Positions 1 through 43,682 of a stretch of DNA of 43,682 nucleotides are shown here, piece by piece. The notes under the pieces are model-generated. The model saw nothing but the letters and a program-made list of their open reading frames with translations. It searched no databases and was not told the origin of the DNA. Each line of letters begins with the position of its first letter. The stretch's first letter is position 1. Source of the DNA: Chloroflexota bacterium (GTDB lineage: Bacteria > Chloroflexota > Dehalococcoidia > Lucifugimonadales > UBA3495); contig VXOH01000138.1 in NCBI GenBank assembly GCA_009840135.1, positions 1 through 43,682 on the forward strand, read 5' to 3'. A program made the position numbers and the translations under genes.

Positions 1-92
1 TCGCTCCTCCCTCTTTTTATTACTGCTGTTTGGGTGGGTTATTTGTTTAATAGTCAGCCCCCCCCCCCCCCGACTTTCTTGCCCGCGTAGCT

Positions 93-161
93 CACGGGGA
101 GCGTTCCAATTCAGGTGGTTTCCTGCCTGGAACCGGGGCAGACACGCAGGTCCGCCCCTAC
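93..161 (-). repeat. GTAGGGGC palindromic repeat family 2, long copy
   Basis: Reverse complement gtaggggcggacctgcgtgtctgccccggtt..aaaccacctgaattggaacgctccccgtg matches 43467-43534. Confidence 0.75.
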
Positions 162-390
162 GAATCCGGTCCTCCACCCCCCAATACGGAGCGCTACCCG
201 GACGAATGCAGCAGCCTTGGGGGCAGATGAGGGATGGTAAAATGTATGCGGATAGGCTTAATTGACAGCCGAAATCGGCATTTCCGGTTCGGCGAGTTGG
301 CCGGGATTTACTACCCGAGTGGATGCCTACATCTGCATGGAGTCACTGAGGGCGACCGGATATTACCTTCCGGCGCCGATTTGTTGACCG

Positions 391-2310
391 ATGAGTAACG
401 CTTCTGAAACCATCCAAAAACGTTCATCCTACAGGCTGCCCACGCACCGGGGGGAACGGATAAGACTGGCCCCTCATCAGATGTCGCCGGATCCGAAAGA
501 CAAGGATGCTGTGCGCAGGTGGTTGGAAGAACGCCCACGCCCTTGGGCAATAGACCTCTTCTGTGGAGCTGGTGGGTTGAGCTTGGGACTTGAGGAGGAG
601 GGATTCTCAGTGGTGGCTGCCGCGGATGCCGATCAGGTGGCAACAGAGACTCACGCGGCGAACATTCATGGACTCACTTGGACGGGCGACCTATCCGACC
701 CCAGTGAGTTCATTCGCCAGTTGGATGATTGGGGAATAGAGGAGGTGGATCTTCTTGCGGGCGGGCCTCCATGCCAGCCCTTCTCCACCGCTGGCATGTC
801 GAAGATTGGTGACCTTGTGAGGAGAGGGGACCGCTCTCCCCGTGACGAAAGGGCTGACCTTTGGCGCAGTTTCTTCGCCATCGTTGACCGTTTAAACCCA
901 AGAGCGATGCTCTTCGAAAATGTTCCGAACTTCGCCCAAGCCCAAGGTGGAGCGTTGTTGATCGCTTTGCTGGACGAACTGAAAGGTCGGGGATACGGAG
1001 CACATGTAGAGGTTTTGGAAGCATGGCGATACCGCGTTCCACAGCATCGGTCTCGGTTATTTGTGATTGGGATTGCGGAAGAAGGGAACTTTGAATGGCC
1101 CAAGCCGATAAAAGGGCGACCCACGGTAGGGCAGGTCATTGGGGATCTTCCAGTGGTGGAGGCGGGTGTCCGAGACGAAGTCCAAGGCTACAAAGGCCCT
1201 CCGGAATCGGTGCTTGGCAGGTTGCTCCGAAAGGGCCTAACCCACCCGGAATCCCAGCTTATTCGTGATCACGTGACGAGGTCAGTACGTCCTGACGATG
1301 CGGAAATCTATAAGCTGCTGAAGCCTGGTGGCACGTACATGGACGTACCGGAACACCTGCGAAGATACCGGTCTGATACTTTCAGCGACAAATACCTGAG
1401 GCTATCTTTCGAAGACCTTTCTAGGACCATTACTGCCCATATCGCCAAGGATGGCTACTGGTACATCCACCCGAGGGAAGACCGAACTCTGTCCATACGA
1501 GAGGCGGCAAGAATTCAGACGTTCCCAGATAGGTTCCGGTTTGCTGGTCAACCCTCCAACAGATACCGTCAGATCGGTAACGCCGTACCGCCACTGCTTG
1601 CCTCGGCGATTGCCTCGGCGGTAAAGGATGCCCTAGAAGACAGAATTCCAGTCGCTGGAACCACTGGGCGCCAGCCCAAGAGCGTCGGACACCTCCGAGA
1701 TAATCTCTCCAGATGGTTCGGGCAAAGCAAACGCGACTTCCCTTGGAGGCGTCTACGATTGAGCCCCTGGCAGATTCTGCTATTGGAAATGTGTCTACAC
1801 CGCACCAAAGCTGAGCAGGTGGCTCGGGTTGCGGACAAGCTCCTCAGCCTCGGTGAAACACCGGATTCGTTTCTGAGCAACTCAAGAGACCTGGCACCGG
1901 TGTTGTCGTCGCTTGGTCTCCACTGGCGCTCAGTGAACCTTGCCTCGGCTGCAGAGTTCGTCAGAGACCGGCTGGCTGGAGAGGTTCCAGACAATTGGCA
2001 AGAGCTCACGGCCATCCCAGGTGTGGGAGACTACATAGCCTCCGCCGTTCTGTGTTTCGCATTCGGGCGGCCCAGTGTGCTGATGGACACAAACACAGTG
2101 CGAATAGCACGCCGTCTGCTGGGAAGCTCCGACCAACCAAACTGGCAGCTCAGGCTGGCCCTGCACAAGTTGGCTGGGCCCAGGGGAGCGGATGTTGAAT
2201 GGAACCAGGCACTGCTGGACCTGGGTGCGTTGGTCTGCACGGCCCGCGCTCCCAAGTGCGGGGAATGCCCCATTCGAGCCTACTGCAAGACGGGAACGGA
2301 GATGAGCTAA
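391..2310 (+). CDS. C5-cytosine DNA methyltransferase fused to C-terminal HhH-GPD (MIG/MutY-like) DNA glycosylase
   Basis: MTase motifs FCGAGGLSLGL (I), GGPPCQPFS (IV), ENV (VI), QHRSRLFVIG (VIII), RQIGNAVPPLLA (X). C-terminal FPWRRLRLSPWQILLLEMCLHRT, HhH IPGVGDYIASAV, Asp in VLMDTNTVRIARR, and FeS loop C-x6-C-x2-C-x5-C (CTARAPKCGECPIRAYC). Alternative start at 481. Confidence 0.95.
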   Translation: MSNASETIQKRSSYRLPTHRGERIRLAPHQMSPDPKDKDAVRRWLEERPRPWAIDLFCGAGGLSLGLEEEGFSVVAAADADQVATETHAANIHGLTWTGDLSDPSEFIRQLDDWGIEEVDLLAGGPPCQPFSTAGMSKIGDLVRRGDRSPRDERADLWRSFFAIVDRLNPRAMLFENVPNFAQAQGGALLIALLDELKGRGYGAHVEVLEAWRYRVPQHRSRLFVIGIAEEGNFEWPKPIKGRPTVGQVIGDLPVVEAGVRDEVQGYKGPPESVLGRLLRKGLTHPESQLIRDHVTRSVRPDDAEIYKLLKPGGTYMDVPEHLRRYRSDTFSDKYLRLSFEDLSRTITAHIAKDGYWYIHPREDRTLSIREAARIQTFPDRFRFAGQPSNRYRQIGNAVPPLLASAIASAVKDALEDRIPVAGTTGRQPKSVGHLRDNLSRWFGQSKRDFPWRRLRLSPWQILLLEMCLHRTKAEQVARVADKLLSLGETPDSFLSNSRDLAPVLSSLGLHWRSVNLASAAEFVRDRLAGEVPDNWQELTAIPGVGDYIASAVLCFAFGRPSVLMDTNTVRIARRLLGSSDQPNWQLRLALHKLAGPRGADVEWNQALLDLGALVCTARAPKCGECPIRAYCKTGTEMS

Positions 2311-3779
2311 TGCAGGTCGTTGAAATCCCACCCAAGCCATCTCCACTCATCGAGAGCATTCGTGCAATCGGGTATTCGTTGAGCACCGCTCTCGCTGACC
2401 TCGTGGACAATTGCATTGTGGCACGGGCGGAGACCATCCAGATACTCGCCAGCCAGGAAACACCCGACTTGAAGATTGGCATACTGGATGACGGAATTGG
2501 AATGACCGAAGCGGAACTCTTGGAGGCCATGCGATTGGGAAGCCGCAGCCCGCTGGAGGAGAGGCCAGAGTCCGACCTCGGCCGCTTTGGTCTCGGCCTG
2601 AAGACGGCCTCATTCTCCCAATGTCGGGTGCTCACAGTTGTGAGCCGGACCAACGGAGCGACCGCGACTGCTCGTTGGAACCTGGACCACATCGCGGAGT
2701 CTGGAAAGTGGCAAGTCCAGATCCTTGACGATACGACATCAATCCCCTGGATGGAACATCTCGGTTCGAGTGGGACACTCGTGGTCTGGGAGCAACTCGG
2801 TCTCGGCACGGACAGCCAAGATTCGAGTCGGCATGTGGCCGACTTTGTCCGTCAGTTGGATGAGGCTCGGTCCCACCTGGAGTTGGTATTCCACCGTTTC
2901 CTCTCCGGTGAACCCGGACGCCGCAGGGTCCGGATAGAGATGAACAATCGGCCCCTGGAACCCTTCGATCCGTTTAATTCCAGACATCCGGCGACCATCG
3001 CAGGTCCTGAAGAACTGATTCGAGTCGCAAATGAGGACGTTCTTGTGAAGGCCTTTACCCTTCCGCACCACAGCAGAGTCACGCCTGCGGAATGGGAACG
3101 CTACGCAGGACCGGAGGGCTATCTCAGGAACCAAGGTTTTTACGTCTACAGGGAACGGCGCTTGATCATCCACGGCACCTGGTTTGGATTGGCGCGTCAA
3201 GCTGAGCTCACGAAGTTGGCGCGCGTCCGCATAGATATGCCGAACTCCCTCGATGGGGCCTGGAAGATTGATGTGAAGAAAGCATCTGCACAGTTGCCAC
3301 CGCCGGTTCGAGATCGGCTGCGTCGCATCATCGAACCGCTGGGAGCGGCGTCGAAGAGGGTGTACAGGACAAGAGGACGAAAGCTCATCGAGGAGAATCG
3401 CATTCCGGTTTGGAGCAGGATTCAAAATAAAAACCAGATCTCCTATCGAATCAACGATGAGCACCCCATGGTCCTCAACCTACTTTCCAGATTGCCCCCC
3501 GAGGCAAGAGGCGACCTCCTGAGGGTGATCGAAGTCGCGGGGGCTTCGCTACCCATGGATGCGTTGTTCGCCGACCTGGGCGGCGACACCGCCTCGTTGG
3601 TCGGCGCTGCAACCTCGGAACAGGCGCTGCGATATGCGGCCGTGACAACGTTCGCCCATCTCAACAAGACGGTGAAGTCAGTGGAGGATGTGCTCACCAT
3701 GATGAGAGTTGCGGAGCCCTTCCGCTCGAATTGGGAGCGCACGGAGCAGATTCTCAGTGAGGACCGTAATGGCAAGTGA
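2310..3779 (+). CDS. GHKL (MORC/MutL-like) ATPase of restriction-like defence system
   Basis: N-box-like ALADLVDNCIVARA, GILDDGIGM, GRFGLGLKTASFS. ATG at 2310 overlaps the TAA of the upstream gene (TAATG). ORF track start at 2199 is too long. Confidence 0.9.
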   Translation: MQVVEIPPKPSPLIESIRAIGYSLSTALADLVDNCIVARAETIQILASQETPDLKIGILDDGIGMTEAELLEAMRLGSRSPLEERPESDLGRFGLGLKTASFSQCRVLTVVSRTNGATATARWNLDHIAESGKWQVQILDDTTSIPWMEHLGSSGTLVVWEQLGLGTDSQDSSRHVADFVRQLDEARSHLELVFHRFLSGEPGRRRVRIEMNNRPLEPFDPFNSRHPATIAGPEELIRVANEDVLVKAFTLPHHSRVTPAEWERYAGPEGYLRNQGFYVYRERRLIIHGTWFGLARQAELTKLARVRIDMPNSLDGAWKIDVKKASAQLPPPVRDRLRRIIEPLGAASKRVYRTRGRKLIEENRIPVWSRIQNKNQISYRINDEHPMVLNLLSRLPPEARGDLLRVIEVAGASLPMDALFADLGGDTASLVGAATSEQALRYAAVTTFAHLNKTVKSVEDVLTMMRVAEPFRSNWERTEQILSEDRNGK

Positions 3780-6504
3780 CAGCATGAATGACCCACTATC
3801 AGACCTCGAGAGCATGGTATCCGCCGCTCTCGCCAATCAGCAGGAGCCCACTGCCGAGAGCATCCGCGAGCTCATTGGGAATCTCCGCCAGTTGCCCATG
3901 TTCGAAAGCATCTCCGGCGATGACGCGGAAAGGCTTGCGAAGCGTCTCGAAGAACGTGTCAGCATCACCCAAAACCTCGGCTCCATTTTGATCGAACGTG
4001 ACCACACGCCTTGGCTGGACGCTGCCAGGGCGCGAATAGACCCGTACTACTGGAGTCGCTATCGCCGGCACCTCATCAGGGATGGCCTTCCCACAGCGGC
4101 AATCAACGCTTTGGATGACGTCACGGATCGCGTGCTCGGACTGATGCAGGACCCCCTCAGGGATGGCCCTTGGGATAGACGTGGGATGGTTGTTGGGCAT
4201 GTGCAGTCGGGAAAGACGGCCAACTACACCGGGCTCATCTGCAAGGCCGCAGATGCAGGGTATAAGCTGATCGTCGTCATCGCGGGTGTCCACAACAATC
4301 TGCGAAGCCAGACGCAGCGACGCATCGATGAGGGATTCGTCGGCAGAGACAGCGCGCGTTTGTTGAGCAGGCAGGATGACATGTACGTGGGAGTTGGTCG
4401 ATTCGATCACACGAGGCGCCCTGTCACATTCACCAACACGATACGGGATTTCAATAAAGCGACGGCGACAGGTGTCGGAATACCGCTCCAGAACCTGACC
4501 GAGCCTGCGGTGTTCGTGATCAAGAAGAACAGCAGCACTTTGAAGAATATGCTCGAGTGGCTAAGGGAGCACAGTGCACGGGGAGGCGGTGAGAGCATTG
4601 ATGAACCCATGTTACTCATCGACGACGAGGCTGACAACGCTTCCATCAACATCCGACATGGGGCGGGCGAAGTCTCGAGAATCAACGGACAGATTCGTGA
4701 CCTCCTCCGCATGTTCGACAGAAGTTGCTATGTGGGGTACACAGCCACACCCTTCGCCAACATCTTCATCGACCCTGACACCGACGATCAAATGCGCGGC
4801 GAGGACCTGTTCCCCCGCAGCTTCATCGTGAGTCTTGATCCTCCATCGAATTACTTCGGAGCCACTACAGTCTTTCTTGACGCCGGAGAACAGTACATCC
4901 GCAACATCGAGGACAACGAGGATTACCTTCCCATCAGACATCAGATTGGCATCACTCTCTCCTCCATACCCCCATCTCTCGCCGAATCCGTCAGAGCCTT
5001 CATTTTGGGCCGAGCAATTCGGCTCGCCAGAGGACACGAAGGGCAGCACTGTTCAATGCTGGTGAACGCATCGCGCTTCACGAACGTACAGCGCCAGCTG
5101 CGAAATGAGATTCACGGCTTGCTGGATGGTATACAACGCTCCATCAGGGTGAACGGAGCGTTGCCGCCTGAAACAGCGCTTCTTGACCCGGAGATCGATG
5201 CACTTTACGCGGTTTGGGAACGCGAGTTTGGCGACACGGAATTCGAGTGGGCCCAGGTGCAGAGTCGCCTACTTGAAGCTGCCTCTCCCATCAGGGTGGT
5301 CGAGGTGAACAGCCAGTCCCCCGGCACCCTGGACTACACCGGAAATCGGCAGGACGGTCTGAATGTTATAGCGGTTGGCGGCTTTTCGCTGTCACGTGGG
5401 CTGACGCTCGAGGGACTCATGGTCAGTTACTTCCTCCGCAACTCGATGATGTATGACACCTTGATGCAGATGGGGCGGTGGTTCGGATACCGGCCCGATT
5501 ACCAGGACCTGTGCCGCATATGGATGCCGGAAGCGGCGCAGGGTTGGTATGAGCACATAGCGGAGTCCATAGAGGAGTTGCGGAGTGAGCTGAGGAGCAT
5601 GGAGGCGTCCAATGCGACGCCTGAGGAATTCGGTCTGAAGGTCAGGAGGCATCCAGATTCCCTGATCGTTACGGCACGCAATAAGATGGGATCCGGGTCT
5701 TCAATAGTGGTGAGCATCGGTCTCTCATTCAGCCTGATCGAAACGCATACTCTACGAAGAGACGACGAGAGCTTGCGGACCAATCGGAATGCCGCGCGTA
5801 GGCTCGCCAGTCGGCTTGGGCAGGTTGGATTCCCAATTGACGCTGCCGAGAGAGTGGAGTTTGGATTCCTCCTTAGGGGCGTTCCGGTGGCACCCATCCT
5901 GGACTTCCTCACTGAATTTCAAAATCACCCCGGCTCGCTGAAGACCGACGGGGGACCCGTCAGACGATACATAGAGGAACGTCAAGGCGACGAGCTTGCG
6001 GAATGGGACGTCCTATTCGCGGCTGTGGGAGAGCGTGAGGGCAATATAACTGACGACTCGCTCGGAAGGGAAATCAACTGCCAGCGAAGGACTGCCCGAA
6101 AGAGCGGCGATGCAAGTACACTTCTGGTCAGTAGCCGGCAGAGGGTATCGACCAGAGGGATTGAGAGAACGGGCCTCACCAGTGAGCAAAGATCATCAGC
6201 GGAGGAGGCCTACAGGGATGAGTTGGAGAAGACTGGCAGATTAACGGAGGGCGGTAGAGTCCAGTACCCAGACTGGGCATACAGAAGAAAGAGGACCAAG
6301 CCCCTCCTGATGATACATCTGATTGATGTTCAGCCCAATGGATCGGACGAACCCCCGAATCACCCGGTGGCTGCATGGGGCATTAGCTTCCCCGGCACAC
6401 AACGGGAGGAGCGCCGGGTGGAATACTTGGTTAACACCACATGGCTCCGAGAGAACTTCGCCGATGATGTCGACGAGGATGAGATGGAAGGCGATGATGG
6501 GTAG
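3769..6504 (+). CDS. Z1-domain helicase/ATPase (endonuclease-associated)
   Basis: Walker A GHVQSGKTANYTGL, DEAD-like LLIDDEADNASIN, YVGYTATPFANIFIDP, characteristic of the Z1 family. ATG 3769 overlaps the upstream stop codon. Confidence 0.9.
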   Translation: MASDSMNDPLSDLESMVSAALANQQEPTAESIRELIGNLRQLPMFESISGDDAERLAKRLEERVSITQNLGSILIERDHTPWLDAARARIDPYYWSRYRRHLIRDGLPTAAINALDDVTDRVLGLMQDPLRDGPWDRRGMVVGHVQSGKTANYTGLICKAADAGYKLIVVIAGVHNNLRSQTQRRIDEGFVGRDSARLLSRQDDMYVGVGRFDHTRRPVTFTNTIRDFNKATATGVGIPLQNLTEPAVFVIKKNSSTLKNMLEWLREHSARGGGESIDEPMLLIDDEADNASINIRHGAGEVSRINGQIRDLLRMFDRSCYVGYTATPFANIFIDPDTDDQMRGEDLFPRSFIVSLDPPSNYFGATTVFLDAGEQYIRNIEDNEDYLPIRHQIGITLSSIPPSLAESVRAFILGRAIRLARGHEGQHCSMLVNASRFTNVQRQLRNEIHGLLDGIQRSIRVNGALPPETALLDPEIDALYAVWEREFGDTEFEWAQVQSRLLEAASPIRVVEVNSQSPGTLDYTGNRQDGLNVIAVGGFSLSRGLTLEGLMVSYFLRNSMMYDTLMQMGRWFGYRPDYQDLCRIWMPEAAQGWYEHIAESIEELRSELRSMEASNATPEEFGLKVRRHPDSLIVTARNKMGSGSSIVVSIGLSFSLIETHTLRRDDESLRTNRNAARRLASRLGQVGFPIDAAERVEFGFLLRGVPVAPILDFLTEFQNHPGSLKTDGGPVRRYIEERQGDELAEWDVLFAAVGEREGNITDDSLGREINCQRRTARKSGDASTLLVSSRQRVSTRGIERTGLTSEQRSSAEEAYRDELEKTGRLTEGGRVQYPDWAYRRKRTKPLLMIHLIDVQPNGSDEPPNHPVAAWGISFPGTQREERRVEYLVNTTWLRENFADDVDEDEMEGDDG

Positions 6505-7486
6505 GGACCCTTGGGAGGAGATTGACACGCCCAGCATTGCCGACTCAGTTGCGGCTCGTCGTGTCGATGCGAACCTGCCTTGGAATTTCTTCTGGGCTAG
6601 GGGTGTGGACGGAAGAGTTCTACTCACATTGCGCCATGCCACCGACTCGGCACCAACCGCTCGGCTGCCGAGGCTGCGCGACATTGAAGTGACCCTTTCG
6701 CCCCCCGATGAGGCGGACACGCAACTCCTCGCTTTCAAATTGCTTGACTCGAACCAACGGGACATCTTTCGGACGCTATGTGAGGACATCATCTCCGCTG
6801 CATCGCAGGCCAGGTCGGAGGTTGGAGCAGTGTCCGCTGCGCTGATGAGGACATGGCGATGGCACCATCTGCTAAGAGGCGGTCGTGGCACCCTTCTTTC
6901 CCCTGAGGAACAGATGGGACTGCTCGGAGAGCTGTTCGTGTTGGAGCGTCTGCTACTGCCCAGAATGGATGCCACATCTGCGTTGACGGCATGGCGCGGG
7001 CCGCTGGGCGCCCCCAAAGACTTTGAGATCGCGAGAATAGCAATTGAGGCAAAGACGCGTCGCGGGGGCGCCATCCCGTCTCTCTCAATAACATCAGAGA
7101 GCCAACTGGACGAGGGCGGCGTGGACTCACTATTTCTGCATGTTGTGGAGTTGGATGAGGCTCCGATGGATGGCACCCAAGGTATCACCCTCAACGACGT
7201 GGCTGAGCGGATTCGCCATCACATCCTCTCGCTAGACCCTGGGTCAACCGCTATTTTTGAGGCGCGGCTCTCGGCGGCGGGCTACAGGATGGAGGACGAC
7301 TACTCCAGCCACCACTGGCTGGAGGGGGCGGTCCGGATCTATCTGGTGTCCGGCAGTTTTCCCCGCATCACCTCGGGTGAGATGCGCCCCGGAGTCTCAA
7401 ATGTACGTTACTCAGTCTCGCTGGCCGACTGCGAACCCTTCGCGACCTCGGTGAGCGTTCTGGAAAACGCCCTTGCAGGAGGATAG
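6494..7486 (+). CDS. PD-(D/E)XK motif protein (DUF4420-like)
   Basis: Position between Z1 and AIPR genes; KDFEIARIAIEAKTRRG fits a D...ExK nuclease core. Start 6494/6497 overlaps the Z1 stop. Confidence 0.82.
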   Translation: MMGRDPWEEIDTPSIADSVAARRVDANLPWNFFWARGVDGRVLLTLRHATDSAPTARLPRLRDIEVTLSPPDEADTQLLAFKLLDSNQRDIFRTLCEDIISAASQARSEVGAVSAALMRTWRWHHLLRGGRGTLLSPEEQMGLLGELFVLERLLLPRMDATSALTAWRGPLGAPKDFEIARIAIEAKTRRGGAIPSLSITSESQLDEGGVDSLFLHVVELDEAPMDGTQGITLNDVAERIRHHILSLDPGSTAIFEARLSAAGYRMEDDYSSHHWLEGAVRIYLVSGSFPRITSGEMRPGVSNVRYSVSLADCEPFATSVSVLENALAGG

Positions 7487-7492
7487 GCGCCG

Positions 7493-9565
7493 ATGGCGAT
7501 TGACATTGCCGAGTACCATGAGGAACTTTTTCAGGAGGTCCACAGCCGCGCAGATGCCGAGGGCAGGTTTGTGGAGGACGCCTTCTTCGACGTGCTCACG
7601 GAATCGCTGATTGATGCCGGTGAGATTGAGACAGCGGACCGGGTTCACTACGTCTCCCCCCGGGGAGTTCGAGTTGACGGCTATGGGGGAGACCCCATCA
7701 CCTCCGACTCTGTACTCAGCCTGATCATCACCGACTTCAGCCAGTCAGAGGAGGTCGTAACGCTGACGGCAACCAACATGAATGCGACCTTCAATCGGTT
7801 GTCCAACTTTCTCGGCCGGTCACTGGACGACGCTTATAGGAACAGCATGGAGGAGTCCGCACCCGTATTCGGTCTAGCCGACCTCATTGCGGCACGGTGG
7901 CCCTCAATATCGAAGGTGAGGCTGTTCCTAGTCACCAACAGAATACTCAGCTCTAGAGTGGACGGCAGAGAGGCCGGTCAGCTTGAGGGGGTCCCCATCA
8001 CGTACAGCGTGTGGGATCTGGGGCGCCTACACCGCTTCATAACGTCTGGGCATGAGCGCGAGGACTACCTGGTCAATCTGCATGAGTTCGGTGCGCCCCT
8101 ACCAGTTCTGCCGGCACACTTGCAGCAGGCCGACTATGAGTCATACCTAGCCGTCTTCCCCGGCCGCCAACTGGCATTGATATATGACCGCTGGGGCGCC
8201 CGTCTCTTGGAGCAGAATGTCCGCGTCTTCCTACAAGCACGTGGAAACGTCAATCGGGGCCTGAGGAACACCATTGCGAACAACCCGGAGATGTTCTTCG
8301 CGTACAACAATGGAATCACGGCCACTGCGGAGAGTATCGAAACAGTTGAGTCTAACAATGGTCTGCTCCTAACGGGCATACGCAACTTCCAGATCGTCAA
8401 CGGCGGACAGACCACGGCGTCCATTCATGCGGCACTGAGAAACAAAGAGGTGGATCTGGATAATGTCTTCGTCCAGATGAAGCTCTCCATCGTGAACTCC
8501 GACAGAGCAATGGAGGTTGTCCCGAAGATTTCGGAGTACGCCAACACACAGAACCGTGTGAGTGCGGCTGACTTCTTCTCGAATCACCCGTTCCACATCA
8601 GGATCGAGGAGTTCTCAAGGAGGCTCTACGCTCCTTCGAAGGATGGGACATTCCGTCAGTCAAAATGGTTTTACGAGCGGGCACGTGGCCAGTATCAGGA
8701 TGCCAGGGGCCGCTTGACCCAGGCGGAACGAAGGAGATTCGACCTGGAATACCCGAAACCTCAGATGTTCACCAAGACGGATCTCGCCAAATTCCTGAAT
8801 GTGTGGCGTGACAAACCGGATGTCGTGAGCAAGGGAGCTCAGAAGAACTTCGCCGACTTCGCCTCGTTCGTCGGGGGAGAGTGGAACAGACACCCCAACG
8901 ATTTCAACGAGATGTACTACCGAGAGGCTGTCGCCAAGGCAATTGTGTTCAGGTCGGTCGAGCGCCTTGTTAGCGAGCAGCCGTGGTACCAGGGCGGTTA
9001 TCGTGCAAATGTCGTGGCCTACGCCATATCCAAACTCGCCCATGATGTGGCTCAGCGCGGCGGTTCAATCAACTTCGAAAAGGTCTGGCGAGCACAGGGA
9101 ATATCGCCTGGACTTCGGGACACGTTGATGGTGAGTGCCAAGGCGGTCCATGATGTGATAGTCGATCCGCCGCATGGAATGCGGAATGTGACCGAGTGGG
9201 GGAAGCAGCAGGCCTGCTGGCATCGAGTGATGGGGCTTCACATATCATGGCCCGATGCCCTGGAAACCGAACTGGTCAGTTCATCGGAGCGGGACGAGGT
9301 GAAAAGGGCTGCCGTCAAGGATCAACAGATGTTGAACGGTATAGAGGCTCAGATGGTGGTGGTCCAAGCTGGGTCCGCTCTTTGGAGTGACGTCAAGGTA
9401 TGGGGAATGTCCAAGGGTCTACTATCGCCGGATGATCAGGGGATACTGGAAGTCGCGATCTCGATGCCAGATAAGGTTCCCTCCGAGAAACAAAGCGTCA
9501 GAACGATTGAGATACTGCAACGTCTCCGTGAGGAGGGGTGTCAGTTGGGGTTAGAAGTCGTGTGA
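7493..9565 (+). CDS. AIPR (abortive infection phage resistance) family protein
   Basis: NVRVFLQARGNVNRGLRNTI..PEMFFAYNNGITATAESI...FQIVNGGQTTASI is the AIPR signature; 6 bp after the preceding stop. Confidence 0.92.
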   Translation: MAIDIAEYHEELFQEVHSRADAEGRFVEDAFFDVLTESLIDAGEIETADRVHYVSPRGVRVDGYGGDPITSDSVLSLIITDFSQSEEVVTLTATNMNATFNRLSNFLGRSLDDAYRNSMEESAPVFGLADLIAARWPSISKVRLFLVTNRILSSRVDGREAGQLEGVPITYSVWDLGRLHRFITSGHEREDYLVNLHEFGAPLPVLPAHLQQADYESYLAVFPGRQLALIYDRWGARLLEQNVRVFLQARGNVNRGLRNTIANNPEMFFAYNNGITATAESIETVESNNGLLLTGIRNFQIVNGGQTTASIHAALRNKEVDLDNVFVQMKLSIVNSDRAMEVVPKISEYANTQNRVSAADFFSNHPFHIRIEEFSRRLYAPSKDGTFRQSKWFYERARGQYQDARGRLTQAERRRFDLEYPKPQMFTKTDLAKFLNVWRDKPDVVSKGAQKNFADFASFVGGEWNRHPNDFNEMYYREAVAKAIVFRSVERLVSEQPWYQGGYRANVVAYAISKLAHDVAQRGGSINFEKVWRAQGISPGLRDTLMVSAKAVHDVIVDPPHGMRNVTEWGKQQACWHRVMGLHISWPDALETELVSSSERDEVKRAAVKDQQMLNGIEAQMVVVQAGSALWSDVKVWGMSKGLLSPDDQGILEVAISMPDKVPSEKQSVRTIEILQRLREEGCQLGLEVV

Positions 9566-9643
9566 TAGCGGAATTCATGACCAGCTACGGAATTGAACCC
9601 AGAAAGGGGAGAAGGGTGTCCAATAGTGGAAGTAGGATTTCTT

Positions 9644-10387
9644 ATGGACCAAGTGAGAGAATTCATCGACAGTCGCAATAAGGGTTTCTGTATTCATTGT
9701 GGGGCGTTGATTGGGACAGAAGAATCCAGCAGGGATCACGTTCCGACAAAGGGTCTCTTGAATCCTCCTTACCCGGAGAACTTGCCGGTGGTGGAAGTAT
9801 GCCGACAATGTAATGCTGGATTCTCATCGGACGAGGAGTATCTGATCGCCTTTCTCGGCTCGGTTCTCACTGGCTCCACGAGACCTGACCCTGTTCGATT
9901 TCGTACCGCTGCGGGTATTTTGAACCGTAGCCACGTATTGAGGAGGCGGATTGACCGATCTCAAACAATCCAAGAGACCCTGTGGGGCGGCCCTGAAATC
10001 CTGTGGCGACCTGAACTTGATCGCATTGAGCGGGTGATAGTCAAGAACGCACGCGGACACATTCTCTACGAAATCGGTGAGCCAACGCTTGGTCAGCCGT
10101 CTCACGTATGGTCATGTCCAATCCCGACGATGAGAAAGCAGGACGTAGCCGAATTCGAGAATATACCTTCACTCACTGTTTGGCCAGAAGTGGGCAGTAG
10201 AATGTTTGTGCGCGGAGTTCTCACTTTCAACGACCACGAAAATGGCCAGGGAGTTTACATTGACGACGGTTGGCAAGATGTTCAAGATGCCGTGTATCGG
10301 TACGCCGTGGTTCCCTTGCATGGCCAAGTGCTGGTTAAGACCGTGATCTATGAGTACCTGGCAACCGAAGTGGCTTGGGATGTATGA
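9644..10387 (+). CDS. HNH-like Cys4 zinc protein, possible accessory of the defence operon
   Basis: CIHCG...SRDHVPTKGLL...VCRQCNAGFSSDEEY (two CxxC knuckles and DHVP). ATG 9644 preceded by AAGTAGGA; the ORF track start (TTG 9593) is less likely. Confidence 0.65.
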   Translation: MDQVREFIDSRNKGFCIHCGALIGTEESSRDHVPTKGLLNPPYPENLPVVEVCRQCNAGFSSDEEYLIAFLGSVLTGSTRPDPVRFRTAAGILNRSHVLRRRIDRSQTIQETLWGGPEILWRPELDRIERVIVKNARGHILYEIGEPTLGQPSHVWSCPIPTMRKQDVAEFENIPSLTVWPEVGSRMFVRGVLTFNDHENGQGVYIDDGWQDVQDAVYRYAVVPLHGQVLVKTVIYEYLATEVAWDV

Positions 10388-10502
10388 TACGCCTCATGGC
10401 ACAACTCTGAGCCCTACCTGGAAACTTGCGCGATGTCTTGCGGACTGAGGGCGCTGCACAGCTTCATTCTGCCGCAAATACGGGGTTTCTACGCTGCAAC
10501 GT

Positions 10503-10551
10503 CACCTCCCAGCGGAAAGTTCGCAGTTCGGCCCCTTTAGGCCCACTTTTC
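10503..10551 (+). repeat. Dispersed repeat family 1, copy A
   Basis: cacctcccagcggaaagttcgcagttcggcccctttaggcccactttt, similar to copies at 11232-11343 and 13985-14068. Confidence 0.7.
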
Positions 10552-10774
10552 GCGGCCCAATGGGACTGAATTCATAACTTTTTGACTTCGGCCGGGCTGG
10601 TCTCTTCAGCGGAGTTCATGATAGCTCGCCCCTAACTGTTTGTCCCGGTCGTGGGGCCATGACACACTCCAAACGGTAAAAGATGGTGCTGATGGTCGCA
10701 AGAACCGGTGGCCGCGGCTAGGATCATCTGGGCAGGCAGTTCCATTCAGCCGATTGCAATGGAGTGGAGGCAGA

Positions 10775-11200
10775 ATGAATAACTACAAACCCGAAGGCAT
10801 TCCAACCATCGTGCCCTATCTATATGTCAAGGGAATTCCGGAGTTCCTCGAATTTGCCCAGAAGGGATTGGGTGCAGAAATTGTCGCGAAGACCGCCGAT
10901 GACAATGGTGTCGTCTTCTACGCCACGCTAAAGTTCGACGAATCAGCCATCTTCGCTCAAGAAGCGGAAGAAACTGCGAACACCATTCCTGCTGCTCTTT
11001 ACTTTTACGTTGAGGACCTTGAATACGCATTCAACAGAGCGCTTGGAGCTGGGGCTGTATCCCTTGCCGAACCCTCAGAACATTACCACGGCGACAGAAA
11101 TGCCGCCGTGCTCGACCGATGGGGCAATCAGTGGTGGCTTGCAACTAGCATTGAAATCCTGACGGATGAGCAAGTTGCACAGAGAAGGAAGAGGGAATAA
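10775..11200 (+). CDS. VOC/glyoxalase family (PhnB-like) protein
   Basis: IPTIVPYLYVKGIPEFLEFAQKGLGAEIV...DRNAAVLDRWGNQWWLAT; ATG 10775 preceded by purine-rich GGAGTGGAGGCAGA. Confidence 0.85.
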   Translation: MNNYKPEGIPTIVPYLYVKGIPEFLEFAQKGLGAEIVAKTADDNGVVFYATLKFDESAIFAQEAEETANTIPAALYFYVEDLEYAFNRALGAGAVSLAEPSEHYHGDRNAAVLDRWGNQWWLATSIEILTDEQVAQRRKRE

Positions 11201-11231
11201 GTGCGGTCCTCCCGTGAACCTTCCAGCAGAG

Positions 11232-11343
11232 TCTTCCACTGGAAGGTTCGCAATTCAGTATTGCGGGCCCACCAAGCTGGAATCCTTATATCAGGACCTC
11301 CCACCGGAAAGTTCGCAATACGGTAAACTTAGGCCCACCAAGG
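11232..11343 (+). repeat. Dispersed repeat family 1, copies B and C in tandem (~67-bp period)
   Basis: tcttccactggaaggttcgcaattcagtattgcgggcccaccaag followed by acctcccaccggaaagttcgcaatacggtaaacttaggcccaccaag. Confidence 0.75.
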
Positions 11344-11566
11344 TGCGTGGTAAACAGAGCCGTCTTTGAGCTTTGGACCGGCGCGCTGTGAACCAACCAC
11401 TGTCACAGCTCAGCGGGATGTTAAGTCGCCCTCTTTCCATACCAATACTGGCGCCGGTTTTGCGGGCCAGGACTACCTGGCGCAGTCCGCTCGCGACTTC
11501 AGATGCACTACTATCGCTGTCTATTCAGCGTCAAACACAAGCCCATTCCGCCCTGCTGGCCAACAG

Positions 11567-12370
11567 TCACTGTCTGTCGGGGAAAGGTGAGCCGGTGATG
11601 AGCCCGTTGCCGCGCCGGGTGGCCCCGTTACTGAAGTGAGCAGTTATCACATAGAGGTGCATCTCAACGTCGGAGGCGAGCAGGTTATGGGTGTTGTCGT
11701 CCACATACTGTTGCGTCAACCGATCGGTTGCGCTCTGCGGGTTGTCCGGGTGCGCTTCGGTCTGGCTGCCTGGAATCCTTAGAGCCTGAACTTGGACGTT
11801 ATGTTTGGGTCCCGGGGCCAACAGGGAGTCGGTCCAGGACGTGGACGTCCAGTCGTCGTCCAACCGCTCTACCGACGTCGGCGCCCCCGAAGGGTCTTCG
11901 TGGACATTGGAGATGCCATTGCAGGACCAGGCCCATCGGGTCACTACCCCCGCGCTGTCCCTTTCAGCCGCCCGGGGTCTGCAACTGGTCACATCCGGCG
12001 CGGTGTGTTCCCAGTGGTTTACAGCGGCGCCGTCGGCTTCGAGCTGGAAGTTGTCGCGGTACATGAACCGGAGCCTCTGGATGTTGTAGCGTTCCACGTT
12101 GCTCTGCCGGTTGGCCCACTTACTCCAGTTGATGTGGTATGTCCCGTCGGCCATGGTGGTGGTGACGGAGAAGGAATTTCTCTTGCATAACACCGCACGC
12201 CCCGCGGCCAGTTCCTCTCTGCACTCCTCCATGGTCGCCGGACTGTCGTTGGCCTGACCCAGCGCCGGCGGCGGCGACAGCGCCGCGAAAGCAGCCGCGG
12301 TAAAGAGCGAAGCAATTAGCAAGACCAGAACCAAACGGGTGTTGGAAACGAACGATCCAATGCCATGCAT
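11567..12370 (-). CDS. Secreted/membrane-anchored protein of unknown function
   Basis: MHGIGSFVSNTRLVLVLLIASLFTAAAFAALSPPPALGQA signal peptide. On the minus strand, AGGAGGT lies just upstream of ATG 12370. Confidence 0.7.
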   Translation of the reverse strand: MHGIGSFVSNTRLVLVLLIASLFTAAAFAALSPPPALGQANDSPATMEECREELAAGRAVLCKRNSFSVTTTMADGTYHINWSKWANRQSNVERYNIQRLRFMYRDNFQLEADGAAVNHWEHTAPDVTSCRPRAAERDSAGVVTRWAWSCNGISNVHEDPSGAPTSVERLDDDWTSTSWTDSLLAPGPKHNVQVQALRIPGSQTEAHPDNPQSATDRLTQQYVDDNTHNLLASDVEMHLYVITAHFSNGATRRGNGLITGSPFPDRQ

Positions 12371-12530
12371 GTTGTCGTACCTCCTGTATAATGTAGGCAG
12401 TTGTTCAGAGGCGTTCATTACCTCGTTCCTTCTTGCTGACCTCCGCTGCGATAGTAGCGTGTGCATGAAGACAAGTCTGTGCATTGCAGCTTTTTTTGAC
12501 ATCCCAAAGGTGGAATGTGCGTGCTGACCA

Positions 12531-13856
12531 ATGTGGAGTCGTAACGAGCAGCGGGCCAGAGCAGCCCAGGTAGGCCTATTGATGAGGTCTTACCGCGAGT
12601 CCTTTTCGCCCGGCGGCGGTCGGCGAGGGTTGACGCAGGAAGCCCTTTTGGAAAGGATGGGGTCGGTAGACAATGACTATGCGGAGCGGTTTAGCCACGC
12701 CACCGTATCGCGGTGGGAATCCGGCAACACCCGCCCCACTCTTCAGAGGCTGAGAGTCTTCGGTGAAGCGCTGAATCTGTCGCCCACTGAGATAGCCGGC
12801 CTCGTGTTGCTGGCAGGGCTGGCAACCGACTTCCAGACGGCATTGGGCCACGTTACCGGGAGTCGTTCCGGCGCCGCCAGACTCGGAGAGATGCCTGACC
12901 GGGGACCGGCTTCCCGCGTCGGAAACGAGTCCCGAGCAAAGCCGTCGAGAAAGACTCGCTCAATGCTTGAGCACGGAGTCCGTTTTGGGATTCTGAGGGT
13001 TTTCCCTCTGGGCCTGTGCATTGTTGGCGGGTATGCGCTTTCCCTGTTCGGCTGGAACAGCGGCTGGATGCCCACAGCCTACATCGTTTTCACCATCGGG
13101 ATCGTTCTGGCGCAAGGGTTCCTGCTCGGCGACCGCGAGACTGGCCTACGGGAGTTCTTCTGGGTCTCGCTGTTTTTCCTGTTGACCACCCCGCTCCTGC
13201 AGTTTTCCCGGATACACACAGACCACTACGGCTTCTATACAATCGGGAGCCTCGCCGGCACAAACATGCCCTACATGCTGGCCCTGCTCCTGAACCTTCT
13301 GATCGCATCTACTGCCGGGCTGGTGTTTCAGTTGCTATGGAGGCATCAATACTCAGGCGCCAGCGACGGCGCCAGCGCCCTCCGCCGGGCGGCATTTGTA
13401 GTGCTGCCGCCGGTGATTTTCGCTTACGTCACGGTCGTCGTGATCACCAATATTTCGGTAGCCGTACACTTGACGGTCCTGTTGCCGGTGTTGGGCGTTG
13501 CCTTCGTTGCCCTCCTGGTACTGCGGGACCCGGCCTTCAACCCCAACGAGCGGGACCGGTTGTTCCTGCTCTCTACAACGTCGGTTCTTGCGATGATCTC
13601 GGGAGTTTTGGGGATAGGCGCCATTCTGGCGATATACTTGTCGCCGGACCTGCCCAGCGTTCTCCCGGACCACAATCTACTGTGGTCCTGGGAAATCAAC
13701 CTCGCGGGGCTGGGCTTTTCCCGGGAAGAGGCGCTGGACCGTATGAACGTAGGTTACGTGTGGCACGCGACATGGGTCTTCGGCTATATGTTCTTCCTGG
13801 TCTTCGGCAGGCTGATGGTGTCCCTCTATCGCGTTGACGGCAGCCGAAGACGATAG
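12531..13856 (+). CDS. XRE-type HTH domain fused to multi-pass membrane domain
   Basis: N-terminal GLTQEALLERMGS...SHATVSRWESGNTRPTLQRLRVFGEALNLSPTEI, followed by about 7-8 hydrophobic helices. Start codon uncertain. Confidence 0.85.
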   Translation: MWSRNEQRARAAQVGLLMRSYRESFSPGGGRRGLTQEALLERMGSVDNDYAERFSHATVSRWESGNTRPTLQRLRVFGEALNLSPTEIAGLVLLAGLATDFQTALGHVTGSRSGAARLGEMPDRGPASRVGNESRAKPSRKTRSMLEHGVRFGILRVFPLGLCIVGGYALSLFGWNSGWMPTAYIVFTIGIVLAQGFLLGDRETGLREFFWVSLFFLLTTPLLQFSRIHTDHYGFYTIGSLAGTNMPYMLALLLNLLIASTAGLVFQLLWRHQYSGASDGASALRRAAFVVLPPVIFAYVTVVVITNISVAVHLTVLLPVLGVAFVALLVLRDPAFNPNERDRLFLLSTTSVLAMISGVLGIGAILAIYLSPDLPSVLPDHNLLWSWEINLAGLGFSREEALDRMNVGYVWHATWVFGYMFFLVFGRLMVSLYRVDGSRRR

Positions 13857-13984
13857 GTTTGCGATGGTCGGTGAATCGCCCTTTGTTGACCGCGATATGG
13901 AATGGTTTTGACCTGTGTCGTTCTCCATCGTTAAGGTCCACCACCTACGGCAGACGGAACCATCTCCAAAGTGTGTATGATCCT

Positions 13985-14068
13985 GCCAGGGCCCACCAAA
14001 CCGAAATCGTCATATTTGGACCTACCACCGAAAAGTTCCCAATACGGTACACTTAGGCCCACTTTTCC
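13985..14068 (+). repeat. Dispersed repeat family 1, copy D
   Basis: gggcccaccaaaccgaaatcgtcatatttggacctaccaccgaaaagttcccaatacggtacacttaggcccacttttcc aligns along its length with 11263-11340. Confidence 0.8.
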
Positions 14069-14218
14069 AATAGAGACATACCGACCTTCATTTCCCACCT
14101 TGTGGGGGTAATACGCCTGTGGGCCAGGGCCGCGGGAGGATTTGTAAACCCTCATTGGCTTGCCGCAGACCTGAAATCGTCCAAGTGCAGTCTTCAATAA
14201 CAATAGCAATGGAGGCCA

Positions 14219-15016
14219 ATGTTGCACGGCCCGAACGAGATACGGGAGCAGATTATCCAGTCGACCTCTTTTCCCCGCTCGTCTAAGTACGATGCCGACT
14301 GGGTCCTGGAAAATATGATGGGGCCGAATCCTTTGTGGCTGACGGAGTCCCTGGCGGCGTGCATGGACCTGAAGTCCGGAATGCGCGTTCTTGATATGGG
14401 CTGCGGCAAGGGACTAAGCTCCATATTCCTGGCCAGGGAGTTCGGGGTCCAGGTTTGGGCAACGGACCTGTGGATAGACGCCAGCGACAATTTTGAGCGC
14501 ATCTGCGATGCCGGCGTTGAAGACAGAGTGTTCCCTATTCATGCCGAAGCACACGCCCTGCCCTTCGCCGACGGATTTTTCGATGCAATGGTGAGCGTGG
14601 ACGCTTATCATTACTTCGGCACCGACGACCTTTACCTGGAGAATCACATGGCCCGTTTGGTCAGGCCCGCCGGACAGATGGGGATTGTAGTACCCGGCCT
14701 GGTCGAAGAACTGCCCTGCGACCAGGCTCCGGAACACCTCCGGGAATACTGGGAGCCGGCGTTTTTCAGCCTGCACAGCCCGGCCTGGTGGAAAAGGCAC
14801 TGGGAGCGAAGCGGGTTGGTGACCGTCGAACTCTCCGACATGGCGCCCGACGGGTGGAGGCTATGGATGGAGTCGGACCTGCTATGGTCGGAACGGCTGG
14901 GCAAGCCCAGCGATGAGGCCGACATGCTGGCCCTGGACCGGGGAACAACCCTGGGGTTTACCCGTATGGTAGGCCGCAGGAACGAAAGGCCAGTGGCGCG
15001 GCTGGACGCTTTGTAG
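14219..15016 (+). CDS. Class I SAM-dependent methyltransferase
   Basis: MRVLDMGCGKGLSSIFLAREFGVQVWATDLW...ALPFADGFFDAMVSVDAYHYF; GGAGG SD 3 nt before ATG. Confidence 0.88.
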   Translation: MLHGPNEIREQIIQSTSFPRSSKYDADWVLENMMGPNPLWLTESLAACMDLKSGMRVLDMGCGKGLSSIFLAREFGVQVWATDLWIDASDNFERICDAGVEDRVFPIHAEAHALPFADGFFDAMVSVDAYHYFGTDDLYLENHMARLVRPAGQMGIVVPGLVEELPCDQAPEHLREYWEPAFFSLHSPAWWKRHWERSGLVTVELSDMAPDGWRLWMESDLLWSERLGKPSDEADMLALDRGTTLGFTRMVGRRNERPVARLDAL

Positions 15017-15091
15017 CCAGGGCCGGTAAGTTACACCCGCTGGATTCCCAATCTATCCAGCACACGCCAAGCTCATTTCGGAGTAAAGCAC

Positions 15092-15562
15092 ATGCCCGAA
15101 AAGAAGCCCAGGAGAAATGCCACGATGAAGGAGCGGCCGCCCCTGCCCGTGAACGAAAACGGCGTGGCGATACTATCGGGCGGCAATCCCCAGATAGCCA
15201 GGGGCGACGGCGACAAACCGGTACAGATGTACATTGCCAACATGCCCGAGTGGAAGCGGGAAGTGGGCCGGCAGCTAGACGACCTGATTGTCCGCACCGT
15301 CCCCAACGTCCGCAAAGCGGTGCGGTGGAACTCCCCCTTCTACGGCGTCGATGGCCAAGGGTGGTTCATCAGCTACCACGTCTTCGCCCGCTACGTAAAG
15401 GTAACCTTCCTCAAAGGCAAGTCCCTGGACCCCCTGCCTCCCATAGACTCCAAGGACCCGGACGCCCGTTATTACCACATTTTCGAGGATGGAATGGACA
15501 AGGCGCAGATGGAGGAGTGGGTGCGGCAGGCGGCGGCGGTGCCGGGGTGGGACGGGTTCTAG
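15092..15562 (+). CDS. DUF1801 (YdhG-like) domain protein
   Basis: MPEWKREVGRQLDDLIVRTVPNVRKAVRWNSPFYGVDGQGWFISYHVFARYVKVTFLKG matches the DUF1801 pattern. Confidence 0.75.
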   Translation: MPEKKPRRNATMKERPPLPVNENGVAILSGGNPQIARGDGDKPVQMYIANMPEWKREVGRQLDDLIVRTVPNVRKAVRWNSPFYGVDGQGWFISYHVFARYVKVTFLKGKSLDPLPPIDSKDPDARYYHIFEDGMDKAQMEEWVRQAAAVPGWDGF

Positions 15563-15594
15563 GGGGAAGTGGTAATTTGGTGCCTACGAATCAA

Positions 15595-16194
15595 ATGGAG
15601 CCGAACTCAAGAAAGCGAACATCTCGAAAATCCCCTCTTACAATCTCTTTCATTGTCGGGATGTTGGACGGTTCAGCCGAATTGGACACTCGAGGTAACG
15701 AACAACGTAAAAGAGAAGCCTATACTTTAGGAAGCATTGGTGAGGAGAGTATTGAGATCCAGGGCACGAAGTATCAAGTCATTAAGCTTCCCCCTAATTC
15801 CTGGTCTTTAGGGGTTACACTCTCCGCCCAAATTCTAGCAGGACAAGCTGCGGAGCTAGCACTCAAATATGCATACGAGCAGGAAAACCCTTCCAAGACA
15901 GCTCCGCAAATTCATAGGTTGGACTCCTTGTACTTCAAACTTGGGGAAGAGACGAGAAGGAACGTCGAAGACGATTTTGCGACCCGCAAGGAGCGACACA
16001 GTAACTTTATATGGCCCGGGTGGGAAACGGCGAAGGAGGTGTTCTATTCTGCCAGAGACTACCCGGTTTGGGCCAGATACGCTACCGAGGAACAGCACCA
16101 ACCAAGGGAGTTTCAGCCTATACTCTTGAGAGAAGCTGTTTGCAGCGTCTTAGCTTCAATGGGCTACAATGTTCGCTGGGGAGTTGGCTCCTAA
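15595..16194 (+). CDS. Hypothetical protein, possibly HEPN-like
   Basis: GQAAELALKYAYEQENPSKTAPQIHRLDSLYFKLGEETRR...VFYSARDYPVWARYATEE resembles a HEPN helical bundle. Start ATG 15595 or GTG 15580. Confidence 0.5.
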   Translation: MEPNSRKRTSRKSPLTISFIVGMLDGSAELDTRGNEQRKREAYTLGSIGEESIEIQGTKYQVIKLPPNSWSLGVTLSAQILAGQAAELALKYAYEQENPSKTAPQIHRLDSLYFKLGEETRRNVEDDFATRKERHSNFIWPGWETAKEVFYSARDYPVWARYATEEQHQPREFQPILLREAVCSVLASMGYNVRWGVGS

Positions 16195-16235
16195 TCTGTC
16201 TCATCTACTGAAAATAGTATAGTTGGTGTTCAAAA

Positions 16236-16490
16236 ATGCATGAATGGACTCTCCAAGACGCAAAAAATAAACCTGGCCAGCTGATAGACGCCGCCCTTGC
16301 CGGCGAACCCCAGCATGTCCTTGTGCAGGGTCAGCGCGCAGTGGTCATCTTGTCAGCCGCCGAATACGATCGTCTCCGCCAACTGGAAGAGTCTCACCCA
16401 CCCAGCTTCAGCGGATTACTGCTCGAATTACCCCAGGACGACCAGGAATTTGACCGGCCAAACATCACTCCGAGGGCATTGGACTTATAG
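16236..16490 (+). CDS. Phd/YefM-family antitoxin-like protein
   Basis: MHEWTLQDAKNKPGQLIDAALAGEPQHVLVQGQRAVVILSAAEYDRL. Confidence 0.88.
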   Translation: MHEWTLQDAKNKPGQLIDAALAGEPQHVLVQGQRAVVILSAAEYDRLRQLEESHPPSFSGLLLELPQDDQEFDRPNITPRALDL

Positions 16491-16529
16491 ACCCTGTCCG
16501 AAAAGCATACTCTCCAAAAGGAGCCAACC

Positions 16530-17366
16530 ATGACCACCACCACCAAACCCGTAGCCGTCGTCATCGGCGCAACCTCCAAGTGGCAGGCCGATGGCCGCAA
16601 TACCCAGCTCATTCATGGCGGGGCTATTGACGACAGCGACCTGCCCGTGGGCATACGCTTCGGCGTGGGCGGGGCCATTGCCCAGAAGTTTGCCCAGGAG
16701 GGTTTTCTGACCGTCCTCACCACCCGCAACGCCGCCAACGCCGCCTCCCTGAACGCCGCCATCCGCGAGCAGGGCGGCGACACCCTCATCGTCGAGTTGG
16801 ACCTGGCGTCGCCCGATTCCATTTCCGAGGCTTTTGCCCAGATAAGGGCCGAGGCCGGCGATCCCCTGGTGCTGGTGTACAACGCTGGGTACCTGGAGGG
16901 GCGCGATTTGCCGCCGGAGATGGAACTGCTGGAGCACATGCCTTACGAGATGTTCGAGACGGCCCAGCACATCTCCAGCAGCGGCCCCTTCCTGGTGGCC
17001 AAGGAGGTGCTGCCCGCCATGCGGGAACGAGGCGCCGGCTCAATACTGTTCTCCAACAATCCGGCCTCGCTGCGGGGCCGCAAGCGCTACACGGGGCAGT
17101 CCCTGTACTATCCCCGGGTGATGATGCGGACCCTGTCCCAGACCCTGACCGAGGAATACTCGGAATACGGGGTGCATGTTGCCAACGTGGTGATTGACGG
17201 GACTATAGACTCGCCGGGCACCCGGGCCCGGGCCGGCCAGGACCCGGAACTGCTGGTCAATCCCATGGCCATTGCTGACGCTTTCTACTACCTGCACTCC
17301 CAGGACAAGTCCTGCTGGAGCCACGAAATTCAGCTGACGCCGTACGCGGCCAAACCGGCTTACTGA
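16530..17366 (+). CDS. Atypical SDR-family oxidoreductase
   Basis: VAVVIGATS-(insert)-GVGGAIAQKFAQEGFLTVLTTRN, VYNAGY, Rossmann pattern; AAAAGGAG SD upstream. Confidence 0.8.
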   Translation: MTTTTKPVAVVIGATSKWQADGRNTQLIHGGAIDDSDLPVGIRFGVGGAIAQKFAQEGFLTVLTTRNAANAASLNAAIREQGGDTLIVELDLASPDSISEAFAQIRAEAGDPLVLVYNAGYLEGRDLPPEMELLEHMPYEMFETAQHISSSGPFLVAKEVLPAMRERGAGSILFSNNPASLRGRKRYTGQSLYYPRVMMRTLSQTLTEEYSEYGVHVANVVIDGTIDSPGTRARAGQDPELLVNPMAIADAFYYLHSQDKSCWSHEIQLTPYAAKPAY

Positions 17367-17451
17367 GGGTTGCTTGTCACCCTCATCCTGGCCTTCTTCC
17401 ATAAAGAGCTGGCAGGGGTATGTATTTAGAACAGTCATCGCACCTTTAGTT

Positions 17452-17563
17452 TGTCATTCTGAACGAAGTGAAGAATCTAAAATGAGAGCCTTTCGACGAC
17501 TTTCGGAATAGCGAGGTCATCTCTGCTTGCGACCTTAGATCCTTCGCTCCGCTCAGGATGACA
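17452..17563. repeat. Imperfect inverted-repeat element (REP/MITE-like)
   Basis: Left arm tgtcattctgaacgaagtgaagaatct (17452-17478) and right arm agatccttcgctccgctcaggatgaca (17537-17563) are reverse complements with a few mismatches. Confidence 0.8.
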
Positions 17564-17671
17564 TATAGAGGGCGATTCTTATCTGGAATCCCACAGTACA
17601 TACCCCTGTCAGTCCATAGAGAGGGAAAGGACTTATACTGAAGGTTCATAGTTACTGGAAGGAGCAAACCA

Positions 17672-18736
17672 ATGGACGTGGGAATGATGATGATCTTCTC
17701 CAGCTACGGCTGGGAAGAGGGTTCGGACGGCCAGATGTGGGAAGAGGAACTGCGGCTGGCGGAGATTGCCGCCGATTCCGGCTTTGACTGCCTCTGGTCC
17801 GCCGAGCACCATTTCAACGACTATTCCTTTGTCCCCGACAACCTGCAGTTGATGACCCACGTGGCCGCCAAACACCCGGACATTGACGTGGGGACTGCTG
17901 CGGTGATCCTGCCCTGGCACAACCCGCTGCGGGTGGCGGAAAACGCCGCCGTTCTGGACATGCTTAGCGGCGGACGATTGCGCCTGGGATTCGGGCGAGG
18001 CCTGGCCCGGCGGGAGTTCGAGACCTTCGGCATCAGCATGGACGAGTCCCGTGACCGTTTTGACGAAGCGGCTCCCATGATCGTGGACGCCCTGCGAACG
18101 GGCTACATTGAGGGCCAGGGCCCCTATTACCCCCAGCTGCGGACGGAGATACGGCCGCGCCCCCAGCACTCCTTTGACGGGCGCATCTACGCCGTGGCCG
18201 CCAGCGACGAGTCGGTCTTGTCGGCGGCGCAGCTGGGCGCCCACATCATTATGTTCGCCGACCGTCCCTGGGAAATGCGTATGCCGGGCATCGAAAGAGG
18301 TCGGGCCCTGCACCGCGAGTTCCACGGCGCCGAGCCGCCGGCCCTGATGATTACCGAGTTCGTCATTTGCGGCGAGGACCTGGCCCAGTGCGAGGCAGAG
18401 GCCCGCCAGTACCAGGGCAAGTTCGTGGAGAGCAACTTCTACCATTACGAGTTCCTGGGAGACCATTTTCGGGGTGTGAAGGGGTACGATGCCTACCAGC
18501 AGAAGGCCGAAATTGCCCGCTCCACCGGCCTGGAGGGAGCGGTGGAAGGCTTTATGAAGGCGGCCAGTTGGGGTACTCCGGACAAGATTCTGCGGGGACT
18601 GGAGGACCGCAAGGAACTGTTAGGCGAGTTTGAGCTGAATGTGGCCTTCCGTTTTGGCGGAACCCCGCCCGATGTGGCGGAGCGCAGCCTGAAGCTGTTC
18701 GCAGAAGAGGTGCTGCCCGTCCTCAAGTCCTGGTAG
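17672..18736 (+). CDS. Luciferase-like (LLM class) flavin-dependent oxidoreductase
   Basis: FDCLWSAEHHFNDYSFVPDNLQLMTHVAAKHPDIDVGTAAVILPWHNPLRVAENAAVLDMLSGGRLRLGFGRG. Confidence 0.92.
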   Translation: MDVGMMMIFSSYGWEEGSDGQMWEEELRLAEIAADSGFDCLWSAEHHFNDYSFVPDNLQLMTHVAAKHPDIDVGTAAVILPWHNPLRVAENAAVLDMLSGGRLRLGFGRGLARREFETFGISMDESRDRFDEAAPMIVDALRTGYIEGQGPYYPQLRTEIRPRPQHSFDGRIYAVAASDESVLSAAQLGAHIIMFADRPWEMRMPGIERGRALHREFHGAEPPALMITEFVICGEDLAQCEAEARQYQGKFVESNFYHYEFLGDHFRGVKGYDAYQQKAEIARSTGLEGAVEGFMKAASWGTPDKILRGLEDRKELLGEFELNVAFRFGGTPPDVAERSLKLFAEEVLPVLKSW

Positions 18737-18933
18737 AAAATCGAGCTCTTTCGGCCCTTCTGCCTGCGGTCCCGACGTGGGGACTGCCTTAAGCACATAC
18801 CTGAGTGGAAGCGTCCCTCATCCCCAATGCCCCACCCAAAACTCCTCCCCTTGCCCGTTGTTTTCGTTCCGATTGGAAGCAACTGGCGAGTCTGCTATTC
18901 TCAATGTAGTCTCTGTCGAATTCGAGGTAGCTT

Positions 18934-20421
18934 ATGCGCATATTGCCGGGGATTGGCTTTTTGCTTGTAATGATTGTCTCACTGGCAGCGTGCCAGGGTG
19001 AGACAGGCCCGGCCGGTGTGCAGGGGCCACCGGGAATTGCGGGCGCCGCGGGGCCGCAGGGACTCCAAGGGCCGATGGGGCCAATGGGAGCCTTGGGGCC
19101 ACAGGGACCGGCAGGACCTACCGGCGCCGCTGGCTCACCGGGACCCCAGGGACCGCAAGGCCCCTCGGGCCAGGCGGGGACGCCAGGCCAGCGAGGACCG
19201 GCGGGACCAGCAGGGCCGGCGAGCGAGCCAATGGCAAGTAAAGAGAAGGTTGCGGAGACCGAGTCCTCCGCTCCTTCAAGGTGGACTCCTGACGACTACA
19301 CCAGACACTACGTGATAGAAGCCATCAATATGTATGACTCCGAGGGCCTGGAATCCACCGCCGCCTATTACAACAGCCCGGAAAGCATTGATGGCCAATG
19401 GTACATGTACATTGCCGACGAGAACGAAATCATGGTGAGCCATGCCAATCCTGAGCTCGTGGGCAAGAACGTTAACGACATTGCAGGGGCCAACGGCTAT
19501 CCTTCCGGGTCCGTGGCCTACACCGTCGCCGACGAGGACGGGGCCTGGTTTGACCACACCTTCCCCAATCTTTCCACGGGCGCCCTGGAAACCAAGCATT
19601 CCTGGGTTGTTCGGTACGACGGCATGATGTTCGGGTCGGGCTGGTACGAAGAGGGCCCCGGCAAGACTGACTCCGCTGCCTATACCATGGCCTTCGTGGT
19701 ACAGGCCATCAACCTTTACAATGCCCTGGGGCTGGAGGCCGTCAGAGAGTACTACAACAGCGCAGCAAGCGTTGACGGGCAGTGGTACGTTTTCGTAGTT
19801 GACGAGAACCAGACCCTGTTGACCCACCCAGACCCCTCCGAGGTCGGGAAGAATATAAACGATGTAGTTGGCCCCAATGGCTATCCGGCCGGTTCCTCGG
19901 TTTACGCCGTTGCCGATGAGAACGGGGCCTGGTTCGACTACACATTTCCCAACCCGGCCACCGGGGCGGCGGAAACCAAGCATTCCTGGATGGTTCTCCA
20001 CGACGGCGTGACCTTCGGATCCGGCTGGTACGAGCAGGGGCCAAGCAAGACCGATGCTCCCGCTTACACCAGGTCGGTGGTACAACAGGCCATTAACCTC
20101 TATAACGCCGTCGGACTGGACGATACCCTGGCCTATTACAACACCAGGGAAAGCGTGGACGGCCAGTGGTACGCCTTTATCATTGACGCCAAGACCGGGG
20201 TTTCCATAGGACACCACAACCCGGCAATACGGGACCGGGACCCCAGCATGCGAGTGGACGCAACCGGGTATTTCTACGGTGACGATTTGCTTTCGGCGTC
20301 GGAATCGGGAAGCTGGTCCAGCTACGTTATAGTCAATCCGGGGACGGGTGAAAACCAGCGAAAGCACACCTTCGCGGTGCTGCATGATGGGTATATCTTC
20401 GCCTCGGGCTGGTACGAGTAA
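18934..20421 (+). CDS. Lipoprotein with collagen-like Gly-X-Y stretch and three Cache-like repeats
   Basis: Lipobox SLAAC; about 26 Gly-X-Y triplets; three internal repeats of the form [34 protein letters not shown]...[29 protein letters not shown]. Confidence 0.88.
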
Positions 20422-21029
20422 CGCTCCTTTGCTGGTCCCCGCCGGCAGGTCTGCCCCACCGCGACAATCTGCGGATTAAAAGCGCGGGCCCCGGTTAGCG
20501 GACCCCGGTTGGCGAATCCCGGTTGGATAAAGCTCCATGACTGCCTCAGCCAACGCTTAATGTTACCTGGGGCAGTTTCAAATCCATTTTCCGACTTCTG
20601 CACTTCACCTTGGTAGTGACCTTCTCCGCTCATCTGAACCTGGGATAGATGAGGTGACGGCAAACTGTTGTTTGTCCAAAGGCCAGGAAAACTTGATGGT
20701 CAGGTGGGTTAAGGGGGAAAATAGGGCCCCGAAAATCAAGACCTGGTCCATTAACTCACCCCAACATGCCCAAACAACCGAAACCAGGCTGATAAAACAG
20801 GGCTACAGAAAGCTCGGAGGCTACAGGAACTCGACAATCTCAGCCAGGCAGCTTCGGCGCCTGGATTCGCCAGGTCGTCCAGTTGTTTATGTTAGACTGT
20901 TGCCGTTGGACCTTTCGCGACCAGCCGCGAATCCATTAACCGAAGCCTCAACCTGGCGTTCCTGTTGGTTGTCTCAGACAGAACAAATTACCATTTCCGA
21001 AAACACTTCCCGGTTTTGAAACGCGACAA

Positions 21030-21845
21030 ATGACACGTCTGGTTAATTTTTGCGCCCGCCTGACCAACGCCCACGGCTTCGAATACTTCATCATTGCCAT
21101 AATCATCGCCAATGGCATTTTGCTTGGCCTGGAAACGTCGCCAGCCTTAAACAAACGGTATGGCGACTTGATGCATCTCGGCAACCAGATTGCCCTGGGC
21201 ATTTTCATCGTAGAGGCGGCCATGAAGATTCTGGCCCAGTCTCCCCGTCCCCACCGGTACTTCAAGGATGGCTGGAACGTCTTTGACTTCCTGGTGATTG
21301 TCTTTTCCCTGATTCCCGCCACCGGCCAGTTCGCCATGATTACCCGCCTGGCCCGGCTGCTGCGCGTGGTACGCCTGGTCTCCGCCATCCAGGACCTGAG
21401 GCTCATCGTCGCCGCCCTGGTTCGCTCCATACCCAGCGTGGTCCACGTCATCCTGCTAATGAGTATTGTGGTTTACATTTACGCCATCATGGGATACCAC
21501 CTCTTCCACGAGCAAGATCCGGACAACTGGAGAAATCTGGGCATATCGGTCCTGACCCTCTTTAACATCATCACGCTGGAAGGCTGGACCGAGGTGATGA
21601 ATCGGGCCATGGAACGCCACCCGCTGGCCTGGGTTTATTTTGTCAGCTTCGTGGTTATTGGTACTTTCGTCGTTATCAATATGTTCATCGCCATCATTAT
21701 CAACAACCTGGACGAGGCCAAGCGGGAAAGGCTGGAGGAACTGGAGATGCCTCCCAGCAGCGACCAGCTTATACGGGAAATCCGGGCCACCCAGACTGCC
21801 CTGCGCCGCCTTGAAGAAAGGCTCGACCGCCAGTCCGAGGACTGA
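21030..21845 (+). CDS. Bacterial voltage-gated ion channel (NaChBac/Nav/Cav-like)
   Basis: Six TM segments; S4 RLARLLRVVR with Arg every third residue; pore NIITLEGWTEVM; C-terminal coiled-coil-like tail. Confidence 0.9.
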   Translation: MTRLVNFCARLTNAHGFEYFIIAIIIANGILLGLETSPALNKRYGDLMHLGNQIALGIFIVEAAMKILAQSPRPHRYFKDGWNVFDFLVIVFSLIPATGQFAMITRLARLLRVVRLVSAIQDLRLIVAALVRSIPSVVHVILLMSIVVYIYAIMGYHLFHEQDPDNWRNLGISVLTLFNIITLEGWTEVMNRAMERHPLAWVYFVSFVVIGTFVVINMFIAIIINNLDEAKRERLEELEMPPSSDQLIREIRATQTALRRLEERLDRQSED

Positions 21846-21881
21846 ATCCTGAGCTGGAAACGTCATTTCCAACCGTGAGTC

Positions 21882-23051
21882 ATGTCAAGCCTTCCGCAAG
21901 CAGAAGAATCCCCAACTCGCGAGCAGTTCCTGGACCGTGCTTCCGCGCTGCTTCCGGTGTTACGCGAAAGAGCCTCGCTGACGGAACGGATGCGACGAAT
22001 CCCCCCGGAAACGGTTGCGGATGTACTGGCCACTGACCTGCACCTGCTCGGCGTCCCCCTCAAGTTCGGCGGCCTGGACGTGGACTATGGACTGTCGCTG
22101 GACGTAGGAGTCGAACTGGCCAGAGCCTGTCCCTCCACTTCGTGGTGCTACTCGCTCTGGGTTGTCCATTCCTGGCTGGCCGGGTACTGGCCCCTCCGCG
22201 CCCAGGAAGAGGTATTCGCCCGCGGCCCGAATGCGCTTATTTCCAGTTCCCTCAGCCCGGGAAAGTCCACCTGTTCGCCGGTGGAGGGAGGCTACATGCT
22301 CTCCGGTCGCTGGGAGTTTTCCAGCGGCTGCGACGCTGCCGACTGGCTGATGCTGGGCGTAGGCGGCATCGGGCAACGCAACTGGGCTTTGCTGCCCAGG
22401 TCCGACTTCCAAATAATAGATACCTGGTTCGTTTCCGGCCTGAAGGGCAGCGGCAGCAAGGACATTCAGATTAAGGAAGCCTTTATACCGGCCCACCGGA
22501 TTCTGGAGGTAAGCACGGCCGGAGATACGGATATGACCGGGTGGGAGCTACACCGTCAACCCCGGTATCGCGTGCCCATCCCCGTGCTGTTGGGTTGGGA
22601 CCTGGTGGCTCCCATAATCGGGCTTGGCAGGGGAATGGTCGAGGAATTCACCGGCCGACTGTCGGGCACTTCGGGAGCCGGACGCACCGCCGATTCTGCC
22701 ACGATACAGTTGCGACTCTCGCTGGCTGCCGCCGAGGTGGACGCCGCCCATGCCTTGATGGCCAAGGACGTAAGAGAAGCCTTGGTCAAGGGCGGCAACG
22801 GAGAACCCTTTACCACGCTGGAAAGAGCGCGGTATCGAAGGGACAAGGCTTTCGCTACCCAGCTTTGCCTGCAGGCGGCCAATCGAATCTTCGATTTGAG
22901 CGGCGGCCATGCCCTTTTCGACTCGGACGCTTTGCAGCGGTTCCACCGCGACGCCCATGCCATCGCCCACCGGGATACCCTCATCATGGACGTGGGCGGG
23001 TTGCAGTACGGCAGAGCAGTCCTCGGACTGGAGCCGGACGGGGCCATTTAA
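21882..23051 (+). CDS. Acyl-CoA dehydrogenase-fold flavin-dependent monooxygenase (HsaA/HpaB-like)
   Basis: LGVPLKFGGLDVDYGLSLDVGVELARACPSTSWCYSLWVVHSWLAGYWP...GGYMLSGRWEFSSGCDAADWLMLG. Confidence 0.82.
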   Translation: MSSLPQAEESPTREQFLDRASALLPVLRERASLTERMRRIPPETVADVLATDLHLLGVPLKFGGLDVDYGLSLDVGVELARACPSTSWCYSLWVVHSWLAGYWPLRAQEEVFARGPNALISSSLSPGKSTCSPVEGGYMLSGRWEFSSGCDAADWLMLGVGGIGQRNWALLPRSDFQIIDTWFVSGLKGSGSKDIQIKEAFIPAHRILEVSTAGDTDMTGWELHRQPRYRVPIPVLLGWDLVAPIIGLGRGMVEEFTGRLSGTSGAGRTADSATIQLRLSLAAAEVDAAHALMAKDVREALVKGGNGEPFTTLERARYRRDKAFATQLCLQAANRIFDLSGGHALFDSDALQRFHRDAHAIAHRDTLIMDVGGLQYGRAVLGLEPDGAI

Positions 23052-23226
23052 GGCTGCTTAGGGACATCAGCTAATCCTCTCGCGTCCAGCTCCTCAAGCC
23101 TGACAGGAGCATGAAGCCCCGCAAGAGTCCCTGTCAACGCCCGGTATCCTTCTCGCAAGTACTCACCCTGCCACAGGTCAAATTCCCTGAAACTTGAGAC
23201 TCACTTTCGTTGAAACCAGGCCAACA

Positions 23227-23242
23227 CCGATGCTAGCATCGG
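23227..23242. promoter_or_regulatory. 16-bp perfect palindrome, possible operator
   Basis: ccgatgctagcatcgg, ~190 bp upstream of the likely start of the DUF1538 operon. Confidence 0.35.
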
Positions 23243-23429
23243 CCCACGCAAGGAGATCGGCGCCCTACCTGATAACGGGCAGTTGACTCCTTCTGCAATC
23301 CGGCCGCGGCTTTTCAAGTTTTTCCGGCCAAAAGGCCCCAGTCTCGACCGGTACCGCCATACCTGCCCGGGAAAGCGGCAATGGCTTTACTCTTCCCAAT
23401 CCCGAACTACCAGCGCCGACCGGATATCA

Positions 23430-24230
23430 ATGTTCTTTGAATCTCGCCCTATCTCGACACTGGTAAGGCAGGCCAGGCGGCCCCTGGTACAGCGGTTGGC
23501 CTATCCCGTCCTTGGATCTGTCCGCAGGCTGCTTGGTTCCCTGCGGGACCTGGCTCCCATAATTGTCGTAATCGGATTCTTCCAGGTAGTAGTTCTGCAG
23601 CAGCCATTCCCCAACTTGTTGGGAGTCATGGTGGGGCTAATCTGCGTGATCGCGGGGCTCTCTCTGTTCATGCAGGGCCTTGAGTACGGGCTGTTTCCCC
23701 TGGGCGAAACCCTGGCCCAGAGTTTCGCCAGCAAGGGCAGCCTGACTGCCCTTCTGACTTTTTCCTTTTGCCTGGGGTTCGGCGCCACGGTAGCTGAACC
23801 CGCCCTTATCGCCATCGCCGAAGAGGCAGCCCGGGTGGCAGCCGAGGGTGAAACCATCCCGGACAGCAACGATGCAAAATCGAGCTACGCCTTCCGGCTG
23901 CGGATGGTCGTCGCCTTTTCCGTAGGAGCCGCCGTGCTGCTGGGGGTGTTGCGCATCCTCAAGGGCTGGCCAATCCACAAGCTGATCATCGGCGGCTATG
24001 TACTGGTTACGGTCATGACCATATTTGCGCCCCCCGAAATAATCGGCGTGGCGTATGATTCCGGAGGCGTGACCACCAGCACGTTGACGGTTCCCCTGGT
24101 CACGGCGCTGGGAGTGGGGCTCGCCAGCACCCTGAGGGGCCGCAATCCCATGGTGGATGGCTTCGGGATTATCGCCCTGGCCAGCCTGACTCCCATGGTC
24201 TGCGTGATGGCCTACGGGATGGCTGTATGA
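23430..24230 (+). CDS. DUF1538 family membrane protein, subunit A
   Basis: [57 protein letters not shown]...[11 protein letters not shown]. Start uncertain. Confidence 0.83.
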
Positions 24231-25018
24231 ACGGCGGTTTCTTTGACATCCTGTGGGACACCCTTTTGTCCACGGTCCTGGACGTGGCGCCCATCGTGGT
24301 CGTTCTGGCCTTTTTCCAGCTGGTTGTTTTGCGTCGCAGGCTTCCCCATGCCCGTAGAATGGTAGTGGGGTTTATCTTCGTGCTGGCTGGCCTGGCCCTG
24401 TTCCTGATAGGGCTGGAGGAGGCCCTGTTTCCCATCGGGGAAACCATGGCGCGGCAACTGACAGCCCCGGACATGGTGGGCGCCGGAGGCGTCGAGGGAG
24501 AGATTCATTGGCAGAACTATATGCTGGTTTACGCCTTCGCCGCCGCCATAGGGTTTGCCACCACCATCGCGGAGCCTTCCCTCATGGCCATTGCTGTCAA
24601 GGCGGAGGAGGTCTCCGGAGGCGCCGTCAAGTCCTGGGGGCTTCGCGTCGCCGTGGCGGTGGGAGTTGCCCTGGGTGTTTCCATTGGCTGCTTCCGGATA
24701 GTGACCGGTACTCCGCTGCCCTGGTATATCATCGCCGCCTATGCCATAGTCATAATCCAGACTTTCAGGTCCAGCAAGACTATAATTCCCTTGGCCTACG
24801 ACAGTGGCGGGGTAACCACCTCCACCGTGACCGTGCCGGTAGTAGCGGCCCTGGGCCTGGGGCTGGCAGCCAGCATTCCCGGCAGAAGCCCCTTGATTGA
24901 CGGCTTCGGCCTGATAGCCTTTGCCAGCGTTTTTCCCATCATGACTGTTCTCGGATATTCCATCGCATCCTCCCAAATTTCGCGCCTGCGACAGGCGGGC
25001 GGTTCGAGGAGAGTGTAA
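24227..25018 (+). CDS. DUF1538 family membrane protein, subunit B
   Basis: Same fold signature as the upstream gene ([51 protein letters not shown]); ATGA overlap. Confidence 0.85.
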
Positions 25019-25021
25019 TAA

Positions 25022-25372
25022 ATGCGAATGAAGCTGTTAATCGCCCTGGTGAGCGACCAGAAGACGGAGGCCGTGCTGGAGGCCGGCCGCGCCGGCGGGG
25101 CCACCGGGGCCACAATCATTACCAGTGTTCGCGGGGAGGGTCTGCTTCCCGAAAAGACCTTCTTTGGGCTGCAGATCGAAGCTCAACGGGACCTGGTCCT
25201 CTTCCTGGTAGCTGAACAGAGGGCGCGTTTCATCCTCGAAAGTATTGGGGAAGCAGCCAACTTCGATACCCAGGGGGGTTCCGGCATCGCCTTCCAGATT
25301 GATGTAGAGGATGCCGTGGGACTTGGAACCCAGTTATCCGCAATTCGAGAGGAGGTGGAGCAAGAGATATGA
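25022..25372 (+). CDS. P-II-like signalling protein
   Basis: MKLLIALVSDQKTEAVLEAGRAGGATGATIITSVRGEGL...FFGLQIEAQRDLVLFLV; operonic position. Confidence 0.75.
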   Translation: MRMKLLIALVSDQKTEAVLEAGRAGGATGATIITSVRGEGLLPEKTFFGLQIEAQRDLVLFLVAEQRARFILESIGEAANFDTQGGSGIAFQIDVEDAVGLGTQLSAIREEVEQEI

Positions 25373-25773
25373 GCGAAGAAAGGGCGCTTAGAGTGGAAGA
25401 TGTAATGTCTTCCAGCCTGCACTCCATCGAGGGACTGTCCACCGTCAGCGACGCCATAGCCATAATGCGAGAACGGGGCATAAATGCCCTGGCGGTGAAC
25501 CGTCGCAGTTCAGACGACGAACCGGGCCTCTTGTTGCTTCCGGATATCGCCGCCCAGGTGCTGGCCCCCAACCGATCGCCGGAACGGGTTAACGTTTACG
25601 AGATCATGGTTAAGCCGGCGCTCACCCTCCCGCCCCGTATGCTGGTCCGTTATGCCGTTCGCTTGCTGGTGCGGCTCGAGGCGTCCAGGGCTCTGGTGGT
25701 GAACTCCGACGGTGACCCCATTGCAATGGTTACCCTGCGCGACCTCGTGCTGGGAGAGGACCCGGAAGACTGA
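25369..25773 (+). CDS. CBS-domain protein
   Basis: RVEDVMSSSLHSIEGLSTVSDAIAIMRERGINALAV...VYEIMVKPALTLPPRMLVRYAVRLLVRLEASRALVVNSDGDPIAMVTLRDLV; ATGA overlap. Confidence 0.88.
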   Translation: MSEERALRVEDVMSSSLHSIEGLSTVSDAIAIMRERGINALAVNRRSSDDEPGLLLLPDIAAQVLAPNRSPERVNVYEIMVKPALTLPPRMLVRYAVRLLVRLEASRALVVNSDGDPIAMVTLRDLVLGEDPED

Positions 25774-26031
25774 CGGCAGGGATCGAGTTGTCGCCGGAGC
25801 CTGCGCTCCACTATCCAGATCTGCCTCAAGTTGCCACGGTTTCAGGGTTGGGATAGGGATTGAGTTATAAGGCAGCAGGAAGGGCCGGTTCTCGAACCGC
25901 CTTGGCAGGCACCGAAACCACCAGAGAGGAAACCCTGTCACGACCGGACAATGGTTTGACTACAGATTGAATGGTATGTTAGGCTAGCGCTTGGTAACCA
26001 ATTGAAGCACAACTAATATCTGGCATTCGAA

Positions 26032-26391
26032 ATGGAGCGTTGCATCATGGACGTAACTGCAGTGGCCATAGAAAAGCTCAAGGAAGTTCTGGTTCAGGAA
26101 GAAGAGGCAAACAGTTCCCTGCGCGTAATCGCCATGCCTTCGGGGCAGGGCCTCCAGTACATGCTGACCATGGAAAAAGAGACCCAGCCCGATGATACGG
26201 TGTTCAACATGGAGGGTCTGAGCTTCCTGATGGACTCTGACAGCGCTCCCTTCCTGGAAGAGGCCACCATTGACTATGTTGAGGAGTTCGGCGGCCAAGT
26301 TGGCTTCGTCATCAACAACCCCATGTACTCCGGCGGTGGCGGAGGATGTGGCAACTGCGGATGTGGTAGCGGCGGCTGCGGCGGCGGCTGA
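26032..26391 (+). CDS. HesB/IscA-like protein with Gly/Cys-rich C-terminus
   Basis: AIEKLKEVLVQEEEANSSLRVIAMPSGQGLQYMLTME...SFLMDSDSAPFLEEATIDYVE...GFVINNPMYSGGGGGCGNCGCGSGGCGGG. Alternative start 26047. Confidence 0.75.
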   Translation: MERCIMDVTAVAIEKLKEVLVQEEEANSSLRVIAMPSGQGLQYMLTMEKETQPDDTVFNMEGLSFLMDSDSAPFLEEATIDYVEEFGGQVGFVINNPMYSGGGGGCGNCGCGSGGCGGG

Positions 26392-26434
26392 AGCATATCG
26401 GTTCATTCGCCCCCGCTTCTCCCAGAGAAATTTG

Positions 26435-26468
26435 ACGGGGTCCTGCAATTGCAGGACCCCGTTTCTTT
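26435..26468 (+). terminator. Rho-independent terminator
   Basis: Perfect 28-nt palindrome acggggtcctgcaattgcaggaccccgt followed by ttctttt, 44 bp after the IscA-like stop. Confidence 0.88.
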
Positions 26469-26640
26469 TGGTCCGAGGGCTAAGGAAGTCGGTGCGCGCT
26501 GATTCAACACTCCCTTCCGAATTCAACGAAAGGCCAAGCTGGAAGGGTGTAAGCCTCGAAGCCCATCGCCGGCGTCTCGGGCTACTATTCCCCGCGCTTA
26601 CCCGGACGATAGCTCCCCGTTGACCACTTACCTGCCCTCC

Positions 26641-27489
26641 CTAAATCTCACTGAATCCGGTCCCCGGCGTGGTTACGCCACGGCCCCGCCCTTCGCTGAT
26701 CCAGCCAAACTCCTGGAGAATCTGCTGGCTGTAGGTCACCCTGCCCGTAACTGCGTCCAGCGGTTCCGTGGCCAGGAGGAGGGCGGCGTCCGCCATCAGG
26801 GCGGGAGGCTCCCCGTTGGGGTCGTCCATTCCCGTTACCAAGTTATGGTAAACGGTGCCGGGGGTGGGCACCACCAGCGAGGGAGACACACAGGTGACCG
26901 AAATCCTGAACTCGTACACTTCGCTGGCCAACCCCTGGGTAAACCGTTCCAGGGCGGCCTTTTCGGCGCCATAGCAAGTGCCGCCAGCCAGGGTTGCGCC
27001 ATCCTTGTAGGGTCCCCGTCCGGGCCCAACCGCCGCCCCGGACGAGATGTTGACAATGCTGCCGGAACTCCGAGGTATCATTTGACCCAACACTGCCTTG
27101 CTGAGAATGAAGGGGGCGTGAAAGTTAACCTCCCAGGAACGCACCCAGCGACTCGTGGCAAAGTCCTTGACCGGAATAAAGTATGTCAGGGCGGCGTTAT
27201 TGACCAGCACATCCACCGGGCCGTAGATGCTTTGGGCATCTTCTATAAGTCGCTCACACTCCTCGGGCCGGGCCAGGTTTACCGCCACCGCGGTAGCCTC
27301 GCCGCCCGCTTCGCGTATATCCGCCACCGTCTTCTCCAGAGATCCTTCCAGGGGATGGTCGCCTTCCTTCAAGGTTCGGGCGGCGCAAACCACGCGCCCT
27401 CCCTCGGCGGCAAAACGAGCTGAAATTTCGGCCCCGATACCGCGACTGGCTCCCGTCACCACTACCACTTTTCCGTCCAGTTTTCCCAT
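26641..27489 (-). CDS. SDR-family NAD(P)-dependent oxidoreductase
   Basis: VVVVTGASRGIGAEISARFAAEGGRVV, VNNAAL, CYGAEKAALERF (YxxxK). Confidence 0.93.
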   Translation of the reverse strand: MGKLDGKVVVVTGASRGIGAEISARFAAEGGRVVCAARTLKEGDHPLEGSLEKTVADIREAGGEATAVAVNLARPEECERLIEDAQSIYGPVDVLVNNAALTYFIPVKDFATSRWVRSWEVNFHAPFILSKAVLGQMIPRSSGSIVNISSGAAVGPGRGPYKDGATLAGGTCYGAEKAALERFTQGLASEVYEFRISVTCVSPSLVVPTPGTVYHNLVTGMDDPNGEPPALMADAALLLATEPLDAVTGRVTYSQQILQEFGWISEGRGRGVTTPGTGFSEI

Positions 27490-27520
27490 TGTTTTTCCTC
27501 GGATTCAGCTCAGGATTCCG

Positions 27521-27526
27521 TATAAT
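27521..27526 (+). promoter_or_regulatory. -10 element of a probable leaderless promoter
   Basis: Consensus TATAAT with last base 7 nt before ATG 27533. Confidence 0.55.
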
Positions 27527-27532
27527 AGCATA

Positions 27533-28273
27533 ATGACAGAGCAACACAGGTTATATGGAGATCTGGCTTACCTGTGGCCCTACTTCAGTCCGCCGGAGGG
27601 CTACGCTGACGATTCGGACCACTGGCGGCAGGCTATACGACAGCGCCTTGGCCCGGGCTGCCATCGAATACTGGAACTGGGTTCGGGCGGTGGGCATACA
27701 TTAAGCCACCTGACCACCGACTTTGAACTGACGGCGGTTGACCTCTCATGGGAAATGCTGTCACTGTCCCGCCAGCTTAATCCTGGCGTCCCTCACCACC
27801 AGGGCGACATGCGGACCGTCCGCCTGGGCGAGGCCTTTGACGTAGTAGCAATACACGATGCCGTCTGCTACCTGACCAGCAAAGCTGACCTGCTCGCTAC
27901 CTTCGCCACGGCGCGGGTGCATCTGCGTCCTGGAGGTATTCTGCTCCTGTCTCCCGATCACCTGGGAGAGAGCTTTACCAGTCCCACCGTACTGCACTGG
28001 ATTTGCGACCAGCAGCAACCCAGATTTACGGTAATTGAATACTGCTACGACCCCGACCCGAATGACACCACCATAGAGTCGGTTTTTTTCTTCCTGTTAC
28101 AGGAGAAAAACGGCCTGAGAATTGAGCAGGACCTCCACGTGACAGGACTCTTTCCCTCGGTCACCTGGCTGGCGGCGCTGGACGAGTCCGGCTTCGATGC
28201 TGAATTGTTAAGCCTGCCGGGATATGAGGGGGGATACGGTGGGCACCTGTTTGTTGGTCGGCTAAGGGAGTAA
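27533..28273 (+). CDS. Class I SAM-dependent methyltransferase
   Basis: CHRILELGSGGGHTLSHLTTDFELTAVDLSWEMLSLSRQLNPGVPHHQGDMRTVRLGEAFDVVAIHDAVCYL. Confidence 0.88.
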   Translation: MTEQHRLYGDLAYLWPYFSPPEGYADDSDHWRQAIRQRLGPGCHRILELGSGGGHTLSHLTTDFELTAVDLSWEMLSLSRQLNPGVPHHQGDMRTVRLGEAFDVVAIHDAVCYLTSKADLLATFATARVHLRPGGILLLSPDHLGESFTSPTVLHWICDQQQPRFTVIEYCYDPDPNDTTIESVFFFLLQEKNGLRIEQDLHVTGLFPSVTWLAALDESGFDAELLSLPGYEGGYGGHLFVGRLRE

Positions 28274-28333
28274 TGAGTTGGTTGTGTTTGCACCAACATG
28301 AACGCGGTGCGACGCGGACCCGCCACTACAACC

Positions 28334-28750
28334 CTAGCGACCCGCCTTGAGGCGGCAGCGGATGCTTATGCGGTACCGGTTGGCCGCAACCCAGGCATAG
28401 GCCGCCTCTCCCAGCTTGTTAACCCCGGGCAGCCAAAGGAGCGGGGCCAGTGGGAACAGGGGAGGCAGACGGAGCGTAAGCATCCGGATAGCATAGTAGC
28501 CCCGATACAGGCGCGACTGTCTTCCGGTTCCTGAAGGGAGACTAACGCTGGGAGCAACCACCAGGTAAGCGGCTGCGTCCAGGTCTTCCCACGTCAACCC
28601 TTGGGGAGGTTCCGGCAACTCCTGAAAGGCGGTCCACTTTACCCGCCCAAAGAGGTCCGCGGTGGCCAGAATCCTGACTGAAAGTGTGCAAAACCCGCAG
28701 TCGCCATCGTAATAGAATGTCCAAGCTGCTTTTCCGGTTGCGTCACTCAT
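28334..28750 (-). CDS. DCC family thiol-disulfide oxidoreductase (DUF393)
   Basis: AAWTFYYDGDCGFCTLSVRIL...YRGYYAIRMLTLRLPPLFPLAPLLWLPGVNKLGEAAYAWVAANRYRI. Confidence 0.87.
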   Translation of the reverse strand: MSDATGKAAWTFYYDGDCGFCTLSVRILATADLFGRVKWTAFQELPEPPQGLTWEDLDAAAYLVVAPSVSLPSGTGRQSRLYRGYYAIRMLTLRLPPLFPLAPLLWLPGVNKLGEAAYAWVAANRYRISIRCRLKAGR

Positions 28751-28867
28751 ATCTTTATTGTATAGCTGAAACAACCATACCGCATTGCCCGACCTAAGGA
28801 CTGCCACCTTCACTCTGGTCTGCTTCGTCAATAGAGGAGCGGTGACCCGGGAGCTTTGCTCCGGTCG

Positions 28868-30691
28868 TCACTCGGTGGCTGCCACTCCTGACTCCGCATA
28901 GTGCCTCGCGTCTTCCTCGTCGGCAGCCCTGGCTCCCGCACCCACGTCCACCCACTTCAGCAAGATGCCGCCCGCAATAATCAAAATCAATATTGAAAGC
29001 ACCGCCATTCGGGTGTCCAGAACGCCGGTGACCACTACATAGACAATAGGCCCGATTACCGACGAAACGCGTCCCATGAAGCCAAAGAAGGAGAAGAACT
29101 CGCCGCTACGGGTGTGGGGAACGATCTGGGCGAAGAGACTGCGGGCCAGGGCCTGGCTGCCCCCCATGACCAAGCCGACGCCCACGCCCAGCAAAAGCCA
29201 CTGATAACCCACCAGCAGCCCAAGGGGTTTCCAGACTCGGTCGCGCAGGAGAGCGGGCCACCAGTCAATGGGCCCTTCTCCCAGCACCGAAGGATGCAGA
29301 CTGCCCACGGCGCGGGTTCCATCAAGAGGGCCCCCGGCCAGGGAAATGCTGTAGGGGGCATCAGGGGCCGTATTCACGGCCTCCAGCAATCGCCCCGCAT
29401 TCTCCCCATCCATCGAATTGTCGGCAGCGAGACTTTCGCCCTTTCGCAGGGCGCCATCCGGTGTCATAGCAGTAATATGCCCAATCTCCGCTGCCCAGGC
29501 TCGGTCCAGCCTGGAGTCTTCCAGCTGAGGAGCCTTTTCTACCAGGTAACTGCCCGCCGTAGCCTCGTAACGCAATTGGTAATCAAAATCGCCATGATCG
29601 TGGGGCTCAAGCGGAGCCACCCCCACACCCAGCAGCACCACAAATGACCAGCCGACCAGGGTGAGAGCCAGGGCGACCTTGGTGGTCAAGCGGTATGCCA
29701 GCCAGGAGAAGGCCATGGCTCCGAAGGCGGCCACAAACTGGATGAGCAGGATTGTGGCCATATTGAACACCAGGGGAATACCGATGGTGTCGGCGCCGTA
29801 GGCCCCGGCCACGGTCAGCACCGTTTGCACCCCGTCGTTGAACAACAGGTATGAAGCCAGGTATATGACGATGACGCGGAACCCCCGCATCTGGCGGAAG
29901 GTGTGTCCCAGCTCACGGAAGGCCAGGGATATTGCCCGGCCGGGCCTCAGCCCGTGCATTGCATCGGGAATGTGCGGCTCGGGAACGAGCCTGAACGTCC
30001 ACAGCGCCCAGCCGAACCACCACAAACCGATGGAAGACATGGCAATTCGGGTTACCAGGTCTGCCCACTGGGTGTCCCGGGTCAGCAGGATCATCGCCAG
30101 GTGTACCGCCAGCAGCAGTCCACCGCCAACATATCCATAGGCAAACCCCCGGCTGCTCACGTCATCCAGCAATTCCCGGGGCGCGATATGGGGCAGAAAA
30201 GTGTTGTAGAAGACCAGGCAGCCGGCAAAGCCAATGTTGGCAATGATGAACATGGCAAGAAAATACAGCCAGGGCTGGCCGGCGTAGGCCGAGAAGAACA
30301 TCAGGACGGTAAACAGGGAACCTACGATCGTATATATCCACAGCAGGGCCTTCTTGATGGCAACCCTGTCCGCGATTACGCCCAGGACCGGGCTGGACAG
30401 GGCTACCAGGGCGGTGGCAAAGGCAATACCCAGGCTCCACGTGGAACTGCCGGTAAAGGTAATGCCCATGAAGGAGACGGACTCTCCCAGGGCATCTTTG
30501 AAGAGAAAAACGAAGTAAACGGGGAAGATGGCCGCCCCGCCGGCGGTGGCGTATCCGGAGTTGGCCCAGTCATACATGCACCAGGCCCGAATTACCCGGC
30601 GTTGCTGGGCTGGAAGGTCTTTCAACTTGTTGATGGCCAAGGGTTCATCCTGTTGCAGGCTGGTGTCTTGTCTGAAGAAGGGCAGCCACAA
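28868..30691 (-). CDS. UMF1-family MFS transporter with large soluble loop
   Basis: RAWCMYDWANSGYATAGGAAIFPVYFV and multiple TMs. Start uncertain: TTG 30691 lies inside a repeat, and TTG 30640 is an alternative. Confidence 0.85.
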   Translation of the reverse strand: MWLPFFRQDTSLQQDEPLAINKLKDLPAQQRRVIRAWCMYDWANSGYATAGGAAIFPVYFVFLFKDALGESVSFMGITFTGSSTWSLGIAFATALVALSSPVLGVIADRVAIKKALLWIYTIVGSLFTVLMFFSAYAGQPWLYFLAMFIIANIGFAGCLVFYNTFLPHIAPRELLDDVSSRGFAYGYVGGGLLLAVHLAMILLTRDTQWADLVTRIAMSSIGLWWFGWALWTFRLVPEPHIPDAMHGLRPGRAISLAFRELGHTFRQMRGFRVIVIYLASYLLFNDGVQTVLTVAGAYGADTIGIPLVFNMATILLIQFVAAFGAMAFSWLAYRLTTKVALALTLVGWSFVVLLGVGVAPLEPHDHGDFDYQLRYEATAGSYLVEKAPQLEDSRLDRAWAAEIGHITAMTPDGALRKGESLAADNSMDGENAGRLLEAVNTAPDAPYSISLAGGPLDGTRAVGSLHPSVLGEGPIDWWPALLRDRVWKPLGLLVGYQWLLLGVGVGLVMGGSQALARSLFAQIVPHTRSGEFFSFFGFMGRVSSVIGPIVYVVVTGVLDTRMAVLSILILIIAGGILLKWVDVGAGARAADEEDARHYAESGVAATE

Positions 30692-30704
30692 GGGCTGCCC
30701 CTAC
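30680..30704 (-). repeat. GTAGGGGC palindromic repeat family 2, short copy
   Basis: Reverse complement gtaggggcagcccttgtggctgccc. Confidence 0.7.
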
Positions 30705-30729
30705 AAGTACCGAACCGAGTTCCCGTCTC

Positions 30730-30888
30730 TCACCACCAGAAGAAGCGTATAGGCAGGTGGGAGCCCCGGCTGTCCCGGCGGCGGGGGTCGCGCCAGAATA
30801 CGCGCCGGGGATCAAAGGCGATCAAAAAGACCACCGTAACCAGTCCCAGCAGGAACAGAATGCCTGAAATGGTACCCAGCGTTGCCAT
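30730..30888 (-). CDS. Small single-TM protein (52 aa)
   Basis: MATLGTISGILFLLGLVTVVFLIAFDPRRVFWRDPRRRDSRGSHLPIRFFWW; -10-like TATACT upstream on the minus strand. Confidence 0.45.
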   Translation of the reverse strand: MATLGTISGILFLLGLVTVVFLIAFDPRRVFWRDPRRRDSRGSHLPIRFFWW

Positions 30889-31056
30889 TGCTCGCTCGCC
30901 TGGAAGGTTGGTTTTAGTATATACCAGGGGAACGGTAGAAGGGGACGTGCGTTGGCTAAGTCTCCTCCACAACGCGCTCCGGTGCCTCAACTAAATGTAG
31001 AACTTTCCTGTCAGCTGGGGTTCCTCCGAAGCGCCTATGATGATAATGTGGGAAAC

Positions 31057-31257
31057 ATGCAGAAAAGGCAATTCACATACCAAGCGATCTGGTCCGACAC
31101 GGATGGGGAATTTGTGGGGCTGTGCGCCGAGTTTCCCTCGCTTAGCTGGCTTGCCTCTACCAAGGATGAAGCGATAGCGGAGATCCAGCATTTGGTGGAG
31201 GAGTGTATAGCTGACATGGAAGCCAATGGAGAACCCATCAATCCACTCATCAGTTAA
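31057..31257 (+). CDS. HicB-like (DUF1902-type) antitoxin-like protein
   Basis: MQKRQFTYQAIWSDTDGEFVGLCAEFPSLSWLASTKDEAIAEIQHLVEECIADME. Confidence 0.78.
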   Translation: MQKRQFTYQAIWSDTDGEFVGLCAEFPSLSWLASTKDEAIAEIQHLVEECIADMEANGEPINPLIS

Positions 31258-31335
31258 TTCCCAAGTTGACTCTCCCTACGTCCCCTAGTTAAACTCCCAT
31301 CCGTTACTTTCTGAACGGACGAGGAGTATCCCCCC

Positions 31336-32469
31336 ATGAAATTCGGCCTCTTCTACGAATGGCCCAACCCCAATCTGCGCAACTGGAAGACCCTCTTTGA
31401 AGAAGGGGTAGAGCAGATTCAATACTCGGAGGAAATGGGTTTCGACTATTGCCTGATAGCGGAGCACCATTTTTCCAACTACGGTAACTCACCCGCGCCC
31501 CTGATGCAGGCCCTTTACATCGGCCAGCGCACCCGCCGCCTGCAGATTGCCACGGGCATCCTGGTGGTGCCCATTTGGGACGTGCTTCGGCTGGCGGAAG
31601 AGGTGGCGGTGCTGGACAACCTGATTGACGGCCGCTTCATCTGCGGAGTGGGAAGAGGTTACCAGCCCCACGAGATGTCCCGGTTCGGTGTCACCCTGGA
31701 GGACTCCCGCCAGAAGTTCAACGAAAGCATGGACGTGCTTGTCAAGGCCTGGACCCAGGATGAATCTTTCACCTACGACGGCGAATTCATCAAGGTGCCC
31801 AACGCCACTACCGTCTGGCCCAAGCCCCTGCAGAAGCCCCATCCTCCCTTCTGGATAGCCGGCACCAGCGTCGAGTCCATGAAAATGGCGGCGGAGTGGG
31901 ACATGATGCCCCTCACCACGGGTCTGCTGGGCGGCGCCGGCGTCCGCACCCACTATGCCTCCCTGATTCACGCCCGCAAGGACCTGGGCAAGCCCTATCA
32001 TGGGCTGGAACTGGGCCTGCAGGCCATAACCCACGTGGGCGAAACCGACGACGAAGCGCGCCAGCAACTGCCCTACGCCCGCTGGCAGAACCGGGCCGGG
32101 CGCGCCCTGAATCGGCTGGAAGTGGTGGACGGACGGGTGCAGGTTGGACCCTACGAAGGTGAACTGGACGACGACGGCTTCATGGAACGCCTCTACTTCG
32201 GCAGCCCGGACACCGTCATCAAAAAATTCTCCGCGGCCGCGGAACTGGGCGTAACCAACGTGAGCAACTGGATGATGTTCGGGGGCCTGGAGCACGAGAA
32301 AATTATGAAGTCCATCCGCCTGATGGGTGAGGAGGTCATCCCCGCCCTGAAGGACGTGGAACCACCGGCGGGCCTGGCCGACGAACTGGCAGAAACACCG
32401 CCGGCCACCTCGGAACAGCTGCAAGCGGCTCGTTTCGGCGCCACGCCCTCCGACGTAACGGCAACCTAG
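31336..32469 (+). CDS. Luciferase-like (LLM class) flavin-dependent oxidoreductase
   Basis: FGLFYEWPNP...YCLIAEHHFSNYGNSPAPLMQALYIGQRTRRLQIATGILVVPIWDVLRLAEEVAVLDNLIDGRFICGVGRGY. Confidence 0.92.
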   Translation: MKFGLFYEWPNPNLRNWKTLFEEGVEQIQYSEEMGFDYCLIAEHHFSNYGNSPAPLMQALYIGQRTRRLQIATGILVVPIWDVLRLAEEVAVLDNLIDGRFICGVGRGYQPHEMSRFGVTLEDSRQKFNESMDVLVKAWTQDESFTYDGEFIKVPNATTVWPKPLQKPHPPFWIAGTSVESMKMAAEWDMMPLTTGLLGGAGVRTHYASLIHARKDLGKPYHGLELGLQAITHVGETDDEARQQLPYARWQNRAGRALNRLEVVDGRVQVGPYEGELDDDGFMERLYFGSPDTVIKKFSAAAELGVTNVSNWMMFGGLEHEKIMKSIRLMGEEVIPALKDVEPPAGLADELAETPPATSEQLQAARFGATPSDVTAT

Positions 32470-32494
32470 ACCTCCAGGCAGTTATTGGTCTATG

Positions 32495-32520
32495 GTAGGG
32501 GCGGGTTTGAAACCCGCCCC
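32495..32520 (+). repeat. GTAGGGGC palindromic repeat family 2, short copy
   Basis: gtaggggcgggtttgaaacccgcccc. Confidence 0.65.
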
Positions 32521-32589
32521 GTTTCGCGTCGTCTATTCCTGTCCATTCTGCGCACCCATGTTTGAATACTCTCCAAACGGAGGCCAGCC

Positions 32590-33813
32590 ATGCCCAACCA
32601 CCTACCCCTCCCCCTCACCGGTATCCGCGTCCTGGATGCCACTCACATCGTCGCCGGCCCTTTCTGCTCGCAGATACTGGCCGACATGGGCGCCGAAGTT
32701 ATCAAGATTGAGCGGCCCCGAACCGGCGACCTGGTCCGGGCAAGGGGTCCGTACGTTACCAAGGAAGACGGACAGCGCATCAGTTCCCGCTACATTGGCC
32801 TCAATCGCAACAAAAAGAGCGTTACCCTTGACCTGCGCAACCCCCGCTGCAAGGCGGCCTTTGAGGAAATGGTCAAGGTGTCGGATGTTCTGCTGGACAA
32901 CTGGGGGCCAGGGGCCTTCCGGCGACTGGGCCTGGGCTACGACCGGCTCAAAGAGCTTAACCCCGGCCTCATCTACGCCAGCATCACCGGCTACGGCGAC
33001 AGCGACGAACTGCGTGGCCCCTACTCCGACTGGCCGGCCAACAACCTGGCCATTCAGGGCATGGCAGGGTGGATGGAACTGACCGGTGAGCCTGGCCGCC
33101 CACCTCAGAGCGTCGGCGACAACATCGGCGATTCCATCCCAGGCGTCTGGTCGGCGCTGGGAATCGTCCTGGCGCTGCGCAGCCGCGAGCAGACGGGACA
33201 GGGGCAGCACGTGGACATGGCCATGTACGAATGCATGGTGCTCCACACCCTCAGCAACATGTACGGCTACGAGGCCGCCGGCGAGGTTTACACCCGTGAC
33301 TATAGCCGTTTGGCCAACGCCGGAATGACTCTCCGCGCCAGCGATGGCTACGTCATCATGGCCGGGGCGCGAGTTCAGGAGCGGTGGAGCAACCTGTGGA
33401 AACTGGTTGGGCGCGAAGACCTGTCGGATAATCCCGACTTTCTGGCCCCGGGAGACGGCGACTTCATCGTTGAGCACGTCATACCCGCCCTGGAGGAATG
33501 GACCCGGGAACGCCCCAAGTGGGAGGTGGCCGGCAAAATAACCGAACTGGGTTTTTCCATGGGCGTCGCCCAGAACACCGAAGACCTGGCCAATTGCCCC
33601 CAGCTGGAGGCAAGGGACATGTTCGTGGAAACCGGCGATACTGCCGGAGGCTCTTTCCGCTCCCTGCGCACTCCTATTCGCCTGCTGGACTGCGAGACCA
33701 TCGAGGCGGAAACGGCGCCCCTGCTGGGTGAGCATAACCGGGAGGTGCTATGCAGCATAGGGGGCTTGGCGGAGGAGGAGTTGGCCGAACTGGAAGAAGC
33801 CGGGGCGGTTTAG
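32590..33813 (+). CDS. CaiB/BaiF-family CoA-transferase
   Basis: LPLTGIRVLDATHIVAGPFCSQILADMGAEVIKIERPRTGDLVR...GLNRNKKSVTLDLRNP...DVLLDNWGPGAFRRLGLGYD. Confidence 0.94.
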   Translation: MPNHLPLPLTGIRVLDATHIVAGPFCSQILADMGAEVIKIERPRTGDLVRARGPYVTKEDGQRISSRYIGLNRNKKSVTLDLRNPRCKAAFEEMVKVSDVLLDNWGPGAFRRLGLGYDRLKELNPGLIYASITGYGDSDELRGPYSDWPANNLAIQGMAGWMELTGEPGRPPQSVGDNIGDSIPGVWSALGIVLALRSREQTGQGQHVDMAMYECMVLHTLSNMYGYEAAGEVYTRDYSRLANAGMTLRASDGYVIMAGARVQERWSNLWKLVGREDLSDNPDFLAPGDGDFIVEHVIPALEEWTRERPKWEVAGKITELGFSMGVAQNTEDLANCPQLEARDMFVETGDTAGGSFRSLRTPIRLLDCETIEAETAPLLGEHNREVLCSIGGLAEEELAELEEAGAV

Positions 33814-33855
33814 ACGTGCATTACAGGCTGGAATTCCGGAGGAAGGGAGGGGATT

Positions 33856-36800
33856 ATGGGGATTTTCGGATACTTGGTGGTAACTACGGCACTGCTGGTA
33901 GTCGCGGCTCTTGGTCTGGTTGCCTGTGCATCGGAAGAGAGTTCAGAGCCTGTAACCCCACCCTTGCCTACTCCAGATATTCTAGCAACGATAACGGCCG
34001 CCATTCCTACGCCGCCGCCGACTCCCAACATTGCCGCTACCATAGAAGCGGAACGCGACAGGCTCAGGGCAGAATTTCAGTCAACTCTCGTTGCCCGACC
34101 GACTGCCAGGCCCCTCCCCACATCTACTCCATCCCCCACTATGCCGCCCACTCCCTCTCCAGCGCCCACTCCCGCGGCTACTGCAACGCCGATTCCGACG
34201 CCTACTCCCGGAACTCCGGCGGAGGCAGACCGTCATATCCTGGAATCCCTTTATTCAACAACCGGTGGACCGGAGTGGCACAACGCAAAGAATTGGTTGA
34301 GCGACAGCCCCACATCGGAGTGGCATGGCATTACAACCGACGATAGCGGACGCGTAACTGAAATCCGATTGGACAGCAATAACCTGGAAGGAACCCTTCC
34401 CGAGGACTTGAGCCGGCTCCACTTCCTGGCCCACCTCTCTTTGCAGAATAACAGGCTGGCCGGACCGTTTCCGCCGGGAATCGGGGAGCTCACGAGCCTG
34501 GAGACATTGAAGCTAGGCGGGAACTCGTTCACTGGCGGAATACCCTGGGGATTGAGCAACCTGGATAACCTGGAAGAATTGCTGCTTGAGGGCAATCAAC
34601 TCACCGGTCCGATCCCTACTTTCCTGGGCGACCTCTCCGGTCTAAGACACTTGCGGCTGAACGGCAATCAACTGGAGGGGCCCATTCCGCCCGAAACGGG
34701 CAAGCTCTCCAACCTCAGGAGCCTGAACGTCGCCGACAACCGTTTGACCGGGGAGTTGCCGGCAGACCTGGCCGGTTTGATAAACGTATCCAGCTTTAAC
34801 TTTGCCGCAAATCAGGGCCTATGCTCGGGGAGCAATACGGCTTTCCAGGTTTGGCTCAACGGAATTGAAAAGGTGAGTGGCCTTGACTGTGAAGCAGGCG
34901 AAATTGTGCGCGTTGACGCCGCCGATGACGTATCCCGGGAACGCCAGGTCCTGGAAGCGCTTTTTTAATTCAACGGGCGGGCATAACTGGGAGAGAAGCG
35001 GGAATTGGATGAGCGAAAAACCCCTGGGCGAATGGTATGGGGTTGATACCGACAATAGCGGCAGCGTTTTTCGATTATCTCTCAATGGCAATAATCTTTC
35101 GGGCCCGCTGCCACAGCAAATGGGAAACCTGACCGAACTGCGGATATTGTCCCTATCTAATAACAAGCTCCGCGGACAGATACCACCCGAACTGGGGAGC
35201 CTTGTCCGCCTGGAGTACCTGGCGCTTGGCGGTAATGAATTTTCCGGCATCATTCCCCGGGAGTTGGGGCAGCTGACCAGGTTGAATAAGCTGGACCTGG
35301 GTCGGAACAACCTTACCGGTTCCATACCTGCCAGCCTGGGCGAACTTGTCCGGATGGAAACTCTAAGCCTGGCTGGCAACAACCTGACCGGGATTGTCCC
35401 CGCGGAACTGGGCAATCTTCTCTACCTGGGGACCTTCTTCCTGTCGGGCAACCAGCTCTTCGGAGAACTTCCTGAGGAATTTACCAGTCTAAATCAGCTT
35501 TTTCACTTCGAATTTGAACAGAATCTTGGCCTGTGCGCGCCACTGGGCGCTGACTTTCAGGACTGGTTGACCGGGGTCCAAAATGCCCAGGGGCCCAATT
35601 GCAGCCCGGACCAGGCTATATCTCCGCCCCTGCAAGACATCCCGTCAGAGCGAGATGTCCTGGTAGCATTCTACAATTCCACCGGCGGAAGGGGTTGGCG
35701 CAACCAGGAAAACTGGTTGAGCAATCTTCCTTTAAACCAATGGTACGGTGTAAGGACCGATGGACGAGGCCATGTAAGGGAACTGCAACTGGCCAGCAAC
35801 AAGCTGGACGGCCGACTTCCTGCTGATTTGGGACATCTCCCTCACCTTGCCCACCTGCAGCTTCGGGACAACCGGTTGACGGGTTCCATACCCGCCGAGT
35901 TGGGACACGCTTCCAGGCTCCGGACCTTGAACTTGAGCAGCAACAACCTTACGAGTTTTGTTCCCCCACAGCTCAGTAACCTGCAGATGTTGGTCTCAAT
36001 CAATTTTCGGGGCAATCAGCTGACGGGCCCAATTCCTCCGGAACTGGGGTCACTCTCTCGCTTGGGGGAGTTGAATTTGTCCGACAACTCACTTAGCGGC
36101 CCCATTCCCCGGGAATTGGGCAACCTGCCCCAGCTAGGCTACCTGTACCTGGAAGAGACCAACCTGGCGGGAACCATTCCCCCGGAGTTAGGCAACCTTG
36201 CGAAATTGACACAGCTTTCTCTTTCCGGGAACACCCTGACCGGCCGGATTCCCGCCCAACTGGGAAATCTAAGCAACCTCACCATCCTGAATTTGGAGCG
36301 CAACGAGTTAACCGGCCCCATTCCTTCTTCGCTGGGGAATCTGTCCCAACTTCAGGTCCTCAGGCTCCACGATAACCAGCTAAACGGGCCGATTCCCGCA
36401 GAACTGGAAAACCTTTCGGAGTTGTATCATCTATTTCTCTACGAGAACCAGTTACGCGGAAACATTCCTCCGGAATTGGGAAATCTCGCCAGTCTGCTGA
36501 GCCTGAAAGTTCAGAATAACCAGCTTTCGGGCCCCATTCCTCCGGAATTGGGAAATCTTCCCAGATTGGTATTGCTGGATCTGGCCTGAAACTCATTAAC
36601 CGGACCTATTCCGCTGGAAATTACCAGTATCCGGACTCTGACAAGACTGGTGCTGGCCAGCAATCAATTAACCGGGCCCATCCCACCGGAGCTAAGTGAT
36701 CTTCCTGATTTGCGGGTGCTGGCCCTCAGCAATAACCGGTTTACGGGAAGCATTCCTCCCGAATTGGGTAGAATCTACGGGCTGACGAGCCTTAATATTG

Positions 36801-37108
36801 ACACCAACCTCCTCACCGGAACCATTCCGCCGGAACTGGGAAACCTGGCTTCCCTGGAGAGGTTGCAGTTGGGCAGCAACGAACTGGAAGGGCCGGTACC
36901 CACGGAATTTGGGAATCTGCGCAGCATGAAACGCCTGTCCATGTCATCCAACCGGCTTACCGGATCATTACCGGAATCGCTGACTTCACTGACTGAAATG
37001 TACTTTATCTACTTCCAAGGCAATGCGGGGCTTTGCGCGCCGCCCGGTCCTGTGCAATCATGGCTTAAGGGAATTCACAGTGTATTGGGCGACTACTGCT
37101 CAAATTAG
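33856..37108 (+). pseudogene. Plant-type LRR lipoprotein gene, split by T6 frameshift (~34961-34966) and in-frame TGA (36587-36589)
   Basis: ORFs 33856-34968, 34877-36589 and 36650-37108 form one continuous LRR protein when the frame is shifted at T6 and the TGA is read through. Lipobox LVAC; repeats NxLTGxIPxELGNLxxLxxLxL. Confidence 0.8.
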
Positions 37109-37261
37109 AGGCCGAAATCGCCAGTCCCTTGTACGAATTCACCCGGTTCGAAGCCTGTTCAAGTTCTCCGGTGGAGACACGGCTCCAGGGCCGCAGGGCC
37201 TTTGCGGCCTTACCCAGGGGAAGCTTGACCCTACAGAAACAATTCTAAAGGAGGAACCACC

Positions 37262-38359
37262 ATGCCCACCAACGGAATGGGAGTAATCTCCAGAGCGGCC
37301 GGCGAGCCGGCCCTGCTGGAAGAAATTGTCGTTGACGACCCAGGGCCGGGCGAGGTATTGGTCCGGATTCAGGCCAGTGGAGTCTGTCACACCGACCTGC
37401 ACTACAAGCTCGGTAAAATCACCAACGAGTTTCCCTTCCTGCTGGGCCATGAAGGCTCCGGCATCGTGGAAGCCGTGGGCGAGGGTGTTACCGACCCCAA
37501 GGTTGGAGACTACGTGGTGCTGGCCTGGCGCGCCCCCTGCAGTTACTGCCGATTCTGCGCCCTGGGGCAGCCCAACCTCTGCTCCGCCAGCCTGAACGCC
37601 CAGCCACGCATGTCTGCCAAGAGAGACGGCGCGGTCCTGAATCCCGCCCTGGGCATCGGCACCTTCTGCACCCACACCGTCGTGGCGGCCCGCCAGGCCG
37701 TGCCGGTACCCACCGCCTGTCCCCCGGAACAGGCCAGTCTCCTGGGCTGCGGCGTAACCACCGGCGTGGGGGCAGTTCTATATACCGCCGGTGTGCGCCG
37801 TGGCGGCACCGTGGCCGTCTATGGTTGCGGGGGCATCGGTTCCAGCGTCATCATGGGTGCGAAGCTTGCCCGTGCCGGCAAAATAATTGCCGTGGACATC
37901 GCCGAGAATAAGCTCTCCTGGGCGAAGGAATTCGGCGCCACCGACGTGGTAAACGCCGCCGACACCGACCCAGTGGAAGCCATAAAGGAACTGACCGACG
38001 GCAACGGTGTGGACTATTCCTTCGAGTGCGTGGGAATGCCCCAGACGCTGCTCCAGGCCCTGTGGTCCCGCGACCTGGCCGGTACCTGCGTCCTTATTGG
38101 CGTGCCCGACCCCACCATGGTGGTGGATGTGCCCATGCTCCAGTTTTTCGGGTTGGGCGGTTCCTTGCGGGTAAGCTGGTACGGCGACAACCTCCCATCC
38201 CGAGACTTTCCTCTCCTTGCCAATTACTACCTGTCCGGCGAGCTGGACCTGGACCGGGTAGTCTCGACAGTCATAGGGCTGGAGGATACGGAAGAAGCCT
38301 TTGAGGCCATGGAACGGGGAGAGACCCTGCGGTCGGTAATCCGGATACCGGCCGCGTAG
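37262..38359 (+). CDS. Zinc-dependent alcohol dehydrogenase (class III/mycothiol-dependent type)
   Basis: SGVCHTDLHYKLG, GHEGSGIVEAVGEGV, structural Zn CSYCRFCALGQPNLC, GCGGIGSSVIMGAKLAGA-like Rossmann motif. Confidence 0.93.
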   Translation: MPTNGMGVISRAAGEPALLEEIVVDDPGPGEVLVRIQASGVCHTDLHYKLGKITNEFPFLLGHEGSGIVEAVGEGVTDPKVGDYVVLAWRAPCSYCRFCALGQPNLCSASLNAQPRMSAKRDGAVLNPALGIGTFCTHTVVAARQAVPVPTACPPEQASLLGCGVTTGVGAVLYTAGVRRGGTVAVYGCGGIGSSVIMGAKLARAGKIIAVDIAENKLSWAKEFGATDVVNAADTDPVEAIKELTDGNGVDYSFECVGMPQTLLQALWSRDLAGTCVLIGVPDPTMVVDVPMLQFFGLGGSLRVSWYGDNLPSRDFPLLANYYLSGELDLDRVVSTVIGLEDTEEAFEAMERGETLRSVIRIPAA

Positions 38360-38531
38360 CTTGCCAATCTGCTCTTGTACAAGATCATTCTGACTTTCGA
38401 ACGTATCCGTGTGGTAGTATTTACGGCAAGAAGTTACTTTGGCAACCTCAAACCGCCCCATGGTGAAAGTTTCCATTTTTGCGGTCCCCAATACCGCGAA
38501 CCTTGCGCCGTGGACTAAGGAGGCCAGCTAA

Positions 38532-39974
38532 ATGCCCAGCAACATCAAAGACCGATACGGAATGACCCTGTCAACCAGTTCCCCCGATGCCGCCGACCGG
38601 TGGCAAGAGGGCATAGACTTGCTCCTGTCCCAGTCCTATGGCGCGGAGGAGAAGCTTCAGGAAGCCATTGACCTGGACGAGGGCTTTGCCATCGCCCATG
38701 GCTGCCTCGCTTTCCTGCACATGACGCGCGCCCGGCCCGACCAGGCGAGGGAAAGTGTCAAGCGTGCCCTGGAACTGGCCGACGGCATCACCGACCGCGA
38801 GCGCCGTCACTTGGAGGCGGTTAACTTGTGGGCCCACGGCAAAGGGCCCGATGCCCTAAGTCTGGTTAAAGAGCACCTGGGCGAGTCTCCCCGGGACGCC
38901 GTGCTGCACCGCCTGGCCCAGCGGCTTTACATGCTGGGCTGCAGCGGCGCCGGCGACCCTCACTTCCCGCCCTCATTGCTGGCCATGATGAACGGACTGG
39001 CGCCCCATTGCGGTGATGACTGGGCGTTTCTGGGTCAGTATGCCTTCGCCCACCACGAGATGGGCATATTGGACAAAGCCTTGAGCCTGGCGGAGCGCTC
39101 CCTGGAAATAAACCCGGGCAACGCCGTTGCCGCCCATTCGGTGACCCACTCCTACTTTGAATACGGCGACGCGGCTACCGGAGGCAACTTCCTCGGCAAC
39201 TGGCTGGAAGGCTTCGATGCCCGGGCCCACTATCACACCCATTTGTCCTGGCACCAGGCCCTTTTTGAACTGGCCCTCGGGCGGTACGGCGAAGCCCTGC
39301 AACTTTATGAAGACTGGATTCGACCGACGGCCATCGCGAAGAACATTTCCGGCCTGTCCGACAGCGCATCTTTCATGTGGCGGATGACCATCTACGGTGG
39401 AGAATCGCCCCCCATGCCCTGGGACGAGGTGAAGGAGCAAGCGGCTCCCGCGGCCACCACACCCGGCGCCGCTTTCCGTGACGCCCACGCGGCCCTGGCC
39501 TTCGCCGCCAGCGGTGACCGGGAACTGATGGACCAGATGATAGACCGGCTGCGCACCAACGCGGAAAACGGCAACATCTTCGCTAAAGAGGTGATCCTGC
39601 CTCTTGCCCAGGGAATTGATGCCTTTGCCCAGGAGGACTACGGCACGGCAGTGGAGTATTTGGAACCCGTCTTCCCTCAGCTAACCCGCATCGGCGGCAG
39701 CCACGCCCAGCGCGAGGTGTTCGAGGATACGGTCCTGGAGTCATACCTGCGCGCCGAGCAGTTCGACAAGGCCGAGGCCATGCTACAGGAGCGGTTAGGT
39801 CGCCGGGAAACTCCCAGGGATACTTTCTGGTTAGGACGGGTAATGGCCGGAAGGGGCGAGTCCACAACGGCCCAGGCCAACCTCAACAAGGCAGGCGCCA
39901 TCTGGCAGGAGCAGGGCGACGCGGAAACGCCCGAACTGGCCAATTTGCGTTCATTGGCCGGTTCTCTGGCCTAG
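38532..39974 (+). CDS. Tetratricopeptide-repeat protein
   Basis: Repeating helical pattern (LQEAIDLDEGFAIAHGCLAFLHMTR; LDKALSLAERSLEINPGNAVAAHSVTHSYFEYGD); GGAGG SD. Confidence 0.8.
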   Translation: MPSNIKDRYGMTLSTSSPDAADRWQEGIDLLLSQSYGAEEKLQEAIDLDEGFAIAHGCLAFLHMTRARPDQARESVKRALELADGITDRERRHLEAVNLWAHGKGPDALSLVKEHLGESPRDAVLHRLAQRLYMLGCSGAGDPHFPPSLLAMMNGLAPHCGDDWAFLGQYAFAHHEMGILDKALSLAERSLEINPGNAVAAHSVTHSYFEYGDAATGGNFLGNWLEGFDARAHYHTHLSWHQALFELALGRYGEALQLYEDWIRPTAIAKNISGLSDSASFMWRMTIYGGESPPMPWDEVKEQAAPAATTPGAAFRDAHAALAFAASGDRELMDQMIDRLRTNAENGNIFAKEVILPLAQGIDAFAQEDYGTAVEYLEPVFPQLTRIGGSHAQREVFEDTVLESYLRAEQFDKAEAMLQERLGRRETPRDTFWLGRVMAGRGESTTAQANLNKAGAIWQEQGDAETPELANLRSLAGSLA

Positions 39975-39997
39975 CCCAGCCTGGTTTCCCCGACCAA

Positions 39998-40034
39998 AAA
40001 ACTCGAAGGGATCAAAACTATCCCTTCGAGTTTT
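39998..40034 (+). terminator. Rho-independent terminator
   Basis: 14-bp perfect stem aaaactcgaaggga / tcccttcgagtttt around loop tcaaaacta, 24 bp after the TPR gene stop. Confidence 0.85.
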
Positions 40035-40083
40035 CTTGTACATCCTCGTGGACTTCGAAGGCTAAAAAACGACCTGAAGAGTT

Positions 40084-40118
40084 CCCTCTCCCTCCGGGAG
40101 AGGGTTAGGGTGAGGGAG
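40084..40118. repeat. CCCTCTCCCTCCGGGAGAGGG repeat element
   Basis: ccctctccctccgggagagggttagggtgaggg: hairpin plus direct half-site, typical of common dispersed intergenic repeats. Confidence 0.6.
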
Positions 40119-40172
40119 AGCGGGTAGGATGGAGAGCCCGTTGGGACAAGCAGCGCCGGTATTGAGGTAGTT

Positions 40173-41102
40173 CTAGACTCCGTAAAGCCGAATTGCCCCA
40201 GATTCCGGTATCATCCCGGAAAAAAGCTCCGGGTGAATCATTTCGGCCATGATTTCCAGTCCTACCACCAGGCGGGGACCGGAGCGACTGGTATAGGCTC
40301 CCGCATCAATGGCATATACCCGGTTGTTCTTTACGGCAGGCAAGGACTGCCACCCTTCCATCTCCGAAAGCAGGGGAACATCGTCCAGGGCCCGCTTGAC
40401 GTCAAACCCGCAGGGCATAAATATGATGACTTCGGGCTGGCTGGCCACAACCTCCTCCCACTCCAGCCGGAACGAGCCGGTTTCCTTGTCACCGAAGCAG
40501 TTCTCACCACCGGCCATTTCCACCATCTCCGGCACCCAGTGCCCGCCGCACATCAAAGGGTCAACCCATTCCAGGTGCAGTACGCGGGGACGACGCGAAA
40601 TTTCAGCGGTTCTGGCAACAATGGTATCTATCCGGCCCTGCATCTCCGACGTTATCCTCTCCGCCGCTTCCGTCGCGCCGGTTGCCTGGCCGACCCGACG
40701 GATATCCTCCAGCACGTCGCCGACGTACTGGGGGTCCAGCGAAATTACGTCCGGCTGCTTGGGGAGGCTCACACTGACCTCGGCTACCTGCCGAGAAGAT
40801 ATGGCTCAAACTTCGCAAATGGCCTGGGTCAGCAAGAGGTCCGGCTCCGCCGCTTCCATGGTGGGCTGGTCTATTTCGTAAATGCCCAGTCCCTGCTCCA
40901 GCCGCTCGGAGATGACCCGGCTTATCTCGCCGCTGCTGGGCTGCGGGTCCATCCCTTCAAATACACTGCGAACCACCCACGGCTTTTCTCTGGCCGCCGC
41001 CGGATAGTCGCACTCGTGGGTTACACCGTGAAGTTGGTCCTCCAGACCCAGCACATACACGATCTCCGTGGCGCTGGGCAGAAAAGAGCAAATGCGCATC
41101 AT
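40173..41102 (-). CDS. BtuF-like cobalamin/corrinoid-binding protein with in-frame TGA (candidate selenocysteine)
   Basis: [33 protein letters not shown]...[10 protein letters not shown][TGA][35 protein letters not shown]...[19 protein letters not shown]. Same frame on both sides of the TGA at 40806-40808. Confidence 0.75.
40779..40795 (-). promoter_or_regulatory. Candidate bacterial SECIS-like hairpin
   Basis: Minus strand CTCGGC-AGGTA-GCCGAG, loop starting 16 nt after the TGA; loop has G at position 2. Confidence 0.45.
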
Positions 41103-41207
41103 CCATCTCCTGGGGCCGGTTGAGACCTGACCATTATAAGCCCCGAAGCCCGTTTACCCAACCGCTGGGACGGCATTCCGCTTCAGTTGATTCCGGAGGC
41201 CGAAATA

Positions 41208-41262
41208 GTAGGGGCAGCCCTTGTGGCTGCCCTGTCTCTCCATCAAGGCCACCTGAATGCAC
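41208..41262 (+). repeat. GTAGGGGC palindromic repeat family 2, longer copy
   Basis: gtaggggcagcccttgtggctgccctgtctctccatcaaggccacctgaatgcacc. Confidence 0.7.
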
Positions 41263-41273
41263 CCCCCAATCCG

Positions 41274-43286
41274 CTAATCCTCCAGCGCGCTAACCTGATC
41301 TTCGTAGTTGCCATCGTGGGAGTACAGGTGGGAATCATCCGCCAGGTAGTCCCACTGGTGTTCTTCGTAGCGGTAGTGTTCCGTGGCGCCCAGGAAGGTA
41401 CGACGGAAAGCGTCCTCGAAGGTACCATGAATCTGAAAGGCAGCGAATGCCACTACCGCTACCATGGCCGCCAGGACGACGGTGACCAGCGGCGCGAACA
41501 CTCCTCCCAGCAAAAACAATCGGATCCCCAGGGGAATGAACCAAATCATCGGCAGCAACATGAGAATGATGACCAGGCTGTTCCGCATCACCCTTTTCAG
41601 GTTCTGCCTGGTCACGTTCTCCGGGGCCCTCCGCCAGGGGGGCAAGAAAACGCCCAGCAATTCTTCGGTCAGTTCATTGAGGTGCCTCCAGATTACTACA
41701 ACGGACGGAATGCACAGAGCCAGCACCACCGCTCCGATTATCAGGTCCGGGACCGCAACGGTCAGACCCGCCCATGCGGACAACTGCTGCCCAAACTCTA
41801 GGCCTATTGCCCCCAGGCCGAGTATGACAATGATAATTCCCAGGTTCAGCATTATTCCCTGAACCAGGTGCCTCACGTCCGCCGCCAAGCGATTTCCCAG
41901 TACAAAACTGCGCTTGGATGAAGTCAGCCACAGGGACACTACCGCACTGAAATGGCGCAGCCAGCGGGGCGAGGCCCTCTCAATAAAGTTGGCCAGCGCG
42001 TCGGACGACCTGAAAATGAAGGGGTACATCAATGCAGTGATGGCCGTGGCCACCGTCAGCGCGGGACTGAAATACGACCCTACCGTTCCGTGGTCCACCC
42101 CCGTTTTGGCCATTGCCAGGGAAAACTCGCCCAGCTGAGGCATTCCTGTCCCAACCTGCAGAGAAGTTCGACCGTCATGGCCCGCCAGCAGGGTGCCGAC
42201 GGTGTCCGCCAGGATCTTGCCTCCTACGAATACCAGGGATATGACAAGGGCTGGAACCAGATAGTCTCCAATGGTGAAAATGTCCATCAGCATGCCCAGG
42301 GACACAAAAAAGAGGGCGGCGAACATATCCCTCAGAGGGTTCATCAACCTGCTTATTTGTTCGTGATGCTCCGTATCTCCGAGAATCATGCCGATAAGGA
42401 AAGCCCCGGCAGCGGCGGACAATCCCAGTTGATGGGCAGCCAGGGCCAGTCCGAAACAAAGGGTCAAGCTGGCAATCAGTACCATCTCTTCCGACTCGAA
42501 ACGGTCAATATAGGTCATCAGCCGGGGCGCCAGCAGGGCGCCTATGGTCAACACCGCCACGGCGAAGATTGACAGCCTTACGGCCAGGGTACCGATGTCG
42601 GCCAGGCTGGCGCCCTCCGTGGTGGCCACGCCGGCCAGCACCGTCAACAGGATGACCGCCACAAAGTCTTCCACCAGCAATATGCCCACGATGAGCTGGC
42701 CCCGCGTTTCAAACAGGCTGCCGGTGTCGCGGAGCATCTTGATGAGGATAGCGGAGCTGCTGATGGACAGCGCCGCGCCCAGAAATATACGCTCCGTCTG
42801 AGTCCAGCCGAGCCAGTGGGCCAGTTCGTAGCCCAGGACGAACATGGTGGCCATCTCAACCAGGCCGATGACAACTATCTTGAAACCCAGTTGGCGGATT
42901 CGTTGCCAGCCAATCTCCAGGCCGATGCCAAACAGGAGCAGCACCAGGCCCAGTTCCGCCAGCACGCGAATGGTCTGCAAATTCTGGACCGGACCCTGGA
43001 CGCTTTCCAATGGACCCGAGGTAATGGCGTTGAGGGTAAAAGGGCCGACGATTACGCCGGCCAGGAGGTAGCCCAGAACCGGCGGCAGGTTGATGCGCCG
43101 GAATAGCACCAGGGCGATTCCGGCCACAGCCATTGTGACGGCAAAATCTTGAATCAGCGCGATGCTTTCATCGGTGCTGGCTAGGGGGAAGGAAAGAAGA
43201 ACGTCTATCTCGGAATCACCCAAAGGAGGTTGATGTTCTTCGATTATACAGAAATCGCAAGATTGATTGGCCTTGCGCCAAGTCAC
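41274..43286 (-). CDS. CPA2-family (Kef-type) cation:proton antiporter with extra C-terminal membrane domain
   Basis: RRINLPPVLGYLLAGVIVGPF, LAELGLVLLLFGIGLEIGWQ, SSSAILIKMLRDTG, LSAAAGAFLIGMILGDTEH. Start uncertain. Confidence 0.87.
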   Translation of the reverse strand: MTWRKANQSCDFCIIEEHQPPLGDSEIDVLLSFPLASTDESIALIQDFAVTMAVAGIALVLFRRINLPPVLGYLLAGVIVGPFTLNAITSGPLESVQGPVQNLQTIRVLAELGLVLLLFGIGLEIGWQRIRQLGFKIVVIGLVEMATMFVLGYELAHWLGWTQTERIFLGAALSISSSAILIKMLRDTGSLFETRGQLIVGILLVEDFVAVILLTVLAGVATTEGASLADIGTLAVRLSIFAVAVLTIGALLAPRLMTYIDRFESEEMVLIASLTLCFGLALAAHQLGLSAAAGAFLIGMILGDTEHHEQISRLMNPLRDMFAALFFVSLGMLMDIFTIGDYLVPALVISLVFVGGKILADTVGTLLAGHDGRTSLQVGTGMPQLGEFSLAMAKTGVDHGTVGSYFSPALTVATAITALMYPFIFRSSDALANFIERASPRWLRHFSAVVSLWLTSSKRSFVLGNRLAADVRHLVQGIMLNLGIIIVILGLGAIGLEFGQQLSAWAGLTVAVPDLIIGAVVLALCIPSVVVIWRHLNELTEELLGVFLPPWRRAPENVTRQNLKRVMRNSLVIILMLLPMIWFIPLGIRLFLLGGVFAPLVTVVLAAMVAVVAFAAFQIHGTFEDAFRRTFLGATEHYRYEEHQWDYLADDSHLYSHDGNYEDQVSALED

Positions 43287-43466
43287 CGGTTACCACCGGA
43301 ATATACCGGACATTCAAAAGGCAGGGAGGCGTCCCGTCGGCCCGGAACTATTGGCGGAAAGCATTGGGTTCAACTCCAGCAAATGTTGGTCAGCTCGTCC
43401 TGGCCTTCAAACAAGGTGCCAGTGAATTGCAGCAACGTTCCGTTTTGGGTGGTCTGGGGCCCATTT

Positions 43467-43534
43467 GTAGGGGCAGACCTATGTGTCTGCCCTGGTCTCA
43501 CCCACAAAACCACCTGGACTGGAACGCTACCGTG
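43467..43534 (+). repeat. GTAGGGGC palindromic repeat family 2, long copy
   Basis: gtaggggcagacctatgtgtctgccctggtctcacccacaaaaccacctggactggaacgctaccgtg. Confidence 0.75.
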
Positions 43535-43548
43535 AATTGTCGGCCTTG

Positions 43549-43577
43549 TTGATTGCCGGCTCTCCCCTTGCTATAAT
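43549..43577 (+). promoter_or_regulatory. Sigma70-like promoter of tRNA-Ile
   Basis: TTGATT, 17-nt spacer, TATAAT, 33 nt before the tRNA. Confidence 0.75.
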
Positions 43578-43610
43578 CGTTGGGCCGATTCAAGAATCGG
43601 TCCCCCCAGT

Positions 43611-43682
43611 GGGCCTGTAGCTCAGGTGGTTAGAGCGCGGTCCTGATAAGACCGAGGTCGTTGGTTCGAGTCCATCCAGGCC
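43611..43682 (+). tRNA. tRNA-Ile(GAT), 3' end cut by the window edge
   Basis: GGGCCTGTAGCTCAGGTGGTTAGAGC..GGTCCTGATAAGACC..GGTTCGAGTCC..CAGGCC; anticodon loop CTGATAA; last acceptor base missing. Confidence 0.96.

Follow-up and report, generated by a model that had tools for sequence, protein, structure and literature searches.

On the minus strand of contig VXOH01000138.1 of a marine, SAR202-type Chloroflexota bacterium, a BtuF-like gene (40170-41102) is crossed by an in-frame TGA. The question raised by this locus is whether that codon is read as selenocysteine (Sec) and, if so, what kind of protein results. The whole contig of 43,682 nucleotides, called the window here, was analyzed together with the rest of its genome (3.45 Mb, 93% complete, a fragmented assembly of 190 contigs) and with related genomes. 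A sequence-only reading, which gave no strand for the gene, had claimed that the frame is continuous across the TGA at 40806-40808 and that the TGA replaces the second Cys of a conserved pair, giving CxxU. Indeed, the TGA was codon 99 of a frame that closes only at its TAG stop codon, and it occupied the place of the second Cys in the TQxxCxxC of the homologues. The motif in the window protein, which has one Sec, is C96-E-V-U99 (Table 1). Standard gene calling would end such BtuF-like Sec proteins at residue 98.

Table 1. Features of the BtuF-like gene and its predicted Sec signal (window positions).
Feature	Position	Strand	Remarks
BtuF-like CDS, predicted selenoprotein	40170..41102	-	309 codons with TGA read as Sec, plus stop; continuous frame
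Stop TAG	40170-40172	-	
Start ATG	41102, or 41099	-	41099 better placed after AGGAG
AGGAG, likely ribosome-binding site	41107..41111	-	7 bases before ATG 41099; from sequence
TGA codon 99, predicted Sec, second position of CxxU	40806..40808	-	TGA in 53 Sec-type, TGC/TGT in 15 Cys-type homologues
Cys96 codon, first position of CxxU	40815..40817	-	invariant column
Cys31 codon (HECDYP)	41010..41012	-	invariant column
His188 codon (GGHW)	40539..40541	-	invariant column; Gln in own-genome paralogue L155
Cys231 codon (MPCGF)	40410..40412	-	invariant column
bSECIS hairpin (predicted)	40779..40795	-	6-bp stem, 40790-40795 with 40779-40784; loop AGGUA, 40785-40789

The same TGA was found in many relatives. 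A search of 296 related genomes, in which the loci themselves were read, gave 53 homologues with TGA at exactly the corresponding codon, from about 50 separate genomes belonging to the family of the window genome and to two other families of its order. Their identity to the window protein was 52-91%; 52 of the 53, those without ambiguous bases, were used in the further analyses, and 47 distinct sequences entered the stem test described below. The 15 nearest Cys-type homologues, also read at their loci, carried TGC or TGT in this column, as the proposed replacement of a Cys implies. Among the listed matches from 400 sampled genomes of the phylum, no further Sec form was seen. A TGA in the Chloroflexota relative G477 was rejected as a Sec codon, being a C-terminal stop and not in the Cys column. 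Additionally, when 84,980 species genomes were scanned for the TGA-containing motif, 60 stretches were returned, 53 of them on contigs labelled Chloroflexi, Dehalococcoidia or SAR202 cluster. Of the others, six were chance matches lacking homology and were discarded; the remaining one was a real homologue (64% identity) in a metagenome-assembled genome (MAG) named “Proteobacteria bacterium.”

The window genome encodes tRNA-Sec with anticodon UCA, selB, selA and selD, all scoring over curated cut-offs. The sequence-only reading had made its case depend on selA, selB, selC and selD in this genome and on the recurrence of the TGA in others, and both were found. Furthermore, selD has an in-frame TGA of its own (SHCAGUAAKI) and, after it, a hairpin whose apex carries GGU, so that the organism seems to produce selenoproteins of at least one established kind. 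Among the 296 relatives, 223 have selA; no match to it was obtained in two genomes with the Sec gene, which are 87% and 78% complete. A phage-type integrase gene adjoins the tRNA-Sec gene of the window genome (L001:135-1593), which suggests that an element integrated there.

A hairpin, CTCGGC-AGGTN-GCCGAG, starts 10 nt after the TGA, with its loop 16 nt after it and a minimum free energy (MFE) of -9.5 kcal/mol for the core. Published rules for bSECIS elements ask for a loop of 3-9 nt, a stem of 4-16 bp, a G within the first two loop positions, a distance of 16-37 nt from the UGA and an MFE of at most -7.5 (PMC13188914). The window hairpin agrees with every one of them (loop 5, stem 6, AGGUA, 16 nt, -9.5 kcal/mol). 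Since single-window MFE tests were weak, giving unremarkable values for most homologues and thus no information on them, the specific stem was tested instead. All six pairs formed in 42 of the 47 distinct Sec sequences (89%) and in none of the 15 Cys sequences, and when codons were redrawn synonymously the stem appeared in 1.9% of sequences, with a maximum of 12.8% in 1000 rounds. The stem codons CGG, CAG, GCC and GAG were nearly frozen, and all four forms occurred for the Val codon that contributes its third base to the loop.

Compensatory changes on both sides were observed at three of the six stem pairs among the Sec homologues, and 97.7% of the alignment cells paired at the true register, against at most 61% with slid partners. 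The covariation score of a +1 slide was similar to that of the true register, yet only 43% of its cells paired. These statistics come from Sec sequences that are related to one another, but in the rest of the gene many of them have reached or nearly reached saturation at synonymous positions when compared with each other, so common descent explains the frozen stem poorly. The SECIS-like 6-bp hairpin with its loop 16 nt after the TGA, noticed in the sequence-only reading, was therefore upheld by its conservation, its covariation and the bSECIS rules. When the own genome was searched for the hairpin core, eight sites were inspected, and only the BtuF-like gene had a TGA at the right distance and in frame. 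Another regularity concerned the Val codon just before the TGA (40809-40811, minus strand), which was GTT in 48 of the 52 Sec homologues. GTG is the commonest Val codon in the Sec-form genes, and the Cys forms use all four codons at this position. This GTT had no evident pairing partner and is perhaps a context that favors Sec insertion over termination.

On both sides of the TGA, dN was far below dS, and its low value after the TGA indicates that this part is translated and constrained. A frame that goes on past the TGA could also mean that the stop is simply read through, or that TGA has been reassigned to Trp or Cys, with no selenium involved. This is highly improbable, given that TGA is an ordinary stop at 10 of the 28 gene ends checked in the window, that the Sec machinery is complete and that the hairpin is absent from the Cys forms; code reassignment was rejected on the first of these grounds. 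A miscalled TGC or a pseudogene ending at 98 residues, conceivable in so fragmented an assembly, was rejected as virtually impossible in view of the recurrence in about 50 separate genomes, the dN/dS after the TGA and the kept, covarying hairpin. The BtuF-like gene thus very probably encodes a selenoprotein in which TGA-99 is read as Sec, a prediction made from genomic data. SelB carrying Sec-tRNA(UCA) would bind the hairpin 16 nt after UGA-99. From the genes, the codon, the hairpin and the selection we infer Sec insertion at this position; the full-length product would be cytoplasmic and have the class III substrate-binding-protein fold.

Two other loci of the window were also noted. A five-gene island at 391-9565 (plus strand) was recognized by PADLOC and Pfam, comprising a cytosine methylase with an endonuclease III-type iron-sulfur motif, MzaB, MzaC (Z1), MzaD (DUF4420) and MzaE (AIPR); it looks like a complete Mza-type anti-phage system. 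A leucine-rich-repeat protein at 34877-37108 (plus strand) spanned two ORFs (34877-36589 and 36650-37108), which may belong to one gene whose frame is interrupted.

Regarding the fold, the window protein matched PF01497 (Peripla_BP_2, E=2.9e-25), which encompasses cd01144, and no NCBIfam model scored above its cut-off. The AlphaFold2 model was of high confidence, with a mean pLDDT of 93 and a pTM of 0.91, and its first strand begins at residue 4. Its best PDB matches were class III substrate-binding proteins, namely 4m7o, Vibrio BtuF (5ysc) and the heme-binding RhuT. The class III fold is held in common with E. coli BtuF, the B12-binding protein of BtuCD-F (hhalign probability 97%). Hence, the label “BtuF-like” given by the sequence-only reading was right for the fold (PF01497; 4m7o, 5ysc), but no support was found for a role in B12 import. 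Cys31, Cys96, Cys/Sec99, His188-Trp189 and Cys231 were invariant and recurred in a paralogue (37% identity) from the same genome; in another such paralogue, L155, the Cys residues are kept and position 188 is Gln. In the alignment, the invariant Cys, Sec and His residues fall on loops bordering the ligand cleft, and the CxxU pair is inserted there, right behind the position of BtuF W85.

Is it conceivable that this protein binds corrinoid or heme in the cytoplasm through an axial Sec or Cys ligand, in which case “cobalamin-binding” would be right in substance? The structural matches to BtuF and heme-binding proteins and the place of CxxU next to the corrin-contacting W85 point this way, as does BtuM, for which PMC6072759 describes a Cys as axial ligand of the B12 cobalt. 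Nevertheless, of the corrin-contacting aromatics of E. coli BtuF (Y50, W66, W85, F162, F168, W196; PMC5269720), five out of six were replaced by non-aromatics (Y50/E30, W85/Q93, F162/E178, F168/M184, W196/S210), and only W66 aligned with an aromatic, Phe48, in a gappy stretch. The window protein is marked instead by its invariant Cys, Sec and His residues, with CxxU in an insertion. Furthermore, a search of the 93%-complete genome gave no FecCD permease (PF01032, the type that partners BtuF), for which 13 of 14 control genomes were positive. Cytoplasmic corrinoid or heme binding is accordingly a minority possibility, of perhaps one chance in four.

That the protein serves a B12 or iron-complex importer, as E. 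coli BtuF does, is much less probable still. This role is favored by the fold and by automatic naming, but the negative permease search speaks against it, as do the lack of a signal peptide, residue 3 aligning with residue 25 of the BtuF precursor, and the gene neighborhood. Among the conserved neighbors, the commonest being a LON-domain protein and a sodium/hydrogen exchanger, no transporter gene was recognized and no function was indicated. A role in B12 import is therefore not supported, and the data argue that the automatic annotation “cobalamin-binding protein” is misleading for this cytoplasmic branch. The reading that we prefer is that CxxU and the invariant Cys31, His188 and Cys231 would form a cleft site lined by thiols and a selenol. 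Such a site may bind a soft metal or a metallo-cofactor, or perform redox chemistry. This proposal has about an even chance of being correct.

The history of the Sec codon was followed in a maximum-likelihood tree of 69 sequences, in which the Sec forms were a single clade (support 100/97) nested among the Cys forms. The Cys/Sec state changed once in all 200 bootstrap trees, and with midpoint rooting a change from Cys to Sec is the natural reading of these sequences. Most likely, an ancestral Cys gave way to Sec a single time, in a SAR202-type Chloroflexota lineage, the Sec clade being essentially SAR202/Dehalococcoidia. Orthology of the two forms was supported by a common context, with a LON-domain gene and coaX/coaBC-like genes beside a Sec form (G016) and two Cys forms (G115, G063). 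Since selA is widespread in the relatives, including the genomes of these two Cys orthologues, the switch occurred where Sec was already in use. The Cys-type orthologues of the same order (e.g., G115, G063, G139, G099; 50-55% identity) have the same fold and the same invariant residues, but differ in having TGC instead of TGA and no hairpin. Such close relatives make a natural Cys/Sec comparison possible.

The homologue in the “Proteobacteria bacterium” MAG (F1-120-MAGs186, L111:4700-5670, minus strand) was a Sec form with an identical hairpin, and this MAG has a selA fragment at a contig end. Its sequence groups within the SAR202-type clade (91/90), pointing to a horizontally transferred gene or to a MAG with the wrong label. 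Additionally, four genomes (L053, L054, L055, L056) carried a second, diverged Sec paralogue (61-67% identity) that forms its own branch within the Sec clade. Taken as a whole, the scenario is that a cytoplasmic branch of the class III fold, misnamed BtuF, left transport and became a thiol/selenol protein or enzyme handling soft metals or metallo-cofactors. In what was once the ligand cleft, Sec would act as key ligand or nucleophile; it would have been acquired from Cys once in the SAR202-type lineage and kept. We regard the scenario as evenly poised between right and wrong.

The sequence-only reading was mistaken in taking the Sec form of this family to be undescribed. “Cobalamin-binding protein BtuF, cd01144, CxxU” is listed as a predicted selenoprotein in a review of 2022 (example RUA21600.1; PMC9312934) and again in Table 1 of a review of 2026 (example MDE0719563.1; PMC13188914). 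Each review gives credit to Peng et al. 2016 (PMC5029168); the protein is not treated in the main text of that paper. In the literature found, no description of its SECIS, distribution or function was encountered. The listed family agrees with the window protein in name, fold, CxxU motif and single Sec, BtuF being among the PDB matches of the latter; likened in this way by description, the two probably differ in nothing essential. The selenoprotein prediction is therefore sound, but it is no novelty, the family having been predicted before. Two other selenoproteins of substrate-binding type, the ABC proteins SaoX and SaoB, belong to different families (NF040735 and NF040727) and have different motifs (UxP and CUxxT); the Sec of SaoB has been suggested to act as a metal ligand (PMC13188914). 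To what was a single line in catalogues, the present analysis adds quantitative evidence for a covarying SECIS, a single origin, a distribution in SAR202-type Chloroflexota and a case against B12 import.
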